This document shows, in pieces, positions 1-64,000 of a stretch of 64,000 nt of DNA (positions are counted from its first letter, which is position 1; the number at the start of each line of letters is the position of its first letter). The stretch lies in contig NZ_VUKD01000001.1 in NCBI RefSeq assembly GCF_009193155.1, positions 930,001 through 994,000 of the forward strand, written 5' to 3'. The notes under the pieces were generated by a model. The model was not told the DNA's origin. It saw only the letters and a list, made by a program, of their open reading frames with translations, and searched no databases. Source of the stretch: Georgenia subflava (lineage in GTDB: Bacteria > Actinomycetota > Actinomycetes > Actinomycetales > Actinomycetaceae). Both the position numbers and the translations under genes were made by a program.

Positions 1-1242
1 GCCACCGACGACCTGGCGTCCGAGGCGGCCCGAGACCTGCCCCGCAACGGGCTGCGCCAGGTGGCGGCGAACGGGCTGCAGAGCATCGGCGACGAGATCG
101 TCAACGCCAAGACGGTCCTGCCCTGGCTCCTCAGCGCGCTCGGCGCACCCGGTGCCCTCGTGGGGCTGCTGGTTCCCGTCCGGGAGTCCGGGTCGATGCT
201 GCCCCAGGCGGCGCTCCTGCCATGGGTGCAGGGCCGCCGGGTGCGCAAGTGGGCTTGGGTGGCCGGTGCGGCGGGGCAGGCCGCGGCGACGGCGGTGATG
301 GCCGGTGCGGCGGCGACCGCGAGCGGGACCGCCGCCGGCGCCGTCGTGCTGGTGGCCCTCGCCGTCTTCGCGCTCGCCCGGGCGCTGACCTCCCTGGCCG
401 GCAAGGACGTCCTGGGCCGCACGGTGCCGAAGGGTCAGCGCGGCCAGATCACGGGGCTCGCCACGGTGCTGTCCGGCGTCGTCGCCATCACCGCGGGCCT
501 GGGCATCCGCCTGCTCGGAGGCGACGACGTCACACCCCTGGCCGTCCTGCTCGGTGCCGCCGCGCTGGCCTGGGTGGCGGCCACGGCTGTCTACGCGGGC
601 ATCCGTGAGCCGGCCGACGAACCGGTCGACCCCGGGCCCGACGACGTCGGCTGGCTGGGGAGATCGTGGGCGCTGCTGCGCTCGGACGTGACGTTCCGGC
701 GCTTCGTCGTGGTTCGCACCCTGCTGCTCGTCTCGGCGCTGAGCCCGCCGTTCATCGTGGCACTCGCGGCGCGGGGCGGGGGCGGGCTCGCCGGCCTCGG
801 CCCGTTCGTCATCGCCTCCGGCGTCGCGAGCCTCGTCGGCGGCCGCCTGTTCGGCCGCCTCGCCGACCGCTCGAGCCGCCGCGTGATGATCTGGGGCGCT
901 GCCACCGCGTCCGTCGTCGTCCTCGCCCTGCTGGCGCTGTACACGATCGGCGACGGCGCAGGTGCGGCCTGGATCTTCCCCCTCGGCTACCTGCTGCTGG
1001 CGCTGACGCACACCGGAGTGCGGGTGGCCCGAAAGACCTACGTCGTCGACATGGCGGAGGGTGACCGGCGCACGGAGTACGTGGCGGTCGCCAACACCGC
1101 CATGGGAGTGCTGCTGCTGGTGGCCGGGGCCGTCTCGAGCGGGCTCGCGCTCCTCGGCACCGAGGTGGCGCTCCTCTTCCTGGCGGCGCTGGGTCTGGCC
1201 GGGGTCGTCGCCGCACGGTCACTCCCCGAGGTGAGCAGCTGA
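1..1242 (+). CDS. MFS transporter, 5' end outside window
   Basis: The frame is open from base 1 with no stop, so the gene begins upstream; the GTG at 61 is only the first in-window start codon. The visible 413 residues contain about ten hydrophobic segments. They include a PVRESGSMLPQ stretch early and an RLADRSSRRVM loop further on, which resembles the cytoplasmic MFS loop motif. This fits an inner-membrane major facilitator. The substrate cannot be read from sequence. It ends at a TGA, converging on the amino-acid permease gene across a 236-bp gap that contains tandem repeats. Confidence 0.75.
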   Translation, partial: ATDDLASEAARDLPRNGLRQVAANGLQSIGDEIVNAKTVLPWLLSALGAPGALVGLLVPVRESGSMLPQAALLPWVQGRRVRKWAWVAGAAGQAAATAVMAGAAATASGTAAGAVVLVALAVFALARALTSLAGKDVLGRTVPKGQRGQITGLATVLSGVVAITAGLGIRLLGGDDVTPLAVLLGAAALAWVAATAVYAGIREPADEPVDPGPDDVGWLGRSWALLRSDVTFRRFVVVRTLLLVSALSPPFIVALAARGGGGLAGLGPFVIASGVASLVGGRLFGRLADRSSRRVMIWGAATASVVVLALLALYTIGDGAGAAWIFPLGYLLLALTHTGVRVARKTYVVDMAEGDRRTEYVAVANTAMGVLLLVAGAVSSGLALLGTEVALLFLAALGLAGVVAARSLPEVSS

Positions 1243-1317
1243 CCGCGGCGCCGCCGATGCGCTCGGACCGGCCAGCCCGTCGCCGAGTTCTGACGATCAG
1301 CGAAACAGGGGGGACAA

Positions 1318-1517
1318 CCGTCGAGAGGGCGACCGGGAGGGATCGCCGTCGGGAGGGCGACCCGGAGGATTACCGTCGGGACGGCGCCCGGGGAGAATCC
1401 CCGTCGGGAGCGCGACCGGGAGGATCGCCGTCGGGAGGGCGAAGCGAAAGGTCACCGTCGGGAGGGCGACGGGGAGGATCACCGTCGAGGGGGCGACTCG
1501 ATCCGCCTCGGTGAGAA
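1318..1517. repeat. Tandem 27-28 bp minisatellite
   Basis: About seven degenerate head-to-tail units start at 1318, 1346, 1373, 1401, 1428, 1455 and 1482. Each begins CCGTCGGGAGGGCGAC or a close variant; the last unit is longer (36 bp) and more diverged. They fill the gap between two convergent genes. The stop codon of the amino-acid permease (1479-1481) lies inside the sixth unit, so the last unit encodes the end of that protein. Unit lengths alternate between 27 and 28, so no long reading frame is kept across the array. Confidence 0.85.
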
Positions 1518-2858
1518 CCGTCGGGTGAGCAGATGGACGACCGCACCGGCCGCGAGGAGCAGGCCGCCGTAGACCCAGACCTGCACGGACTGCTGGCTGA
1601 GCAGCACCCCGCACGACACCAGCGCAAGCACGGGCAGGACCACGGGCGTGCGGAAGTGGTCGTGCTCGACCCGGTCGCGACGCAGGACCAGCACCGCGAG
1701 GTTGGTACTGACGAACACCACGAGCAGCAGCAGCACCACGGTCTCGGCCAGCACCGCGAGATCACCGACCAGCGTGAGGGCCACGGCCACGGCGGTCGTC
1801 ACCACGATCGCCACCCACGGCGTCCGGCGGCTGGGCAGCACCCGGGCGAGCGGGGCGGGCAGAAGTCCTTCCTCGGCCATGCCGTAGGCGAGGCGGCTGG
1901 CCATGATCATGGTCAGCAGCGCACCGTTGGCGACGGCGACCAGGGCGATCGCGCTGAACGCCCACCCCGGCACGGCGACGCCGCTGGCCTCGACGACGTC
2001 CAGCAACGGGCTCGACGACCCGGCCAGGTCGGCCGGCGGCATGATCACCGCGGACGCCACACCGATGAGTGCGTACACGACGCCGGCCACCGCCAGTGCA
2101 CCGAACAGGGCTCGCGGGTAGACACGGCTGACGTCCTGGACCTCCTCGGCCACGTTGGCGGACACCTCGAAGCCCACGAAGGAGTAGAACGCGATCAGCG
2201 CCCCGCCGAGGACCGCGGCCGGCACCCCGACGCCGTCCGGCACCTCGAGCACCCGGCCCGCGTCGCCGGCACCGCCACCGAAGGCTACGGCGACAACCAC
2301 GATCACGAGCACGAGGCCGGACACCTCGATGACGGTCATCGCCACGTTCGAGCGCACCGACTCCTTGATGCCGCGTGCGTTGACCAGCGCGAGCAGGACC
2401 AGGAAGACCGGCGCCGCGAGCGCCGTCGGGACGTCGATGAACGTGGCCAGGTAGTCACCCGCGAAGGCGATCGACAGGCCGGCGGCGCTGGTCACGCCGG
2501 CGGCGAGCATCGAGAAGCCGACGAGGAAGGACACGACCGGGCGGCCGAACGCCCGCTGGGCGAAGACGGCCGCCCCGCCGGCCCGCGGATACTTGGTGAC
2601 CAGCTCGGCGTAGCTCGAGGCGGTGAGCAGCGCCATCGCCAGCGCGAGCATGAGCGGCGCCCACATCATCCCGCCGGACTCGGCGGCGAGCTCACCCGCC
2701 AGGGCGTAGACCCCCGCACCGAGCACGTCGCCCAGGATGAACAGGAACAGCAACGGGCCGGTGATGCCCTTCTTCAGCCGTGAGGTCTGCTCGGGACGGG
2801 TGTCGGTGGTCACGGGCCAACGTTCGGGCCTGCCGTTGGGTGCGGCAACCTGAGGCAC
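1479..2858 (-). CDS. APC-superfamily amino-acid permease
   Basis: A 459-residue inner-membrane protein with about twelve hydrophobic segments. The first membrane segment carries the glycine-rich GDVLGAGVYAL stretch (residues 43-53) typical of the amino acid-polyamine-organocation superfamily, and an EVSANVAEE stretch follows TM6 as in related cationic amino-acid/APC carriers. It should be a proton-coupled amino-acid transporter; the substrate is unknown. The GTG start at 2858 is preceded by GGAGG at 9-nt spacing; an internal GTG at 2813 has no comparable site. The C-terminal residues are encoded by a unit of the downstream minisatellite. It is divergent from the arsR-type gene, with only 43 bp between starts. 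Confidence 0.85.
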   Translation of the reverse strand: MPQVAAPNGRPERWPVTTDTRPEQTSRLKKGITGPLLFLFILGDVLGAGVYALAGELAAESGGMMWAPLMLALAMALLTASSYAELVTKYPRAGGAAVFAQRAFGRPVVSFLVGFSMLAAGVTSAAGLSIAFAGDYLATFIDVPTALAAPVFLVLLALVNARGIKESVRSNVAMTVIEVSGLVLVIVVVAVAFGGGAGDAGRVLEVPDGVGVPAAVLGGALIAFYSFVGFEVSANVAEEVQDVSRVYPRALFGALAVAGVVYALIGVASAVIMPPADLAGSSSPLLDVVEASGVAVPGWAFSAIALVAVANGALLTMIMASRLAYGMAEEGLLPAPLARVLPSRRTPWVAIVVTTAVAVALTLVGDLAVLAETVVLLLLVVFVSTNLAVLVLRRDRVEHDHFRTPVVLPVLALVSCGVLLSQQSVQVWVYGGLLLAAGAVVHLLTRRFSPRRIESPPRR

Positions 2859-2901
2859 CTTGCCCGGCCTCCGCCGCCGCGATATCGGCTAGCATCGTCG
2901 T

Positions 2902-3309
2902 ATGGCGATGACAACGACCGTGCGCGATAGCCGAGCGACGCAAGATTCGACGGACGCGCCGGAGGCGGTAGCGGGTCCGGCCTCGCTCGACCCCGCGGCG
3001 GCGTTGTTCCACAGCCTGTCGGACCCCACGCGGCTGCGGATCCTCCAGCACCTGACCGCCGGGGAGCACCGGGTCCGCGACCTCACAGAGCATCTGGGCC
3101 TGGCGCAGTCCACGGTCAGCACGCACCTGAGCTGCCTCAGGGACTGCGGCCTGGTGACCTCCCGCCCGGTAGGCCGCGCGTCGCTGTTCTCCCTGACCAC
3201 CGAGCCGGAGCTGCTGGCGGTCCTCCGCGCCGCCGAGACGCTCCTGGGCGCCACCGGCTACGCCGTCACGCTGTGCTCGACCAACGGCTTGGCGCAGGCC
3301 GACGCATGA
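2902..3309 (+). CDS. ArsR/SmtB metal sensor, CmtR-like
   Basis: A 135-residue winged-helix repressor. The recognition-helix region contains LSCLRDCGLV, placing Cys78 and Cys82 four residues apart, and a third Cys125 lies near the C-terminus. This pattern matches CmtR, the mycobacterial Cd(II)/Pb(II) sensor, which uses Cys57, Cys61 and a C-terminal Cys102. It probably represses itself and the CDF exporter downstream and releases DNA when it binds soft metals. The ATG at 2902 follows a TAGCAT -10-like box (2890-2895) by 6 nt, so the mRNA is probably leaderless. Its stop overlaps the start of a 20-codon ORF that leads into the exporter. Confidence 0.85.
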   Translation: MAMTTTVRDSRATQDSTDAPEAVAGPASLDPAAALFHSLSDPTRLRILQHLTAGEHRVRDLTEHLGLAQSTVSTHLSCLRDCGLVTSRPVGRASLFSLTTEPELLAVLRAAETLLGATGYAVTLCSTNGLAQADA

Positions 3310-3368
3310 CCACGACACCGACCGACGCACACACGGTCGACGACCACGACGGCGGCGGCCGGCTGTGA
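3306..3368 (+). CDS. 20-codon linking ORF between arsR-like and CDF genes
   Basis: The ATG at 3306 overlaps the arsR-like stop (ATGA), and its TGA at 3366-3368 overlaps the GTG start of the CDF gene (GTGA). It encodes 20 residues, rich in Thr and Asp and with two His. Two readings are possible: a real coupling peptide that passes ribosomes to the exporter by stop-restart, or the displaced N-terminus of the exporter after a 1-nt indel. The second ArsR-CDF pair in this window joins by a direct ATGA overlap, which makes the indel explanation plausible. I see no other evidence that the peptide has a function. Confidence 0.45.
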   Translation: MTTTPTDAHTVDDHDGGGRL

Positions 3369-4267
3369 GCCACGACCACCATCACGCAGCGAACCGGCGA
3401 CGCCTCGCGATCGCCCTGACGATCACGGCGACGATCCTGCTCGTCGAGGTCGTGGGTGCCTGGTGGACGGGGAGCCTCGCGCTGCTGGTGGACGCCGGGC
3501 ACATGCTCACCGACACCGGTGGGCTCGTCATGGCCCTGACGGCGGCGACGCTCGCCCTGCGGCCGGCGACGGCGCAGCGGACCTGGGGCTACCGGCGGGC
3601 CGAGGTGCTGGCCGCCGCCGCGCAGGCCCTGGTGCTCTTCGGCGTCGGGATCTACGCCTTCGTCGAAGGTGTGCGGCGACTGGTCGCGCCACCCGAGGTG
3701 CCCGCCGACGGCCTGCTGCTCTTCGGCGTCCTCGGCCTGGCCGGCAACGTCGCCGCCATCGTGGTGCTCAGCGCCGGACGGTCGACGAACCTCAACATGC
3801 GCGCGGCCTTCCTGGAGGTCGTCAACGACGCGCTCGGCTCGGTCGCCGTCATCGTCAGCGCCGTGGTCATCGCCGCCACGGGCTATCTGCGGGCCGACGC
3901 CCTCGCCGGGATGTTCATCAGCGTCCTCATCGTCCCGCGCACGGTGATGCTGCTGCGCGAGAGCACCCACGTGCTGCTGGAGGCGACGCCGCGCGGGCTG
4001 GACCTGGACGACGTGCGCCGGCACATCCTCGGTCTGGAGCACGTGGTGGACGTGCACGACCTGCACGCCTCGCAGATCGCCACGGGGCTGCCCGTGCTCA
4101 GCGCGCACGTGGTGCTGGACGACTCCTGCTTCCACGACGGGCACGCCCCCCGGGTGCTCGACCAGCTCCAGGCGTGCGTCGCCCAGCACTTCGCCGTCAG
4201 CGTGGAGCACTCCACGTTCCAGCTCGAGCCCGCCGCACACGGCACGCACGAGCCGGGCGCGCACTGA
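3365..4267 (+). CDS. Cation diffusion facilitator (CDF) metal exporter
   Basis: A 300-residue CDF antiporter: a short His-rich N-terminus (HDHHH), six membrane segments, and a cytoplasmic C-terminal domain with scattered His and Cys. TM2 carries the expected H46-x3-D50. In TM5 the usual HxxxD is E151-x3-D155, so one of the four canonical transport-site ligands is Glu instead of His. Such carriers export divalent metal in exchange for protons. Co-transcription with a CmtR-like Cd/Pb sensor suggests a soft or toxic metal, but this is inference. The GTG start overlaps the stop of the upstream 20-codon ORF, so translation is probably coupled. Confidence 0.87.
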   Translation: MSHDHHHAANRRRLAIALTITATILLVEVVGAWWTGSLALLVDAGHMLTDTGGLVMALTAATLALRPATAQRTWGYRRAEVLAAAAQALVLFGVGIYAFVEGVRRLVAPPEVPADGLLLFGVLGLAGNVAAIVVLSAGRSTNLNMRAAFLEVVNDALGSVAVIVSAVVIAATGYLRADALAGMFISVLIVPRTVMLLRESTHVLLEATPRGLDLDDVRRHILGLEHVVDVHDLHASQIATGLPVLSAHVVLDDSCFHDGHAPRVLDQLQACVAQHFAVSVEHSTFQLEPAAHGTHEPGAH

Positions 4268-4291
4268 GCCCGGACGTTCGCCGACGCCGCG

Positions 4292-6595
4292 CTAGCTCCG
4301 CACGGCCGCCGGAGCCGGTTCCGTTGCCGCCACCTCGGTGCCGAGCGCGGCCGCCGTACCGGCGTCGGGGCTCAGGTCCAGCCGCCGGAGCAGCTGGGCG
4401 TTCAGCGCCACCACCACGGTGGACAAGGACATCAGCAGCGCACCGACCGCCATCGGCATGACGAACCCGACGGGCGCGAGCACGCCGGCCGCCAGAGGCA
4501 CCGCCGCGAGGTTGTACCCGGCGGCCCACCAGAGGTTCTGCTTCATCTTGCGGTAAGCGGCACGCGAGAGCTGGATGACCGAGAGCACCGAGCGAGGGTC
4601 GTCGGAGGCGAGCACGACACCGGCAGAGGCGATGGCCACGTCGGTGCCGGCCCCGATGGCGATCCCCACGTCCGCCTGGGCGAGCGCGGGAGCGTCGTTG
4701 ACGCCGTCGCCGACCATCGCGACGGTCCGACCGTCGCGCTGGAGCTCGGCGACCTTCTCGCTCTTGTGCTCGGGACGCACCCCGGCGAAGACCTGGTCGA
4801 TCCCGAGGTCGGCGGCGACGGCCCGGGCGACCGGTTCGGCGTCGCCGGTGATCATCACGACGTGGAGGCCGAGGGCGTGCAAGGCGTCCACGGCCTGCCG
4901 AGACTCGGGTCGCACGTCGTCCGCGAGCGCGAGGGCGCCGGCGACCGCGCCGTCCACCAGGACGTGGAGCACCGTCGCACCGTCCGCGGCCCACGAGTCG
5001 GTGGCCTGGAGCGCGGACCGGTCCTGCTCGTGCAGCAGCGCGGGGCCGCCGACGTGAACGGTGCGACCACCGACTGCGCCAGTGACGCCGACGCCGGTCC
5101 GGGACCTGATGTCCTCGGCGCGGGGGACGACGAGACCGCGCTGTGCCGCGGCGGCGACGATCGCCCGGGCGAGCGGGTGCTCGCTGTCTGCCTCCACCGC
5201 GGCAGCGAGCGCGACGACCTCGTCATGATCCGCGCCGTCGGCGCCGGTCACGTGGGTGACGACGGGCTCACCCCTGGTGAGGGTGCCGGTCTTGTCGAAG
5301 AGCGCCGCGTCGACCGTCCGCATGCGTTCGAGCGCCATGCGGTCCTTGACCAGCACCCCGCCGCGCGCAGCGCGCTCGGTGGCGATGGACACCACGAGCG
5401 GGATCGCCAGGCCGAGAGCGTGCGGGCACGCGATGACGAGCACCGTGATGACGCGTATCCAGGCCTGCTCCGGCGTCCCGACGAGCAACCACACGACCAG
5501 GGTGATCGCAGCCGCGCCGAGGGCGAACCAGAAGAGCCAGCCGGCGGCTCGGTCGGCGAGCCGCTGGGCCCGGCTGCCAGAGGACTGCGCCTCGGCGACG
5601 AGGCGGCCGATCCCGGCCAGAGCGGTGTCGTCACCGACAGCTGTGACACGCACCCGGAGGGCGTTGTCGGTGGCGACCGTGCCGGCGACCACCCGGTCAC
5701 CGACCCCGCGACGCACGGGGGCGGACTCCCCGGTGATCATCGACTCGTCGACGTCGGCCCCGCCGTCGACCACCTCGCCGTCCGCAGGGACGCGGCCGCC
5801 GGGCCGGACGATGACGACCTCACCGAGCCGGAGGTCGGCCGGTGAGACCGTGACGACGTCGTCCCCGTCGATCTTCTCGACCTCGTCCGGGAGAAGGGCC
5901 GCCAGCGAGTCCAGCGCGGAGGACGTCTGCGCGAGCGAGCGCATCTCGATCCAGTGGCCGAGCAGCATGATCACGACCAGGAGGGCGAGCTCCCACCAGA
6001 ACTCGAGCTCGTGGGAGAGCAGCCCGAGCCGCGCGCCCCAGGAGGCGACGAAGGCGACGGTGATCGCCATGCCGATCAGCAGCATCATCCCGGGCTTGCG
6101 GGCCCGCAGCTCGCTGACGGCACCGGTCAGGAAAGGCTGACCGCCCCAGACATAGATGACCGTGCCCAGGATCGGGGCGACCCAGGTGACTCCCGCGACG
6201 TCGGGGAGCTGGTAGCCCAGGATCTCGGCGAACATCGGGCTGAGCAGGACCGTCGGGACAGCGATCACGAGCATGATCCAGAACAGCCGTCGGAACTGGC
6301 CGACGTGGTCGCCGTGCCCGCCATGCCCGCCGTGACCGCCGTGCGCGTCATGGCCGGCATGCGCGTCGTGACCGGCGTGCGCATCGTGACCGCCGTGCGA
6401 GTCGTGGCCGGCGTGCGCATCGTGACCGCCGTGGCCGGCATGCGCGTCGTGACCGCCGTGCGAGTCGTGGCCGGCGTGCGCATCGTGACCGCCGTCGGCC
6501 CCGTCCGCCTCGTGCATCGCCTCGGCGTCGATGCCGCCGTGCCGGTCGTGCTCCGCGGGCGCCGAGTCGTGCTGATCATCGAGCTCGTGACGCAT
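4292..6595 (-). CDS. copB: CopB-type copper-exporting P1B-3 ATPase
   Basis: A 767-residue heavy-metal P-type ATPase. From N- to C-terminus it has a His-rich tail (residues about 8-97, repeats of GHDAHA and GHDSHG), TGES actuator loop, CPH transmembrane motif (instead of CPC), DKTGT phosphorylation site, SEHPLA and GDGVNDAP. The CPH motif, the last-helix MSLSTVVVALN and the lack of a CxxC metal-binding domain place it in subgroup P1B-3 (CopB, Cu/Ag export). A promoter with a CsoR-type operator lies 36-61 nt upstream, so copper induction is likely. A copper-storage protein gene lies just upstream on the same strand. The symbol is by family; metal specificity is untested. Confidence 0.92.
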   Translation of the reverse strand: MRHELDDQHDSAPAEHDRHGGIDAEAMHEADGADGGHDAHAGHDSHGGHDAHAGHGGHDAHAGHDSHGGHDAHAGHDAHAGHDAHGGHGGHGGHGDHVGQFRRLFWIMLVIAVPTVLLSPMFAEILGYQLPDVAGVTWVAPILGTVIYVWGGQPFLTGAVSELRARKPGMMLLIGMAITVAFVASWGARLGLLSHELEFWWELALLVVIMLLGHWIEMRSLAQTSSALDSLAALLPDEVEKIDGDDVVTVSPADLRLGEVVIVRPGGRVPADGEVVDGGADVDESMITGESAPVRRGVGDRVVAGTVATDNALRVRVTAVGDDTALAGIGRLVAEAQSSGSRAQRLADRAAGWLFWFALGAAAITLVVWLLVGTPEQAWIRVITVLVIACPHALGLAIPLVVSIATERAARGGVLVKDRMALERMRTVDAALFDKTGTLTRGEPVVTHVTGADGADHDEVVALAAAVEADSEHPLARAIVAAAAQRGLVVPRAEDIRSRTGVGVTGAVGGRTVHVGGPALLHEQDRSALQATDSWAADGATVLHVLVDGAVAGALALADDVRPESRQAVDALHALGLHVVMITGDAEPVARAVAADLGIDQVFAGVRPEHKSEKVAELQRDGRTVAMVGDGVNDAPALAQADVGIAIGAGTDVAIASAGVVLASDDPRSVLSVIQLSRAAYRKMKQNLWWAAGYNLAAVPLAAGVLAPVGFVMPMAVGALLMSLSTVVVALNAQLLRRLDLSPDAGTAAALGTEVAATEPAPAAVRS
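6305..6490 (-). repeat. In-frame 18-bp repeats encoding His-rich tail of CopB
   Basis: Within the copB coding sequence, hexapeptides GHDAHA, GHDSHG and close variants repeat from about residue 36 to 97. They contribute most of the roughly thirty histidines before the first membrane segment. Such tails bind metal in CopB-like ATPases. The near-identical DNA units could change copy number by slippage. Confidence 0.85.
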
Positions 6596-6628
6596 AAGCC
6601 CTCACCGCTTCCGTTCGCTCCAACCTCA

Positions 6629-6656
6629 ACCATACCCCCCTGGGGTATGCAAGCAA
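6629..6656 (-). promoter_or_regulatory. copB promoter with CsoR-type operator
   Basis: On the minus strand, -35 TTGCTT (6651-6656) and -10 TATGGT (6629-6634) are 16 bp apart. The spacer and its edges hold an 8-3-8 inverted repeat (6631-6649) with arms CATACCCC and GGGGTATG. This matches the ATACCCC-n-GGGGTAT core bound by actinobacterial CsoR copper repressors. A repressor bound there would block RNA polymerase until Cu(I) releases it. No csoR gene lies in this window. Confidence 0.85.
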
Positions 6657-6784
6657 ACGCCGTCACCGAAGATGGCTATTCCCGCGACCTGCAGTCTCGC
6701 GTCAAGCCGGCATCGACGGGTCCGTCGGACGCTACGTCGACGCCGGCGGTCGGAGCAGTACCCGCGACCGCGGCGCCGAGCCGG

Positions 6785-7183
6785 TCACGCCATGGTGGTC
6801 AGCAGCTCCGTGCAGACCTTCTCGCACGCCCGGCACGCCTCCGCGCACACCCGGCAGTGCTCATGCATCTCGGCGTGCGACTCACACTCGTCGCCGCAGG
6901 TCCGGCACGCCACGACGCACGCCTGGAGCTGCGCCCGGACGAGGGCGTCGTCCGTTCCGGTCTGACGTGAGAGCAGCCGCAACGTGGTGGCACACACGTC
7001 CGCACAGTCCAGGTCGGTACGGATACATCGGCGCAGCTCGGCGACCATCTCCTCGGCGAGACAGGCGTCAGCGCAGGTGGTGCAGGCCTGTGCGCACTCG
7101 GCCAGCGCGTCGATCGCCCGGGCGAGGAGTGCGGTGTCCCCGGCTGCGCCGGGGTGGCTGGCAAGCATGTCGTCGGTTCGCAC
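6785..7183 (-). CDS. Cys-rich four-helix copper-storage protein (Csp/DUF326-like)
   Basis: A 132-residue protein packed with CxxC and CxxxC pairs (CAQAC, CTTC, CADAC, CADVC, CVVAC, CRTC, CGDEC, CRVC, CAEAC, CRAC, CEKVC). This is the pattern of copper-storage proteins whose Cys residues line the inside of a four-helix bundle and hold many Cu(I) ions. There is no signal peptide, as in the cytosolic Csp3 type. The GTG at 7183 is chosen because GGAGG lies 5 nt upstream; the ATG at 7168 is an alternative. It sits upstream of copB on the same strand, separated by 189 bp containing the CsoR-type promoter, so storage and export are encoded together but probably transcribed separately. Confidence 0.85.
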   Translation of the reverse strand: MRTDDMLASHPGAAGDTALLARAIDALAECAQACTTCADACLAEEMVAELRRCIRTDLDCADVCATTLRLLSRQTGTDDALVRAQLQACVVACRTCGDECESHAEMHEHCRVCAEACRACEKVCTELLTTMA

Positions 7184-7206
7184 GAGGTCCTCCGTCGGTT
7201 CCAGGA

Positions 7207-7236
7207 CGCACCGAACGGTGCGCGCTCTCGACGGTA
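7207..7236 (-). promoter_or_regulatory. Palindrome and -10 box upstream of the copper-storage gene
   Basis: A perfect 7-2-7 inverted repeat (7207-7222; arms CGCACCG and CGGTGCG around AA) lies just downstream of a minus-strand TACCGT (7231-7236). If TACCGT is the -10 element, the palindrome sits at the transcription start or early leader. It could be an operator or a hairpin. It does not resemble the CsoR-type site at copB. Confidence 0.45.
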
Positions 7237-7361
7237 GGCAGCGCAGTGCGACGGCGCATCCGGGTGGCGGGGCACACCTGCCGGTGCGGAGCACGCCCGG
7301 ACGGGCGCACGCTCCAGAACGGCGGCCTCAGCCGCCACCGCAGCGGTGTCACAATCCCACG

Positions 7362-7871
7362 GTGAGCACAGACCGGACACCGCCCGCCGCCCTGGACACC
7401 GCGGCCGCGACGGCGATGTGGGCGCAGTACTCGGCCGCCCGACCCGACGTCGTGCGGTCGTCGCCCGAGTACACGATCGACCGGTTCGGCGACTCCGTGG
7501 AGCTCTCCGACGCGCTCCTCGGTCTGGTCGTGCACGGGTCGAAGCGGGCCACCGCGGACCTGGTCGACGAGTTCGCGGCGCGCGGCGAGGAGCTCCCCCG
7601 CCTCGGCTCGCACTGGATCGCGTGCGACGGCTCCGGCGTCCCGCGCGTGGTGCTCCGCAGCGTGGAGCTGCGGGTCGGGACGATCTCGAGCGCCGACGAG
7701 GCCTTCGCGCGGGACGAGGGCGAGGACGACCGCACGCTCGCGTCCTGGCTCACCGAGCACCGCCGGTACTGGACGCGCACCTGCGCGGCCCGCGGGGCGA
7801 CCTTCACCGACACAGACGAGATCGTCTTCGAACGCTTCCGGGTGGTGTGGCCGCCCGAGCTCGCCGACTGA
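7362..7871 (+). CDS. ASCH-domain protein
   Basis: A 169-residue protein resembling the YhfF-like ASCH family: GSKRATADLVDEF near residues 60-72, an RVVLRSVELRVGT strand and an EHRRYW helix. ASCH is a PUA-like beta-barrel; several members bind RNA or modified nucleosides, but I cannot assign a substrate. The GTG start follows a CACAAT -10-like box by 7 nt, which favours a leaderless mRNA; an upstream in-frame extension runs through non-coding-looking sequence. A paralogue lies at 20330-20860. Confidence 0.75.
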   Translation: MSTDRTPPAALDTAAATAMWAQYSAARPDVVRSSPEYTIDRFGDSVELSDALLGLVVHGSKRATADLVDEFAARGEELPRLGSHWIACDGSGVPRVVLRSVELRVGTISSADEAFARDEGEDDRTLASWLTEHRRYWTRTCAARGATFTDTDEIVFERFRVVWPPELAD

Positions 7872-7896
7872 CCGCACCGGGACGAGTCCCATCGCT

Positions 7897-8063
7897 CCCG
7901 GGTCCCCGCCCGGGCCGGTTCACCACTCAGGCCCGGTCCTCGCCCGGGCCCGGTCCCCACACGGGCCGAGCACGTGCGTCGTGGCCGAGGCAGTGATCTG
8001 CAGCCGACGTTCTCGGCGCACGGGCTGGCGGGCAGGCGGCCTGGCGGGCTGGCGGGCTGGCGT
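7897..8063. repeat. Low-complexity GC-rich gap between convergent genes
   Basis: The 197-bp gap between the ASCH gene and metE contains repeated CCCGGGCCGGT-like words (about 7909-7965) that could pair as hairpins. It also has about five degenerate copies of the octamer GGGCTGGC (about 8022-8063). No T-tract terminator is seen. The hairpin-forming part could end transcription from either side. Confidence 0.5.
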
Positions 8064-8068
8064 GCGGG

Positions 8069-10429
8069 TCAGAGGTTCGCGCGCACCGTCCGGGTGGCGG
8101 CGACCAGGTTCTCCAGGGCCGCCGTCGTCTCCTCGTAGCGCCGGGTCTTCAGCCCGCAGTCAGGGTTGACCCACAGCTGCCGCGCCGGGACGGCGTCCAC
8201 CGCGGCGGTGAGCAGCTCGGTGATCTCCTCGACCGAGGGCACACGCGGGGAGTGGATGTCGTACACCCCCGGTCCGATGCCCCGCTCGAACCCCGAGGAG
8301 TGGATCGCCGGCAGGATCTCCATCTTCGAGCGGGCGGCCTCGATGCTGGTCACGTCCGCGTCCAGGCCGTCGATGGCGCCGATCACCTCACCGAACTCGG
8401 AGTAGCACAGGTGCGTGTGCACCTGGGTCGTCGGCGCCACGCCTGAGGTGGCCAGCCGGAAGGCCCGCACGGACCAGTCCAGGTAGGCGGCGTGGTCCGT
8501 GCGGCGCAGCGGCAGCAGCTCACGCAGGGCCGGCTCGTCCACCTGGACGATGCCGATCCCCGCCGCCTCGAGGTCGGCGAGCTCGTCGCGCAGGGCGAGC
8601 GCCACCTGGTTCGCGGTCTCGGCCAGCGGCTGGTCGTCGCGCACGAAGGACCACGCCAGGATCGTCACCGGCCCGGTGAGCATCCCCTTGACCGGCCGGT
8701 CCGTCAGCGACGCGGCATAGCTCGCCCACGCCACAGTCATCGGCGCCGGCCGGGAGACATCGCCCCACAGGATCGACGGACGCGTGCACCGCGAACCGTA
8801 GGACTGCACCCACCCGTGCTGCGTCACCGCGAACCCGTCGAGCAGCTCCGCGAAGTACTGCACCATGTCGTTGCGCTCGGGCTCACCGTGCACGAGCACG
8901 TCCAGCCCCAGCTCCTCCTGCAGCCGCACCACCTTCTCGATCTCGGCGCGCATGGCGGCCTCGTAGGTGTCCCGGTCGATCTCGTGCTTCCGCAGCGCCG
9001 CCCGGGCCCGGCGCAGCTCGGTGGTCTGCGGGAACGACCCGATCGTCGTCGTCGGGAGGACCGGCAGGTCCAGCACCTCGGCCTGCGCCCCGGCCCGCTC
9101 GCCGTACGCCACCCGGTGGAAGTCGGCGTCCTTCAGGCCGGCCACCCGCGAGCGCACCTCTTCCCGCTCGACGCCCGCATGGGCGGCGCGGGACGCCCGT
9201 GCCTCGGCCGCCTCGCCCAGCTCGCCGGCGACGGGGTCGCGGCCCTCTAGCAGCGCCTGCGCCAGCACCTGCACCTCACCGACCTTCTGGTCGGCGAACG
9301 CCAGCCAGGTGCTCAGCTCGCGTCCGAGGTGCTTCTCCCGCTCGACGTCGTGCGGGACGTGCAGGAGCGAGCACGACGTCGCGACGGCGATCCGCGCGCC
9401 CTCGCCGAGGCCGTCGCGCACCTGCTCGAGCACGCCGAGCGCGCGGTCGAGATCGGTGCGCCACACGTTGTGCCCGTCGACCACGCCCGCGACGACGACC
9501 TTCTCCCGCAGTGCCGCCAGCGCATCGCGGCCGGGGACGGCTCCGCGGACAAGGTCCAGGCCGACGGCCTCGACGTGGCTGCCGGCGAGCACCGGGAGCG
9601 CGTCGCCGAGCGAGCCGTACGGCGCGGCGAGGAAGATCGCCGGCCGGGCCGGGCGGGCGACCGCGCCGGCTAGTGCCTCGAGGCTGCGGGTCAGTGCCGC
9701 CAGCACCCGCTCCCGCGGCACCTCCCACGTGTCCGACACCAGGGCCGGCTCGTCGATCTGCACCCAGGGGGCGCCGGCCTCGCCGAGCCCGTGGAGCAGC
9801 TCGGTGTAGGCCGCCAGGACGTCGTCGAGACGGTCGAGGGGGTGGAAGCCCTCGGGGGCGCCGTCGGCCGGCTTGCTCAGCAGCAGGAAGGTGACGGGCC
9901 CGACGACGACGGGCCGGGTGGTCGCGCCGTCGCCGGCCGCCTCGAGGAACTGGTGCACCACCCGGTCGTCGGCGTAGCGGATCGGGGTGTCCGGGCCGAT
10001 CTCGGGGACGAGGTAGTGGTAGTTCGAGTCGAACCACTTGGTCATCTCGAGCGGGGCCAGGTCACCCTCGCCGCGTGCGAGGGTGAAGTAGCCGGGCAGG
10101 TCGAGCACGCCCCCCTCGGGCACCCGGGAGGCGAACCGCTCGGGGATCGCACCGAGGGTGGTGGCGACGTCGAGCACGTGGTCGTACGCGGAGAAGTCAG
10201 ACGGGATGGCGGCGTCGTCGACGTTGAGGCCGAGCCGGCCGAGGCGCCTGCGGGTGTCGGCGCGCAGGCCGGCGAGGCTGGCCTGCAGGTCGTCCAGCTC
10301 GCTGTGCCCGCCCCAGTACGCCTCGAGGGCGCGCTTGAGCTCGCGGGCGGGCCCGATGCGGGGGTAGCCGAGCACCGTCGCGCCGGGGAAGTACGGAACC
10401 GTGCGGTCGACGGCGGGCGGCTGGGTCAT
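8069..10429 (-). CDS. metE: Cobalamin-independent methionine synthase
   Basis: A 786-residue MetE that transfers the methyl group of 5-methyltetrahydrofolate (triglutamate) to homocysteine to make methionine in the cytosol. The N-terminal half starts with LGYPRIGPARELK. The C-terminal catalytic barrel has the zinc ligands in HTHLCYSEF and the last cysteine in NPDCGLKTRRYEE. Length matches the family (about 750-790). The ATG at 10429 is preceded by GAGGAG; the longer frame upstream overlaps metF and is proline-rich noise. It follows metF by 10 nt, so methyl-donor synthesis and use are co-transcribed. No cobalamin riboswitch is evident, because the only leader is that of metF. Confidence 0.97.
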   Translation of the reverse strand: MTQPPAVDRTVPYFPGATVLGYPRIGPARELKRALEAYWGGHSELDDLQASLAGLRADTRRRLGRLGLNVDDAAIPSDFSAYDHVLDVATTLGAIPERFASRVPEGGVLDLPGYFTLARGEGDLAPLEMTKWFDSNYHYLVPEIGPDTPIRYADDRVVHQFLEAAGDGATTRPVVVGPVTFLLLSKPADGAPEGFHPLDRLDDVLAAYTELLHGLGEAGAPWVQIDEPALVSDTWEVPRERVLAALTRSLEALAGAVARPARPAIFLAAPYGSLGDALPVLAGSHVEAVGLDLVRGAVPGRDALAALREKVVVAGVVDGHNVWRTDLDRALGVLEQVRDGLGEGARIAVATSCSLLHVPHDVEREKHLGRELSTWLAFADQKVGEVQVLAQALLEGRDPVAGELGEAAEARASRAAHAGVEREEVRSRVAGLKDADFHRVAYGERAGAQAEVLDLPVLPTTTIGSFPQTTELRRARAALRKHEIDRDTYEAAMRAEIEKVVRLQEELGLDVLVHGEPERNDMVQYFAELLDGFAVTQHGWVQSYGSRCTRPSILWGDVSRPAPMTVAWASYAASLTDRPVKGMLTGPVTILAWSFVRDDQPLAETANQVALALRDELADLEAAGIGIVQVDEPALRELLPLRRTDHAAYLDWSVRAFRLATSGVAPTTQVHTHLCYSEFGEVIGAIDGLDADVTSIEAARSKMEILPAIHSSGFERGIGPGVYDIHSPRVPSVEEITELLTAAVDAVPARQLWVNPDCGLKTRRYEETTAALENLVAATRTVRANL

Positions 10430-10439
10430 GGTGGGCTCC

Positions 10440-11477
10440 TCAGTGGGTGCGCGCGTCGGAGGCGGCGCGGGCGGCGTCGTAGCGGGCGGCGTGGGTGACC
10501 GGCCGGGTGGCGGCACCGTCGACGATGGCGGGGTTGCGGATCCCGCGGGCGCGCAGGTGGTCGAGCACGTCCAGCGCCGGGCGGTCGTGGTTGAACGTGT
10601 ACAGGTGCAGGCCGGGGGCGCCGACGGCGAGCACCCGGTCGATCAGCGCCAGGGTCGCGTCGATGCCACGCCGCAGCCGCTCGGCCTCGTCGTCGACGGC
10701 GAGCAGCGCGTCGATGGTGGTGGGCACCGGCACCCCGGTCAGGTCCGACAGCCTGTGCAGCCGGCCCCGGTCGGTCAGCGGGATGATGCCCGGCAGGATC
10801 GGGATGTGGACCCCGACGGCGCGGGCGTCGGTGACGAGCGAGGCGTAGGCCTCGGCGTCGAAGAAGACCTGGGTGATGGCGAAGTCGGCGCCGGCGTCCT
10901 GCTTCTCCCGCAGTGCCGCGAGCTCGGCCTCGCGCGTGTGGCTGCGGCCGGCGGGGTAGGCGGCGACGGCGACCGACACGACGTCGGCGGGCGAGACGCC
11001 CAGCTCCTGGGCGACGACGGACGGCGGCTCCGACGTCGCCTCCCGTCCGCCGTCGGGGCTCGCCGCGCCGAGGCGCTCGGTCTCGACGTCGCGGATCAGG
11101 GCGACGAGCTCGCTGGAGCGGGACAGGCCACCCTCGGGCGGCGCCCAGTCGCGTTGCCCGGCCGGCGGGTCGCCGCGCAGGGCGAGGAAGTCGCGCACGC
11201 CGTGGTCCAGCAGGGTGCGGACGTGGTCGGCGAGCTCCTCGCGGGTGGCGCCGACGCACGTCAGGTGGGCGATGGGCGGCACGGCGGTCTCGGCGAGCAC
11301 GCGACGCACCAGCTCGGCCGAGGCGCTCCGGGAGGACCCGGAGGCGCCGTAGGTGACCGAGAAGAAGTCGGGCCCGGCCTCGGCCATGCGCAGCACCCGC
11401 TGCCAGATCGTCTCGTCGAGCTCGGGCCGCCGCGGCGGGAAGAGCTCGAAGGAGACGGTCGGGTGTGTGGTGGGCAC
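10440..11477 (-). CDS. metF: 5,10-methylenetetrahydrofolate reductase
   Basis: Reduces 5,10-methylene-THF to 5-methyl-THF with FAD and NAD(P)H, supplying the methyl donor for MetE encoded 10 nt downstream. The N-terminus has SFELFPPRRPELDE, followed by the barrel motifs FFSVTYGASG, LRGDPP, FAITQVFFD and PGIIPLT. I place the start at GTG 11477 because a TAGCCT -10-like box (11485-11490) lies 7 nt upstream, giving a 345-residue leaderless product; ATG 11501 would add eight residues. Residues about 150-170 hold a short non-conserved insertion rich in Gly, Ser and Glu. Confidence 0.95.
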   Translation of the reverse strand: MPTTHPTVSFELFPPRRPELDETIWQRVLRMAEAGPDFFSVTYGASGSSRSASAELVRRVLAETAVPPIAHLTCVGATREELADHVRTLLDHGVRDFLALRGDPPAGQRDWAPPEGGLSRSSELVALIRDVETERLGAASPDGGREATSEPPSVVAQELGVSPADVVSVAVAAYPAGRSHTREAELAALREKQDAGADFAITQVFFDAEAYASLVTDARAVGVHIPILPGIIPLTDRGRLHRLSDLTGVPVPTTIDALLAVDDEAERLRRGIDATLALIDRVLAVGAPGLHLYTFNHDRPALDVLDHLRARGIRNPAIVDGAATRPVTHAARYDAARAASDARTH

Positions 11478-11661
11478 ACTCAAGAGGCTAGACGTGGACA
11501 TGGTGCAGATCACACTCCACCTGGCGTGAGCACCGCACACCGGATGTCGGCGGCGGCTGCGGCGTCGTGGAGCCAGGACTCTCGGCCGCTCGAGGATGGA
11601 CGGCTCGATCCTGGCGGGAGAGCGGCCGGCCCGTCGGGCGGAGCGGGGCGTTCCCAGCGCG

Positions 11662-11687
11662 TGAGACGCAGCGGTGCCGTCGTCTCA
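11662..11687. terminator. Inverted repeat after map, possible terminator
   Basis: A 7-12-7 inverted repeat (arms TGAGACG and CGTCTCA) lies about 45 nt past the map stop and 185 nt before metF on the same strand. It has no U-tract, so it may be a factor-dependent terminator or a metF operator. The rest of the 254-bp map-metF gap shows nothing recognisable. Confidence 0.35.
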
Positions 11688-11730
11688 GAGCGGCGCCGTC
11701 GTCGGACGGTCGCGAGCGACGAAGCGTCGA

Positions 11731-12498
11731 CTACGACCGGGCCGTCAGGACCACCGGGCCGTCCTCGGTGATCGCGACGGTGTGCTCGCTGTGCGCGCCG
11801 CGCGAGCCGTCCGAGCTGCGCAGGGTCCACCCGTCGTCGTCGGTGTAGATCTCGTCGGTGCCGATGAGGAACCACGGCTCGATGGCGATGACGAGGCCGG
11901 GGCGCAGCGGCCAGCCGCGGCCGGCGCGCCCGTCGTTGGGCACGTGCGGCTCGCCGTGCATCGTCCGGCCGACCCCGTGGCCACCGAAGTCGGTGTTGAC
12001 CCGGTACCCGTAGGAGGCGGCGACCTCGCCGACGGCGGCGGAGATGTCGCCGATCTTCTTGCCGACGACAGCGGTATCGACCGCGGCGGCGAGGGCCGTC
12101 TCGGTCGCCTCGATGACCCGCAGGTCCTCCTCGCGCGGTGTGCCGACGACGACGCTCAGGGCGGAGTCGGAGACCCAGCCGTCGACGCTGGCGGCGAAGT
12201 CGACGGACAGCAGGTCACCGTCGCGGAGCGAGTAGTCGTGGGGCAGGCCGTGGAGGACCGCGTCGTTGACCGACGTGCACAGCGTGTGCCCGAACGGGCT
12301 CGCCCCGAAGGAGGGGTGGTAGTCGATGTAGCAAGACTCCGCCCCGGCCTCGCGGATCATCCGGTGCGCGAGGGCGTCGAGGTCGAGGAGGTTGACCCCG
12401 ACGTCGGCCGCCGCGCGGAGCGCCTGGAGCACCTCGGCGACGAACTGTCCGGCGGGCCGCATGGCCTCGATCTCGGCGGGGGTCTTGAGTTCGATCAC
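11731..12498 (-). CDS. map: Methionine aminopeptidase, type I
   Basis: A 255-residue metalloprotease that removes the initiator Met from nascent proteins. The metal ligands are visible in order: D in LLSVDFAA, D in WVSDSAL, H in GGHGVGRTMH, E in IAIEPWF and E in GAHSEHTVA. Length is typical of type Ia enzymes. The GTG at 12498 is preceded directly by TGGAGGC and by a TACCCT -10-like box; the longer frame is an upstream artefact. It is divergent from the small PLDc_N gene and lies upstream of metF-metE on the same strand, but 254 bp away with a hairpin between. Confidence 0.95.
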   Translation of the reverse strand: MIELKTPAEIEAMRPAGQFVAEVLQALRAAADVGVNLLDLDALAHRMIREAGAESCYIDYHPSFGASPFGHTLCTSVNDAVLHGLPHDYSLRDGDLLSVDFAASVDGWVSDSALSVVVGTPREEDLRVIEATETALAAAVDTAVVGKKIGDISAAVGEVAASYGYRVNTDFGGHGVGRTMHGEPHVPNDGRAGRGWPLRPGLVIAIEPWFLIGTDEIYTDDDGWTLRSSDGSRGAHSEHTVAITEDGPVVLTARS

Positions 12499-12607
12499 GC
12501 CTCCAGGGTATGACGACGCGCGCGCACCGCCCGCCCGGCTGGGGCGAAGGACCCTGGCGGTCGAGCGGCCGGGGGGTGATGCTGTACCCACGAGCGAGGG
12601 AGGTCAT

Positions 12608-12850
12608 GTGGCCGCGAAGAAGAGGTCCTGGAGCGACCTGAGCACGGGGCAGAAGGCGGTCGTGGTGGTGATCGGGTCGGCGCAGCTGGGGTTCGCTGTG
12701 TCCGCGTGGGCGGACCTCGCGACCCGGCCCGCCGAGCAGGTCGAGGGGTCGAAGCTGAAGTGGGCGGCCGTGATCGCCATCGACTTCGTCGGTCCCGTCC
12801 TGTACTTCACGAGGGGACGGCGGCACCTCCCGGGGCGCCGACGGCGGTAG
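12608..12850 (+). CDS. Small PLDc_N-domain membrane protein
   Basis: An 80-residue protein with two hydrophobic segments (about residues 16-34 and 51-67) and a basic tail. The W-x-D-L spacing, a SKLKW segment and GPVLYFTRGRR at the end match the phospholipase-D-nuclease N-terminal (PLDc_N) family of small membrane proteins, for which no enzymatic activity is known. The GTG start is supported by GGGAGG 5 nt upstream. The stop codon lies inside the first copy of a short direct repeat. Confidence 0.75.
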   Translation: MAAKKRSWSDLSTGQKAVVVVIGSAQLGFAVSAWADLATRPAEQVEGSKLKWAAVIAIDFVGPVLYFTRGRRHLPGRRRR

Positions 12851-12929
12851 CCCCCGCGCGCGCTCGGCCCGGTCACCGACCAGCCCCCTGCTCGCGGGGC
12901 GCCGACGGCGGTAGCCTTCGCGCGCTCGG
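12832..12929 (+). repeat. 64-bp-spaced direct repeat covering a gene end
   Basis: About 34 bp beginning GGGGCGCCGACGGCGGTAGC occurs at 12832 and again at 12896, with two short differences. The first copy encodes the last residues and TAG stop of the PLDc_N protein; the second is intergenic. This looks like a local tandem duplication of the 3' end of the gene. Confidence 0.75.
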
Positions 12930-13005
12930 GCAGGCTGCGGACCGACCGCCGCCCGTGCGCGGCCGACGCCCGGACCGTCCCGGCGTGCGGCCCTACAGTG
13001 ACGCC

Positions 13006-13602
13006 ATGCCCACCGCGCCGCGCGGCCGGGGCCGCCGGCCGGGCGGGCCCGACACCCGCACCGAGATCCTCGACGCCGCGCGCACCGAGTTCGCCGAGCG
13101 CTCCTACGCCGGCACCACCGTGCGTGCGGTTGCCGCACGCGCCGGGGTCGACCCCGCGCTCGTCCACCACTACTTCGGCACCAAGCGCGACCTCTTCGTG
13201 GCGTCGCTGGAGCTCCGGCTCGACCCGGCCGAGGTGGTCGAGAACCTCGAAGCCGTACCGGTGGAGCAGCGTGGCACCGTGCTCGTGCGGACGTTCTTCT
13301 CCGTCTGGGACGACGCCGCACGACGGGCGCCGTTCGTCGCGCTCATCCGTTCCGCCACCTCCGACCCGCAGGCCGCGCGGATGCTGCGCCAGTTCATCGA
13401 GCAGGTCATGCTGCCCGCCGTCCGGCCGCTCGTCCCGCCCGGACCGGACGTCGACCTGCGCCTGCAGCTCGCCGTCTCCCACCTCATCGGCGCCGCGCTG
13501 CTGCGCAACGTCGTCGGTGCGCAGCCGCTCGCCTCGGCCGGCGTCGACGAGGTGACCGCATATCTCTCGCCCACCGTCCAGGGCTACCTCACCCCCCGAT
13601 GA
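13006..13602 (+). CDS. TetR-family transcriptional regulator
   Basis: A 198-residue regulator: an N-terminal HTH (residues about 17-63, with TEILDAARTEFAERSYAGTT and ending HHYFGTKRDLF) and an alpha-helical ligand domain of the TetR_C type. TetR proteins usually repress efflux genes and release DNA on binding a small molecule. The next genes, 198 bp away on the same strand, form an ABC-2 exporter with an inverted repeat over its promoter, so they are plausible targets. The ATG follows a TACAGT -10-like box (12994-12999) by 6 nt, so it is probably leaderless. Confidence 0.88.
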   Translation: MPTAPRGRGRRPGGPDTRTEILDAARTEFAERSYAGTTVRAVAARAGVDPALVHHYFGTKRDLFVASLELRLDPAEVVENLEAVPVEQRGTVLVRTFFSVWDDAARRAPFVALIRSATSDPQAARMLRQFIEQVMLPAVRPLVPPGPDVDLRLQLAVSHLIGAALLRNVVGAQPLASAGVDEVTAYLSPTVQGYLTPR

Positions 13603-13763
13603 CGCGTACCCGACGCCTCAGGCTCCTGCCGCCAGCCTGCTGAGAGCGGCCGGTGTGCTTGCGTGGCGCCGAGCTGTCGCGCACGGCTTGTCCCCGGCCC
13701 CCCCGACTCCGAGAGTGAATCGCAGTGAAGGGCGCACCCGCCAGGGGCAGGACGACTGATTCG

Positions 13764-13810
13764 TTGACGCGGTGCACCTTCCGCGCGCATAATTCACGAC
13801 ATGATGAATT
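13764..13810 (+). promoter_or_regulatory. Promoter and candidate operator of ABC exporter operon
   Basis: -35 TTGACG (13764-13769), 18-bp spacer and -10 CATAAT (13788-13793) place the transcription start at or next to the ATG at 13801. A 6-8-6 inverted repeat (13791-13810; arms AATTCA and TGAATT) covers the -10 box and start codon. A repressor such as the neighbouring TetR protein could bind here. The rest of the 198-bp gap has no recognisable element. Confidence 0.6.
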
Positions 13811-14553
13811 CGGCGGTCGTGGTGCGGGACCTGCGGGTCGTCCGTGGGTCCACGACGGCGCTGGACGACGTCACACTCACCGTCCCGGCCGGCCGGGTCA
13901 CCGGGCTGCTGGGACCGTCCGGCTCCGGCAAGACCACGCTGATGCGCGCGATCCTCGGCGTGCAGGTGGTGACCGGTGGGTCCGTCACGGTGCTCGGCGA
14001 GGACGCCGGAAGCCGCGGCCTGCGCCGTCGCATCGGGTACGTCACCCAGGCGCCCAGCGTCTACGAGGACCTGACGGTGGCGGAGAACCTGCGCTACTTC
14101 GCCCGCGTGCTCGGCGTGAACGGGCGCGGCGGCCGGCACGGCGGCGGTCGCGGTGTCGACGAGGTGGTCACGACGGTCGGGCTCCGCGGACAGCGTGACC
14201 AGCTCGTCGGGTCCCTCTCCGGCGGTCAGCTCTCCCGGGTGTCCCTCGCCGCGGCCCTGCTCGGCAGCCCCGAGCTGCTCGTCCTCGACGAGCCGACCGT
14301 GGGGCTCGACCCGGTGCTGCGGGAGGCGCTGTGGTCGACCTTCCGCGAGCTGGCGGCCGCTGGCACCACCCTGCTCGTCTCCTCGCACGTGATGGACGAG
14401 GCCAACCGCTGCGACGGCCTCGTCCTGCTGCGCGACGGCCGGGTGCTCACGCAGACCACCCCGGACGAGCTGCTCGGGCGGACCGGCGCCCCCACCGCGG
14501 AGGCGGCGTTCCTCGCCCTGGTCGCCGACGCCGGGACCGAGGACGACCGATGA
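13801..14553 (+). CDS. ABC-2 exporter, ATP-binding protein
   Basis: A 250-residue ATPase with Walker A GPSGSGKTT (38-46), Q-loop VTQAP, signature LSGGQ (139-143), Walker B LLVLDEP (159-165) and the switch SSH. The domain type (DrrA/CcmA-like) powers exporters of drugs, lipids or natural products. The permease gene starts within its stop codon (ATGA), so the two proteins are made together. Substrate unknown. An upstream TetR gene may control it. Confidence 0.92.
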   Translation: MMNSAVVVRDLRVVRGSTTALDDVTLTVPAGRVTGLLGPSGSGKTTLMRAILGVQVVTGGSVTVLGEDAGSRGLRRRIGYVTQAPSVYEDLTVAENLRYFARVLGVNGRGGRHGGGRGVDEVVTTVGLRGQRDQLVGSLSGGQLSRVSLAAALLGSPELLVLDEPTVGLDPVLREALWSTFRELAAAGTTLLVSSHVMDEANRCDGLVLLRDGRVLTQTTPDELLGRTGAPTAEAAFLALVADAGTEDDR

Positions 14554-15263
14554 TCGCCACCGCCCTGCGCGTCCTGGCCCAGCTGCGGCACGACCCCCGG
14601 ACCATCGCGATGATCGTCGTGGTCCCCGGCGTGCTGCTGACCCTGCTGTGGTGGATCTACGACGGCGGCCCGATCTTCCAGCGGATCGGCCCGGCGCTGC
14701 TGGCGCTCTTCCCGGTCATCATCATGTTCCTGATCACCTCGATCACCACGCTGCGCGAGCGCCGCTCGGGAACGCTCGAGCGGCTGCTCACCCTGCCGCT
14801 GGGCAAGGTCTCGTTCATCCTCGGCTACGCGCTCGCGTTCGGTGCGGTGGCGGTCGTGCAGGCGCTGGTCACCTCCGCGCTCATGCTCGGACCGCTCGGG
14901 CTGGAGCCGGCCGGGCCGTGGCAGCTGCTCATCCTGGTGGCGCTGCTGGACTCGCTCCTCGGCGTCGCGCTCGGGCTGTTCGTCTCGGCCTTCGCGCACA
15001 CCGAGTTCCAGGCGGTGCAGTTCATGCCGGCGGTCGTGCTGCCGCAGTTCCTGCTGTGCGGGCTGCTGGTGCCGCGCGACGAGATGCCCCGCGCCCTGGA
15101 GTACGTCTCGAACGTCCTGCCGCTGTCCTACGCGGTCGACGCGATGACCGCAGTGTCCACCGAGTCCTCGCCGGACCTCACGCTCGAGCTCACCGTGCTC
15201 GTCGCCTTCATCGTGGGGGTACTGCTGCTCGGCGCCGCGACGCTTCGCCGCCGCACGCCGTAA
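14550..15263 (+). CDS. ABC-2 exporter, permease
   Basis: A 237-residue inner-membrane protein with six hydrophobic segments and the ABC-2 pattern: RERRSGTLERLLTLPL after TM2, and a PLSYAVDAMTAV stretch before the last segment. Its ATG overlaps the ATPase stop. With the ATPase it should form a half-size exporter that dimerises. Substrate unknown. Confidence 0.9.
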   Translation: MIATALRVLAQLRHDPRTIAMIVVVPGVLLTLLWWIYDGGPIFQRIGPALLALFPVIIMFLITSITTLRERRSGTLERLLTLPLGKVSFILGYALAFGAVAVVQALVTSALMLGPLGLEPAGPWQLLILVALLDSLLGVALGLFVSAFAHTEFQAVQFMPAVVLPQFLLCGLLVPRDEMPRALEYVSNVLPLSYAVDAMTAVSTESSPDLTLELTVLVAFIVGVLLLGAATLRRRTP

Positions 15264-15353
15264 CCGCCGCGCCGCGCCGCTCACGGTCTCGGCAGTCGTG
15301 CCGTGTCGTGTAAGGGCTGCCGGCGAGCCCGCCCGCCGTCCTGCACGGGGCGC

Positions 15354-15385
15354 GTGTCGCGACACCGCGGGACCTGGCCGATACT
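15354..15385 (+). promoter_or_regulatory. Palindrome at promoter of PepSY lipoprotein gene
   Basis: A perfect 12-bp palindrome GTGTCGCGACAC (15354-15365) lies at the expected -35 position of a GATACT -10-like box (15380-15385). The transcription start would be about 28 nt before the ATG. A bound protein could block or help polymerase. The regulator is not identified. Confidence 0.45.
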
Positions 15386-15419
15386 GAGGACCTGTCCAGC
15401 AGTGGAGAGGGGCGTCGTG

Positions 15420-16022
15420 ATGCTCACCCAGACCGTGACCCGCAGGATCGCGACCTGGAGCGGCGTCGCCGCCCTGTCGCTGACGCTGGCCGCGTGCGGC
15501 GGGACGGACGAGGACGACCCGTCTGTCCCCGGTGCGAACGCGCCCGGCGGGACGACGGAGACACCCACCGGGGCCGAGAGCCCGACGGCAGGGTCGGACG
15601 CCGCGCCCGGCGGCGAGCTCACCGCGGAGAACGCCGTCGCGGCGATCGCGACCGTCGAGTCCGACGGCGGCGTCGTCCACGACCTCGACCGCTCGGACGA
15701 CGAGAGCGCCTGGGAGCTGGAGGTGGTGCGCGACGGCGTCGAGCACGACGTCACGGTCTCGCCCGACGGTGCGAGCGTGCTGGACGAGATCGACACCGGC
15801 GAGGTGGATGCAGACGACCTCGCCGAGCACGACGCCGCCGGCATCACGATCACCGAGGCCATCGAGGCGGCCGCGGCCGAGCGCACCGAGCCGCTCGAGG
15901 GCGCCTCCTTGGACGAGGACGACGGCACGCTGGTGTGGACCGTGGAGTTCGACGGCGGCGACGACGACGTCGAGGTCCACGTCGACGCCGCCGACGGAAC
16001 GGTCCTCGGCACGGAGACCTGA
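15420..16022 (+). CDS. PepSY-domain lipoprotein
   Basis: A 200-residue exported protein: basic N-terminus, hydrophobic segment, lipobox LTLAACGG with Cys26 as lipid site, then a Pro/Thr/Glu-rich linker and two PepSY-like modules (about residues 68-128 and 138-200). Each module has an alpha-beta pattern and a V-x-V-DAADGTVL-type end. PepSY domains occur in protease inhibitors and in membrane sensor proteins; no partner gene lies nearby. The mature protein is strongly acidic. GTG at 15417 directly before the ATG is an equal start candidate; GGAGAGG lies upstream of both. Confidence 0.8.
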   Translation: MLTQTVTRRIATWSGVAALSLTLAACGGTDEDDPSVPGANAPGGTTETPTGAESPTAGSDAAPGGELTAENAVAAIATVESDGGVVHDLDRSDDESAWELEVVRDGVEHDVTVSPDGASVLDEIDTGEVDADDLAEHDAAGITITEAIEAAAAERTEPLEGASLDEDDGTLVWTVEFDGGDDDVEVHVDAADGTVLGTET

Positions 16023-16148
16023 GCGGAGCACGGGTGACCGGTCACCGGGGCCGAGACCGGGCGCCGGCGCGACTGCGCGCGGGCCTGACTCCACCGCCTG
16101 CGTCAGCGACCGCGAACCGGGCTTGGCACCGCGCGTAGGCTGTGCGCC

Positions 16149-16715
16149 ATGTCGACCCGAAGCCATGAGCAGCAGATCGGCGACGAGCGGCTCCGCGAGG
16201 CCACCGGCCGGTCCCGCGTCGAGTGGTACGCGCTGCTGGACGAGGCCGGCGCGCGCGAGTGGGACCACACCCGGATCGCGCGCTGGCTCGGCGGCGAGCA
16301 CGACGTCGACGGCTGGTGGGCGCAGGGCGTCACGGTCGGCTACGAGCAGTCCCGCGGGCTGCGCGAGCCCGGCCAGCGCCCGGACGGCACCTTCGAGGTG
16401 AGCGCCACCAAGACGATCTACGGCGCGGTCGCCGACATCTGGCCCTACCTGGCCGACGACGAGCTGCGCCGGGACTGGCTGGACGTCGACTGGAAGCTGG
16501 TGGGCACCACCGAGCCCAAGACCGTGCGTCTGGTCGCCGACGACGACTCCCGGGTGCTGCTCTCGCTCGACCCTCTCGCCCCCGGCAAGGACGGACGCAC
16601 CAAGGCCCGTGTGGGGGCGGCCCACTCCCGGCTGCCCGGCGCCGACGCCGTCGGGGAGACCAAGAAGTTCTGGCGCGACGCCCTCGCGAAGCTCGCCGCG
16701 CTCCTCAACCCCTGA
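16149..16715 (+). CDS. DUF4287 protein with SRPBCC-like C-terminus
   Basis: A 188-residue protein. Residues about 20-75 (GRSRVEWYALLDEAGA through WWAQGVTVGYEQSRG) match the DUF4287 family of short helical domains. The remainder (VSATKTIYGAVADIWPYLADD and following) looks like a steroidogenic-acute-regulatory-like (SRPBCC/AHSA1) fold. Function unknown; small hydrophobic ligand binding is possible. The ATG follows TAGGCT (16136-16141) by 7 nt, so the mRNA is probably leaderless. Confidence 0.7.
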   Translation: MSTRSHEQQIGDERLREATGRSRVEWYALLDEAGAREWDHTRIARWLGGEHDVDGWWAQGVTVGYEQSRGLREPGQRPDGTFEVSATKTIYGAVADIWPYLADDELRRDWLDVDWKLVGTTEPKTVRLVADDDSRVLLSLDPLAPGKDGRTKARVGAAHSRLPGADAVGETKKFWRDALAKLAALLNP

Positions 16716-16861
16716 CCGCCGTTCCGCCCGCCCCCGACGCCGAGTGACACAAAGCGCGCCACGCCGCGCGCCGGGCGGCGGGTCCACCGGAAGCCCGACC
16801 GGATCACGAGACGCACCGGCCGTCCCTGACGGTTCTTGTACGAAACCTTTACCGTGGAGGC

Positions 16862-17632
16862 ATGGCAGAGGTCGCGATCACCACCCCGCGCGGGGTGACG
16901 TTGGCCGGCACCTTCGAACCGGGCACCGGCTCGACGGCGGTCCTCTTCGCGCACGGCTTCCTCTCGGACCGGCACTCCTCGCTCCGCTTCGACATCCTCG
17001 CCTCGGCGTACCGCACTGCGGGGCACGCCACCCTGCAGATCGACTTCTCCGGCTGCGGGGCGAGCGACGACGATGTTGTCACCGTCGCCGGCGAGGTGGA
17101 GGATCTCCGCTCGGCCTCGGCGTGGCTCACCGAGCAGGGGTTCGGGGTCCAGGCGATCCACGCGCACTCGTTCGGCACCCTCGCGGCACTGCGGGCGCAG
17201 CCGACGGACGTGGTGACGATGGTGCTCACCGGCCCGCTGACCGGTCCGATGTCCTACCCGTGGGAGGAGATCTTCTCCCCCGCCCAGCTCGACGACCTCG
17301 AGGCCGTCGGGCACGCCCGCATCCCGGACGACAACGAGGCGGCGGCCCGCGAGTACTCGGTGATCTCCCGGCAGACGCTCGCCGACTACTCCCTCATCGA
17401 CCAGGCCGAGCTGCTCGGTGCGGCCCGCGTGCCGGTCCTGCTCGTGCACGGCGAGTCCGACGCGAACGAGACCGAGCTGGTCACGCTGAGCCGCGAGGGT
17501 CTGCCGCTGCTGCCCGACGGGTCGCGCCTGGAGATCATCGACGGCGCAGCGCACGGCATGCGGGACCGGATCGACGTCGTCGCCGAGCTCGCGCTCGCCT
17601 GGCTGGCCGAGCACCTGCCCGCACCGGCGTAG
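16862..17632 (+). CDS. Alpha/beta-hydrolase (esterase-like)
   Basis: A 256-residue cytosolic hydrolase. It has HGFLSDR early (oxyanion strand), a nucleophile elbow HAHSFGT with Ser, an acid in HGESDANE and the catalytic His in GAAHGM. The elbow has Ala-His before Ser instead of the usual Gly-x-Ser. The overall pattern resembles cinnamoyl-esterase-like serine aminopeptidase-domain hydrolases. Substrate unknown. The ATG has GGAGGC directly upstream, and TACCGT 6 nt upstream with CTGACG 18 bp further back. Confidence 0.8.
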   Translation: MAEVAITTPRGVTLAGTFEPGTGSTAVLFAHGFLSDRHSSLRFDILASAYRTAGHATLQIDFSGCGASDDDVVTVAGEVEDLRSASAWLTEQGFGVQAIHAHSFGTLAALRAQPTDVVTMVLTGPLTGPMSYPWEEIFSPAQLDDLEAVGHARIPDDNEAAAREYSVISRQTLADYSLIDQAELLGAARVPVLLVHGESDANETELVTLSREGLPLLPDGSRLEIIDGAAHGMRDRIDVVAELALAWLAEHLPAPA

Positions 17633-17637
17633 CGGGC

Positions 17638-18945
17638 TCAGGCCGCGGTGCCGGTGGGTGCTGCGGCCAGCGGGCCGTCCGCCGTCGCGCCGTCGGTGCC
17701 GACGTGCGACGTGATCTCGGCCGGGGCCGACGTCGCCCCGGCCACGTCGAGGCGGCGCTGCCACGCCCCCTCGATGCTCGCGAGCACGAAGCCCATCCGG
17801 ACGTTGATGGCGAGCATGTGCGCGTTCTCGCCCGCGTTCCAGGTGTGCACGCGCCGTGCGGCGGGCTGGGCCGCCGCCAGCAGCTGGAGGTTGGCAGCCT
17901 TGACGAGCAGCCCGAGGCGCCGGCCCCGGTGGTCGCCGTGGACGAGGGTGTTGTACTGGAACACCACCTCGGGCTGGGCCTGCGGCATTACCAGGTGGGT
18001 GAAGGCCACCAGCGACCCGGTCGGGACGTGCTCGACGGCGGTGAGGACGTAACGCTGCCCGGCACGGGCGATGTCCTCGTCCATGTCCCGCACGCGCGCG
18101 GCGTCCCACACCTCCTCCTGGAAGTCCAGGCCGGCCACGGGGACGTCGACGCTCATCCGACGCTGGAGCTCGGCGAGGGCGTCGAGCCACCGCTCCGGCG
18201 TCCGGTCCTGCCATTGCACCACGCGGTAGTCCCCTCCGGCGGCCGCCTCCGCCTCCGCCCGCCAGCCGGCGAGCAGGCTGGGGTCGACGGGCAGCCGGAG
18301 GGTGGACTGCCGCTCGCCCTGCTCGAGCGAGAAGCCGTGCGCGAGGGCGAAGCGGGTCGCGGGGTCGTCGGTCGCGATGCGTCCCGCACCGGTCGGCGGG
18401 ACGAGTGCGCCGGCTCCCTCGGGCGCCTCGGAGGCGTGGGAGCTCCAGGTCGTCACCGCGCTCCGGCCGGCGGCGCGCGCACGCCGCTCGACCTCGCGCC
18501 ACAGCGCGCCGCCGATGCCGCGACGCCGGGCGGCCGGCCGGACCGCGAGGTCGACGTGGGCGAGGTGGGTGTTGTCGGTGAGGGGCATCGACACCGCGGC
18601 GTACCCGAGGACGGTCGCCGGGTCGGTGATCGCGTCCGCCGGGTCCGTGATCGCGTCCGCCGGGTCGGTGACCGCGGCGGCGGCCTCGACGCCCGCGGCC
18701 ACCGCACGGTCTCGTGCCGTGGTGGTCACGGCCAGGAGCAGGGTCTTGCGGGTGTGCTTCTGGTCGGCGTAGCCCGCGGCGAGTGCCGCCGGCGGGTCGG
18801 CGAAGTCGTCGTGCCCGAGGATCTCCACCATCGACTCGGCGAAGATGTCGTGCCACGCCTGGTAGACCGCCGGGGGCCGGGTGCCCGCCGGGATCGACGT
18901 GCCCGGCGCCGGCACCGGGAGCTCGACGATGCGGATGGTGTCCAT
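17638..18945 (-). CDS. Tandem-GNAT N-acetyltransferase
   Basis: A 435-residue protein with two GNAT folds. The first (about residues 65-250) carries the acetyl-CoA loop motif RPAARRRGIGGALW; the second (about 255-425) has the degenerate version GDHRGRRLGLLVK and NAHMLAINVRMGF. Such two-domain enzymes resemble the Eis/mycothiol-synthase-like group, with one active and one altered domain; the acceptor is unknown. ATG 18945 is chosen over the upstream frame because a CATTCT -10-like box lies 6 nt before it. Residues 93-112 hold a threefold repeat of TDPADAI inside the first domain. It converges on the hydrolase gene with 5 bp between stops. Confidence 0.82.
   Translation of the reverse strand: MDTIRIVELPVPAPGTSIPAGTRPPAVYQAWHDIFAESMVEILGHDDFADPPAALAAGYADQKHTRKTLLLAVTTTARDRAVAAGVEAAAAVTDPADAITDPADAITDPATVLGYAAVSMPLTDNTHLAHVDLAVRPAARRRGIGGALWREVERRARAAGRSAVTTWSSHASEAPEGAGALVPPTGAGRIATDDPATRFALAHGFSLEQGERQSTLRLPVDPSLLAGWRAEAEAAAGGDYRVVQWQDRTPERWLDALAELQRRMSVDVPVAGLDFQEEVWDAARVRDMDEDIARAGQRYVLTAVEHVPTGSLVAFTHLVMPQAQPEVVFQYNTLVHGDHRGRRLGLLVKAANLQLLAAAQPAARRVHTWNAGENAHMLAINVRMGFVLASIEGAWQRRLDVAGATSAPAEITSHVGTDGATADGPLAAAPTGTAA
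18610..18669 (-). repeat. In-frame 21-bp tandem repeat in acetyltransferase
   Basis: Three copies (the third partial) of a 21-bp unit encode TDPADAI in the N-terminal GNAT domain, at a position expected to be a loop before a beta strand. Unit length keeps the frame, so copy-number change would only lengthen or shorten the loop. Confidence 0.8.
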
Positions 18946-19050
18946 GGCGCGAGAATGGCACCGGGGCACGCCGGCGGGCCACTGATTTTGTGCGCCGTCA
19001 CGGGCCGCCGGTGACTGCGTCACGACCGCACCCCGGAGACCCTTCGCCGG

Positions 19051-19140
19051 CTGTCGGGGCGTCCCCTCGGCTGAGGCGGCCGGCGTTCCTCGACAGGGCG
19101 GCCAGCGTCCCTCGGGCTGAGGCGGCCGGAGTCCCTCCGT
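19051..19140. repeat. Tandem 23-bp repeats in intergenic gap
   Basis: Units starting at 19071, 19094 and 19117 share a GGCGGCC core and end in a CCTC-containing stretch; a shorter related unit begins at 19051. The array lies between the start of the acetyltransferase gene and the stop of the EEP-domain gene, reaching to about ten bases from the latter. It is not related in sequence to the 27-bp array near 1.4 kb. Confidence 0.7.
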
Positions 19141-19150
19141 CAGGCGCTGG

Positions 19151-20215
19151 TCAGGAGGTCTGGTCCACCGGGCGCACGCGTACGACCAGGCCGCGGTGGT
19201 CGCTGTCCCCGCGGTCGACGACGAGCGCCTCGGTCGTCTCGAAGCTGTCGCCGTCGACGAGGACGTGGTCGATCGTGGAGCCGATCAGGGACGGCAGGCG
19301 GGCCGGCCAGGTGGCGATGCCGCCGACGCCGCCGTCGACGGCCGCAGCGGTGCACCGGCCGAGGTCCTGCAGCGGCGCGTGGTCCAGGGTGGCGTTGAGG
19401 TCGCCGGCGAGGACCAGACCGGCAGGTCCCCGGTCGGTGCAGAGTCCCCGCACGGCCCGCAGGTCCCTGAGCCACCGGTCGGTGTTGTCCGAGGCCGGCG
19501 GCACCACGTGGACGCCGACGACGACGGGCCCGACCCCGGTGGCCGGCTCGACGCGCACCGCGCCGAGCTCGGTGGCCGGGCCGGTGGTCTGGACGTACTC
19601 GCCGAGGGAGGAGGAGACGAGCACCGCCGTCGCCCCGGTGACGTCCTCCCCGGCCGCGGCGGTGAACACCTGGAACGACTCCCCGCCGCCGGCGAGGAAC
19701 GCGGCGACCTGGTCGGCCAGCTCGGCGCTCGTCTCGGTGAGGACGAGGACGTCGACGCCGTTCGTCTCCGCCGCCGCGGCGATGTCGTCCACCCCGGTGT
19801 CGCCGTCGCGGGTGTTGTAGCTCAGCACCGTCAGCGAGCCGTCACCCGGGTCGTCCGGGCGCAGCCCCGGGTCGGCGGTCAGCTCGGCCCGGTTGTCCAG
19901 GCCGCGGTCCCACAGGAACCAGCCGTGGCCGACCGCGACGGCGGCGAGGACCAGGCCGAGGACGAGCGTGCGGTTGCCGCCGTGGAACCCGACCTTCCGG
20001 ACGACGCCGACGACCAGCACGATGATCGCGCTCACCGCGAAGACCCCGGCGAGCAGCGGCCGCAGGGCGATGACCTGGTTGACGGGGTAGGTGGTGGTCA
20101 GGCCGGCCCAGTCGTCGTTGACGCGGCCGAGCCACTCGGGGTCGAGCGTGAGCGCGGCGACGGCGGCCAGCACCAGGACGAGGACCCACCCGATCACGCG
20201 CACGCCGCCATCCAA
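19151..20215 (-). CDS. Membrane-anchored endonuclease/exonuclease/phosphatase-domain protein
   Basis: A 354-residue protein: three N-terminal membrane segments (about residues 6-24, 48-72, 84-102), then an EEP-fold domain outside the membrane. Metal/active-site motifs appear in order: LSYNTRDG, LTETSAE (Glu), AGDLNATLDH, STIDHVLVDG and GDSDHRGL. The fold covers DNases, sphingomyelinases and inositol phosphatases; the membrane-anchored form occurs widely in actinobacteria without known substrate. The start at ATG 20215 is uncertain; a GTG four codons later is also possible. Confidence 0.82.
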   Translation of the reverse strand: MDGGVRVIGWVLVLVLAAVAALTLDPEWLGRVNDDWAGLTTTYPVNQVIALRPLLAGVFAVSAIIVLVVGVVRKVGFHGGNRTLVLGLVLAAVAVGHGWFLWDRGLDNRAELTADPGLRPDDPGDGSLTVLSYNTRDGDTGVDDIAAAAETNGVDVLVLTETSAELADQVAAFLAGGGESFQVFTAAAGEDVTGATAVLVSSSLGEYVQTTGPATELGAVRVEPATGVGPVVVGVHVVPPASDNTDRWLRDLRAVRGLCTDRGPAGLVLAGDLNATLDHAPLQDLGRCTAAAVDGGVGGIATWPARLPSLIGSTIDHVLVDGDSFETTEALVVDRGDSDHRGLVVRVRPVDQTS

Positions 20216-20329
20216 TCATCAGCGGGCGGCTCGTCCCGGGACTTCGGCGGCCCGCCGAGGTCGGCGCCCGGCCGCCACCGGAGGCCGGCCGGGATCCCGA
20301 GGACCGAGAGGGCGTCCGGACGATGGCAC

Positions 20330-20860
20330 CTACCGCGGACGGCGCCGGCGCGGTCTGGGGTGCAGCAGGGTGAACGTCTCCAGCACCACCGGCATGTCCG
20401 GGGCAAAGGTGCGGCCGACAGCGGCGAGGGACTCGGTGAAGTACTCCTGGTGGCCGCTGCGCCAGTGCGCCAGCGACCGGTCGCCCTCCCCCTCGGCGGT
20501 GGCGTGCTCCTCGCCGACCTGGTCGAACGGCACGATCTCGACGTCGTCGGTGCGGATCAGGGCGCGCGGCTCGCCGGCGCCGTCGCACAGGATCGCCAGG
20601 TCTCCCGGGGTGGGCGGCTCCTCGTGGTCGGCCTCCCACTCCCACCGTGCGCTCGCCGTCGCCGTCTTCTCGCCGGCCAGCACGAGGTCGAGGAGCTCGT
20701 CGGCCATCTCGGCCGTGGACCCGAACGACCAGGCCGGCGGCACGAGCGAGGCGGTCGTGTCCATCCCGACGATGCCGTCCAGGTGGGTGAGGCCGGCGAT
20801 CTTGCGGGCCTCGGCCCAGAACAGCTCGAGCGCCTCGTCCTCCGGCGGCGTGATCTCCAT
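20330..20860 (-). CDS. ASCH-domain protein, second copy
   Basis: A 176-residue ASCH-family protein: GEKTATASARWEWE (about 63-76), a PGDLAILCDGAGEPRALIRTDDVEIVPFDQV core and a HWRSGHQEYF helix. It is more acidic than the one at 7362-7871 and ends in an Arg/Pro-rich tail. Function unknown; the PUA-like fold suggests RNA or nucleotide binding. ATG 20860 follows CACACT by 6 nt, so it is probably leaderless; a much longer upstream frame overlaps the next gene and is rejected. Confidence 0.75.
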   Translation of the reverse strand: MEITPPEDEALELFWAEARKIAGLTHLDGIVGMDTTASLVPPAWSFGSTAEMADELLDLVLAGEKTATASARWEWEADHEEPPTPGDLAILCDGAGEPRALIRTDDVEIVPFDQVGEEHATAEGEGDRSLAHWRSGHQEYFTESLAAVGRTFAPDMPVVLETFTLLHPRPRRRRPR

Positions 20861-20880
20861 GGACCGAGTGTGGCAGGGGC

Positions 20881-21549
20881 TCAGCGGCGGTCTGCGAGGA
20901 ACGTCCGCACCTCGGCGAGGATCTCCATCGAGATGCCGTGCCCCAGACCCGGCTGGACGAGCGCCGTGAGGGAGGTGTGGGCGGGCAGCCACGTGTCGGC
21001 CCGCTCGACGAGGAACGGGGCGATCACGGGGTCGGCGGCGCCGCGGGCGTAGAGCACCGGCGGGCGCCGGTCGGCCAGCTCGGCGTCGCCGTCGACCTCG
21101 CCGGGGGCGACGAAGCCGGAGAGGATCACCACGTGGTCGACGGCGGCCGGCCGGTGGCGCATGACCTGCATCGCCACGGCACCGCCCTGGGAGAACCCGA
21201 GGAGGCCGACGGCGGACGGGGCCTCGGCGAGCCCGTCGACCCAGTCCAGGACCGCGAGCGCGGCGGCATTGGTGCCGTCCTCGCGCAGCCGGTCCGTCGT
21301 CTCCGTCTGCCGGTGCCCCGCCGCGCCGGCGAGCTCGCCGTCGAGGGAGAACCACTCGTAGCCCATGGCGTTGGCGCCGGGTGCGCGCAGGGAGGCGACG
21401 ACCAGGTCGGCGGGCAGGTGAGGGACGAGGGCGAAGAGGTCCTGCTCGTTCGAGCCGTAGCCGTGCAGGAGCACCAGCAGCGGGCGGTCCGCCCGCTCGC
21501 CCTCGGCGGCTGACCAGCGGACGGCGGCGGGATCGACGACGAGGGGCAT
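20881..21549 (-). CDS. Phospholipase/carboxylesterase-type hydrolase
   Basis: A 222-residue alpha/beta-hydrolase of the carboxylesterase type 2/acyl-protein-thioesterase family. It has LLHGYGSNEQDL (oxyanion), GFSQGGAVAMQ with the nucleophile Ser, an Asp in RGAADPVIAP, and His in GLGHGIS. Such enzymes hydrolyse short or medium acyl esters in the cytosol; substrate unknown. ATG 21549 has AGGAGAG 2 nt upstream. It lies 20 bp from the start of the ASCH gene on the same strand. Confidence 0.85.
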   Translation of the reverse strand: MPLVVDPAAVRWSAAEGERADRPLLVLLHGYGSNEQDLFALVPHLPADLVVASLRAPGANAMGYEWFSLDGELAGAAGHRQTETTDRLREDGTNAAALAVLDWVDGLAEAPSAVGLLGFSQGGAVAMQVMRHRPAAVDHVVILSGFVAPGEVDGDAELADRRPPVLYARGAADPVIAPFLVERADTWLPAHTSLTALVQPGLGHGISMEILAEVRTFLADRR

Positions 21550-21653
21550 GACTCTCCTGGGTGGTGGGGAAGGGGCTCGAGGGTGCCGGCCCCGGGGCAC
21601 ACCTGGTCAACCGCGTAGGGAGGCCGATCCATCCCGCCTCGAGGTGGCGCTGC

Positions 21654-22874
21654 TCACGGCGGGGCGCCGCGCAGGCCGGCCTCGCGGCGCGCGACGCCGA
21701 TCATGATCAGGCCGGCGAGCGCGAACGCCACCATCATCACCAGCGCCATGGTGAGCACGGACCCGCCGAGCAGTCCGGAGAGCGGCGCACCGACTGCGGC
21801 CATGCCGAACTGGGCTGCCCCCACGAGGGCTGCGGCGCTGCCGGCGTCGTGGGACAGGCGTGCCAGCGCGATGGCGGGCACGGCGGGAAGCATCATGCCG
21901 ACGGCGCCGACGGTCGGCAGGATGACGAGGAGCAGGGGAACGAGCCGGCCCGGCCCGGTGCCGACCCCCACAGCGACGACCGCGATCGCCGTCGCTCCCA
22001 GCAGTGCCGCGACGAGCGCGCCGCCGACGATGCGCAGCGGGCGGACACGACCGAGCAGGACGCCCGTGACCTGCGTGCCGAGGGTGACCATGACCGCGCC
22101 GGCCCCGAACACGAGGCCGTACTGCTGGGCGCTCAGTCCGTAGGTCTGCTGGAAGAAGAACGTCGACGCGGAGATGTAGGTGAACTGCCCGGCCATGGTG
22201 ATGCCCGCGACGAGCACCAGCCCGAAAAAGGTCGGGTCGCGCAGCAGCGCCACGTACGAGCGGGTGGCCGCTGCCGTCCCACCTGTCCGGCGCAGCTCGG
22301 GCGGGAGCGACTCGGTCATCACCAGTGCCACGAGGAGGAGCAGGACGAGCCCGAGCACGGCGAGCACCACGAAGAGCAGGCGCCAGGAGCCGACGAGGAG
22401 CAGCTGCGAGCCCAGCGCGGGGGCCAGCACCGGCGCGACGCCGACGACGAGCATCAGCCGGGAGAGCGCACGGCCCACGACGTAGCCGTCGTAGGTGTCG
22501 CGCACGACGGCCATGGAGATGACGAGTCCGGCCGAGCCGACCAGCCCCTGGGCCAGACGGAGCACGAGGAGCAGCTCGATGCCGCTCGCGACGGCGATGC
22601 CGAGGGAGACGACGACGTAGACGGCGAACGCCGCCAGGAGGGGCCGCCGACGCCCGACAGCGTCGGAGACCGAGCCGACCAGCAGCTGGCCCAGGGCGAG
22701 CCCGACGAGCGTCGCCGTCATCGTCAGCTGGACCTGCCCCTTGCCGACCCCGAGCTCTGCGGCGATGACGGGGAAGGCAGGGAGGTAGAGGTTGATGGTG
22801 AGGGGCGCGAGCGCGGTGAGCGCGCCGAGCAGGACGAGGAGGCCGGCCCGGAGGCGCTGCCCGTCGCTGGTCAT
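21654..22874 (-). CDS. Bcr/CflA-type MFS drug exporter
   Basis: A 406-residue MFS protein with about twelve membrane segments. It has NLYLPAFPVIAAELG in TM1, GSVSDAVGRRRPLL in the cytoplasmic loop and APVLAPALGSQLL (motif C region), as in the Bcr/CflA drug:H+ antiporters. Such proteins export bicyclomycin, chloramphenicol or peptides; the substrate here is unknown. ATG 22874 follows TACGCT (22881-22886) by 6 nt, so it is probably leaderless. It diverges from the second ArsR gene; the ArsR operator starts 63 bp away and may influence it. Confidence 0.88.
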   Translation of the reverse strand: MTSDGQRLRAGLLVLLGALTALAPLTINLYLPAFPVIAAELGVGKGQVQLTMTATLVGLALGQLLVGSVSDAVGRRRPLLAAFAVYVVVSLGIAVASGIELLLVLRLAQGLVGSAGLVISMAVVRDTYDGYVVGRALSRLMLVVGVAPVLAPALGSQLLLVGSWRLLFVVLAVLGLVLLLLVALVMTESLPPELRRTGGTAAATRSYVALLRDPTFFGLVLVAGITMAGQFTYISASTFFFQQTYGLSAQQYGLVFGAGAVMVTLGTQVTGVLLGRVRPLRIVGGALVAALLGATAIAVVAVGVGTGPGRLVPLLLVILPTVGAVGMMLPAVPAIALARLSHDAGSAAALVGAAQFGMAAVGAPLSGLLGGSVLTMALVMMVAFALAGLIMIGVARREAGLRGAPP

Positions 22875-22934
22875 CGCCCGAGCGTAGGCCCGTGCGAGGC
22901 GCACTCCCTTCTTGCGCATCACACCTGCATGCCT

Positions 22935-22959
22935 CATTATCTGCGTATGCACGCAGATA
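22935..22959 (+). promoter_or_regulatory. Promoter -10 and ArsR-type operator centred on the start codon
   Basis: A 9-4-9 perfect inverted repeat (22938-22959; arms TATCTGCGT and ACGCAGATA around ATGC) spans the ATG of the ArsR gene. A CATTAT -10-like box (22935-22940) overlaps its left arm. Repressor bound here would cover both the -10 and the transcription start. This is a strong candidate for self-repression by the ArsR protein it encodes. Confidence 0.8.
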
Positions 22960-23332
22960 CGCAGACGCCTGACGACCTCCCCGGCGGAGAGCTCGTCGAC
23001 CTCGCCGTGGAGATCTTCTCGATGCTCGCGGACGCGACCCGGGTGCGCGTCGTGCTCGCCCTCGCCGACCGTGAGCTGTCGGTGTCCGACCTGGCCGCCA
23101 CCGTCGGGAAGTCCCCCGCCGCGGTGTCCCAGCACCTGGCCAAGCTCCGGCTCGCACGCATCGTCTCCACCCGCCAGGACGGCACGCGGGTGTTCTACCG
23201 CCTCGTCGACGAGCACGCACGCAAGCTCGTCACCGAGGCGATCTTCCAGGCCGAGCACGCCGTCGGCGGCACGCCGCGGCACCACCAGGCCGCGCCGGCC
23301 GACGCCCGCGCACTCACCGACCGGGCCGACGC

Positions 23333-23336
<4 letters not shown>
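22947..23336 (+). CDS. ArsR/SmtB metal sensor controlling a CDF exporter
   Basis: A 129-residue winged-helix repressor with no cysteine. The last helix has D88-x-H90 and, further on, H104, resembling the alpha5 metal site of SmtB/CzrA-type zinc sensors; the usual third ligand position appears to be Gln101. It is therefore probably a Zn/Co/Ni-type sensor, unlike the Cys-based one at 2902. The ATG at 22947 lies in the spacer of a 22-bp operator and 6 nt after CATTAT, so the mRNA is probably leaderless. The CDF gene starts within its stop codon (ATGA). Confidence 0.88.
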
Positions 23337-24490
<1,154 letters not shown>

Positions 24491-24493
24491 GTA

Positions 24494-24670
24494 TCAGCGC
24501 GGGCGGCCGATCAGGTCGCGGAGCGCGTCGCCGGCCCGGCCGCCGAAGGGGCGGCGGACCCACCGGTCCGGCTGCTCGTGTCGCAGCCGGGCCCGCTCTG
24601 CTGCGCCTGCAGCCTCCTCGAGACGGACGCGCGCGATGATGTCGTGCGGATGACCGATGTACGGATCCAT
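24494..24670 (-). CDS. Small basic protein, unknown
   Basis: A 58-residue ORF. An N-terminal MDPYIGHPHDII is followed by a helix rich in Arg/Glu/Ala (about residues 13-30) and a basic tail ending GRPR. ATG 24670 has GAGGGGA 8 nt upstream. Codon use matches neighbouring genes. The small protein at 42712-42867 has a similar plan (short N-terminus, E/R/A helix, basic Pro-containing end). It converges on the CDF gene with 3 bp between stops. I do not recognise a family. Confidence 0.55.
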   Translation of the reverse strand: MDPYIGHPHDIIARVRLEEAAGAAERARLRHEQPDRWVRRPFGGRAGDALRDLIGRPR

Positions 24671-24683
24671 GGTCGTGTTCCCC

Positions 24684-24962
24684 TCAGGCTGCCGGTGCGT
24701 GGGAGTGGCGACGTCCCGTTACGGGTCCGTCATCCTCTGAGACGGTCCTGACGGCGTCGGTGTGAGGTCGCCCGGCCGTGCGGTCCGGCTGCCGCACGGC
24801 GCGCGGGCGACCGAGAATCTCCTCGCCCGCTCCGGCGCTGACTACCGACCGCCGGATGGCGGAGTGGTCCACGTCGTCCCTGCGGACGGCCCGGATCACG
24901 AAGAGCGCGTACCCCAACCAGGAGAGCGCGGCGATCGACCAGATGACCAGTGAAATACTCAT
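24684..24962 (-). CDS. Small single-span membrane protein, unknown
   Basis: A 92-residue protein: a hydrophobic N-terminal segment (residues 2-24), then a basic hydrophilic domain with RRDDVDHSAIRRS. It probably sits in the membrane with the C-terminus inside. The start ATG lies inside an outer half-site of a nested inverted repeat shared with the divergent GlxA-type regulator, which suggests that regulator controls it. It may be transcribed with the 58-residue ORF 13 bp downstream. Confidence 0.55.
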   Translation of the reverse strand: MSISLVIWSIAALSWLGYALFVIRAVRRDDVDHSAIRRSVVSAGAGEEILGRPRAVRQPDRTAGRPHTDAVRTVSEDDGPVTGRRHSHAPAA

Positions 24963-25036
24963 GGCAGGAATTCTTCGCCCACATGATCTCTGCCACCAGT
25001 GGCAGAGATGCCGTTACCCATCGATTTCCTGCCATG
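24961..25036. promoter_or_regulatory. Nested inverted repeats between divergent genes
   Basis: The centre is an 11-2-11 perfect inverted repeat (24986-25009; arms ATCTCTGCCAC and GTGGCAGAGAT). Outside it are two more inverted arms, ATGGCAGGAA (24961-24970) and TTCCTGCCAT (25027-25036). All four share the word TGGCAG or its complement, so the region offers four related half-sites. It lies between a small membrane protein gene and a GlxA-type AraC regulator, and is the likely binding region of that regulator. Confidence 0.75.
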
Positions 25037-25055
25037 ACCGTGGGAGGATGGGGCC

Positions 25056-26036
25056 ATGATCAGCAACGTGGCCGTCATCGTCATGGACGGGGTCGAGCCC
25101 TTCGAGCTCGGCGTCGCGTGCGAGGCGTGGGCCGTCGACCGTTCTGAGATGGGCCTGCCGACCTTCGACCTCGCGGTCTGCGCCGCACGTCCCGGAACGG
25201 TGCGCACGGGTGCCGGCTTCGGCATCCAGGTCGAGCACGGGCTCGAGCGCGTGGCCGCCGCGGACCTCGTGGTGGTGCCTGCGGTCAAGGGCCACCCCGA
25301 CCCGCCGGCCGACGTGCTCGACGCGCTGCGGGCCGCACACTCGCGCGGGGCACGGGTGATGTCGGTCTGCACCGGCGCCTTCGCCCTCGCCGCGGCCGGA
25401 CTGCTCGACGGACGCCGCTGCACCACCCACTGGATGTACACCGACGAGCTCGCCGCCGCCTACCCGGCCGCCGAGGTGGTCCCGGAGGTGCTCTACGTCG
25501 ACGACGACCTGGTGCTCACCAGCGCGGGAACGGCCGCCGGCATCGACGCCAGCCTGTACCTGTGGCGCGAGGAGTTCGGCGCCGCCGCGGCCAACCTGGT
25601 CGCCCGCCGCATGGTCGTCCCGCCGCAGCGCGAGGGCGGGCAGGCACAGTTCATCCAGAGCGCGGTGCCCAGCTGCGACACCGAGACTCTCGGGCCCGTC
25701 CTGACGTGGATCGTCGAGCACCTCGACTCCGAGCTCGCGGTGGAGCAGCTGGCTGCCCGCTCGACGATGTCGCCGCGCACCTTCGCGCGCCGGTTCCGGG
25801 CCGAGACCGGGACGACGCCGCACGCGTGGATTGTCGCCCAGCGCGTGCACCGAGCCGAGCAGCTCCTGGAGGAGACAGACCGGTCGGTGGACCAGATCGC
25901 CGCCGACGTCGGCTTCGGCAACGCGGCAGCGCTCCGCCACCACCTGGGCCGGGTGCGTGGCCTGAGCCCGCAGCAGTACCGCCGCCGCTTCCGTCGCACC
26001 GAGCCCCTGGCCGTCGGGGCTACGGCCCGGGCCTGA
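25056..26036 (+). CDS. GlxA-family AraC regulator with DJ-1/PfpI domain
   Basis: A 326-residue regulator. The N-terminal DJ-1/PfpI-like domain (about 1-185) has the nucleophile-elbow sequence SVCTGAFALA with Cys105; the C-terminal part (about 215-310) has two AraC-type HTH motifs (LAARSTMSPRTFARRF and IAADVGFGNAAALRHH). Family members activate or repress nearby catabolic or stress genes; the ligand is unknown. ATG 25056 follows GAGGAT by 6 nt. Nested inverted repeats upstream are probable binding sites. Its likely target is the divergent small membrane protein gene. Confidence 0.88.
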   Translation: MISNVAVIVMDGVEPFELGVACEAWAVDRSEMGLPTFDLAVCAARPGTVRTGAGFGIQVEHGLERVAAADLVVVPAVKGHPDPPADVLDALRAAHSRGARVMSVCTGAFALAAAGLLDGRRCTTHWMYTDELAAAYPAAEVVPEVLYVDDDLVLTSAGTAAGIDASLYLWREEFGAAAANLVARRMVVPPQREGGQAQFIQSAVPSCDTETLGPVLTWIVEHLDSELAVEQLAARSTMSPRTFARRFRAETGTTPHAWIVAQRVHRAEQLLEETDRSVDQIAADVGFGNAAALRHHLGRVRGLSPQQYRRRFRRTEPLAVGATARA

Positions 26037-26095
26037 GTGGCGAGGCCGCTATTGCGGACGACCGACGCGGCGTCCATCGGTGACAATGGGTCACC

Positions 26096-29000
26096 GTGAG
26101 CGAGGACCAGAGCAACGAGGAGCGGGCGGCGCAGCCGTCCCCCGCCGGTCCGCGCACCCCTCGCCGTCGACGCGGCGGCCGCGGACGTTCCACCGGCAAC
26201 GTTCGAGCCGCGGAAGCCGGAGCCACCGACGCGACGAGGACCGCCGAGCCGGAGAGGCGCGCACCCACCGAGGGACGCGACGCACCGCGCCAGGGCCGGT
26301 CCGACGGTCGGGCCGATGGTCGTCGGCGAGCAACCTCCCGCGGCGGCTTCCGGCCCTGGTCGCCCGAGCAGCTCGAGGCCCGCCAGGCGGCGCTCCCCCG
26401 CATCACCTACCCGGAGCAGCTGCCCGTCTCCGCCCGCCGCGAGGAGATCGCCGAGGCGATCCGCGACCACCAGGTGGTGATCGTCGCCGGTGAGACCGGC
26501 TCGGGCAAGACCACCCAGATCCCCAAGATCTGCCTCGAGCTCGGCCGCGGCATCACCGGCACGATCGGCCACACGCAGCCGCGCCGCATCGCCGCCCGCA
26601 CGGTCGCCGAGCGGATCGCCGAGGAGCTCGGCGTGGAGATGGGCGGGGCCGTCGGATACCAGGTCCGCTTCACCGACCAGGTCTCACCGACCACACTGGT
26701 CAAGCTCATGACCGACGGCATCCTGCTCGCCGAGATCCAGCGCGACCCGCAGCTGCGCCGCTACGACACGATCATCGTGGACGAGGCGCACGAGCGGAGC
26801 CTGAACATCGACTTCATCCTGGGCTACCTCGCCCAGCTGCTGCCACGGCGCCCCGACCTCAAGGTGGTCATCACCTCCGCCACCATCGACTCCGAGCGCT
26901 TCGCCGCCCACTTCGGCGAGCGCGAGGCCGGCCGCGTCGACGGCGAGCCGGTCCGGCCCGCGCCGGTCGTGGAGGTCACCGGACGCACCTACCCCGTCGA
27001 GATCCGCTACCGCCCGCTCGTCCCCGACGAGGACGGCGACGGGGACGACGACGGAGGCGGCGACGGCAAGGACACCGCCGGGCCCCGGCGCTCCGGCCCA
27101 GGACCCGCCGGCGGGAAGCAGCCGCCGCGCGAGGAGCCGCTGGACCAGACCACCGCGATCACCCAGGCCGCCGACGAGCTCATGGCCGAAGGTCCGGGCG
27201 ACATCCTCGTGTTCCTCTCCGGCGAGCGGGAGATCCGCGACACCCACGTCGCCCTCGCCGAGCACCTGGGACCGCGCTACGTCGCACCCGGGACCGCGCG
27301 GCAGTCCGCGCACGCCGTGGGCGCCGTCGAGGTCGTGCCGCTGTACGCGCGGCTGTCCTCCGCCGAGCAGCACCGGGTGTTCGAGGCGCACACCACCCGG
27401 CGCATCGTGCTCGCCACGAACGTCGCCGAGACGTCCCTGACCGTGCCGGGCATCCGGTACGTCATCGACCCCGGCACCGCACGCATCTCGCGCTACTCCA
27501 CCCGCACCAAGGTCCAGCGGCTGCCGATCGAGCCGGTGTCCCAGGCCAGCGCCAACCAGCGCTCGGGCCGCTGCGGCCGCGTGGCCGACGGCATCGCGAT
27601 CCGGCTGTACTCCGAGTCCGACTACGCCGCCCGGCCGGAGTTCACCGAGCCGGAGATCCTGCGCACCTCGCTGGCCTCGGTGATCCTGCAGATGGCCGCG
27701 CTCGGCCTCGGCGACGTCGCCCGGTTCCCGTTCGTCGACCCGCCCGACACCCGTGCCGTGCGCGACGGCGTCCAGCTCCTGCACGAGATCGGCGCCCTCG
27801 ACCCGACCGCCGAGGACCCCCGCCGCCGGCTCACCGACGTCGGGCGCCAGCTCGCCCAGCTGCCGATCGACCCGCGCCTGGGCCGGATGCTCCTCGAGGC
27901 GCAGCGCAACGGGTGCGCCGCCGAGGTCATGGTCATCGTCGCCGCGCTGAGCGTGCAGGACGTCCGCGAGCGCCCGGCCGAGCACCAGCAGGCCGCGGAC
28001 GAGAAGCACCGCCGGTTCACCGACCCCACCTCGGACTTCCTCGCCTACCTCAACCTCTGGCGCTACCTGCGCACCCAGCAGCGCGACCTCACCGGCTCGG
28101 CGTTCCGGCGCCTGTGCCGCGCCGAGTTCCTCAACTACCTGCGGGTGCGCGAGTGGCAGGACGTCGTCGCCCAGCTGCGCCAGCTCGCCAAGCCGCTCGG
28201 CCTGACGATGAAGCCGATCGCCCTGCCGCACGAGGGCGAGATCGCCGCGACGGCGGAGAGCACCCACGACGCCCGGCCGGACTCGGCCAGGGCCGCCGTC
28301 GCCGTCGGCCGCTCGGGCGAGGCGGTCAGCGCGGACGCCCTCCACCAGTCCCTGCTCGTCGGGCTGCTGTCCAACGTCGGCTCCTACGACGAGCGCAAGC
28401 GCGACTACGCCGGAGCGCGTGGCACCCGGTTCGTCATCTGGCCGGGCTCCGGGCTGGCGAAGAAGACCCCGGCGTGGGTGATGGCCGCCGAGCTGGTGGA
28501 GACATCGCGGCTCTTCGCCCGCACGGTCGCGCGCATCCAGCCGGAGTGGGTCGAGCCGCTCGCGGAGCACCTGGTGAGACGCACCTACTCGGAGCCGTAC
28601 TGGTCCACCAAGCAGGGCGCCGCCATGGTCAAGGAGAAGGTGCTGCTCTACGGCATGACCCTGGTGGCCGACCGCAACGTGCTGCTCGGCCGGCTCGGGG
28701 ACCTGCCGATGGGGGACGTCACCGCCGGCGAGCTGGCCCGGGAGATGTTCGTCCGCGAGGCGCTGGTCGGCGGGCAGTGGCGCACCCATCACCAGTTCTA
28801 CGCCCGCAACCGCGAGCTGCTCGCCGAGGCCGAGGAGTACGAGGCCCGGGCACGCCGGCGCGGCCTGGTGCTCGACGAGGACGGGCTGTTCGACTTCTAC
28901 GACGAACGCGTCCCCGAGTACGTGGTCTCCGCCCGGCACTTCGACTCCTGGTGGAAGAAGGCGCGACGGCAGGACCCCGAGCAGCTCACCTTCACGATGG

Positions 29001-30658
29001 ACCTGCTGGTGCCGGACGCCGGCGCCGTCACCGGCGCGGACTTCCCCGACACGTGGCACCAGGGCGACCTCACGCTGCCGCTGACCTACCAGTTCGAGCC
29101 GGGCAGCTACGCGGACGGCGTGACCGTGCACGTGCCGGTGGAGGTGCTCGGCCGGCTGCGGCCGGACGGCTTCGACTGGATGGTGCCGGGTCTGGCCACC
29201 GAGCTCGCCACGGCGACCATCAAGGCGCTGCCCAAGAAGACCCGCGTGCAGCTCGTGCCGGCCCCGGACGTGGCGCGTGGAGTGGTCGACCTGCTCCCGC
29301 CGTGGTCCGACGTCGCCGGCGCCCCCGGGGTCGGTCCCGACGCACCGACCTACCAGCAGGCGTTCGGCGACGCCGTCCGTCGCCTCCGGGACGTCGACAT
29401 CCCGGACGAGGCCTGGGACGAGGAGCGGCTGCCGGACCACCTGCGGATGACCTTCCGCGTGCTCTCCGAGCGTGGCGCGGTGCTCTCCGAGGGCAAGAAC
29501 CTCGTGGCGCTGCAGCGTGAGCTGGCCCCGCAGACCCAGCAGGCGGTGCGCTCGGCGGTGCGCGGGGCGGTGCAGGTGGCCATGGAGGAGGCCGCGGCAC
29601 GATCCGGGAGAGACCTGGCGGGGCCTGGCACCGACCGCGCGACCGGCGGCCGCGGCGGCCCGGACACGCCGGGCGACGGCGACGCCGTGGTGCAGGCCGG
29701 CGCGGCGGCAGCTCCGGTCATCCCCGAGCAGCACGACCTCACCACGTGGCCGGAGCTCCCGGAGGGGGCGATCCCGCGTCAGGTGGAGTCCCCCGGGCCG
29801 CACGGCCTGGTGGTGCGCGGCTACCCGGCCCTCATGGAGGTTCCCGGGCCGCGCGGCGGCGCCAAGGCCGGCGCGCCGACGGCGAGCGTCGCGCTGCGGG
29901 TGCTCGCCGACGCGGCGGAGCAGGCCCGCGCGCACCGGCTCGGGCTGCGCCGCCTGGTGCTGACCGAGGCCGCCCTGAACGTCCAGCGGGTCACCACCCG
30001 GTGGACCGGGAAGCAGGCGCTCACCCTGGCGGCGAGCCCCTACCCGAGCACCGAGGCGCTGGTCGCGGACGTGCAGCTCGCCGCGGTCGGGGCGCTGGTC
30101 GACGAGTGGACGGCGGAACGTGGCGGTGGCCAGGTGCGCGACGTCGAGACCTACGGCCGGCTCCTCGCCCACGTGCGCGGGGCCCTCGAGGACCGCGTGC
30201 ACCGGGTCGTCGGACAGGTGGTCGCGACGCTTGACGCGTGGCGAGAGCTCGAGGCGGCGATCAAGGACGCCACCTCGATGTTCCTGCTCAACACGCTCAC
30301 CGAGGTGCGCGACCAGACGGCCCGCCTGGTGTTCGACGGCTTCGTCTCCGCGACCCCGCCCGGACAGCTCGTGCACCTCCCCCGCTACCTGCGGGCCGCG
30401 CAGCGCCGGGTCGAGCGCGCGCAGGTCAACGTGCACCAGGACGCCAACCTCGCGTGGACCGTCGGCGAGCTCGAGGACACCTACCAGGCGGCGGTCGACG
30501 CCGCCGACCGGCTCAGCCCGGACCCGGCCCGCGACGCCGCGCTCGAGCACGTGCGCTGGATGATCGAGGAGCTGCGGGTGAGCCTGTTCGCCCAGCAGCT
30601 CGGCACCCCGGTGAAGGTCTCGGAGAAGCGCATCCGCAAGGCGCTCGCCGAGGTCTGA
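26096..30658 (+). CDS. hrpA: DEAH-box ATP-dependent RNA helicase HrpA
   Basis: A 1520-residue helicase. Walker A GETGSGKTT (132-140), DEAH (229-232), SAT (261-263), the helicase C motif with NVAETSLTVPG and QRSGRCGRV, then HA2, OB-fold and a DUF3418-type C-terminus. HrpA unwinds RNA and rescues stalled ribosomes in Escherichia coli. The first 80 residues are Arg-rich and disordered. An acidic low-complexity insertion (about 311-347) interrupts the region between the two RecA lobes, and a second Gly/Asp-rich linker lies near residues 1165-1205; these explain length beyond the usual 1300. GTG 26096 follows GACAAT by 8 nt. Confidence 0.95.
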   Translation: MSEDQSNEERAAQPSPAGPRTPRRRRGGRGRSTGNVRAAEAGATDATRTAEPERRAPTEGRDAPRQGRSDGRADGRRRATSRGGFRPWSPEQLEARQAALPRITYPEQLPVSARREEIAEAIRDHQVVIVAGETGSGKTTQIPKICLELGRGITGTIGHTQPRRIAARTVAERIAEELGVEMGGAVGYQVRFTDQVSPTTLVKLMTDGILLAEIQRDPQLRRYDTIIVDEAHERSLNIDFILGYLAQLLPRRPDLKVVITSATIDSERFAAHFGEREAGRVDGEPVRPAPVVEVTGRTYPVEIRYRPLVPDEDGDGDDDGGGDGKDTAGPRRSGPGPAGGKQPPREEPLDQTTAITQAADELMAEGPGDILVFLSGEREIRDTHVALAEHLGPRYVAPGTARQSAHAVGAVEVVPLYARLSSAEQHRVFEAHTTRRIVLATNVAETSLTVPGIRYVIDPGTARISRYSTRTKVQRLPIEPVSQASANQRSGRCGRVADGIAIRLYSESDYAARPEFTEPEILRTSLASVILQMAALGLGDVARFPFVDPPDTRAVRDGVQLLHEIGALDPTAEDPRRRLTDVGRQLAQLPIDPRLGRMLLEAQRNGCAAEVMVIVAALSVQDVRERPAEHQQAADEKHRRFTDPTSDFLAYLNLWRYLRTQQRDLTGSAFRRLCRAEFLNYLRVREWQDVVAQLRQLAKPLGLTMKPIALPHEGEIAATAESTHDARPDSARAAVAVGRSGEAVSADALHQSLLVGLLSNVGSYDERKRDYAGARGTRFVIWPGSGLAKKTPAWVMAAELVETSRLFARTVARIQPEWVEPLAEHLVRRTYSEPYWSTKQGAAMVKEKVLLYGMTLVADRNVLLGRLGDLPMGDVTAGELAREMFVREALVGGQWRTHHQFYARNRELLAEAEEYEARARRRGLVLDEDGLFDFYDERVPEYVVSARHFDSWWKKARRQDPEQLTFTMDLLVPDAGAVTGADFPDTWHQGDLTLPLTYQFEPGSYADGVTVHVPVEVLGRLRPDGFDWMVPGLATELATATIKALPKKTRVQLVPAPDVARGVVDLLPPWSDVAGAPGVGPDAPTYQQAFGDAVRRLRDVDIPDEAWDEERLPDHLRMTFRVLSERGAVLSEGKNLVALQRELAPQTQQAVRSAVRGAVQVAMEEAAARSGRDLAGPGTDRATGGRGGPDTPGDGDAVVQAGAAAAPVIPEQHDLTTWPELPEGAIPRQVESPGPHGLVVRGYPALMEVPGPRGGAKAGAPTASVALRVLADAAEQARAHRLGLRRLVLTEAALNVQRVTTRWTGKQALTLAASPYPSTEALVADVQLAAVGALVDEWTAERGGGQVRDVETYGRLLAHVRGALEDRVHRVVGQVVATLDAWRELEAAIKDATSMFLLNTLTEVRDQTARLVFDGFVSATPPGQLVHLPRYLRAAQRRVERAQVNVHQDANLAWTVGELEDTYQAAVDAADRLSPDPARDAALEHVRWMIEELRVSLFAQQLGTPVKVSEKRIRKALAEV

Positions 30659-30684
30659 GCGACGGCGCCCCGTCGTCGGCAGCG

Positions 30685-32019
30685 CTACGGCGTCCCGTCG
30701 TCGTGCCGGGCGTGACGGAACGGCGACGCGGCCAGCAGGAGCGCCACGACGACGAAGCCGGCGAGGGCGATCCACATGGTCGGGCGGTAGCCGAGGGTGT
30801 CGGCGAGCAGACCTCCGACCGGTGCCCCGACCACGATCATGGCGCGGTTGACCGAACGCATGGTGGTGTTCATCCGGCCCTGCAGCTCGTCCGGCGTGAC
30901 GGCCTGCCGGTAGCCCATCTCGTTCGCGTTCTCGGCGCCCATCGTGAAGCCGTAGACGAGCTGGCCGGCGGCCAGGACCGCCACCGTCGTCCAGCGGTCG
31001 CCGTCGGCCGGGGCCAGCGCGATCACCACCCAGCCCAGCGGCATCACCAGGCGGGCGGCGATGACCGCCCGACCGGCTCCCCAGCGCATCCCGATCCTGG
31101 TGGAGAGCAGGCTCCCGACGAGCGCCCCGACGCCCGCGCCGGCGAGGGCGATCCCGAGCTCGGTCGCGGTGAGGCCGAGACCGACGAGCACGAACGGGAC
31201 GAACACCGTCACGAGCATGCTGTTGAACAGGAACCAGCCGTGGGTGCTCAGCGCCTGCGGCGCAAGAGTGCGGTGCCGGTAGACCCACCGCACACCTTCG
31301 GCGACCTCGGCCCAGAGGTTCACCGACGCGCGGCGGACCTGCGTCGTTGACTCCTCGAGCCGGATCCTGGTGAGCGTCACGGCCGAGAACAAGTAGCTGC
31401 CGGCGTCCACCAGGACGGCGAGCGGGGCCCCGAGCACTGTGACCAGCCCGCCGGCGACGGCCGGCCCGGAGGTCTGGACCACCGCGCCGACCTGGTCGAG
31501 CCGGGCATTGGCCGCGAGCAGCGACGAGCGGGGCACCAGCCGCGGCAGGAACGACTGGGACGCCGCGTCGTTCAGCAGGGACAGCAGCCCGAAGGCGGCG
31601 ACGAAGGCCACGACGACCGGTACGGAGAGCCGGTCGAGCGCCCAGAGCAGCGGGATCAGGCCGAGCAGCAGCGCACGGCCGAGGTCGGTGACCACCATGA
31701 TCGGCTTGCGGCGACGGCGGTCCACCAGCGCCCCGATCACGAGCCCCAGGACGAGGTACGGCAGCCAGCGTGCCGCGTTCACGAGGCCGACGTCGGTCGC
31801 CGAGCCGCTCAGCGTGACGACGACCAGGACCTGCAGGGCGAGGGTGGTGATCTGGTTGCCGAGGCCGGAGACGCTCTCGGCCGTCCAGAAGGCCAGGAAG
31901 CCGGGGAGCCGGAAGACGTCACGGGGTTCGGACTCACGACCCCCGTGCTCCGTCACGGACCCCATGATGTCGTCCGCGAGGTCGCGAGATCCACCTGCAG
32001 GCCGGCTGTCGGTGCCCAC
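30685..32019 (-). CDS. MFS exporter under MerR control
   Basis: A 444-residue transporter with about twelve membrane segments, of the EntS/MdtG-like MFS_3 type: FRLPGFLAFWTAESVSGLG at TM1, GALVDRRRRKPIM loop and NDAASQSFLPRLV in TM4-5. It probably exports drugs or siderophore-like molecules. It lies 18 nt after a TipA-like MerR gene on the same strand, so the pair forms an autoregulated efflux operon. GTG 32019 gives the longest product; ATG 31965 is an alternative, and neither has a clear ribosome site. Confidence 0.88.
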   Translation of the reverse strand: MGTDSRPAGGSRDLADDIMGSVTEHGGRESEPRDVFRLPGFLAFWTAESVSGLGNQITTLALQVLVVVTLSGSATDVGLVNAARWLPYLVLGLVIGALVDRRRRKPIMVVTDLGRALLLGLIPLLWALDRLSVPVVVAFVAAFGLLSLLNDAASQSFLPRLVPRSSLLAANARLDQVGAVVQTSGPAVAGGLVTVLGAPLAVLVDAGSYLFSAVTLTRIRLEESTTQVRRASVNLWAEVAEGVRWVYRHRTLAPQALSTHGWFLFNSMLVTVFVPFVLVGLGLTATELGIALAGAGVGALVGSLLSTRIGMRWGAGRAVIAARLVMPLGWVVIALAPADGDRWTTVAVLAAGQLVYGFTMGAENANEMGYRQAVTPDELQGRMNTTMRSVNRAMIVVGAPVGGLLADTLGYRPTMWIALAGFVVVALLLAASPFRHARHDDGTP

Positions 32020-32037
32020 GGGACCAGGGCGCGGAGA

Positions 32038-32787
32038 TCATGACCCACCTCCTGGACCTGCGGTGGCCCGCGTGATGAACTCCATCTGCGCCTGGGTGGG
32101 GCCGCCGTGCTCGCGCTCGATGGACTCGGAGTTCTCGGCATGCATCGCGTAGAGCGAGTCGCGCATCTGCTCGTCACCGCGGTGGAACTGCTCCAGCAGC
32201 GCGAGCCACTCCCGCCCCAGGCCTCGTCCCTCCGCGCTCGCCGGGTCCACGCCGTCGTCGACGGCGCGCTGTACGCGGGCGATGAGCTCGGGCCAGGCCG
32301 CCTGCACGGCGGCGATCTGCTCACCCTCGTGCTCGCGCCGCTCGGCGAGATCGGCGAGCTGCTGCTTGGTGAAGTACTTCTTGACTGTCTCGTCCACGAC
32401 GATCACTTTCCTGATCAGTGCGAGGAAGTCAGCGCTCCGGCGGTGCTCGGTAGACCCGGCCGCGGCGATCATCGCGCCCAGCTCGGCCCGCAGGCGACGC
32501 AGGGCGGCGAGCTGGTCGTCTATGACACGCCGGTGCTGCTCGAGAACGTCCTCGAGGAGCGACGAACCCTCCAGCAGCGAGCCGATCGTGGGCAGCGGGA
32601 CACCGAGCTGACGCAGGGCGATCACCTGGTAGATCCGCTCGACGTCGGCGCGGGCGTAGAGCCGGTGCCCCGATGCCGTGCGGCCCGAGGGCACGACCAG
32701 GCCGACCTTGTCCCAGTGGTGCAACGTGCGCACCGTGAGACCAGTCGCCCGGGCGAGCTCCCCGACCTTCCAGCTGTCCTGCTCCAC
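32038..32787 (-). CDS. MerR-family regulator with TipAS-like domain
   Basis: A 249-residue regulator: winged HTH (residues 5-75, KVGELARATGLTVRTLHHWD), a dimerisation helix, and a C-terminal helical domain of the TipAS type (about 105-245). TipAS domains capture cationic peptide drugs in Streptomyces TipAL and activate transcription. GTG 32787 has GGAGGAG about 6 nt upstream; the longer upstream frame is rejected. Its promoter has the 19-bp spacer diagnostic of MerR activation, and the MFS exporter follows directly, so drug-induced efflux is likely. Confidence 0.9.
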   Translation of the reverse strand: MEQDSWKVGELARATGLTVRTLHHWDKVGLVVPSGRTASGHRLYARADVERIYQVIALRQLGVPLPTIGSLLEGSSLLEDVLEQHRRVIDDQLAALRRLRAELGAMIAAAGSTEHRRSADFLALIRKVIVVDETVKKYFTKQQLADLAERREHEGEQIAAVQAAWPELIARVQRAVDDGVDPASAEGRGLGREWLALLEQFHRGDEQMRDSLYAMHAENSESIEREHGGPTQAQMEFITRATAGPGGGS

Positions 32788-32833
32788 CGTGCTCCTCCGA
32801 CTTCCACCGGCACCTTTCGCGCCGGTGATGTGG

Positions 32834-32864
32834 ACGGTAGGTCCTGACGCTACGTGAGGTTCAA
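32834..32864 (-). promoter_or_regulatory. MerR-type promoter with 19-bp spacer
   Basis: On the minus strand, -35 TTGAAC (32859-32864) and -10 TACCGT (32834-32839) are separated by 19 bp. The spacer holds an imperfect 7-3-7 dyad (CCTCACG and CGTCAGG, one mismatch). Over-long spacing with a central dyad is the hallmark of promoters that MerR-family activators untwist. It drives the MerR-MFS operon. Confidence 0.82.
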
Positions 32865-32927
32865 GCGCCGGCCAGACGTAGCCCCTCGTCCTTGCCGGCT
32901 GCCGGTCGGCGGCGGAGGCGCAGCCAC

Positions 32928-33002
32928 TATGCTCCCGCCATGACGTCACCGTCGGCCGGGGCGGCGCCGCCCGGCCGCCCGGGGGTCCGGCCGTGTCCTT
33001 GA
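32928..33002 (+). CDS. Leaderless 20-codon leader ORF before FtsX-type operon
   Basis: ATG 32940 follows TATGCT (32928-32933) by 6 nt, so transcription should begin at or next to it. The frame encodes 20 residues (Pro/Gly/Ala-rich) and stops at TGA 33000-33002. The GTG of the first permease (32993) lies inside it in another frame, so a ribosome finishing the leader could restart there. Coordinates include the -10 box; the ORF itself is 32940-33002. Confidence 0.5.
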   Translation, partial: YAPAMTSPSAGAAPPGRPGVRPCP

Positions 33003-36000
33003 CCGGCCTCACCAGACGCCGCCTGGCCGGGCACCCCGCGGCCGCGATCGCCGCACTGGCGACCATGCTCTTCGCGGTCCTGGTGCTGACCACCCTGCAG
33101 ACCTTCTCCGTGACGCTCGCCCAGCGGACCGTGACGCAGGTGGTCGGCGCTGCCGCACCGGAGCAGCGGGCCGTCGAGGTCGTCACCAGTCTCGGTCCGG
33201 ACGAGCTCACCGCCATGGACGACGCCGTCGCCACGCTGGCCGAGCAGCTCTCCCGGGACGTCACGGTGCACCTGTCGACCCGGTCGGTCTCCTACGGCCT
33301 GCCCGGCCGCGCAGGGGCCACGGAGGAGCACCCGGATCTGGCCCGGCTCGCCCACCTGGCCGGTATCGAGGGGCACGCGACCCTCGTCGACGGCGCCTGG
33401 CCGGCCACCGGGACGGGCGCTTCCTCGGACGACGGCGGGGACGGCGACGGCGGCACGAGCGACGACGCCGTCGTCCCCGCCGTCGAGGTGGCCGTGCCGC
33501 AGGCGGTCGCAGAGCCGCTGGACTGGCAGGTCGGCACGACCGTGACCCTGGCCAACCGGCTCCCCACCGGCCCGTCCGGCGTGTCGGTGACGGTGTCCGG
33601 GATCTACCTGCCCGACGACCCGGCGGACCCGTTCTGGCTCGGGGACGCCTTCGCCAACACCGGCGTGCAGCAGGAGGAGTTCACCACCTACGGGCCGTTG
33701 GTGACGACGGCCGAGGACTTCTCCGCCCACCAGACGGCAAGCTCGAGCGCGACCTGGCGGCTCTACCCGGACGTGTCCGAGCTGACCTCGGCGCAGCTGC
33801 CGGAGCTCCGCCGGGAGACCCGGACGCTGCTCGCCGGCCTGGCCGACGACCCGGCCCTGCCGGAGGCGCGCGTGCACTCGCCGATCCCGGAGCTGCTCGC
33901 CACCGCGGCGAGCACCCGCGACCGGGCGGCCACCGCACTGCTCACCCCGGCGGTCCTCCTGGCGCTGCTCGCCGGCGCGGCGGTCGCGCTCACCGGCACG
34001 CTGCTCGGGACCCTGCGCGAGAACGAGGACCGGCTGCTGGTCGCCCGCGGCGCCTCGCGCGGGCAGCTGCTCGCCCTGAGCCTGCGCGAGTCCGGCACGG
34101 TCGCGGTGCTCGCCGCCCTCGTCGCCGGCCTGACGGCCCCGCCGCTCGCCGCGCGACTGGCGGCGGCCGGCACCACGGAGCCGATCCACGCCGAGCTCGT
34201 CGACGCACCGGTCTGGCTCACGGCGACGGCGACAGCTGCCGGCCTCGGCGTCCTCCTCGTCCTCACCGGCGCACGCACCGCGCTCGGTCCCCCGGCCGGC
34301 ACCGTCCGGGCCGCACGCCCGCGGCTGGCCGTGGTGCGCCGCTCCGGCCTCGACCTCGTGCTCGTCGCGCTCGGGGCCGTCGGCTACCTCCAGCTGCGCC
34401 GGCACGCCGGCTCCGAGACGTCCGGGACCGACCCGCTGCTCGTGGTGGCCCCGGCCCTGGTGGTGCTGGCCGCGAGCGTGCTGTGCCTGCGGCTGCTGCC
34501 GCTCGCCACCCGCCTCGGCCGGCGGCTCGCCGCCCGGAGCCCGGGCCTGCCGGCCGCCTGGGCGGGCTGGCAGGCCGACCGGCACCTGCCCCGGCAGAGC
34601 GGCCTCGTGATCCTGCTGGTGCTGGCCGTCTCGATGGGCTCGCTCGCGCTGGTGCACCGCGCCACGAGCGCCCAGGCCCGGCAGGACCGGGCCGCGCACC
34701 AGGTGGGGGCCGACCTCCGCGTCGACCTCCCGACGGCGCCCGCCGCCGACTCCCTGACGGTCGAGCACGCCCTGGCGACGGGCGTGGGCGGCGAGAACCT
34801 GCTGCCGGTGCTGCGCGGCGGCACCCGCGTCGGCCCCCTGGACGACGTCGAGGTGCTCGCCGTCGACGCGGACCGGGCCGACGTGATGCTGATGAGGCCG
34901 GACCAGCTCGGTGCGGCGAGCCCCGCGGAGCTCCTCGCCCCGCTGCGCGACGCCCGTCCGGAGGCCGCCGTGCTGCCCCTGCCCGGCGTCCCGGACGAGA
35001 TCGTCCTCGACGTCACCCTCGAGCTGCCGGGCGACCCGGCGGAGGCGATCGGCGTCGCGGACCTCGCCGTGGTGCTCCAGGACGGCTCGGGCCTGTGGCA
35101 CCGGGTGGAGCTCGGCACCCTGCCGGGACCGGGCGACCACCGGCTGCGGGCCGCGGTCGGCGCCCGGCCCGGCGAGGTCACCGGCCCGCTCGCGGTCGTC
35201 GGCCTGGTCGGCCGGGTCCCGGCCGTCCTCCCGGGTGCCCCGCAGCCGTCGATCGCGGTCCGGGCGTTCGGTGCGAGCACCGACGGCGGGGACCCGGTGC
35301 CGGTCGGCGGCGGCACCGACTGGACCTGGGTCGCGGGCGACGCGCGCGTACCGGGCGACGCGGCCGTGCGGATCGGCCTGCGCGAGGTGGTCGACGCCGG
35401 GGACGTCGAGCCGATCCCGGCCGTGGTGACCCCGGGGGTCCTCACCGCCGCCGGCGTCGGGCTCGGCGAGACGGTCCGGCTGCCCTGGCGCGGCGGCCGG
35501 CTGCCGGTGCGGCTCAGCGCCACCGTGGACTCCCTGCCCACGCTGGCGGCGGGCCAGGACGGCGTTCTCGTGGACCTGCGCTCCGTCGTCGCCCTCGGCG
35601 CCACCGTCGGTACCGACGGGATCGGTGCCGAGGGTCTGCGCTCGCCCGAACGGATCGTGCAGTGGTGGATGGACCTGCCCGCGGACGCGGCCGGTGGCCT
35701 CGACGACGCGCTGCTGGCCGAGCTCCCGCCGGGCACCCGGGTGCTGGACCGTGCCTCGATCGTCGAGGACCGAGCGCGGGACCCGCTGAGCGTGGGGATG
35801 TCCAGCGCCCTGGTCCTGGTCACGTTCGCCGCGCTGGTCCTCGCCGGCCTGGGGTACGCCGCGACGGCGGTGGTCCACACCCGGCGCCAGCGCGGCGAGC
35901 TCGCGGTCCTGCACTCCCTCGGAGCCCGGCCGCGCTCGGTCCGGGTCGCCCTGCTGCTCGAACGGGTCGTCCTCGTGGCCATCACGACGGCCCTGGGCCT

Positions 36001-36223
36001 CGTCCTCGGCACCCTCGCCGCGGTCGCGGTGGCACCGCTGACCGTCCTGTCCACCGACCCGACGACGCCCGTCCCGCCCGTCCTCGTGGCCGTGCCCTGG
36101 GCGGCGCTCGCCGGCCTCGGCGCGCTGGTGGTCGGCCTCCTCGCCGCCGTCACGCTGACGGTGGTCCGCCCGTTGCCGCCGGCCCAGGTGGTCGGCGAGC
36201 TCCGCCGCGGAGAGACGACATGA
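32993..36223 (+). CDS. Large FtsX-like ABC permease 1
   Basis: A 1076-residue membrane protein. A membrane segment near residues 18-38 is followed by an extracytoplasmic region, an FtsX-type block near 305-450 (with LLVARGASRGQLLALSLRE), more membrane segments, a second extracytoplasmic region, and a final FtsX block near 935-1070 (with LAVLHSLGARPRSVRVALLLE). This duplicated FtsX layout belongs to MacB/LolCE-like transporters that work on lipids, peptides or envelope proteins without true transmembrane flow. GTG 32993 is the first start in frame, with GGGGG 7 nt upstream, and lies within a leader ORF. It overlaps the next permease by 4 nt. Confidence 0.88.
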   Translation: MSLTGLTRRRLAGHPAAAIAALATMLFAVLVLTTLQTFSVTLAQRTVTQVVGAAAPEQRAVEVVTSLGPDELTAMDDAVATLAEQLSRDVTVHLSTRSVSYGLPGRAGATEEHPDLARLAHLAGIEGHATLVDGAWPATGTGASSDDGGDGDGGTSDDAVVPAVEVAVPQAVAEPLDWQVGTTVTLANRLPTGPSGVSVTVSGIYLPDDPADPFWLGDAFANTGVQQEEFTTYGPLVTTAEDFSAHQTASSSATWRLYPDVSELTSAQLPELRRETRTLLAGLADDPALPEARVHSPIPELLATAASTRDRAATALLTPAVLLALLAGAAVALTGTLLGTLRENEDRLLVARGASRGQLLALSLRESGTVAVLAALVAGLTAPPLAARLAAAGTTEPIHAELVDAPVWLTATATAAGLGVLLVLTGARTALGPPAGTVRAARPRLAVVRRSGLDLVLVALGAVGYLQLRRHAGSETSGTDPLLVVAPALVVLAASVLCLRLLPLATRLGRRLAARSPGLPAAWAGWQADRHLPRQSGLVILLVLAVSMGSLALVHRATSAQARQDRAAHQVGADLRVDLPTAPAADSLTVEHALATGVGGENLLPVLRGGTRVGPLDDVEVLAVDADRADVMLMRPDQLGAASPAELLAPLRDARPEAAVLPLPGVPDEIVLDVTLELPGDPAEAIGVADLAVVLQDGSGLWHRVELGTLPGPGDHRLRAAVGARPGEVTGPLAVVGLVGRVPAVLPGAPQPSIAVRAFGASTDGGDPVPVGGGTDWTWVAGDARVPGDAAVRIGLREVVDAGDVEPIPAVVTPGVLTAAGVGLGETVRLPWRGGRLPVRLSATVDSLPTLAAGQDGVLVDLRSVVALGATVGTDGIGAEGLRSPERIVQWWMDLPADAAGGLDDALLAELPPGTRVLDRASIVEDRARDPLSVGMSSALVLVTFAALVLAGLGYAATAVVHTRRQRGELAVLHSLGARPRSVRVALLLERVVLVAITTALGLVLGTLAAVAVAPLTVLSTDPTTPVPPVLVAVPWAALAGLGALVVGLLAAVTLTVVRPLPPAQVVGELRRGETT

Positions 36224-39075
36224 CGGCCCGGGGACGCCGGGGCGCGCACCCCGGCACGGCGCTCCCGGACGGCGTGCGCCCCGGACGCACCCGCAGCGCC
36301 GCCTGGCTGCTCCTGCTGCGCCGCCAGCTGCGCACGGGGCGCGGGGTGCACACGGTGCTGGCGCTGCTCGTGCTGCTGACGACGTTCGTCGCCGTCGCCG
36401 CCCCGCGGGCCGCCGATGCCGCCTACGACGCCGCCCTGACCGAACAGCTCGAGCGTGCGCTGCCCGTCCAGCGTGACCTCACGGTGCTGGGCGGGGCCGC
36501 CCGCTTCTACCCGGTCCCGTTCACCGACGACCTCGTCGAGAGCACCGAGCGGGCCGTCCGCGACCAGCTCGGCCCGGCCGCCACGAACCTGCTCGCCGAC
36601 ACCACGTTCGCCGCGTACACGCAGCCGGCGGAGGCGCTCCTCCTGCCCGGCGGCACCCAGCCGGCGGGCGAGCCGGTCCGGCTGGTCCTGCGCCAGCAGG
36701 AGCGCTGGACCGAGCACGCAGAGCTCGTCGACGGCCGGGCGCCCCTCCCCGACGCCGGCACGACGGCTGTCGACCCCGACCTCCTGCTCCCCGGCGAACC
36801 GGTCGACGTCCCCACCCTCGAGCTGGCCGTCTCGGACGCCGCGGCCCAGACCCTGGAGCTGACGGTGGGCGACGCGCTCCTGCTCGACAGCCTCCCCGGC
36901 GGGGCGCCGACGCCGGTGGTGGTCCGGGTGGTCGGCGTCTTCCGGGCCGGTGACCCGGCCGGCGGCTACTGGGGCGCCGACCCGCTGGCGCTGGAGCCGG
37001 GCCGGTTCCCCACTGCCGACGGCGGCCTGGGCTGGCTGCTGACCGGCCTGCTCGCCGAGGACGACTACCGCGGTCTGGCGAGCGCGATCACCCTGCCCGA
37101 CGGCCGGTTCGACGGCCTGCCGGGGTTCCCGCAGGGCGGCACCCAGGTGCCGCCGTCGCTCACCCACGCCTGGCGCTTCGTGTTCGACGCCGATGCCCTC
37201 GACGCAGCCGACGTGGAGGTGCTGACCGCCGCGGTCGGCCGGGTGCTCACACCGGCGGAGTCGGTCGCCCCGTTCCCCGTGCGCGGGCAGACCGGCCTGC
37301 CGCAGCTGCTCGAGCGGTACGAGCACGGTGTCGGGGTGACCCGGACCCTGGTGTCGGTGGCGTTCGCCGCGGTCCTGGCGATCGCCGGGATCTCCGTCGT
37401 GCTCACCGCGCTGGTGGCCGTCGACCGGCGCCGCGACGAGCTGCGGCTGCTGCGCTCGCGCGGCTCCTCCATCCCCCAGCTCGTCGGCCTCGTCGACGCC
37501 CAGGCCCTGCTCTGGGTCGGCCCGGCCGCCGTGGTCGGCACCGTGGCGGGCCGGCTGCTCACCCCGGCCGGCCACTCCGCGGCGCCGTACCTGCTCGCCG
37601 CCGCCGTTCTCGTCCTGCCGCTGGCGGTGCTGCCGTGGGCGGTCCGGGCCGCCACCCGCGTGCTGCACGGCGCCGGGGACACGCGTCGCACCCATCCGCT
37701 GGCCCGGCTCGGCCCGGAGGTCGCCCTGGTTCTCCTGGCCGGGCTCGGCGCCTACTCGCTGCGCCGTCGCGGCCTGATCACCGACGCCGGATCCATCGAC
37801 CCGTACGCCGCGCTGGTGCCAACATTGGTGGTGCTGGCGGTGGCCGTGGTGGTGCTGCGCGCCTACCCCTTCCCCGTGCATCGGGCGGCGCACCGCATCG
37901 CCCGCCGGTCCGGCGCGGTCGCGTTCCTGGGGCTGGCCCGCGCGTCACGGGAGCGGATGTCCTCGGTGCTGCCGCTGGTGGTCCTGCTCCTGGCGGTCGC
38001 CGTCTCCGTCTTCGCCTCGACCGTGCAGACCACCGTCGGCGGCGAGCAGGACCGGGCGGCGTGGCGCGAGGTCGGCGCCGACGTCCGCGTCGACGACCCG
38101 GCCCTGACGACGGCGGAGGTCACCGCCCTCGCCGACGCACCCGGCGTCACCGGTCTGGTCGCCGCCCACCGCGACACCGAGGCCGCCGTCGCCGACGGGG
38201 GTCGGGTCACGCTGCTCGCCGTCCCGCCCGCGGAGTACGCCGCGCTCCTCGTCGGCACGCCGCTCGCCGCCGACGAGGAGCTGGCCGACCTCGACGCGCA
38301 GCCACCGGTCGGCGACGCCGGCACACCGCTGCCGGCACTGGTCTCCGCCCCGCTCGACGACGCCGCCGCCGCGGGCGGCCCGGTCACCGTCGGCACGCTC
38401 GGCCGGCAGCTCCCGCTCGACGTGCGGGCAGTGGTGCCGGCGCTGCAGCGTGGGGCGGACGCCGAGGACGTCGTCGTGCTCGTCCGCCTCGGCGATCTCG
38501 AGAGCGCCACCAACGGCGCGGTCGAGCCCACCACCGCGCTCCTTCGTGCCACCGACGCCTTCGCGGTCGACGACGTGCTCGAGCGCTCGCCGAGCCGCGA
38601 CGTGGCCGACCGGGTCGAGGTGCGGGCCGCCGTCGCCGATGCGCCGCTGCCGTCGTTCCTGCGGGCCGCGTTCCTCAGCACCATGGTGCTCGCGGCCGCG
38701 TACTCCGTGGTCGCCGTCGTGCTGCTGCTGGCGCTGGGCGCCGCGGACCGGCAGGCCACCGTCGCCCGGCTGCGCACCATGGGCATGCGCCCGCCGCAGG
38801 TCCGCGGCCTGGTGGCATGGGAGCTGGTGCCGCTGGCCGTGGCGGCCCTGCTGCCGGGGATCGCCGTCGGACTCGCTCTGCCGCTCCTGCTCGGGCCCGC
38901 GCTGGATCTCGGTCCCTTCACCGGCGGACCCGCTGCTCCGCCGCTGCGGCCGGGTGCCGCGGCCGTGCTGGGACTGGGCGTCGGGCTGGTGGCGGTGGTC
39001 GCCGTCGCCGTGCTGGTCGACGCGGCGCGGGACGTCCGTGCCAGTCTGTCCTCGTCCCTGCGGATCGGAGAGTGA
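36220..39075 (+). CDS. Large FtsX-like ABC permease 2
   Basis: A 951-residue relative of permease 1 with the same plan: N-terminal membrane segment near 42-62, extracytoplasmic domain, FtsX block near 360-470 (DRRRDELRLLRSRGSSIPQL), a second extracytoplasmic domain, and a C-terminal FtsX block near 800-940 (ATVARLRTMGMRPPQVRGL). It probably pairs with permease 1 as a heterodimer. ATG 36220 overlaps the previous stop (ATGA), and its own stop shares one base with the ATG of the ATPase gene. Confidence 0.88.
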   Translation: MTARGRRGAHPGTALPDGVRPGRTRSAAWLLLLRRQLRTGRGVHTVLALLVLLTTFVAVAAPRAADAAYDAALTEQLERALPVQRDLTVLGGAARFYPVPFTDDLVESTERAVRDQLGPAATNLLADTTFAAYTQPAEALLLPGGTQPAGEPVRLVLRQQERWTEHAELVDGRAPLPDAGTTAVDPDLLLPGEPVDVPTLELAVSDAAAQTLELTVGDALLLDSLPGGAPTPVVVRVVGVFRAGDPAGGYWGADPLALEPGRFPTADGGLGWLLTGLLAEDDYRGLASAITLPDGRFDGLPGFPQGGTQVPPSLTHAWRFVFDADALDAADVEVLTAAVGRVLTPAESVAPFPVRGQTGLPQLLERYEHGVGVTRTLVSVAFAAVLAIAGISVVLTALVAVDRRRDELRLLRSRGSSIPQLVGLVDAQALLWVGPAAVVGTVAGRLLTPAGHSAAPYLLAAAVLVLPLAVLPWAVRAATRVLHGAGDTRRTHPLARLGPEVALVLLAGLGAYSLRRRGLITDAGSIDPYAALVPTLVVLAVAVVVLRAYPFPVHRAAHRIARRSGAVAFLGLARASRERMSSVLPLVVLLLAVAVSVFASTVQTTVGGEQDRAAWREVGADVRVDDPALTTAEVTALADAPGVTGLVAAHRDTEAAVADGGRVTLLAVPPAEYAALLVGTPLAADEELADLDAQPPVGDAGTPLPALVSAPLDDAAAAGGPVTVGTLGRQLPLDVRAVVPALQRGADAEDVVVLVRLGDLESATNGAVEPTTALLRATDAFAVDDVLERSPSRDVADRVEVRAAVADAPLPSFLRAAFLSTMVLAAAYSVVAVVLLLALGAADRQATVARLRTMGMRPPQVRGLVAWELVPLAVAALLPGIAVGLALPLLLGPALDLGPFTGGPAAPPLRPGAAAVLGLGVGLVAVVAVAVLVDAARDVRASLSSSLRIGE

Positions 39076-40031
39076 TGACCGCGACCGTCCCCGACTACGG
39101 GCATGCCGCGCAGATCGTGTGCGACAACCTCCTGCGGATCTACCGTGCCGAGGGGGTGGAGGTCGTCGCGCTGCAGGGTCTGGACCTGCTGGTCGACGAC
39201 GGCGAGCTCGTCGCCGTCATCGGCGCCTCGGGTTCCGGGAAGTCCACGCTGCTGCACATCCTCTCCGGCCTCGACCGTCCCACGGCGGGGCTCGCGCGGG
39301 TGGCCGGGCAGGACCTGCTGACCATGTCCGCCCGGGACCGGCTGCGCTACCGCCGCGAGGTGGTCGGGTTCCTGTACCAGCAGGCGAACCAGAACCTGCT
39401 GCCCTACCTCGATGCCGCCGAGAACCTCGCGCTGCCGATGCTGCTGACCGGCGTGGACCGTGCCGACCGGTCCGCCCGGGTCGCGGAGCTGCTCGACATG
39501 CTGGACCTGACCGACGTGCGGGGGAACCGCCTGGACGAGCTCTCGGGCGGTCAGCAGCAGCGCGTGGCCCTCGGGGTCGCCCTGGCGAACCAGCCCCAGG
39601 TGCTGCTGGCCGACGAGCCGACCGGTGAGCTCGACACCGAGAGCTCGGACCAGGTCTTCGCCGCGCTGCGCACCGTCAACGCCGAGCTCGGCGTGACAGT
39701 CGTCGTGGTCACGCACGACGACCTGGTGTCCGAGCAGGTCCAGCGCACCGTGGGCATCCGGGACGGGCGTACGAGCTCGGAGGTGCTGCGGCGCACCGAG
39801 GTCGACGAGCACGGCCGCGAGTCGCTGGTGGCGGAGGAGTACGCGGTGCTGGACCGGGCCGGGCGTCTGCAGCTGCCCCGGGACTTCACCACGGCGCTGG
39901 ACATGCGTGACCGGGTGCGGCTGGATCTCGAGGCCGACCACATCGGGGTCTGGCCCGCCGCGAGTCCCGCGAGTCCCGACGACGGCCCCGATGACGGCGG
40001 CCCCACACCCGACGGGCGGGAGCCGCGATGA
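39075..40031 (+). CDS. ABC ATPase 1 of FtsX-type system, with C-terminal extension
   Basis: A 318-residue ATPase of the MacB/LolD type: Walker A GASGSGKST, Q-loop YQQAN, signature LSGGQQQR, Walker B VLLADEP, and H-loop VVTHD. After about residue 225 there is an unusual 90-residue C-terminal extension with SEVLRRTEVDEHG and a Pro/Asp-rich end; LolD-type ATPases normally stop near 230. A GTG one codon upstream is an alternative start. It overlaps both neighbours, so all four proteins are translated together. Confidence 0.92.
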   Translation: MTATVPDYGHAAQIVCDNLLRIYRAEGVEVVALQGLDLLVDDGELVAVIGASGSGKSTLLHILSGLDRPTAGLARVAGQDLLTMSARDRLRYRREVVGFLYQQANQNLLPYLDAAENLALPMLLTGVDRADRSARVAELLDMLDLTDVRGNRLDELSGGQQQRVALGVALANQPQVLLADEPTGELDTESSDQVFAALRTVNAELGVTVVVVTHDDLVSEQVQRTVGIRDGRTSSEVLRRTEVDEHGRESLVAEEYAVLDRAGRLQLPRDFTTALDMRDRVRLDLEADHIGVWPAASPASPDDGPDDGGPTPDGREPR

Positions 40032-40705
40032 ACGAGCACGTGGTCGTCGAGGACCTGCACCGCACGTACGGCACCGGGGCGACGGCGGTGCACGCGCTGC
40101 GCGGGCTGCACCTGCGGGTCCCGCGCGGCCAGCTGCTCGCCGTCGTCGGCCGCTCCGGGTCGGGCAAGACGACGCTGCTCAACCTGATCGGCGGTCTGGA
40201 CTGCGCCGACGGCGGCCGCGTGCTCCTGGACGGGGCCGAGGTCACCGCGATGGACGAGGAGGAGCTGCTCGCGCTGCGCCGCGGCACGCTGGCCTACGTG
40301 TTCCAGTCCTTCGGGCTGGTGCCGATCCTCACCGCCCGCGAGAACGTCGGCGTGCCGCTGCGGCTGCAGCACCGCCCGCCGGCAGAGCGGGAGGAGCGGG
40401 TGGCGCACCTGCTGGAGCTGGTGGGGCTGTCCGCCCACCGCAACCAGCGCCCCGGCGAGCTCTCGGGCGGTCAGCAGCAGCGGGTGGCGCTCGCTCGCGC
40501 TCTGGCGCCGGGGCCGAGGCTGCTGCTCGCGGACGAGCCGACCGGGCAGCTCGACTCCCACACGGGCCGCGACATCATGGACCTGATCCAGCGCCTGGTG
40601 CGCGAGGAACGGATGACAGCGATCGTCGCCACCCACGACCCGGTGCTGCTGAAGGTGGCCGACCGCGTGGTCCGGCTGCGCGACGGCCAGCTCACCGAGG
40701 CCTGA
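40028..40705 (+). CDS. ABC ATPase 2 of FtsX-type system
   Basis: A 225-residue MacB/LolD-type ATPase with Walker A GRSGSGKTT, Q-loop FQSFG, signature LSGGQQQR, Walker B LLLADEP and H-loop VATHD. Length is standard for the family, unlike its partner. ATG 40028 overlaps the previous stop (ATGA). The two different ATPases suggest a heterodimeric motor for the two permeases. It is the last gene of the operon; the next gene converges 42 bp away. Confidence 0.93.
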   Translation: MNEHVVVEDLHRTYGTGATAVHALRGLHLRVPRGQLLAVVGRSGSGKTTLLNLIGGLDCADGGRVLLDGAEVTAMDEEELLALRRGTLAYVFQSFGLVPILTARENVGVPLRLQHRPPAEREERVAHLLELVGLSAHRNQRPGELSGGQQQRVALARALAPGPRLLLADEPTGQLDSHTGRDIMDLIQRLVREERMTAIVATHDPVLLKVADRVVRLRDGQLTEA

Positions 40706-40747
40706 CCGCTGCGGGCGCCCGATCCGCCGGCACGCGCAACCCGCTCG

Positions 40748-41533
40748 TCAGCCTCGTGCGCTGCCCAGCCCCCGCATACGAGCCGTGAGGATGTGCGCGA
40801 CGTCGGGCGAGCGCAGCCGCTCCATGAACAGCTTCCCCTCCTTCGCGATGCGTTCCTCGAGCGCGTCGGAGTCCCGCATGAGGCTCTTGGTCAGACCCAC
40901 CGCCTCGGGTGCCCGGGCGGCGACCTGCCCGGCCGCCCTCCGCGCGCGGTCGTCCAGCTCGTCCGGGGGCACGACGGCGTTGGCGAGACCCCACCCGAGT
41001 GCCTGCGCGGCGTCGACGGTCTCGCCGAGCACGAGCACGGCGAACGCCCGGGCGTGCCCGATCCGTGCGGGGAGCGTGAGCGAGGAGGCGGCCTCCGGCA
41101 CCAGGCCGAGGTCGACGAACGGCGCGGACAGGCGCGCGTCCTCGGCCAGGTAGACCAGGTCGCAGTGCAGCAGCATGGTCAGGCCGACGCCGACCGCCCG
41201 GCGCTGCACCGCCGCCACCACCGGCACACGGGTCCGCGCGAGGGCGGTAAGGAAGGCCGACACCGTCGCCCACAGCTGCTGGGCGTCACCACCCTCCTCC
41301 GCGCGGTCACGGACCGTGAGGAAGTCGGCGATGTCGTTGCCCGCACAGAAGCTGTCGCCCTCCGCGCGCAGCAGCACGCACCGCACCTGCGGGTCGTCCC
41401 CGGCGGAGGTCACGGCCTCGGCCAGCACTTCGTACATCGGCGCCGTCAGCGCGTTCTTCTTCGCCGGCCGGTCCAGGGTGAGCACGAGCACGTGCCCGTC
41501 GCGGTCGACCCTGACATGCTCCGAAGCCACCAT
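40748..41533 (-). CDS. Enoyl-CoA hydratase/isomerase family protein
   Basis: A 261-residue crotonase-fold protein: RPAKKNALTAPMYEVL (about 22-37), oxyanion-hole segment FCAGNDIADF (about 62-71), and VGVGLTMLLHCDLVYLAEDARLSAP in the core. The position of the first catalytic Glu of hydratases seems to be Val/Asp (PFVDLG), while a Glu in LVPEAAS remains. That favours an enoyl-CoA isomerase or another crotonase reaction over standard hydration. No other fatty-acid genes lie nearby. ATG 41533 is preceded by GAGGAGGGC. Confidence 0.85.
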   Translation of the reverse strand: MVASEHVRVDRDGHVLVLTLDRPAKKNALTAPMYEVLAEAVTSAGDDPQVRCVLLRAEGDSFCAGNDIADFLTVRDRAEEGGDAQQLWATVSAFLTALARTRVPVVAAVQRRAVGVGLTMLLHCDLVYLAEDARLSAPFVDLGLVPEAASSLTLPARIGHARAFAVLVLGETVDAAQALGWGLANAVVPPDELDDRARRAAGQVAARAPEAVGLTKSLMRDSDALEERIAKEGKLFMERLRSPDVAHILTARMRGLGSARG

Positions 41534-41558
41534 CGGCCCTCCTCGTCCCGCCGCCAGG

Positions 41559-42530
41559 CTATCCGCCCCGGACGGCGTTCCCGTCGGCGACGGCGGCGCG
41601 CAGGCGGTCGGCGAGCCGTCGGACCACCGGCCGCAGCTCGGGGGGCTCGAGGATCTCGAAGTCCACGTCGAGGTCCACGAGGAAGCCCGCGAGATGCATC
41701 AACGACGGCCCACCGGTCTCGATCACACAGGTCGTGGGCCCCTCGGCCGTCACCGCGCCGTCGTTCCAGTCCAGGCGCCGGGCCATGACCTCGGTGCTCG
41801 CGTGCAGCCGGGCCCTCGCCCGGAACGGCCACACCGCCGTGCTGGTGCCGTGCAGGACACGGGCGACGGCGTCACCCGCGTCCCGGGGGGTGAACCGGGG
41901 CCCGGTGGGGACCTTCGGCTGCAGCCGGTCCGCACGGAAGGTGCGCCAGTCGGTCCTGCCGACGTCCCACGCCAGCAGGTACCACCGCCGCCCGGTGTAC
42001 ACCAGGCGGTGGGGCTCGACGTCGCGCCGGCTCTCGGTCCCGCCGTGGCTCGTGTAGTCGAACCGCAGCCGCTCGTGCCGGTGGATCGCGGTGGCGACCG
42101 CGCTCAGCACGTCCGGGGCGACGGTCGGCCCCTCCGACGGTGCCGTGTCCGTCGCGGACCGCACCACCTCGAGCGTCGGCCGGAGCCGGGCCGGCAGGGT
42201 CCGCTCGAGCTTGACGAGCGCACGCGTCGCGGTCTCCTCGATCCCGGTGACGGAGCCGGAGGCCGCGGCACGCAGGGCGACGGCGATGGCGACCGCCTCG
42301 TCGTCGTCCAGGAGCAGCGGCGGGACGGCCGTGCCGGCGTCCAGCTTGTACCCACCGGCGGGGCCGGTCCGCGAGGTGACCTCGTAGCCGAGGAGCCGCA
42401 GCCGCCCGAGATCGTTGCGCACCGTGCGGGTGGTGACGGCGAGACGTTCGGCGAGCTCGGCGCCCGTCCAGGTCCGGCCGGTCTGGAGGAGTGCGAGGAG
42501 CCGCAGCAGACGGACGGAGGTCTCCAGCAT
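41559..42530 (-). CDS. WYL-domain HTH regulator (YafY-like)
   Basis: A 323-residue regulator: N-terminal HTH_11 (residues about 1-55, with LAERLAVTTRTVRNDLGRLR), WYL domain near 140-220 (ending GRRWYLLAWD, RTFRADRLQ) and a WCX-type C-terminus. WYL proteins bind single-stranded DNA or nucleotide-like ligands and often control stress, DNA-damage or defence genes. ATG 42530 (MLETSVRLLRLL) is chosen because family members start so and GATGAT lies 6 nt upstream; ATG 42572 with AGGAAGAG before it would add 14 residues. It is divergent from a small-protein gene. Confidence 0.87.
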   Translation of the reverse strand: MLETSVRLLRLLALLQTGRTWTGAELAERLAVTTRTVRNDLGRLRLLGYEVTSRTGPAGGYKLDAGTAVPPLLLDDDEAVAIAVALRAAASGSVTGIEETATRALVKLERTLPARLRPTLEVVRSATDTAPSEGPTVAPDVLSAVATAIHRHERLRFDYTSHGGTESRRDVEPHRLVYTGRRWYLLAWDVGRTDWRTFRADRLQPKVPTGPRFTPRDAGDAVARVLHGTSTAVWPFRARARLHASTEVMARRLDWNDGAVTAEGPTTCVIETGGPSLMHLAGFLVDLDVDFEILEPPELRPVVRRLADRLRAAVADGNAVRGG

Positions 42531-42711
42531 CGGTCCATCATCGTCGACGATGAGGAACCGCACATTCCGCATCTCTTCCTAGCGTTCTCGTATGCGCTCG
42601 ATGCGGCGCGGGGAGCTCGTCCGGCATCGTCACCGGCCCCGCCCGACAGGCCACCGACGGACTGCCCGGCACCGGCCGGGCATGGAGGGAAACGAGGACG
42701 AGGGGCACACG

Positions 42712-42867
42712 ATGACGCACATATCCGAGCAGATGGTGAACATCCTGCACGAGGAGCGCCTGGCGAAGGCGGAGCACGCCCGCCTGGTCCGCTCCTACGA
42801 ACCGGACCGTCTCGCGCCGCGCCGGTGGTTCACACCGCGCCGACCACCCGCACCAGGAGGACCTTGA
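42712..42867 (+). CDS. Small hydrophilic protein, unknown
   Basis: A 51-residue protein starting MTHISEQMVNILHEERL, with a charged helix (about residues 8-30) and a basic Pro/Arg tail. GAGGGG lies 8 nt before ATG 42712. A TAGCGT box 6 nt before an upstream in-frame ATG (42592) suggests transcription starts there, giving either a 120-nt leader or a 91-residue leaderless version. Its plan resembles the small ORF at 24494-24670. The 181 bp after it hold no recognisable gene, only a nine-codon ORF with a good ribosome site at 42870. Confidence 0.5.
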   Translation: MTHISEQMVNILHEERLAKAEHARLVRSYEPDRLAPRRWFTPRRPPAPGGP

Positions 42868-43048
42868 CGATGACTCCAAGTGCGAACCGCGCTGCGTAAC
42901 CCGGCAACGACTCCCTCGTCGTCGGTGCGGCCGTCGGCAATGGCGTAGGTGGTGCTGACCCTGGTGCCCTTGGCCCCGGGTCGCGACCACCTCCGCTCAC
43001 GGTCGTCCTCAGCGTCCCCGAGCAGTCGCTCCCCCTAGGATCCGCCCA

Positions 43049-43783
43049 ATGACGACTGATCCGTACGGCGACCCTGATCTCGTGGCGCTCTATGACGTCG
43101 ACAACCCAGGCGGCATCGATCACGACCACTACCGGGCACTGGCGGAGGCGCTGGATGCGCGGACGATCATCGACCTCGGCTGCGGCACAGGACTCCTCAC
43201 GCGCAGCCTGGCCACATCAGGTCGGTCGGTGTCGGGTATCGATCCGAGCAGCGTCATGCTCGACTGGGCACGACGGCAGCCCGGAGCCGAGAACGTCACG
43301 TGGATCCTCGGTGATGCCGGCTCGATCGTGGCGACCGGCGCCGTCGACCTGGTTCTCTGTACTGGCAACGCGATCATGCACCTGAACGCCGACGACCTCC
43401 GACGAGCGCTACGCCGGATCAGCGGCGCACTTCGCCCCGGCGGCGTCCTGGCCTTCGAGTCTCGTAACCCGTCCGCACGAGAATGGGAACGGTGGACCCG
43501 CGAAGCCACCCTCGGTGAGCGCGACACCGACCTCGGACGACTGACCGAATGGCTCGAGGTCACCGACATCACCGGTGATCGGGTGACTTTCGACGCCCAC
43601 AACGTCCTGCTCGACGGCGAGGACCGCATATACACCAGCACCCTGTACTTCCGTCGTGCCGAGGCCTTCCGGACGGCACTCCAGGACGCGGGCTTCGGTC
43701 AGGTCGATGTCGCCGGCGGGTGGAACGGCGAGGACATCACACCAACATCCCGCGTCCTCGTGTTCCACGCTCGTCGGTCCTGA
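43049..43783 (+). CDS. Class I SAM-dependent methyltransferase
   Basis: A 244-residue Rossmann-fold methyltransferase. Motif I is IIDLGCGTG (40-48), the acidic end of strand 2 is in SVSGIDPSSVML, and the post-motif region has LRPGGVLAFESRNPS. This type methylates small molecules; substrate unknown. Codon use differs from the neighbours: about a quarter of the first seventy codons end in A or T (GAT, ACA, GGT, TCA), against very few in flanking genes, which suggests recent acquisition. ATG 43049 follows TAGGAT by 7 nt. Confidence 0.88.
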   Translation: MTTDPYGDPDLVALYDVDNPGGIDHDHYRALAEALDARTIIDLGCGTGLLTRSLATSGRSVSGIDPSSVMLDWARRQPGAENVTWILGDAGSIVATGAVDLVLCTGNAIMHLNADDLRRALRRISGALRPGGVLAFESRNPSAREWERWTREATLGERDTDLGRLTEWLEVTDITGDRVTFDAHNVLLDGEDRIYTSTLYFRRAEAFRTALQDAGFGQVDVAGGWNGEDITPTSRVLVFHARRS

Positions 43784-43889
43784 GCTCCTGGGGTGCCGTG
43801 GAGGAGAGTCTTCAGCGGTGCACGCAACCCGCTGGTCCCTCGGACCCTGCGGGGACGGACGGACCGGTCGCCTCGGCTGGTCGGGATGA

Positions 43890-45119
43890 TCAGGCGTCCG
43901 CAGAGCCGACGGACCGCGTGGGCCGGTCACCGAGGTGGTCCAGGATCCGGGTGACGGCCTCCCGGCCGGCCCGGTTGGCGCCCACGGTCGACGACGACGG
44001 GCCGTAGCCGATCAGGTGCAGCCGCGGCTCGCCCGCCACCTGGGTGCCGTCCATCGTGATGCCACCCCCCTGGCCGCGCAGGTGCAGCGGGCTGAGGTGG
44101 TCGAGCGCGGCCCGGAAGCCCGTGGCCCACAGGATGACGTCGGCGGGCTGGAGGGTGCCGTCGGCCATGCGGACGCCGTCGGGCTCGATCCGGGTGAACA
44201 TCGGGTGGCGGGCGAGCGCGCCGCGGGCGGCCGCGGCCCGCAGCGTCGGGGTCCAGATGAGCCCGGTGACGGAGACGACGCTGCGCGGCGGCAGACCCTG
44301 GCGCACCCGTTCCTCGACCATGGCGACGGCGCGGCGGCCGGCGTCGGGGTCGAACTCGGTGTCCCGCCAGACGGGCTCGCGGCGGGTGACCCACGTGGTG
44401 GTCGTGACCTTCGAGATCTCGTCGAGGAGCTGGACGGCGGAGATGCCGCCGCCGACGACGACCACGTGCTGACCGGCGAACTCCTCGGCCCGGACGTAGT
44501 CGGCCACGTGCAGCTGCCGGCCGGCGAAGTCGAGCTGGCCGGGGTAGCGCGGCCAGAAGGGCTTGCTCCAGGTGCCGGTGGCGTTGATGACGGCCCGGGC
44601 GGTGACGGGGCCGGCGTCGGACTCGACGAGGAGCCGGCCGCCGGGCTCGGCGTCGACGCGGCGGACGGCGCTGACGCGCACCGGGCGCAGGATCGCCAGC
44701 TCGAGCTCGCGCTCGTACTCGGCGAAGTAGCGGGGCAGCGCCTCGGCGCTCGGCTCCCCCGGATCGACGTCGGGCTGGGCCATGCCCGGCAGGTCGTGGA
44801 TGCCGTTGACGGTGGCCATGCGAAGCGAGCGCCAGCGGTGGCGCCAGGCGCCGCCCGGACCGGACTCGGCGTCGAGGACGAGATAGGTGCCGACCGCGTC
44901 CGGGGCCGGCTCGGCGGGACCCAGCAGCCCACCGTCGCGGATGTCGGCGGCCGGGACGAACCCGCGCCGGCGCAGGTGGAACGCGGCCGATAGCCCGGCC
45001 TGGCCGGCGCCGATGACGACGACGTCGGCGGTCAGACCCGATGCGCCGGTCGTCGACCACTCTGCCGTCACGACGGCGGTGCCGCGGTCGGCGGGCGTGG
45101 TCACGGTGGTCATGTCCAT
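43890..45119 (-). CDS. FAD-dependent monooxygenase-like oxidoreductase
   Basis: A 409-residue flavoprotein of the flavin-containing monooxygenase/Baeyer-Villiger-like group. It has an FAD-binding GAGQAG (37-42), an NAD(P)-binding GGGISAVQLL in the middle, and the ATGFRAALDHL motif near the C-terminus. It probably hydroxylates or oxidises a small nucleophilic substrate with NAD(P)H and O2; substrate unknown. Two ATGs (45119 and 45113) are possible starts without a clear ribosome site. It is divergent from the SprT-like gene across 194 bp in which I see no clear operator. Confidence 0.85.
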   Translation of the reverse strand: MDMTTVTTPADRGTAVVTAEWSTTGASGLTADVVVIGAGQAGLSAAFHLRRRGFVPAADIRDGGLLGPAEPAPDAVGTYLVLDAESGPGGAWRHRWRSLRMATVNGIHDLPGMAQPDVDPGEPSAEALPRYFAEYERELELAILRPVRVSAVRRVDAEPGGRLLVESDAGPVTARAVINATGTWSKPFWPRYPGQLDFAGRQLHVADYVRAEEFAGQHVVVVGGGISAVQLLDEISKVTTTTWVTRREPVWRDTEFDPDAGRRAVAMVEERVRQGLPPRSVVSVTGLIWTPTLRAAAARGALARHPMFTRIEPDGVRMADGTLQPADVILWATGFRAALDHLSPLHLRGQGGGITMDGTQVAGEPRLHLIGYGPSSSTVGANRAGREAVTRILDHLGDRPTRSVGSADA

Positions 45120-45313
45120 GGCAACGCACGCCGGGCCCGCGACCTTCCGCCGTCGGCGGTGGTATCGACCACGTCCCGGCCGGCCGCCAGGCGTGCCACT
45201 CGGCGGAGCCGGGCGCGCGTGCACAGGCCGCCCGCGGTCTGTCGGCACCGCCCCGTACCCTCGGTGCCGACGGGTTCCGACCGGCGGGGCCCGCTGGCGC
45301 GCGGAGGTGGGGC

Positions 45314-46261
45314 ATGGAGCTGACGGCGGTACGCGCCCTGGGCGAGTCGCTCCTGGCCGAGCACGGCCTGCGGTCCTGGCGCTTCGCCTTCGACAACGCC
45401 AAGCGCCGGGCCGGTGCGTGCAAGTTCCAGGCGCGCACCATCTCTGTCTCGCGGCACCTGATGTCGCTGTACGACGAGGACCAGGTGCGTGACACGGTGC
45501 TGCACGAGGTCGCCCACGCGCTGGTGGGGTCGGCGCACGGGCACGACGACGTCTGGCGGGCCAAGGCGCTGGCCATCGGCTGCTCCGGCTCCCGGCTGGT
45601 CGCGCCCGACGCGCCGCGGGCGCCGGCACCGTGGCAGGGCACCTGCCCGCGCGGCCACTCCTACGACCGCCACCGCCGACCCGCCCGACCGGCGAGCTGT
45701 GCGCGCTGCGACCCGGGCTTCAACCCCGACTTCCTGCTGCGCTGGACCTTCCACGGCCGCCAGGTGCCGATGGGCGCCCGGTACGAGCGTGAGGTGCTGC
45801 GGCTCCTCGCCGGCCACGAGCGGCGCCGGGCGGCCGAGGTCCTCGCCGACTCCCGCCTGGTGGGCGCCAACGCGCTGCTCGAGGACGAGCCGGTCACCGA
45901 GCAGCCCGCCCTGTGGTGGGAGCGTGAGCTCGACGACGGCCCGCCCGGCGCAGCCGCGTGGGGCGCCGACGAGCGGGCGCCCGACGACTGGGTCCTCGAC
46001 GACGACGGCCGCCGCTGGCGGGTCGAGGAGCCGCCGCCCGAGATCGAGGACCCGCCGCTGACGCCCCGGATGCAGCTGCGCGAGGCGGCGGCGCGCGGTC
46101 ACCTGACGCCCGGCTGGGTCGTGCGGATCACGGCGCAGGGCAAGTACCTCGGCGTCGAGGCCACGATCGTCAAGCGGGCCCGGACCCGGTACCACGTGCG
46201 TCGCGGGAAGGACGTGCTGACCGTGCCGTTCGAGCTGGTCGAGCCGGTCCGCGCCGCGTGA
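45314..46261 (+). CDS. SprT-like zinc metalloprotease domain protein
   Basis: A 315-residue protein. HEVAHAL (His64, Glu65, His68) is the zincin motif, followed by a third His in GSAHGHDDVWRA; a zinc-ribbon-like Cys set follows (Cys111, Cys129, Cys132). This layout matches the SprT-like family, related to eukaryotic Spartan, which cleaves DNA-protein crosslinks; bacterial function is unproven. The C-terminal half (about 200-315) is acidic, then a small beta-rich module (about 265-312). ATG 45314 has GGAGGTGGGG just upstream. Its last bases form the edge of a 99-bp tandem repeat. Confidence 0.82.
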   Translation: MELTAVRALGESLLAEHGLRSWRFAFDNAKRRAGACKFQARTISVSRHLMSLYDEDQVRDTVLHEVAHALVGSAHGHDDVWRAKALAIGCSGSRLVAPDAPRAPAPWQGTCPRGHSYDRHRRPARPASCARCDPGFNPDFLLRWTFHGRQVPMGARYEREVLRLLAGHERRRAAEVLADSRLVGANALLEDEPVTEQPALWWERELDDGPPGAAAWGADERAPDDWVLDDDGRRWRVEEPPPEIEDPPLTPRMQLREAAARGHLTPGWVVRITAQGKYLGVEATIVKRARTRYHVRRGKDVLTVPFELVEPVRAA

Positions 46262-46459
46262 CGGCCCAAGCCCGGCTGCCCGTGGAAGATCCGTCAGGCA
46301 TGTCCGTACGGATGTACCAGGTGCGTCGCCCGGTCGGGCCGGTGCCGGTCCGCGTCGCGTGACGGGCCGGGCCGGTGCCCGTGGAACATCCGTCAGGCAT
46401 GTCCGTACGGATGTACCAGGTGCGGCGCGCCCGTCAGGCCGGTCCGCGCCGCCTGACGG
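46245..46459 (+). repeat. 99-bp tandem repeats at 3' end of SprT-like gene
   Basis: A 44-bp core is nearly identical at 46282-46325 and 46381-46424, 99 bp apart. The sequence around the SprT-like stop codon (CCGGTCCGCG-C/T-CGC then TGACGG) recurs near 46347 and 46440. Each core contains a hairpin (ATCCGT pairing with ACGGAT) and the palindrome TCCGTACGGA, plus a possible short ORF starting MSVRMYQVRR. The array fills the gap before the convergent M20 gene. It may end transcription in both directions or be a decayed short gene copy. Confidence 0.75.
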
Positions 46460-46465
46460 CCCCGG

Positions 46466-47806
46466 TCAGCAGGTCTCGAGCAGCCGCTTGAGCACCCGGG
46501 CACCGAACTTCACGCCGTCGACCGGCACCCGCTCGTCGACGCCGTGGAAGAGCGGGGCGAAGTCGAGGTCGGCGGGCAGCCGCAGCGGGGCGAAGCCGTA
46601 GCCGTCGATGTCGAGGCGCCGCAGCGCCTTGTTGTCCGTCCCGGCGGAGAGGCAGTACGGGAGCAGGTGCGCCCCCGGGTCCTCGGCGAGGATCGCCTCG
46701 CGCATCGTGTCGACGAACGCGCTCTCCGTGGGGGCGTCCAGGGCGATGCCCAGCTTGTCCACGATGAGCTCGACGTGCTCGCCGGCCAGCTCCCGGATCG
46801 TGTCGAGCATGAGGTCCTGGTGGCCCGGCAGGAAGCGGCAGTCGATGGCCGCCTCGGCGCTTCCCGGGATGACGTTGTTCTTGTAGCCGGCGTCGAGCAT
46901 GGTGAGGTTGGCGCTGTCCTGGAGGGTCCCGGCGACGAAGGCCCGCGCCCCGCCCATGAGCGGCAGGAACTCCTCGATCCGCTCGTCGTCGCGCTCCACG
47001 CCGGTCAGCTCGGTGACGCCGTCGAAGAGCTTCGTGACCGAGGCGACGAACTCGCGCGGCCACTCGTGGGCGTCGATCCGGTCGATGGCACGCGCGAGAC
47101 GCACGATGGCGTTCTCGTCGTTGGGCACCGAGCCGTGGCCGGCCCGCCCCGTCGCCCGGATGCGGATCCAGGCGAAGCCCTTCTCGGCCGTCTGGAGGAG
47201 GTAGGCGCGGACCGGGTCGCCGGTGGTCTTTTCCGGCACCGTGATCGAGTAGCCGCCGACCTCGCTGATGGCCTGGTCGCAGCCCTCGAAGAGCTCCGGG
47301 TGGTGGGTGACGAGCCACTGCGCGCCGTACGTGCCGCCGGCCTCCTCGTCAGCGAAGAACGCGATCACCAGGTCGCGCGGCGGCCTGGTGCCCGTCCGCG
47401 CCATGTGGCGGACGTTGGCGAGGATCATGCCGTTCATGTCCTTCATGTCCACCGCGCCGCGCCCCCAGATCATGCCGTCGCGGATCTCGCCGGAGAACGG
47501 GTCGACGGACCAGTCAGCGGCGTTGGCGGGGACGACGTCGAGGTGGCCGTGGACCACGAGGCCGGGCCGCGAGCGGTCGGCGCCCTCGAGCCGGACGATG
47601 ACGTTGGCGCGCCCGGGCTCGCTCTCGATGAGCGTGGGCGAAAGCCCGACCTCCTGCAGCAGCGTCATGACGTGATCGGCGGCGGCCCGCTCGCCGGGCC
47701 CCGTGCCGTCGCCGAAGTTGGTGGAGTCGATGCGGATCAGCTCCTGGGTGATCCGCACCGCCTCGTCCTCGATGAGGCTGATGGTCTCGTGGCTCTCGTC
47801 GGTCAT
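46466..47806 (-). CDS. M20-family metallopeptidase/amidohydrolase
   Basis: A 446-residue dizinc hydrolase. GHLDVVP (first metal His), RGAVDMKDMN (bridging Asp), ADEEAGGTYG (catalytic Glu pair) and a His near the end (LFHGVDERVP) are visible, with an inserted dimerisation domain near 195-310. M20 enzymes (ArgE, DapE, carboxypeptidase types) remove N-acyl groups or split dipeptides. Here it is the last gene of an operon for an amino-acid-like compound, starting within the stop of the MmgE/PrpD gene (ATGA) and preceded by GGGGAG. A deacylating step in the same pathway is likely. Confidence 0.9.
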   Translation of the reverse strand: MTDESHETISLIEDEAVRITQELIRIDSTNFGDGTGPGERAAADHVMTLLQEVGLSPTLIESEPGRANVIVRLEGADRSRPGLVVHGHLDVVPANAADWSVDPFSGEIRDGMIWGRGAVDMKDMNGMILANVRHMARTGTRPPRDLVIAFFADEEAGGTYGAQWLVTHHPELFEGCDQAISEVGGYSITVPEKTTGDPVRAYLLQTAEKGFAWIRIRATGRAGHGSVPNDENAIVRLARAIDRIDAHEWPREFVASVTKLFDGVTELTGVERDDERIEEFLPLMGGARAFVAGTLQDSANLTMLDAGYKNNVIPGSAEAAIDCRFLPGHQDLMLDTIRELAGEHVELIVDKLGIALDAPTESAFVDTMREAILAEDPGAHLLPYCLSAGTDNKALRRLDIDGYGFAPLRLPADLDFAPLFHGVDERVPVDGVKFGARVLKRLLETC

Positions 47807-49233
47807 GCTGTGCTCCCCTGCCTCGGCGGTGCGGTCTGCTGTCGGTCGGTGGACGGGACGGTCGGGACGGCGGCGTGCAGCGCCTCGACGAGGCTACCCA
47901 CGTCTCCGTCGATCACCCGAACCACCGCCTCGTGGACGGCTGCCGCGGCGCTCGCGCTCCCGGTGGCGGCGACGAGCTTGGCGCGGTGGTCGTCGGGGCC
48001 GAGGGGGTTGCGGGGGCTGCCGCGCGGGTTCTCGACCTCGGCGGCGAGCGTGCGCCCGTCGGCGCGCGTCACCGACACCCGCGACCAGAAGCTGCGCCCG
48101 CCGTCCGCCGCCGGGCCGCGGTCGACGTGCTCGCGGGCGGTGCGCGAGACCAGGGCGTCGACCTCCGGCTCGACCGGCGCGGTCCCGAGGTGCTCGAGGT
48201 CCGGACGGCGACCGGTCAGCTGGAGGGCGACGACGTACTCGACGCTGAACCGCCCCTCCTCGCCGGTGCGCGGCCTGGTGTGCCGCAGCGCGGTGTCGCC
48301 GCCGCGGGGCACCGTGACGACGACGTCCCTGATCTCGTCGACCCGTCCGGTCCTGACGACCTCGGCGAGCGCTCCGCCGGCGAGGCTCGCGGCGGCGTCG
48401 GAGGCGGACATGGCGGCCGAGCAGAACGGGTGCTGCTTGAACCACAGCCCGGGCTCGAGGATCCGCCAGGAGCGGCCCCAGCCCGCGTGGAGCTCGTCGA
48501 GGTCACCGGCGGCGCCGTGGGCCGCGAGGAACCCGGCGCGGGAGTCGAGGAAGTCCGGGTTCGCCTCGGCGCCGGCGAGCGCGAGCTGCACGGCCTGGAC
48601 GGCGGACTGGGCGGCCAGGCCGGCCTGCAGGGGCTTGGCGGAGGTGCCGAACTGCGCGCGCAGCCCGCCGGCCTGCGACGCCGCGAGGCTGACCGCCGTG
48701 GCGGTCGTCGCCGCGTCGAGGCCGAGCAGCCGGCTGCCCGCGACCGCGCCTGCGAGCGCACCGGCGGTGCCGGTCGGGTGCCAGCCGGCCTCGTAGTGGC
48801 GCGGGCCGAGGACCCGCCCGAGACGGGCCATGAGCTCCAGGCCGACGACGTAGGCGTCGAGGACGTCCGCGCCGGCGGAGTCGGGCTCGGCGAGCGCGAG
48901 GAGGGTGGGCACCAGCACCGCCGACGGGTGCCCGCGCACGTGCTCGTGCGTGTCGTCCACGTCGAGCAGATGTGCCTGGAAGCCGCCGACGAGGGCGGCT
49001 GCGCCGGCCGCGACGCCGTCGCGACGGCCGAGGACGGGTCTCGGCCGCGCGGGCACGCCCTGCGCCCGCGCGTACCGCACGAGACGACCGACGGCGGGGT
49101 CGTGGCGCGCCATCAACGACGACGCGACGACGTCCTCGAGCGCGGTCACGGCCGCCGCGCGCGCCGCGGGCGACGGGCGGGCCGTCAGCAGCTCGGTGGT
49201 GAGCGTGCGCCAGTCAGCCGAGGGGGATCTCAA
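47803..49233 (-). CDS. MmgE/PrpD-family protein
   Basis: A 476-residue member of the MmgE/PrpD fold, which includes 2-methylcitrate dehydratase, cis-aconitate decarboxylase and iminodisuccinate epimerase. Visible are DVDDTHEHVRGHPSAVLVPTLLALAE (His-rich active-site segment near 100-125), GWHPTGTAGALAGAV (about 155-169), and QFGTSAKPLQAGLAA (about 193-207), which carries the conserved Lys. No prp genes are nearby. I place the start at TTG 49233, inside the ATPase gene, because the N-terminal helix expected for the family begins there; no ATG or GTG fits. It sits between the ABC importer and the M20 gene, suggesting a dehydration or epimerisation step. Confidence 0.85.
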   Translation of the reverse strand: MRSPSADWRTLTTELLTARPSPAARAAAVTALEDVVASSLMARHDPAVGRLVRYARAQGVPARPRPVLGRRDGVAAGAAALVGGFQAHLLDVDDTHEHVRGHPSAVLVPTLLALAEPDSAGADVLDAYVVGLELMARLGRVLGPRHYEAGWHPTGTAGALAGAVAGSRLLGLDAATTATAVSLAASQAGGLRAQFGTSAKPLQAGLAAQSAVQAVQLALAGAEANPDFLDSRAGFLAAHGAAGDLDELHAGWGRSWRILEPGLWFKQHPFCSAAMSASDAAASLAGGALAEVVRTGRVDEIRDVVVTVPRGGDTALRHTRPRTGEEGRFSVEYVVALQLTGRRPDLEHLGTAPVEPEVDALVSRTAREHVDRGPAADGGRSFWSRVSVTRADGRTLAAEVENPRGSPRNPLGPDDHRAKLVAATGSASAAAAVHEAVVRVIDGDVGSLVEALHAAVPTVPSTDRQQTAPPRQGSTA

Positions 49234-50026
49234 GGGCCCGTTCTCCGCCGTCGTCCTCGGGCGGCTCGGGCCGCCGCGGGCGCTCGGAGCCGGAGCCGAG
49301 CTCGCGCAGGAACCGCCTCGTGCGTTCGTGACGCGGGGCGGCGAGCACCTGCGAGGGCGGTCCCGCCTCCACGACGGACCCGCCGTCCATGAAGACGACC
49401 CGGTCCGCCACCTCGGCGGCGAACGCCATCTCATGGGTGACGATGACCATCGTCGTGTGCTCCTGCGCGAGGGTGCGGATCACGGCGAGCACCTCGTTGA
49501 CGAGCTCGGGGTCGAGCGCCGAGGTCGGCTCGTCGAGCAGGATCGCCTTGGGCCGCACGGCGAGCGCGCGGGCGATGGACACGCGCTGCTGCTGCCCGCC
49601 GGAGAGGGTGATCGGGTACTGCTGGATCGTGTCCTCGCTGAGCCCCACCCGGGTGAGCAGGCGCCGGCCCGTCTCGTCGGCCTCCTTCCGGGGCATCTTC
49701 TTGCCGACGACCAGCGCCTCGGTGACGTTCTGCAGCGCCGTCTTGTTCCGGAACAGGTTGTAGCTCTGGAAGACCATCGCCGTCTGCTGGCGCAGGGCGT
49801 GCGCCTCCTTGGCGGTGTAGCGCGGCGGGTTCACGGTGACGTCGTTGATCGTGATGGTGCCGCCGTCGGGCTCCTCGAGGAGGTTCAGGCAGCGCAGGAG
49901 GGTCGACTTGCCGGAGCCCGAGGGCCCGATGACGGCGACGACGTCGCCCTGCTCCACCTGCAGGTCCACGCCGTCGAGCACGAGGTTCTTCCCGAAGCTC
50001 TTCCGCAGCCCGCGGACGTCGATCAT
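49214..50026 (-). CDS. Polar amino-acid ABC importer, ATPase
   Basis: A 270-residue GlnQ/HisP-type ATPase: Walker A GPSGSGKST, Q-loop FQSYN, signature LSGGQQQR, Walker B ILLDEPTSALDPE, H-loop VTHEM. The last 25 residues are an extra acidic, Pro/Arg-rich tail. ATG 50026 has GGAGGT 10 nt upstream and lies 8 nt after the permease stop. With the permease and binding protein it forms a complete importer for amino acids or amino-dicarboxylates. Confidence 0.94.
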   Translation of the reverse strand: MIDVRGLRKSFGKNLVLDGVDLQVEQGDVVAVIGPSGSGKSTLLRCLNLLEEPDGGTITINDVTVNPPRYTAKEAHALRQQTAMVFQSYNLFRNKTALQNVTEALVVGKKMPRKEADETGRRLLTRVGLSEDTIQQYPITLSGGQQQRVSIARALAVRPKAILLDEPTSALDPELVNEVLAVIRTLAQEHTTMVIVTHEMAFAAEVADRVVFMDGGSVVEAGPPSQVLAAPRHERTRRFLRELGSGSERPRRPEPPEDDGGERALEIPLG

Positions 50027-50034
50027 CAAGGCAC

Positions 50035-50706
50035 TCACCTCCGGTAGGCCCGGCCGAGGAAGGTCTCCAGCCGCTGCTGCAGCCAGGAGTAGACCACCAC
50101 CAGAGCCCAGTAGATCAGGCCCACCACAAGGTAGGTCTCGAAGAAGCGGAACGTGGAGGAGGCGATGATCTTCGCCTCCGCGAACATCTCGGTCAGGCCG
50201 AGCGTGAAGGCGAGCGACGTCTCCTTGATGAGGGAGATGAAGATGTTGCCGGTCGCCGGCAGCGCGTTGTACGCGGCCTGCGGGAGGATCAGCCGCCGGT
50301 AGATCTGGGACTTCGTCATGCCGACGGCGAGGCCCGCCTCGTACTGGCCCTGGTCGACCGACGTCAGCGCGGCGCGGAAGATCTCGGCGAGGTAGGACGC
50401 CTCCTTCAGGCTGAAGCCGATGATGGCCGCCGTCATGGCGTCCATGGTCGACATCACCGGGAAGATCTGCGGCAGCCCGTAGTAGATGATGAAGAGCTGG
50501 ACCAGCGTCGGGATGCCGCGGAACAGCGAGATGTACGCCATCGCGAGCTGGTTGAGCACCGGCACCTCGGTGAACCTGATGATCGCCAGGACCAGCGCGA
50601 TGACCAGGGCGAACGCCATGGACACCACCGCGAGGACGAGGGTGATCGGCAGGTACAGCAGGACCTGCGGCAGGACCTCGAGCATGTACGTCAGGCTGAT
50701 GTCCAT
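50035..50706 (-). CDS. Polar amino-acid ABC importer, permease
   Basis: A 223-residue HisM/GlnP-type permease with about five membrane segments and the ATPase-contact loop EAGLAVGMTKSQIYRRLILPQA-like region (residues about 134-155). The FRGIPTLVQLFIIYYG segment is typical of amino-acid importers. A single permease gene implies a homodimer. ATG 50706 has an AGGTGAGGG site. It is 247 bp downstream of the binding-protein gene, a gap rich in short repeats. Confidence 0.93.
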   Translation of the reverse strand: MDISLTYMLEVLPQVLLYLPITLVLAVVSMAFALVIALVLAIIRFTEVPVLNQLAMAYISLFRGIPTLVQLFIIYYGLPQIFPVMSTMDAMTAAIIGFSLKEASYLAEIFRAALTSVDQGQYEAGLAVGMTKSQIYRRLILPQAAYNALPATGNIFISLIKETSLAFTLGLTEMFAEAKIIASSTFRFFETYLVVGLIYWALVVVYSWLQQRLETFLGRAYRR

Positions 50707-50806
50707 CCCTCACCTCTTCCTCTGCGATGCGTTCTGGTGGACCGTGGTCGTGCGTCCGCCGGGGCGGTCCCGGCTCGCGGCCCGTCCGATCATGCCGTCT
50801 ACGGCC

Positions 50807-50927
50807 GCGCGGCACCGTTCGACCGCCTGGCACCCACCGCGCGGCACCGACGGCGTGGCACCGTTCGCGCGGCGCGTCGGCGCCGCCCGGCGGCCGGCCG
50901 CACGCGGCGGCCTGCCGCGTGGCACCG
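50807..50927. repeat. Short GGCACC repeats between binding protein and permease genes
   Basis: GGCACC, mostly as GCG-C/T-GGCACCG, occurs at about 50811, 50829, 50843, 50857 and 50921 within a 247-bp gap that otherwise has no gene. The gap is very GC-rich and can form hairpins. Such a region may partly stop transcription so that the binding protein is made in excess over the permease. No clear promoter is seen in it. Confidence 0.4.
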
Positions 50928-50953
50928 CCCGGCCGGACGGCGCCACGCGCCGG

Positions 50954-51787
50954 TCACTGCTCCGTGAGCTCGGCCGGCTCGGACGTGATGTCCTCGCCGA
51001 AGTACTTCTCGCTCAGCTCGGCCAGGGTGCCGTCCTCGCGCAGCACGCCGACCTGCTCGGTCAGCGCCGCGTGGAGCTCGGCCCCCTCGTCGGTCTTCGC
51101 CAGCGGGAAGCCGACCCCCTCGTAGGCGATGGGGTCGCCGACCATCTTCAGGGGCGCGTCGGTGCGCTCGATCTCCGCGAGCAGCACGGGGCGCGAGTTG
51201 ATGTAGCCGTCGACGCGGTTGTTGATCACGTCCTGCGTGGCGCCGTCGCGGGTCTCGTAGGTGCGCACCTCGACCCCCGTGCCCGACTCCTCCGCCCAGC
51301 GCTCGAGGTGCGCGGTGTTGTTCGAGCCGAGGACACCGGCGACGGTGCGGCCGGCGAGGTCCTCGAGCTCGTTGATGTCGTCGTTGGCCTCGTTGGTGAC
51401 GATCTGGGCGCCGTAGTAGGCGTAGGGCTCGGTGAAGTCGTAGATCTCCGAGCGCTCCTCGGTGATCGCGACGGCGTTGGCGACGGTGTCGAGCCGGCCG
51501 GCCTCGAGCTGGCCCATCAGCCCGGCGAAGTCGGTGTTGGTCCACTCGACGTCCCAGCCGAGGTTGGCGGCGGCCGTCTCGATGACCTCGACGTCGAAGC
51601 CGATCAGCTCGCCGTCCTCCTGGAAGCTGTTCGGGTAGCTCTGCCCGGTGGACCCCACACGCAGGGTGCGGCTCTCCTCGCCCCCGGCGGCCGCGGTGGT
51701 CTCGTCGTCGGTCGCGGTGCCGGAGCACGCGGCAAGGACGGTGGCGAGGGCTGCTGCCGCGACGGCGACGGTGGTCTTGCGGTTCAT
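50954..51787 (-). CDS. Amino-acid-binding lipoprotein of ABC importer
   Basis: A 277-residue SBP_bac_3-family protein: signal peptide with lipobox LAAC (Cys21 lipidated), then two lobes containing GFDVEVIETAAANLG, FAGLMGQLEAGRLDTVAN and ERSEIYDFTEPYAYYG. The Arg that pairs with the ligand carboxylate is probably in ITEERSEIYDF. It captures the substrate outside the membrane for the importer encoded downstream. ATG 51787 has GGAGGAA 6 nt upstream, 16 nt after the acetyltransferase gene. Confidence 0.92.
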   Translation of the reverse strand: MNRKTTVAVAAAALATVLAACSGTATDDETTAAAGGEESRTLRVGSTGQSYPNSFQEDGELIGFDVEVIETAAANLGWDVEWTNTDFAGLMGQLEAGRLDTVANAVAITEERSEIYDFTEPYAYYGAQIVTNEANDDINELEDLAGRTVAGVLGSNNTAHLERWAEESGTGVEVRTYETRDGATQDVINNRVDGYINSRPVLLAEIERTDAPLKMVGDPIAYEGVGFPLAKTDEGAELHAALTEQVGVLREDGTLAELSEKYFGEDITSEPAELTEQ

Positions 51788-51803
51788 GGGTGTTCCTCCG
51801 TGC

Positions 51804-52325
51804 TCATGGGTGCTGCTGCTGGAATCGCTCGTACGCTGCTGCGTCGAGCACTTTCGTGAGGTAGACGGTGATGTGTCCCCGGCCGAGGTCCGTGCGCCCG
51901 GTCTCCCGGTAGCCCAGGCGGGTGTACATGGCGGTGAGCCAGGGGTGGTGCTCCGCGGTGCCCAGGCTCACCGCAGGGGCGTGGAGCCGCTTGCGCAGGA
52001 CCTCGTCCTCGACGTGCGCGACGAGGCGCTGGGCGTGGCCCTCGCGCTTGCGGTCCGGCGCCGTGGCGATCCAGCCGAGGTGCGGGAGGCCGTACGGCCC
52101 GGGGTTGGGTCCCCAGGGGTACCGCACCGAGACCGAGCTCACGAGCCGCCCCGCGTCCTCGAGCACGTAGACGACGTTCTCGGTGAGGTGCACCGCGACC
52201 TGCTCCGGGCCGGCGCTCGCGGCGGCGAAGTTGATCCCGAGGTCGCGGATCTCGCCGTAGGCCCCGGCGACGAGCTCGGCGTAGGCCGGCAGGTCCTCGG
52301 TGGTCGCGATGCGGATGTCGGACAA
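51804..52325 (-). CDS. GNAT N-acetyltransferase
   Basis: A 173-residue single-domain acetyltransferase. The acetyl-CoA loop is degenerate (APDRKREGHAQRLVAHV); the C-terminal motif is MYTRLGYRETGRTDLG. It probably acetylates an amino group of a small molecule. The start is a TTG one base after the lyase stop, so it depends on translational coupling. In this operon it could N-acetylate the substrate or product, with the M20 enzyme as the opposite step, but this is inference. Confidence 0.82.
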   Translation of the reverse strand: MSDIRIATTEDLPAYAELVAGAYGEIRDLGINFAAASAGPEQVAVHLTENVVYVLEDAGRLVSSVSVRYPWGPNPGPYGLPHLGWIATAPDRKREGHAQRLVAHVEDEVLRKRLHAPAVSLGTAEHHPWLTAMYTRLGYRETGRTDLGRGHITVYLTKVLDAAAYERFQQQHP

Positions 52326-52326
52326 G

Positions 52327-53682
52327 TCAGATGCCTGCCTGCTCGGCCGCGGCGACGACGCGGTCGACGGTCGTCCCGGCGGCGCCGAGGTACTGGAGCG
52401 GGTCGAGCCACTCGGCGATGGCCTCGGCGGAGACCCTGCCGTCGAGGCGGGGATCCTCGCGCAGCACGTCGAGCAGCGGCCGGCCGGTCTCGACGGCGGT
52501 CATGGAGGCGTCGTACACCACCTGGTGCGCCGTCTGCTTGCCGAGGACGCGGCCCACCTCGAACATGACCTTCTCGGAGAGCAGCAGCCCGCCCTGCAGG
52601 TGCAGGTTGCGCGCCATGGCGTCCTTGTTGACGACCAGGCCGGGCAGCACCCTGGCCATGGTGCCCAGCTGGGCCGAGAGGTAGAGGTGCAGCTCCGGCA
52701 GCGAGATCCACTCGGCGCGCCAGCTGATGGCGTCCCGCTCGTGCACCGTGTTCATCGAGTCGAACGTCAGCCCCATCGCGTGCTTCATGGGGTTCGTCAG
52801 GGCGGCGACCCCCTCGAGCAGCGCGGGGTTGCGCTTGTGGGGCATCGTCGTCGAGCCGATCTTGCCGGCCGCGAAGGGCTCCTCGGTCTCGCCGATCTCG
52901 GTCCGCATGAGGTTGGTGAGCTCACCGGCGATCTTGCCGAGGCTCCCGGAGACGAGCGTGAGCACGGCGGCGTACTCGGAGATGCGGTCCCGGGCCGACT
53001 GCCAGGAGATGTTCGGGACGTTCAGGCCCAGGAGCTCGAGGGTGGCGCGCTCGACCTCGGGCCCGGTCTCGCCGAAGGCGGAGTAGGTGCCCACGGCGCC
53101 GTTGACGTTCCCGGTCAGCACCCGGTCCCGCACGGCTGCGAGCCGTTCGAGGTGCCGGACGAACTCGTCGAGCCAGACGGCGACCTTGAAGCCGAAGGTG
53201 GTCGGCAGCGCCTGGACGGCATGGGTGCGGGCGGTCATCGGGGTGTCGCGGTGCTCGACGGCGAGGGCCTTGAGGGCACGGGCGACGGCGAGTGCGTCGC
53301 GCTGGACGAGGTCGAGGCCCTCGCGGACCTGCAGCACCGTGGCGGTGTCGACGACGTCCTGCGTGGTGACGCCGTAGTGCACCCACTCCCCGTGCTCGCC
53401 GGCGGCGCGCTGGAGCGCGCTGACGGTGGCGTTGAGGGAGTGCATGGTCCGCGCCCCCTCCGCGGCGAGCGCCTCGACGTCCAGCCGACCGGCGTCGGCC
53501 GCGCCGCTGATGGCGTCGGCGGCCTCGGCCGGGATGATGCCCAGGGCTGCCTCGGCCCGGGCGAGCGCGCCCTCGACGTCGAGCTGCTTCTGCAGCCGGT
53601 TCCGCTCGTCCCACACGGCGCGCATCTCGGGCGTGCCGAAGCTGTTGCCGATGGTGAGCATGTCGACGACGTGCGATGGCAT
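52327..53682 (-). CDS. Adenylosuccinate-lyase superfamily C-N lyase
   Basis: A 451-residue member of the fumarase/aspartase/PurB superfamily, close to the adenylosuccinate lyase/CMLE branch. Superfamily segments are TMHSLNATVSAL, HYGVTTQDVVDTA (102-114), ARTHAVQALPTT with His154, and the signature loop GSTTMPHKRNP (276-286) with Ser277 kept but the next Ser replaced by Thr. These enzymes eliminate fumarate from an N-succinyl compound. No purine or protocatechuate genes lie nearby; the operon instead has an amino-acid importer and MmgE/PrpD and M20 enzymes, so a different N-succinyl-type substrate is likely. It is the first gene after the operon promoter. Confidence 0.88.
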   Translation of the reverse strand: MPSHVVDMLTIGNSFGTPEMRAVWDERNRLQKQLDVEGALARAEAALGIIPAEAADAISGAADAGRLDVEALAAEGARTMHSLNATVSALQRAAGEHGEWVHYGVTTQDVVDTATVLQVREGLDLVQRDALAVARALKALAVEHRDTPMTARTHAVQALPTTFGFKVAVWLDEFVRHLERLAAVRDRVLTGNVNGAVGTYSAFGETGPEVERATLELLGLNVPNISWQSARDRISEYAAVLTLVSGSLGKIAGELTNLMRTEIGETEEPFAAGKIGSTTMPHKRNPALLEGVAALTNPMKHAMGLTFDSMNTVHERDAISWRAEWISLPELHLYLSAQLGTMARVLPGLVVNKDAMARNLHLQGGLLLSEKVMFEVGRVLGKQTAHQVVYDASMTAVETGRPLLDVLREDPRLDGRVSAEAIAEWLDPLQYLGAAGTTVDRVVAAAEQAGI

Positions 53683-53724
53683 GGGGTCCCTCTCTGTCGG
53701 TACCGGCGACTGGAGGCACCACCT

Positions 53725-53764
53725 GCGTCCAGCAAGCGGACGCGACGGCTCGCCCTGTGGGCGA
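53725..53764 (-). other. Two hairpins in the leader of the lyase operon
   Basis: In the roughly 90-nt leader there are two perfect stems: GCGTCC/GGACGC with a 7-nt loop (53725-53743) and TCGCCC/GGGCGA with a 3-nt loop (53750-53764). They precede the start codon by about 45-80 nt. They could form a cis-acting regulatory RNA or only stabilise the mRNA. I recognise no known riboswitch class. Confidence 0.4.
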
Positions 53765-53780
53765 CAGCCTGCCTCGAGCG

Positions 53781-53808
53781 AGGCTAACGGCCGGGCCGCG
53801 CTGTTTCA
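53781..53808 (-). promoter_or_regulatory. Promoter of lyase-importer operon
   Basis: On the minus strand, TGAAAC (53803-53808) and TAGCCT (53781-53786) are 16 bp apart, placing the start of transcription about 90 nt before the lyase gene. This supports the lyase, acetyltransferase, importer, MmgE/PrpD and M20 genes being a unit separate from the upstream dehydrogenase gene. Confidence 0.6.
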
Positions 53809-53859
53809 TTCCCGGGACCAGCCACGTCCCGCGACCTGAGACGAGCCGGGCCCGCGACG

Positions 53860-56751
53860 TCAGCGGGTGATCTCCTCCAGCAGCTCGAGCACGTGTCGGT
53901 ACGGCCGCGACGTCGCCGACGTCATGCCCATCTCGCAGGTGCGGTTGCAGGAGGCGTAGGCCTCGAAGGCTCCGCGCTCGCGCTCGACGGCGGCGAGCTC
54001 CGCCGCCTCCGCCTCGTTCGCGCCCGCCGGGAGCTCGGGGTGCAGCATGCCGCGGTCGCCGGCGGTGCCGCAGCAGCCCCAGGTCGCCGGCACGGTCACG
54101 TCCTCCGCCACCGCGGCGGCGACCTCCACGAGGTCCTCGACCATGCCGAGGTGCACCGCCGAGCAGGTCGGGTGCACCGCCATCGTCGCCAGGCGCCGGC
54201 CCGGGTCGACGTCGAGCGCGGGCAGCAGGTGCGTGCGTGCGTAGGTGACCGCGTCCACCAGCTGCAGGCTCGCCCACCGCTCGGCGAGCTCGCCCTCGAG
54301 CCGCCCGCCGATGCCGTCCAGACCGTGGGTGCAGCTCGACGCGTCGCACACCAGCGGCACCCGGCCGCCGTCGGTCAGGTCCCACACGACCTCGGCGACG
54401 TTGCGGGCCATGGTCGCGGCGCCGTCGACGAGTCCCTTGGACTCCCACACGGTGCCGCAGCACAGCGAGTCGATCCCGGGCGGCACCGCGACCGCGAGGC
54501 CGGCCCGCTCGCACAGCCGCAGGAACGCCGCGCCGGCGCCGAGCCCGTCGCCCTCGGCGGCGAAGATCGAGCCGATGCAGGCGGGGAAGAACACCAGGTC
54601 CGGCGGTGCCGTCTGCCCGACGGCGGCCGAGGCGGCGGCCGCCTCCGCGCGCGAGCCCCCGGGGCCGGGCAGGTCGTCGCCGAGCTCCGGGACCCAGTCG
54701 CGCAGCGTCTCGCCGGCGACGGCGCGCAGCGCCCTGGTCGTGGCGCGCAGCACCGGTCCCGGGACGGCGTCGGCGACGCTCAGCGCCCCGCGCAGCGCCG
54801 CCGTCGTGGGCCCCCACGACTTCGCGAGGAGGTCGCCCGCCGCGCGCACCGGCGCGGGGTTGGCGGCGGCCCGGAGCTCCTTCATCACCTTGCCGGTGTC
54901 GATCCCCACCGGGCACGCGAGAGAGCACAGCGAGTCGGCGGCACAGGTCTGCACGGCCGAGTAGGTGTAGTCGCGCTCGAGCTCGGCCCGCCGCTCGGGG
55001 GCGGCGACGGCCATCTCGCGCAGCAGCACGATGCGCTGGCGCGGCGTGGTCGTGGTGCTGCGCGACGGGCACACCGGCTCGCAGTAGCCGCACTCGACGC
55101 ACCGGTCCACGTCCGGGTGCGCGGCCGGGAAGGTCTTGATGTTCTTCAGGTGCGCGCGAGGGTCCTCGTCCAGCACGACCCCGGGGCTCAGCACGCCGGC
55201 GGGGTCGCACAGCCGCTTGACCTCGCGCATCACGTCGTAGAGCTCGTCGCCGTACTGCCGGCGCACGTACGGGGCCATGATGCGCCCGGTGCCGTGCTCG
55301 GCCTTGAGCGAGCCGTCCGCGCCGAGGATGAGGTCCACCAGGTCCTCGGTGAAGGCGGCGTAGGCGTCGAGCTCGGCACGCACGTCCAGGCGCGGGTTGA
55401 TCTGGAAGTGCAGGTTGGCGTCCTTGGCGTGCCCGAAGATGACAGCGTCGTCGTAGCCGTACCTCTCCAGCAGGACGCCGAGGTCCTTCACGGCGCGAGG
55501 CAGCGCCGGCGGCGGGACCACGATGTCCTCCAGCAGGGCGGTGGTGCCCTGCGGGCGTGCCCCGGCGACGGCGGCGTAGAGCACCTTGCGGGTGACCCAC
55601 ATGCGGGCCCGCGCGGTGGGATCGGTCGTCAGGTCGGCCGGGGCGCTCAGGTCCAGGCCCGCGACGACCGGCCGGATCCGCTCGGTGGCCGCGGACAGGC
55701 CGTCCGCGGTGGCGTCCTGGACCTCCACCAGCAGCGCGGTGTGCTCCTGGACCGTCAGGGCCCGCATGGTCTCGGGCGACTTCGGGTCCCGTTGGGAGAC
55801 CCGCAGGGAGGAGGCGTCGAGCAGCTCGACGGCGACGGCCCCGGCCTCGGTGAGCGGGATGATCGCGTCGGTCGCGCGGTCGATGGAGTCGAAGACGCAC
55901 AGCGCCGTCGCCGCGTGCGGCAGCGCGGGCACGGTCCGCAGCGTGACCTCGGCGACGTAGGCCAGGGTGCCCTCGGAGCCGATGACCAGGTGCGCGAGGA
56001 TGTCGACGGCGGAGTCGTGGTCGAGGAGCGCGTTGAGGCCGTAGCCCATCGTGTTCTTCATCGAGAACTGGTGCTCGATGCGCGCGCGCAGCCGCGCGTC
56101 GGAGCGCACCCGGTCGCGCAGCCCCAGCAGCCCGGCGTGGAGCTCGGGCTCGAGGCCGCGCAGCAGGGCGTCGGCGTCCGGGCGGGCGGTGTCGATCACC
56201 GTGCCGGAGGGCAGCACGAGCACCATCGACTCGAGCGTGCGGTAGGCGGTGGCGGAGGTGCCCGACGTCATCCCCGAGGAGTTGTTCGCGACGACCCCGC
56301 CGATCGTGCAGGCGATCTCGCTCGCGGGGTCCGGCCCGAGCCGGCGACCGTACCGGGTCAGGGCGGCGTTGACCCGCCGGAGCACCGCGCCGGGCTGGCA
56401 GCGGACCCGCGCGCCGTCGTCGAGGACCTCGACCTCGGCGAGGTGACGACGCACGTCCACGAGCACACCTTCGGTGACGCCCTGCCCGGACAACGACGTG
56501 CCGCCGGCACGGAACGTCAGCGCGGTGCCGGTGCGGGTGGCCTCGGCCAGCACGGCGGCGACCTGCTCGGTGGAGGTGGCGGTCACCACGGCCGCCGGGG
56601 TGAGCAGGTAGTGCGACGCGTCGTGGGCGAGCCGGGCACGGTCGGCGACGGCGGTGGAGACGTTGCCGCTGCCGGCCGCACGAGCGATCACGGCGAGGCC
56701 GGCCTCCGCCGGCGCGAGGGGAGGTGCCGGGGCGTCGTCGGCGACGGTCAT
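53860..56751 (-). CDS. FAD-linked/4Fe-4S D-2-hydroxyacid dehydrogenase
   Basis: A 963-residue fusion. The N-terminal half (about 1-530) is a FAD-binding type 4 oxidase (PAAVVTATSTEQVAAVL, FRAGGTSLSGQG, GSEGTLAYVAEV). It is followed by two 4Fe-4S motifs (CVECGYCEPVCP and CAADSLCSLACPVG, near 570-650) and two CCG domains (CCGTVWESKG, CCGTAGDRGM). This layout is that of the large D-lactate/D-2-hydroxyglutarate dehydrogenases, which oxidise a D-2-hydroxyacid and pass electrons to quinone. ATG 56751 is chosen over an upstream in-frame start because of GGAAGGG upstream. It may have its own role, as a promoter separates it from the lyase operon. Confidence 0.9.
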   Translation of the reverse strand: MTVADDAPAPPLAPAEAGLAVIARAAGSGNVSTAVADRARLAHDASHYLLTPAAVVTATSTEQVAAVLAEATRTGTALTFRAGGTSLSGQGVTEGVLVDVRRHLAEVEVLDDGARVRCQPGAVLRRVNAALTRYGRRLGPDPASEIACTIGGVVANNSSGMTSGTSATAYRTLESMVLVLPSGTVIDTARPDADALLRGLEPELHAGLLGLRDRVRSDARLRARIEHQFSMKNTMGYGLNALLDHDSAVDILAHLVIGSEGTLAYVAEVTLRTVPALPHAATALCVFDSIDRATDAIIPLTEAGAVAVELLDASSLRVSQRDPKSPETMRALTVQEHTALLVEVQDATADGLSAATERIRPVVAGLDLSAPADLTTDPTARARMWVTRKVLYAAVAGARPQGTTALLEDIVVPPPALPRAVKDLGVLLERYGYDDAVIFGHAKDANLHFQINPRLDVRAELDAYAAFTEDLVDLILGADGSLKAEHGTGRIMAPYVRRQYGDELYDVMREVKRLCDPAGVLSPGVVLDEDPRAHLKNIKTFPAAHPDVDRCVECGYCEPVCPSRSTTTTPRQRIVLLREMAVAAPERRAELERDYTYSAVQTCAADSLCSLACPVGIDTGKVMKELRAAANPAPVRAAGDLLAKSWGPTTAALRGALSVADAVPGPVLRATTRALRAVAGETLRDWVPELGDDLPGPGGSRAEAAAASAAVGQTAPPDLVFFPACIGSIFAAEGDGLGAGAAFLRLCERAGLAVAVPPGIDSLCCGTVWESKGLVDGAATMARNVAEVVWDLTDGGRVPLVCDASSCTHGLDGIGGRLEGELAERWASLQLVDAVTYARTHLLPALDVDPGRRLATMAVHPTCSAVHLGMVEDLVEVAAAVAEDVTVPATWGCCGTAGDRGMLHPELPAGANEAEAAELAAVERERGAFEAYASCNRTCEMGMTSATSRPYRHVLELLEEITR

Positions 56752-56917
56752 GCAGGGGCCCTTCCTGGCTGGGTGCGTGCGCCACCACTCTGCCACCGCC
56801 CGCCCCGGGTGGCGGTCGGTGAGCGCCGTGCGAGCGCCCGTGAACCGCTCCTGGAGCGTCCCTGCGTCGTGTCAAACGATCCAGGTCCCGTTCCGGTTCC
56901 GCCAGACGGTCATCCCC

Positions 56918-56946
56918 CTGACCGGGGGCGTGGTCAGCGATAGCGT
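56918..56946 (+). promoter_or_regulatory. Promoter and inverted repeat of orphan binding-protein gene
   Basis: CTGACC (56918-56923), 17-bp spacer and TAGCGT (56941-56946). A 5-8-5 inverted repeat (TGACC and GGTCA; 56919-56936) overlaps the -35 and spacer, a good place for a repressor. The divergent dehydrogenase gene starts about 170 bp away. Confidence 0.55.
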
Positions 56947-57000
56947 TGCAGGTACCCACACCCCTTCGTCCGCCGGGGGGCGACTGCCCGAGGAGGGCTC

Positions 57001-58371
57001 ATGAGATCCGCGTCGCGCCGTCGCACGCTCCTCGGAGGTGCAGGCGCCGCGGTCGCGCTGGCGCTGGCGGCCTGCTCCCCCGGCGCGCAGGACGTGGAGG
57101 CAGGGAGCTCGGGGGCCACGGACGCCTCGGGCATGACGACGGTGACCTTCCGGCTGTGGGACGAGGTGGCCGCCCCCGCCTACGAGGAGTCCTTCGACGC
57201 GTTCGCCGCCGCGCACCCCGACATCCGGGTGGAGGTCGAGGTGGTGCCCTGGGCGGAGTACTGGGAGCGCCTGCCGCAGGACGTCTCCGCCGGCGAGATG
57301 TCGGACATCTACTGGACGAACACCTCCACCTTCGGCCCCTACGCCGAGAGCGGCGACCTCATCGACGTCTCCGACGCCCTCGGCGACGAGCACGACGAGT
57401 GGGAGGAGTCGGTGGTCGACCTGTTCACGCGCGACGGCTCGCTCTGGGGCGTGCCGCAGCTCTGGGAGTCCGTCGCGCTGTACTACAACAAGAGCCTCGT
57501 GGAGGAGGCCGGCGTCGACCCGACGGAGCTCGTCTGGGCACCGCCGGCCGAGGACTCCGACGCGCCGGTCGGCGAGGCGGACACGCTGCTCGCCGCCGCC
57601 CGGGCGCTGACCACCGACGCCGCCGGGGTGCACGCCGGCGCGGACGGCTTCGACGCCGGCGCGATCCAGACGTTCGGGATCAACGCCCAGGGCGACCCGC
57701 AGGCGGTCTACGTGCCGTTCCTCGCGCAGAACGGGGCTCGGTTCCTGAAGGGCGGCGAGCTCGCCTTCGCCACACCCGAGGGTGCGGCGGCCTTCCAGTA
57801 CCTGGTCGACCTCGTCCGCGTCCACCGCGTCGCCCCGTCCGCCGCGGCCCCGGACGCCGACGGCGACCCCGCGCGCGACCTGTTCCTGCAGGGCAGGCTC
57901 GGCCTCTTCCTGTCCGGCCCCGACGACCTGCGCACGATCTCCGACGACGCTCAGCTCGAGTGGGGCGTCGCCCCGATGGTCGCCGGGCCGGAGGGCCGCA
58001 TCGGCGTCGTGAACGGGGTCGCCGCCGTGGGCAACGCGCACACCGAGCACGAGGACGCCACCGTCGAGGTGCTGAGGTGGCTCGGTTCCGCCGACGGCCA
58101 GGCGGCGCTCGCCAGCCAGGGGGTGGGCTTCCCCGGCGTCGTCGACGCGCAGGGCACCTTCGTGGAGTACTGGGCCGAGCGCGACGTCGACGTGGAGGCT
58201 TTCGTCGACGCCGCCCAAGAACCCGTCGTCCCGGCGCCGGTCGGCCCCGACGTCGAGGCGGCGATCGACGCGCTCGCCCCGGTCCTGCACGAGATGTTCC
58301 GCGGCGCCGTCCCCGTGCCCGAGGCGCTGGAGCAGGCGCAGAAGGCGGGCAACGAGGCGCTGCGGGAGTAG
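57001..58371 (+). CDS. Sugar-type extracellular binding lipoprotein, orphan
   Basis: A 456-residue SBP family 1 protein: twin-Arg-like N-terminus (SRRRTLLGG), hydrophobic segment and lipobox LAAC (Cys25), then FRLWDEVAAPAYEESFDAF, YYNKSLVEEAG and LFLSGPDDLRTI typical of oligosaccharide-binding proteins. No permease or ATPase for it is nearby, so it either uses components encoded elsewhere or is a sensor. GAGGAGG lies about 5 nt before ATG 57001. It is divergent from the dehydrogenase gene. Confidence 0.9.
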   Translation: MRSASRRRTLLGGAGAAVALALAACSPGAQDVEAGSSGATDASGMTTVTFRLWDEVAAPAYEESFDAFAAAHPDIRVEVEVVPWAEYWERLPQDVSAGEMSDIYWTNTSTFGPYAESGDLIDVSDALGDEHDEWEESVVDLFTRDGSLWGVPQLWESVALYYNKSLVEEAGVDPTELVWAPPAEDSDAPVGEADTLLAAARALTTDAAGVHAGADGFDAGAIQTFGINAQGDPQAVYVPFLAQNGARFLKGGELAFATPEGAAAFQYLVDLVRVHRVAPSAAAPDADGDPARDLFLQGRLGLFLSGPDDLRTISDDAQLEWGVAPMVAGPEGRIGVVNGVAAVGNAHTEHEDATVEVLRWLGSADGQAALASQGVGFPGVVDAQGTFVEYWAERDVDVEAFVDAAQEPVVPAPVGPDVEAAIDALAPVLHEMFRGAVPVPEALEQAQKAGNEALRE

Positions 58372-58422
58372 CCGTCCTCGTCCCGGCGCTGCCCGGGCCC
58401 ACCCGCCGGTGGGTCGGTCCGC

Positions 58423-58983
58423 TCAGGTGCGCAGACCGGTGAGCCAGGCATCGACGTCCGCCTGGCTGCGCAGCCGCACGAGCACGACGTGGGGGGAGCG
58501 TGCGGCCAGCCGGGCGGGTAGGTCGTCGAACTTGTGCCGGGTGTCCCACGCCCAGCGCACGATGTGCTCGCGGTCGTGCAGCACGGTGCGCAGCGGCGGC
58601 TCGATGTTGCCCGCCGCCCACAACGACTCCCGGCGCAGGCGGCGCCGGACCGTGCGGCGCAGCACCCGTACCATCCGCACGGGCACCGGCAGGTCCAACC
58701 AGACCATGAGCTCGGCACGGTCGGCGATGAGCGGTCGCGCCGCCGTGTACTGCCACTCGGTCACCCAGCGCTCGGTCCGGACGAACGCCTCGACGTCGGC
58801 CAGGAAGTCGGGGCGCGGTGTCCAGGCGGGCCCCCAGTGCAGGCCGTCGATCTCGACGTGCGGCAGCTGGAGCCGGGTGGCCAGCCGCTCGGCGAGCGTG
58901 GTCTTGCCGACCCCGGCGGTGCCGACGACGGCGATCCGTCGCGGCACGATGGGCAGCGGGTCCGTCGGGCCGAGGGTGCGCAC
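58423..58983 (-). CDS. P-loop nucleotide kinase-like protein
   Basis: A 186-residue ATPase/kinase: Walker A GTAGVGKTT (21-29), ERLATRLQLPHVEIDGLHWGPAW with a substrate-side Asp, and a lid-like Arg-rich stretch RRTVRRRLRRESLW. It resembles the FlaR/adenylate-kinase-like topology-modulation family, whose substrate is unknown. GTG 58983 follows TAGGCT by 6 nt, so it is probably leaderless. Confidence 0.83.
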   Translation of the reverse strand: MRTLGPTDPLPIVPRRIAVVGTAGVGKTTLAERLATRLQLPHVEIDGLHWGPAWTPRPDFLADVEAFVRTERWVTEWQYTAARPLIADRAELMVWLDLPVPVRMVRVLRRTVRRRLRRESLWAAGNIEPPLRTVLHDREHIVRWAWDTRHKFDDLPARLAARSPHVVLVRLRSQADVDAWLTGLRT

Positions 58984-59046
58984 CGCGGGAGCCTAACGGA
59001 GCGGGCGCGCGCCGGTTCGGACCGAGCCGGGAATTGCCGGGCTCGC

Positions 59047-60435
59047 TCAGACCTCCTTGAGGGCGCCGACGACGGCGGCGAGGGACTCCTTCGCGTCACC
59101 GAAGAGCACCTGCGTGCGCTCGGCGAAGAGCAGCTCGTTCTCGATGCCGGCGAAGCCCGGCCGCATGGAGCGCTTGAGGAAGATGGTCTGCCCGGCCTCG
59201 TCGGCGTTGATGATCGGCATGCCGTAGATCGGGGCGGCGGGGTCGGTGCGCGCGGCGGGGTTGACCACGTCGTTGGCGCCGACCACGACGACGACGTCGG
59301 TGGCCGGCATGGCGGCGTTGACGTCGTCGGCCTCGACGAGCAGCTCGTAGGGCACGTTCGCCTCGGCCAGCAGGACGTTCATGTGGCCCGGCATCCGGCC
59401 GGCGACCGGGTGGATGCCGTAGACGGCGTCCACGCCCCGTGCGCGCAGGGCGGTGACGAGCTCGGCGACGGTGTGCTGCGCCTGGGCGACCGCCAGGCCG
59501 TAGCCCGGCACCACGACCACGCGGGAGGCGTAGGCGAGGGTGATGGCGACGTCCTCGGCCTGCGCGCGGCGTACCGGCCGGTCGGAGGCCTGGGTGGAGC
59601 CGGCGGTGGAGCCGCCCCGGAGGGCCCCGAACAGGATGCCGGTGACGGAGCGGCCCATCGCCGTCGCCATGGCGATGGTGAGGATGGTGCCGGCCGCGCC
59701 GACGAGCGTGCCGGCGACGAGCAGCATCGTGCTCCCCATCGCCCAGCCGGAGGCGGCGACGGCCAGTCCGGTGAAGGCGTTGAGCAGCGAGATGACGATG
59801 GGGACGTCCGCGCCGCCGACGGGCAGGACGAGGAGGGCCCCGAAGGCGAGACCGAGCGCGAGGAGGGCGACGCCGAGCCACACCTGACCGGTCAGCGCGA
59901 CGCCGACGGCGAGGGCGAGCCCGGCCAGGAGCGCGAGGACGAGCACCGGTCCGGCGCCGGGTACGACGATGGGGCGGGCGCTGACGGTGCCCTGGAGCTT
60001 GCCGAAGGTCAGCAGCGAGCCGAGCAGCGACGTCGACCCCACGAAGATCGCGAACGCCGTCGCGGTGGTGGCGACGTGCCCGCCGGTGCCGGACCACTCG
60101 GCCAGCTCGACGACGCCCACCAGAGCCGCCGCGCCGCCGCCCACACCGTTGAAGACGGCCACGAGCTGCGGGATCTCCGTCATCTTGACGCGGCGCGCCG
60201 CGGGGACGGCGACGACGGAACCGACGCCGACCGCACCCAGCACCACGGCGAGGTTGGCGCCCTCGAACTCCGTGGACAGCAGCACCGTGGCGACGGCCAG
60301 GGTGGCACCGGCCGCACCGATCAGGTTCCCGCGGCGGGCACCGCGCGGCGACGACAGCCCCTTGAGGGCGAGGACGAAGCAGACGGCGGCCACCAGGTAG
60401 AGCAGCTCCGCGACCGTGCCGGGCAGGACGTTCAT
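59047..60435 (-). CDS. pntB: NAD(P) transhydrogenase subunit beta
   Basis: A 462-residue inner-membrane subunit: about nine membrane segments, then a cytosolic NADP(H)-binding domain III (VVVPGYGLAVAQAQHTV, GIHPVAGRMPGHMNVLLAEA, VVGANDVVNP, RSMRPGFAG). With PntAA and PntAB it uses proton flow to transfer hydride from NADH to NADP+, supplying NADPH. ATG 60435 overlaps the pntAB stop (ATGA). Confidence 0.96.
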   Translation of the reverse strand: MNVLPGTVAELLYLVAAVCFVLALKGLSSPRGARRGNLIGAAGATLAVATVLLSTEFEGANLAVVLGAVGVGSVVAVPAARRVKMTEIPQLVAVFNGVGGGAAALVGVVELAEWSGTGGHVATTATAFAIFVGSTSLLGSLLTFGKLQGTVSARPIVVPGAGPVLVLALLAGLALAVGVALTGQVWLGVALLALGLAFGALLVLPVGGADVPIVISLLNAFTGLAVAASGWAMGSTMLLVAGTLVGAAGTILTIAMATAMGRSVTGILFGALRGGSTAGSTQASDRPVRRAQAEDVAITLAYASRVVVVPGYGLAVAQAQHTVAELVTALRARGVDAVYGIHPVAGRMPGHMNVLLAEANVPYELLVEADDVNAAMPATDVVVVVGANDVVNPAARTDPAAPIYGMPIINADEAGQTIFLKRSMRPGFAGIENELLFAERTQVLFGDAKESLAAVVGALKEV

Positions 60436-60752
60436 CGGTGGTCGCTCCCCACCGGCTCGTCCGTGCTCCGCCGCCGGGGCCGGCCGGAGAACATCTCGAG
60501 CATCCGGTCGGTCACGACGAAGCCGCCCACGAGGTTGACGGTGGCCAGGAAGGTCGCGAGCGCGCCGAGGGCGAGGAGCACCGGCGAGGTGGCGTGGGCC
60601 GTCACCACGATCGCGCCGACCAGGATGATGCCGTGGATGGCGTTGGCGCCGGACATCAACGGGGTGTGCAGGGTCGTGGAGACCTTCGAGATGACCTCGA
60701 CGCCGACGAAGGCGGCGAGGACGAACAGCGTCAGGATCGTCAGGCCGGTCAT
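60432..60752 (-). CDS. pntAB: NAD(P) transhydrogenase alpha subunit, membrane part
   Basis: A 106-residue protein with three membrane segments (about 5-22, 39-57, 60-80) and a basic tail. It corresponds to the membrane part of the alpha subunit, a separate gene here as in Rhodospirillum and mycobacteria. The segment VEVISKVSTTLHTPLMSGANAI is conserved in the family. Both ends overlap neighbouring genes by 4 nt (ATGA). Confidence 0.95.
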   Translation of the reverse strand: MTGLTILTLFVLAAFVGVEVISKVSTTLHTPLMSGANAIHGIILVGAIVVTAHATSPVLLALGALATFLATVNLVGGFVVTDRMLEMFSGRPRRRSTDEPVGSDHR

Positions 60753-61957
60753 CGGGACTCCTCCGCGTGGCCGACGCGGACGGTGTCCTCGCCGGCGTCG
60801 TCGTCGATGGTGGGGGCCGGCACGGCCGCGCCGTCCGCCCCGCGGGTGGTGCCGTCGTGGGTCAGCGCCATGCCCGCCACGATGTCGTCGTCGAGCGGCA
60901 CGGACAGGGCGCCGTCGGCGTCGGTCAGCAGCGCGACGACGTTGGCGACGTTCTTGGCGAAGAGCCGCGAGGAGTCGGTGGGCAGGTCGGACGGCGCGGA
61001 CCCGAGGCCGACGATCGTCACCGGCCCGCCGCCGCGCGAGCTCGGCACCGTGACGTCCGTCCCGGGCGTCGAGCCCTCCACGTTGCCGCCGGACGCGGCG
61101 GCGAGGTCGACGACGACCGACCCCGGGCGCATGGCGGCCACCATGTCGCCGGTCACCAGGAGCGGCGCGCGCCGGCCGGGGACCGCGGCGGTGGTGATGA
61201 GCACGTCCGCGTCGGCGACGTGCGGGGCGAGCGCGGCCTGCTGCCGCTCGCCGGCGGTCGCGGCGAGCTCGCGGGCGTAACCGCCGGCGCCGCTGCCGGC
61301 GGCGGGGTCGATGCCCACGTCGATGAAGGTGGCGCCGACCGAGCGGACCTCCTCGGCGGAGTCCGGGCGGATGTCGTTGGCCGCCACCTTCGCACCCAGA
61401 CGCCTCGCGGTCGCGATGGCCTGCAGCCCCGCCACCCCGACGCCGAGCACGACGACCTTGGCCGGCGGCACGGTGCCCGCGGCGGTCATCGCCAGGGGGA
61501 AGAAGCGGGGCAGGCGCACGGCCGCCTCGAGCACGGCGCGGTAGCCGGCGGCGAGTGCCTGCGAGGACAGGACGTCCATGGCCTGGGCGCGGGAGGTGCG
61601 GGGCAGCCGTTCGAAGGCGAGCATCGTGACCCGCCGCCCGTTCGCGGCACGGAGCCGCTCCTCGTCGTCCAGCGGGGCGTCGAGGCCGACCGTCACCGCG
61701 CCCTCCCTCAGCCGGGCCAGGGCTGCGGCGGGCAGCGGGCTCACGTGGGCGAGGACGTCCACCTCGGCGAGGTCGACGGCGGGGACGACGTCGGCGCCGG
61801 CTGCGCGGTAGGAGTCGTCGTCGTAGTGGGCCGCGACGCCGGCCCCGGCCTCGACCAGGACCCGGTACCCGGCCCGCACCAGCGCTGCCACCACCTCGGG
61901 GACCAGGGCCACCCGGGTCTCGGGTGCGGGTTCTCGCGGCGCTGCGACGGTGATCAC
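60749..61957 (-). CDS. pntAA: NAD(P) transhydrogenase alpha subunit, NAD-binding part
   Basis: A 402-residue soluble domain I protein, homologous to alanine dehydrogenase: REPAPETRVALVP at the N-terminus, NAD-binding VVVLGVGVAGLQAIATARRLGA in the middle, and VITT-like ADVLITTAAVPGRRAP. The last 45 residues are an acidic low-complexity linker. GTG 61957 follows TACGCT by 7 nt, so the pnt mRNA is probably leaderless. First gene of pntAA-pntAB-pntB. Confidence 0.95.
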   Translation of the reverse strand: MITVAAPREPAPETRVALVPEVVAALVRAGYRVLVEAGAGVAAHYDDDSYRAAGADVVPAVDLAEVDVLAHVSPLPAAALARLREGAVTVGLDAPLDDEERLRAANGRRVTMLAFERLPRTSRAQAMDVLSSQALAAGYRAVLEAAVRLPRFFPLAMTAAGTVPPAKVVVLGVGVAGLQAIATARRLGAKVAANDIRPDSAEEVRSVGATFIDVGIDPAAGSGAGGYARELAATAGERQQAALAPHVADADVLITTAAVPGRRAPLLVTGDMVAAMRPGSVVVDLAAASGGNVEGSTPGTDVTVPSSRGGGPVTIVGLGSAPSDLPTDSSRLFAKNVANVVALLTDADGALSVPLDDDIVAGMALTHDGTTRGADGAAVPAPTIDDDAGEDTVRVGHAEESR

Positions 61958-62039
61958 GCAGACGAGCGTAGGCGCGTCGGCAGGCGAATTCTGGGACTTC
62001 GTCCCCTCGCACGCGAGGAACGCGGAGGTGACGCCCCGC

Positions 62040-62705
62040 CTACAGCGATCCCCAGCGGAGCGCCACCGGCCGGTGGTAGTCGTGCATGTCGATGAGCACG
62101 TCGGCGCACGCGACCGGGTCCACCCGGTCCCGGTAGAGGCGCAGGGCGGGCAGGTACCGCTCGCGCAGCAGCCTGGCGACGAGCTGGATGTCCGCCTCCA
62201 CCGCGGCCGTGTCCGCGGACATCCCGTCCACGACGCCGTCGGCCTCGGCGCGGTAGCGCTCCAGGTACCGCGTGAGGGAGACCTCCTCGGGGACGGAGAG
62301 GTAGATCGTCAGGTCCCACAGGTCCACGAGCTCGGGCCGCTGCAGCCCCATCCCGTTCACGAGCACCACGGTCCCCGGCGGGTCGGCGTCGGGATCCCCC
62401 TCGGTGATCTCGCGGATCCGGGCGAGGTCGAAGGCGTTCTCGTAGAGCCAGGCCGGATCGGCAGCCACGTCGGAGCGTCGGACGTGGGACGGGACCATGA
62501 ACTCGTCGGAGGTGAAGCGGCGCACCTCGGCGCCGTCGGTCAGCAGCGGCCGGAGGAGGTCGTCGAGCTCACGGGCGAAGGTCGCCTTGCCGGCCCCGTC
62601 GAGACCGTCGACGGCGACCCGGAGCACCGGGACGGAACGTGCTCTCTCCGCCAGTCCTCGGGCGATCCGTCCGAGAACCTCCTGGCGTACCCCCGTCGCC
62701 GTCAT
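62040..62705 (-). CDS. Uridine-kinase-like P-loop protein
   Basis: A 221-residue kinase: Walker A GLDGAGKAT (35-43; Lys kept, Ser/Thr pair altered to Ala-Thr), an Asp before it (RVAVDG), DEFMVPSHVRRS as the substrate region, and RYLERYRAEADG as lid. It resembles the uridine kinase/phosphoribulokinase family; the substrate is uncertain. ATG 62705 follows TACGAT by 6 nt, so it is probably leaderless. The 167 bp before it hold no recognisable gene. Confidence 0.8.
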   Translation of the reverse strand: MTATGVRQEVLGRIARGLAERARSVPVLRVAVDGLDGAGKATFARELDDLLRPLLTDGAEVRRFTSDEFMVPSHVRRSDVAADPAWLYENAFDLARIREITEGDPDADPPGTVVLVNGMGLQRPELVDLWDLTIYLSVPEEVSLTRYLERYRAEADGVVDGMSADTAAVEADIQLVARLLRERYLPALRLYRDRVDPVACADVLIDMHDYHRPVALRWGSL

Positions 62706-62872
62706 GGCCTGATCGTAGGTACGAGTCCCGTGGTCCGTGCCGAAACGGGCCGCACGGTCCGGCCGTCTCACGGATCGGGCGGGGAAGCGGACATTTCCGG
62801 GCATCGGCGACCACCATCCGGACGCCCGCGGGCCCGACGGCTCCGAAAGGTCGCCGGGCGCGGAGCCCGCTG

Positions 62873-63991
62873 TCACACCAGCAGCAGCACCCCGCCGAGC
62901 GCGAGGCCGGCCGAGATCACCGTGGCCAGCAGCCCGAGGAGCAGCGCCGGTCCGCCGCGGCTGATCAGGGTGCGCACGTTCACCCCGGTGCCGAGCGCCA
63001 CCATCGCGACGGTGATCAGCAGGGTGGAGGCCGTCTGGACGGCGTCCTGGACGACCGCCGGCACCGGCAGCAGCGACCGCACGGCCACGAGCACCAGGAA
63101 GCCCAGGACGAAGCCGGGCACGATCGGCGGCCGGGAGGTCGGGACGACGGCAGGGTGCGGCGCACCGGTGACGACGCTCGCGGACTCGACGGCGACCAGG
63201 TGCTCGACCTCGGCGCGGGCACGTCGGCTCCGTGCGTAGCCGACGCCGGCGACCAGCGGGGCCAGCAGCACCACCCGGCCCAGCTTGGTGACCACCGCGG
63301 TGGCCAGCACGGCCTCGCCCACCAGCCCGCCGGCGGCCACGACCTGCCCGACCTCGTGGATGCTGGCGCCGAGGAAGACCCCGGTGCCGTGCGCGCCCAG
63401 GTCGAGGGCGCCGGCGAGCCCGGGGAGCAGGAGCATCGAGAGGGTGCCGAAGATCGTCACCGCGGCGACGGCGGTCGCCGCGGCGTCCTCGACGTCCTCG
63501 TCGTCGGCCTCGGCCGGGGCGCGGGCGCCTGGGGTGCCCCGGGTGTCCACCACGGCCGCCATGGCAGCGACGGCGGAGGCCCCGCAGATGGCGGTGCCGG
63601 TGGCCAGCAGCATGCGCAGGGCCGCGGGCACGCGCATGAGCCGCCCGAGCAGCAGGGTCAGGGTCCAGGTTCCGGTGACGGTGATCGCGATGACGGCGAC
63701 GGCGCCCCAGCCCAGGCCGACCACCTCGGGCACCGACAGCTGGAGCCCGAGCAGGACGACGCCGAGGCGCAGCACCGTGCGGGCGCTGAAGCGGAGCCCC
63801 TCCTCGGCGCCGGCCGGCACGAGCCGCAGGTTGCGGACGAGCACCCCGACGGCGATGGCGACCAGCAGGGCGGAGACCACCGGGACGGCACGGTTGACCG
63901 CGTAGGCCAGCAGCGCGACCGCCGTCGCGAGCAGGAGCCCCGGGGCGCGACGGCGCCAGGTGGCGAGGGAGGCAGGCACGGGTGACAGCAT
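62873..63991 (-). CDS. YeiH-type putative sulfate exporter
   Basis: A 372-residue inner-membrane protein with about ten membrane segments, of the YeiH/UPF0324 family (named putative sulfate exporter; substrate not firmly shown). Family motifs: FSARTVLRLGVVLLGLQLS (about 68-86), TGTAICGASAVAAMA (about 131-145), GASIHEVGQVVAAG and a late ALGTGVNVRTL. An acidic cytoplasmic loop (about 155-172) follows TM5. The start is close to the window edge but appears complete; upstream context is missing. Confidence 0.88.
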   Translation of the reverse strand: MLSPVPASLATWRRRAPGLLLATAVALLAYAVNRAVPVVSALLVAIAVGVLVRNLRLVPAGAEEGLRFSARTVLRLGVVLLGLQLSVPEVVGLGWGAVAVIAITVTGTWTLTLLLGRLMRVPAALRMLLATGTAICGASAVAAMAAVVDTRGTPGARAPAEADDEDVEDAAATAVAAVTIFGTLSMLLLPGLAGALDLGAHGTGVFLGASIHEVGQVVAAGGLVGEAVLATAVVTKLGRVVLLAPLVAGVGYARSRRARAEVEHLVAVESASVVTGAPHPAVVPTSRPPIVPGFVLGFLVLVAVRSLLPVPAVVQDAVQTASTLLITVAMVALGTGVNVRTLISRGGPALLLGLLATVISAGLALGGVLLLV

Positions 63992-64000
63992 GGCACCGCG

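Follow-up and report, generated by a model that had tools for sequence, protein, structure and literature searches.

A probable 2SL-type S-(2-succino)cysteine metabolism operon in Georgenia subflava, with a YxeQ-type MmgE/PrpD protein as putative epimerase

Introduction

When fumarate succinates cysteine, the resulting damage is stable and serves as a disease biomarker (PMC9706529); enzymes known to reverse it are few. The published route for S-(2-succino)cysteine (2SC) runs from N-acetylation through fumarate release by a lyase to deacetylation (PMC9706529, PMC12757645). In the yxe (scm) operon of the Bacillus subtilis group, cleavage falls to the monooxygenase YxeK, which yields oxaloacetate. 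In the 2SL-type yxe loci of Dickeya dadantii and Enterococcus italicus, which hold a lyase, a YxeL-type GNAT acetyltransferase, a YxeMNO importer and an M20 enzyme, it falls to S-(2-succino) lyase (2SL), established biochemically for both species and by complementation of a yxeK mutant (PMC9706529).

One protein of the pathway, YxeQ (ScmQ), has no assigned role in print: it is listed as 'Uncharacterized protein YxeQ' (PMC8752978), and its crystal structure (7bra) was named B. subtilis IRG1 (PMC7347537). The literature covered, which took in few subscription papers, held no functional assignment of YxeQ/ScmQ and nothing relevant on 2SC stereochemistry or diastereomers. Iminodisuccinate epimerase, another MmgE/PrpD protein, works paired with a fumarate-releasing C-N lyase.

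Gene content and organization

The stretch of Georgenia subflava DNA analysed here (the window, 64,000 nt) carries seven minus-strand genes, all open, at 46466-53808. Their Pfam matches (Lyase_1 + ADSL_C, GNAT, SBP_bac_3, BPD_transp_1, ABC_tran, MmgE_PrpD N and C, Peptidase_M20) and spacing bear out the minus-strand operon that a sequence-only reading had proposed; the lyase starts at ATG 53682, so that the claimed end at 53808 took in 126 bp of upstream DNA. The putative 2SL (P0001; 52327..53682, 451 aa, PurB superfamily) is followed after 1 nt by a GNAT acetyltransferase (51804..52325, TTG start, Acetyltransf_1), after a further 16 nt by a substrate-binding lipoprotein-type protein (50954..51787), after 247 nt by an ABC permease (50035..50706) and after 8 nt by an ABC ATPase (49214..50026, ATG 50026). 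The ATPase gene overlaps by 20 nt that of an MmgE/PrpD-family protein (P0006; 47803..49233, 476 aa, inferred start TTG 49233), which overlaps by 4 nt that of an M20 amidohydrolase (P0007; 46466..47806). A promoter is presumed within the 177-bp minus-strand upstream stretch (53683..53859), where a consensus scan returned no promoter-like site; an Rfam scan gave 0 matches, and GC content gave no clear boundary. The FAD/FeS gene further upstream (53860-56796) was left out of the operon, being 177 bp away and unmatched in the Brachybacterium locus described below.

Five of the seven proteins are homologous to L, M, N, O and Q of the Bacillus yxe (scm) operon, with 41-62% identity to the B. spizizenii versions. 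The GNAT protein is 45.5% identical to YxeL over 156 aa, P0006 is 41.6% identical to YxeQ (E 2.5e-76), and the importer is 50-62% identical to YxeMNO (49.6% for YxeM, 60% for YxeN, 62% for YxeO). YxeK, by contrast, is absent and replaced by a lyase that would release fumarate, and YxeP is replaced by another M20 enzyme. The best NCBIfam models for the importer all concern cystine, each below cut-off: PRK11260 for the binding protein (165 bits, cut-off 312), permease PRK15100 (209 bits, cut-off 300) and ATPase TcyN PRK11264 (321 bits, cut-off 406). On this gene set, the cluster is very probably a 2SL-type 2SC metabolism (scm/yxe) operon.

The same seven-gene order is found in Brachybacterium nesterenkovii (locus L093, 45-78% identity), with a PRK07906-type M20 gene included; no difference in gene content from the present operon was seen by sequence. 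Several Firmicutes have the order 2SL-L-M-N-O-P-Q, with YxeP where the window has its PRK07906-type M20 enzyme. The order 2SL-L-M-N-O is also common to the window and Dickeya oryzae, although YxeQ lies inside the operon in the window and on another contig in D. oryzae. Since the order recurs in another genus and in Firmicutes, the gene cluster is more than chance. The sequence-only reading had staked itself on a further purB in the genome and on gene order conserved in some relative, and both were found.

The lyase

P0001 carries the superfamily loop GSTTMPHKRNP and is 61% identical to the D. oryzae lyase, which sits in a 2SL-L-M-N-O-P locus and served as stand-in for the D. dadantii and E. 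italicus 2SL sequences. In the lyase tree, from which two rows were dropped (L099, 71 aa; L131, partial), P0001 and 23 other yxe-linked lyases form one clade of 24 (SH-aLRT 99). As a lyase class I protein at YxeK's place in a yxe locus, it was assigned to 2SL.

That P0001 might be a spare PurB or a PcaB has in its favour the purB annotation of close plasmid relatives and a score of 365 bits on the general purB model TIGR00928 (cut-off 326). The Dickeya 2SL-locus lyase also passes TIGR00928 (367 bits), so this model does not discriminate PurB from 2SL; the genome encodes a separate PurB (L004; PRK09285, 638 bits, cut-off 446), and P0001 falls below both PcaB cut-offs (405 of 595 bits and 292 of 356 bits). 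Given the separate PurB and the clade placement of the lyase, this role was rejected; we regard its probability as negligible. The claim of a fumarate-releasing PurB-superfamily lyase other than the genome's PurB is upheld. The earlier statement that purine and propionate genes are absent holds locally and fails genome-wide: PurB is encoded elsewhere, and so is a PrpD homologue distinct from P0006 (L086), which at 861 bits falls short of the 950 cut-off; a propionate role was rejected because of that homologue.

The second-best model for P0001 is XcbD (3-sulfopropionylcysteine synthase, NF052536; 436 bits), with which it shares the lyase superfamily and, by XcbD's name, a cysteine thioether; P0001 nevertheless lies below the 600-bit cut-off, and L007, an actinobacterial lyase scoring above it (673 bits), sits in a separate clade.

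Homologues of the lyase also occur elsewhere in the class, but they were rejected as the same system: in 20 of the 29 non-own lyase-match loci (L036-L055, 34-44% identity), inspected with up to 9 kb around, none (0/20) had L, M, N, Q or M20 nearby, and three had weak ATPase matches. A 2SL search in 348 genomes of the B. spizizenii class gave 0 matches, a result uninformative as to absence.

The MmgE/PrpD protein

The best PDB match of P0006 in both sequence and fold is YxeQ (7bra, 276 bits), followed by iminodisuccinate epimerase (152 bits; TM 0.82/0.87, 28% identity); fold comparison barely separates epimerase from decarboxylase (TM 0.82 each). In the active site of P0006 (H102, Y147 and R100, TTG numbering), both bases proposed for iminodisuccinate epimerase are retained, as is the RGHP Arg. 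This Arg is absent from 30/30 other homologues, and the genome's own PrpD has His in the Tyr column and Tyr in the Arg column. P0006, with its RGHP and HY motifs, falls in a YxeQ clade (support 99) in a tree that took in 25 of 81 YxeQ-type proteins (24 of the 80 fetched). Iminodisuccinate epimerase stands beside this clade, not inside it, at a fork of 93 where the order is not fixed.

The analogy with iminodisuccinate epimerase drawn from the sequence alone is supported by fold, His/Tyr bases and Arg. P0006 appears to work like that enzyme and was not filed as a member of it; the succino group is N-linked in iminodisuccinate and would be S-linked for YxeQ. We consider YxeQ (ScmQ) probably an epimerase of 2SC or N-acetyl-2SC at the succino carbon. 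Addition of fumarate to a thiol would lack stereocontrol, 2SL or YxeK would take one configuration at that carbon, and YxeQ would convert the other.

The sequence-only reading had proposed uptake and C-N cleavage of an N-substituted substrate that it left unnamed, an iminodisuccinate-like N-succinyl amino acid with the MmgE/PrpD protein as its epimerase. The PurB superfamily mostly cleaves C-N or C-O succino bonds, and P0006 resembles iminodisuccinate epimerase down to the active-site Arg. However, P0006 is nearer YxeQ, and for L, M, N, O, Q and the lyase alike the closest homologues are members of the 2SC operon. An N-linked substrate is therefore improbable: the orthologous gene set is that of the published 2SC pathway, in which a C-S bond is cleaved (PMC9706529), and it allows the substrate to be named as 2SC.

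Linkage was assessed in the best 80 of 530 YxeQ loci, an uneven sample for which one search pattern includes Lys200. A K or 2SL gene was near YxeQ in 76/80 of these loci (within 5 kb in 75/76) and in 0/20 control MmgE loci, the controls being 20 of 31 matched non-own genomes, all of the window's own phylum, with flanks of at least 5 kb on both sides in only 13/20. Co-occurrence of YxeQ with K or 2SL extends to unlinked genes. The four remaining loci comprise one with a short 2SL fragment (L099), one at a contig edge (L113), one with M-N-O-P-Q and neither K nor 2SL (L114), and that of D. oryzae (L150), where 2SL is on another contig. Conversely, three of the 2SL loci seen, those of Dickeya oryzae, Pantoea piersonii and Niallia taxi, lack YxeQ, as does a genome with both 2SL and K (G933), so YxeQ is not strictly needed.

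YxeQ could instead be a second eliminase or lyase, expelling the thiol from the diastereomer left by 2SL or YxeK. MmgE/PrpD enzymes include dehydratases, 2-methylcitrate dehydratase having the same fold, and 11/102 yxe loci have neither YxeK nor 2SL (PMC9706529), like L114 here. Against this, the active site has the epimerase's pair of bases, His and Tyr, along with its Arg, the PrpD encoded elsewhere in the genome differs at the Tyr and Arg columns, and a dedicated cleaving enzyme accompanies YxeQ in 76/80 of the best 80 of 530 loci; we judge direct elimination unlikely, if the most credible of the alternatives.

The name of 7bra and docking in the same study (PMC7347537) suggest a cis-aconitate decarboxylase making itaconate, and among PDB entries a trans-aconitate decarboxylase from a fungus resembles P0001 as well (297 bits). 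But 7bra is without two residues important in human IRG1 (PMC7347537), and in PMC12290011 the B. subtilis protein stands apart from the decarboxylase clades, with no evidence of activity. The one decarboxylase row in our tree, a partial sequence on a long branch, likewise fell outside the YxeQ clade rather than grouping with it, and the neighbour genes do not fit itaconate. This role, very improbable, was rejected on clade placement, missing residues and neighbour genes.

The M20 enzyme and the proposed pathway

P0007 scores 666 bits on PRK07906 (cut-off 382) and was not matched by blastp from YxeP; YxeP scores 415 bits on TIGR01891, and P0007, as a PRK07906 protein, was not counted as YxeP-type (TIGR01891). 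A 67% identical M20 gene occupies the equivalent position in the Brachybacterium locus. P0007 is proposed as a candidate N-acetylcysteine deacetylase standing in for YxeP.

If the operon acts as its homologues do, 2SC, formed as fumarate adds to cysteine thiols, would enter through the MNO transporter and receive an N-acetyl group from the GNAT protein. The lyase would then split N-acetyl-2SC into fumarate and N-acetylcysteine, cutting the C-S and not a C-N bond, and the M20 enzyme would convert N-acetylcysteine to cysteine, with the YxeQ-type protein epimerising the succino carbon and thereby opening either diastereomer to cleavage. Published work on homologous enzymes covers acetylation, the lyase reaction and deacetylation, which are inferred here from orthology; epimerisation by the YxeQ-type protein and the use of a PRK07906-type M20 enzyme for the job of YxeP both go beyond it. 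An acylating GNAT and a deacylating M20 enzyme, anticipated from the sequence alone, fit the published pathway, in which GNAT acts before the lyase and M20 after it (PMC9706529).

Discussion

Through this locus an actinomycete is predicted to use the lyase route, with an M20 enzyme of another type. The locus also supplies a concrete hypothesis for YxeQ; if it is true, natural 2SC breakdown in full requires an epimerase. The later substrates of the 2SL study were made with 2SL itself (its Chemicals section), so a stereochemical block could stay hidden in assays on them.

The genome encodes mycothiol amidase Mca (444 bits, cut-off 277), so N-acetyl-2SC could also come directly from succinated mycothiol. 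Actinomycetes that use mycothiol would then also clear its succinated form with this operon, via Mca.

Near relatives of P0001, plasmid-borne ones among them, carry purB annotation, so such loci are easily overlooked.

Gene content and relation to the yxe operon

Seven genes, all on the minus strand, span 46466-53682 of the window and encode, in transcription order, a lyase (P0001, 53682-52327), a GNAT acetyltransferase (52325-51804, TTG start), a binding protein (51787-50954), a permease (50706-50035), an ATPase (50026-49214), an MmgE/PrpD protein (P0006, 49233-47803, TTG start inferred) and an M20 enzyme (P0007, 47806-46466). The domain content assigned in a sequence-only reading was confirmed by domain search, and the overlaps and gaps it gave agree with the sequence. 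Upstream of the operon, on the same strand, 53860-56796 encodes an FAD-linked oxidase fused to an iron-sulphur domain (glycolate oxidase/D-2-hydroxyacid dehydrogenase type), for which no counterpart was found in the Brachybacterium locus.

The gene complement resembles that of the Bacillus yxe (scm) operon, in which YxeK is a monooxygenase, YxeL a GNAT, YxeMNO an importer, YxeP an M20 deacetylase and YxeQ an MmgE/PrpD protein. The B. spizizenii operon (L112) was used as reference, with gene letters given by order and homology. By blastp, window proteins were 45.5% (YxeL), 49.6% (YxeM), 60% (YxeN), 62% (YxeO) and 41.6% (YxeQ, E 2.5e-76) identical to the B. spizizenii proteins, while YxeK and YxeP had no match among window proteins at E 1e-3. 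As described in PMC9706529, an S-(2-succino) lyase (2SL) replaces YxeK in some yxe loci, and the E. italicus and D. dadantii 2SLs complement a yxeK mutant and convert N-acetyl-S-(2-succino)cysteine (N-acetyl-2SC) to fumarate and N-acetylcysteine. The window operon most likely belongs to an already described kind of system, here in a new host and with one enzyme swapped. The earlier mechanism (import, epimerisation or dehydration, lyase release of fumarate) was close, except that the bond being cut is most likely a C-S rather than a C-N bond and that the substrate, held to be unreadable from sequence, can be named, most likely S-(2-succino)cysteine (2SC).

Lyase comparisons

The window lyase shares 61% identity with a Dickeya oryzae lyase, which belongs to a 2SL-L-M-N-O-P locus and served as a stand-in for the D. 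dadantii enzyme that has been assayed. Among 60 lyases in a tree built by a quick method, without bootstrap and with some long branches, 24 yxe-linked ones formed one group (SH-aLRT 99) spanning Actinomycetota, Bacillota, Pseudomonadota and Deferribacterota, with the window lyase adjoining that of Brachybacterium nesterenkovii. P0001 (365 bits, cut-off 326) and the D. oryzae lyase (367 bits) both pass the general purB model TIGR00928, and the Georgenia genome encodes a separate PurB (638 bits, cut-off 446) and ArgH. It also holds a divergent ArgH-like lyase (G000:C3:347882-348469, minus; TIGR00838, 218 bits, below the 279.5 cut-off).

Seven lyases from other actinomycetes of the same class (L007-L013) were sister to the yxe-linked clade plus Variovorax; L007, the one scanned, scores above the cut-off of the XcbD model (673 against 600 bits), yet no yxe genes lie nearby. 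A 2SL-like lyase on a Variovorax paradoxus plasmid (L188, 8001-9338, 49% identity) branches immediately outside the yxe-linked clade; a weak YxeQ-like match (31%) lies about 4 kb from its gene.

M20 enzyme and mycothiol

The window M20 enzyme belongs to subfamily PRK07906 (666 bits, cut-off 382), not to YxeP's TIGR01891 type; among the loci compared, a PRK07906-type M20 was common to the window and Brachybacterium only. Its place in the operon predicts that it deacetylates N-acetylcysteine, a reaction reported for three B. subtilis M20 enzymes (PMC12757645, 2025). Its PDB matches included a weak one to aminoacylase-1 (E 2.4e-14), ranked behind a desuccinylase (E 1.3e-14); the aminoacylase match fits N-acetylcysteine deacetylation but proves nothing. 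Two YxeP-like amidohydrolases elsewhere in the genome (36%, G000:C4:488208-489341; 34%, G000:C3:924864-925904) could replace the M20 enzyme in this step or share it. The genome also encodes the mycothiol amidase Mca (444 bits, cut-off 277), which is described as converting mycothiol S-conjugates to N-acetylcysteine S-conjugates (PMC4267739), so that succinated mycothiol would give N-acetyl-2SC with the GNAT bypassed.

Conservation of the locus

A YxeQ alignment was scanned against genome contigs and the top 80 of the 530 related loci were taken; 21 contained 2SL, 55 a YxeK homologue and 4 neither. Brachybacterium has the window order, 2SL-L-M-N-O-Q-M20, at 68, 45, 62, 78, 72, 53 and 67% identity, respectively, and 2SL-L-M-N-O-P-Q was found in several Firmicutes. 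When 59 genomes (the window's own, 8 from its genus, 28 from its family and 22 from its order) were searched for the lyase, none of the 58 relatives had a close match; three of them carried lyases of 33-36% identity. This patchy presence suggests horizontal transfer, although base composition showed no clear boundary.

A proposed epimerase function for YxeQ

The main interest of the operon lies in a testable proposal, that YxeQ epimerises the succino carbon. YxeQ is listed as of 'unknown function' in PMC9706529 and is not named in the main text of PMC12757645 (2025). The structure PDB 7bra, which appeared under the name 'B. subtilis IRG1', shares 93% identity with B. spizizenii YxeQ across 396 residues and was therefore taken to be YxeQ. 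In the report of that structure, cis-aconitate was docked, the active-site residues were completely conserved with iminodisuccinate epimerase, and conservation did not extend to two residues that matter for the human decarboxylase (PMC7347537). In a 2025 study, the protein groups outside the decarboxylase clades and has an 'as yet undetermined function', and iminodisuccinate epimerase and methylsuccinate isomerase are each assigned a two-base mechanism (PMC12290011).

Among YxeQ-type proteins of the best 80 of 530 loci, H88, D91, H102, H152, K200, K266 and C271 were kept in 80/80 (K200 falls within a search pattern) and Y147 and R100 in 79/80. Iminodisuccinate epimerase likewise carries R100 (motif RGHP), which was present in 0/30 other MmgE/PrpD homologues; Tyr at the Y147 position is less telling (23/30). 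The AlphaFold model of P0006 (mean pLDDT 91) best matched 7bra (TM 0.85/0.90); its next match was iminodisuccinate epimerase (0.82/0.87), closely followed by decarboxylases (0.82/0.87).

YxeK or 2SL was present in 76 of these 80 loci versus 0/20 control loci, 13 of which have at least 5 kb on both sides. YxeL and YxeP were both missing from 31/55 YxeK loci, so YxeQ tracks the succino-removing enzyme, not the acetyl steps; since the two enzymes give different products (oxaloacetate from YxeK, fumarate from 2SL), the simplest view is that YxeQ acts on the substrate they share. The 31 loci (among L093-L172; Rhizobiales, Burkholderiales, Methylobacterium, Erwinia and others) pair YxeQ with a YxeK homologue, in most cases together with an ABC importer, and may be a form of the pathway that lacks acetylation or serves a different substrate.

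Across 99 genomes from the family to which D. oryzae belongs, a close 2SL (at least 70%) was found in six, close YxeK (at least 72%) in two, both in one and YxeQ in seven. With this identity cut, picked afterwards, YxeQ occurred in 6/7 genomes with 2SL or YxeK versus 1/92 others (Fisher 4e-8, relatives not being independent; 6e-7 once 35 genomes <2 Mb were dropped); both matches in G897 were partial. At the search's own cut, YxeQ was in 5/9 genomes with a 2SL match versus 2/90 (p 3e-5). In three of these genomes, YxeQ and 2SL are on different contigs or about 500 kb apart; the association is therefore not only positional.

Against the proposal, YxeQ is missing from the 2SL loci of D. oryzae (where it sits elsewhere in the genome), Pantoea piersonii and Niallia taxi; genome G933 has 2SL and YxeK without YxeQ, and G891 has YxeQ without either. 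On the N. taxi plasmid (L187), as in G933, 2SL adjoins the YxeK homologue.

The proposal presupposes that addition of fumarate to thiols lacks stereocontrol and that the lyase is stereospecific. A literature search found no stereochemical study. The published substrates were made chemically at first and later with 2SL itself (PMC9706529), which fits, without proving, a hidden need for an epimerase.

A Paracoccus yeei plasmid (L091, NZ_CP044079.1, 7758-11902) carries an amino-acid ABC importer followed by three consecutive MmgE/PrpD genes, then glutathione S-transferase and 4-oxalomesaconate tautomerase genes.
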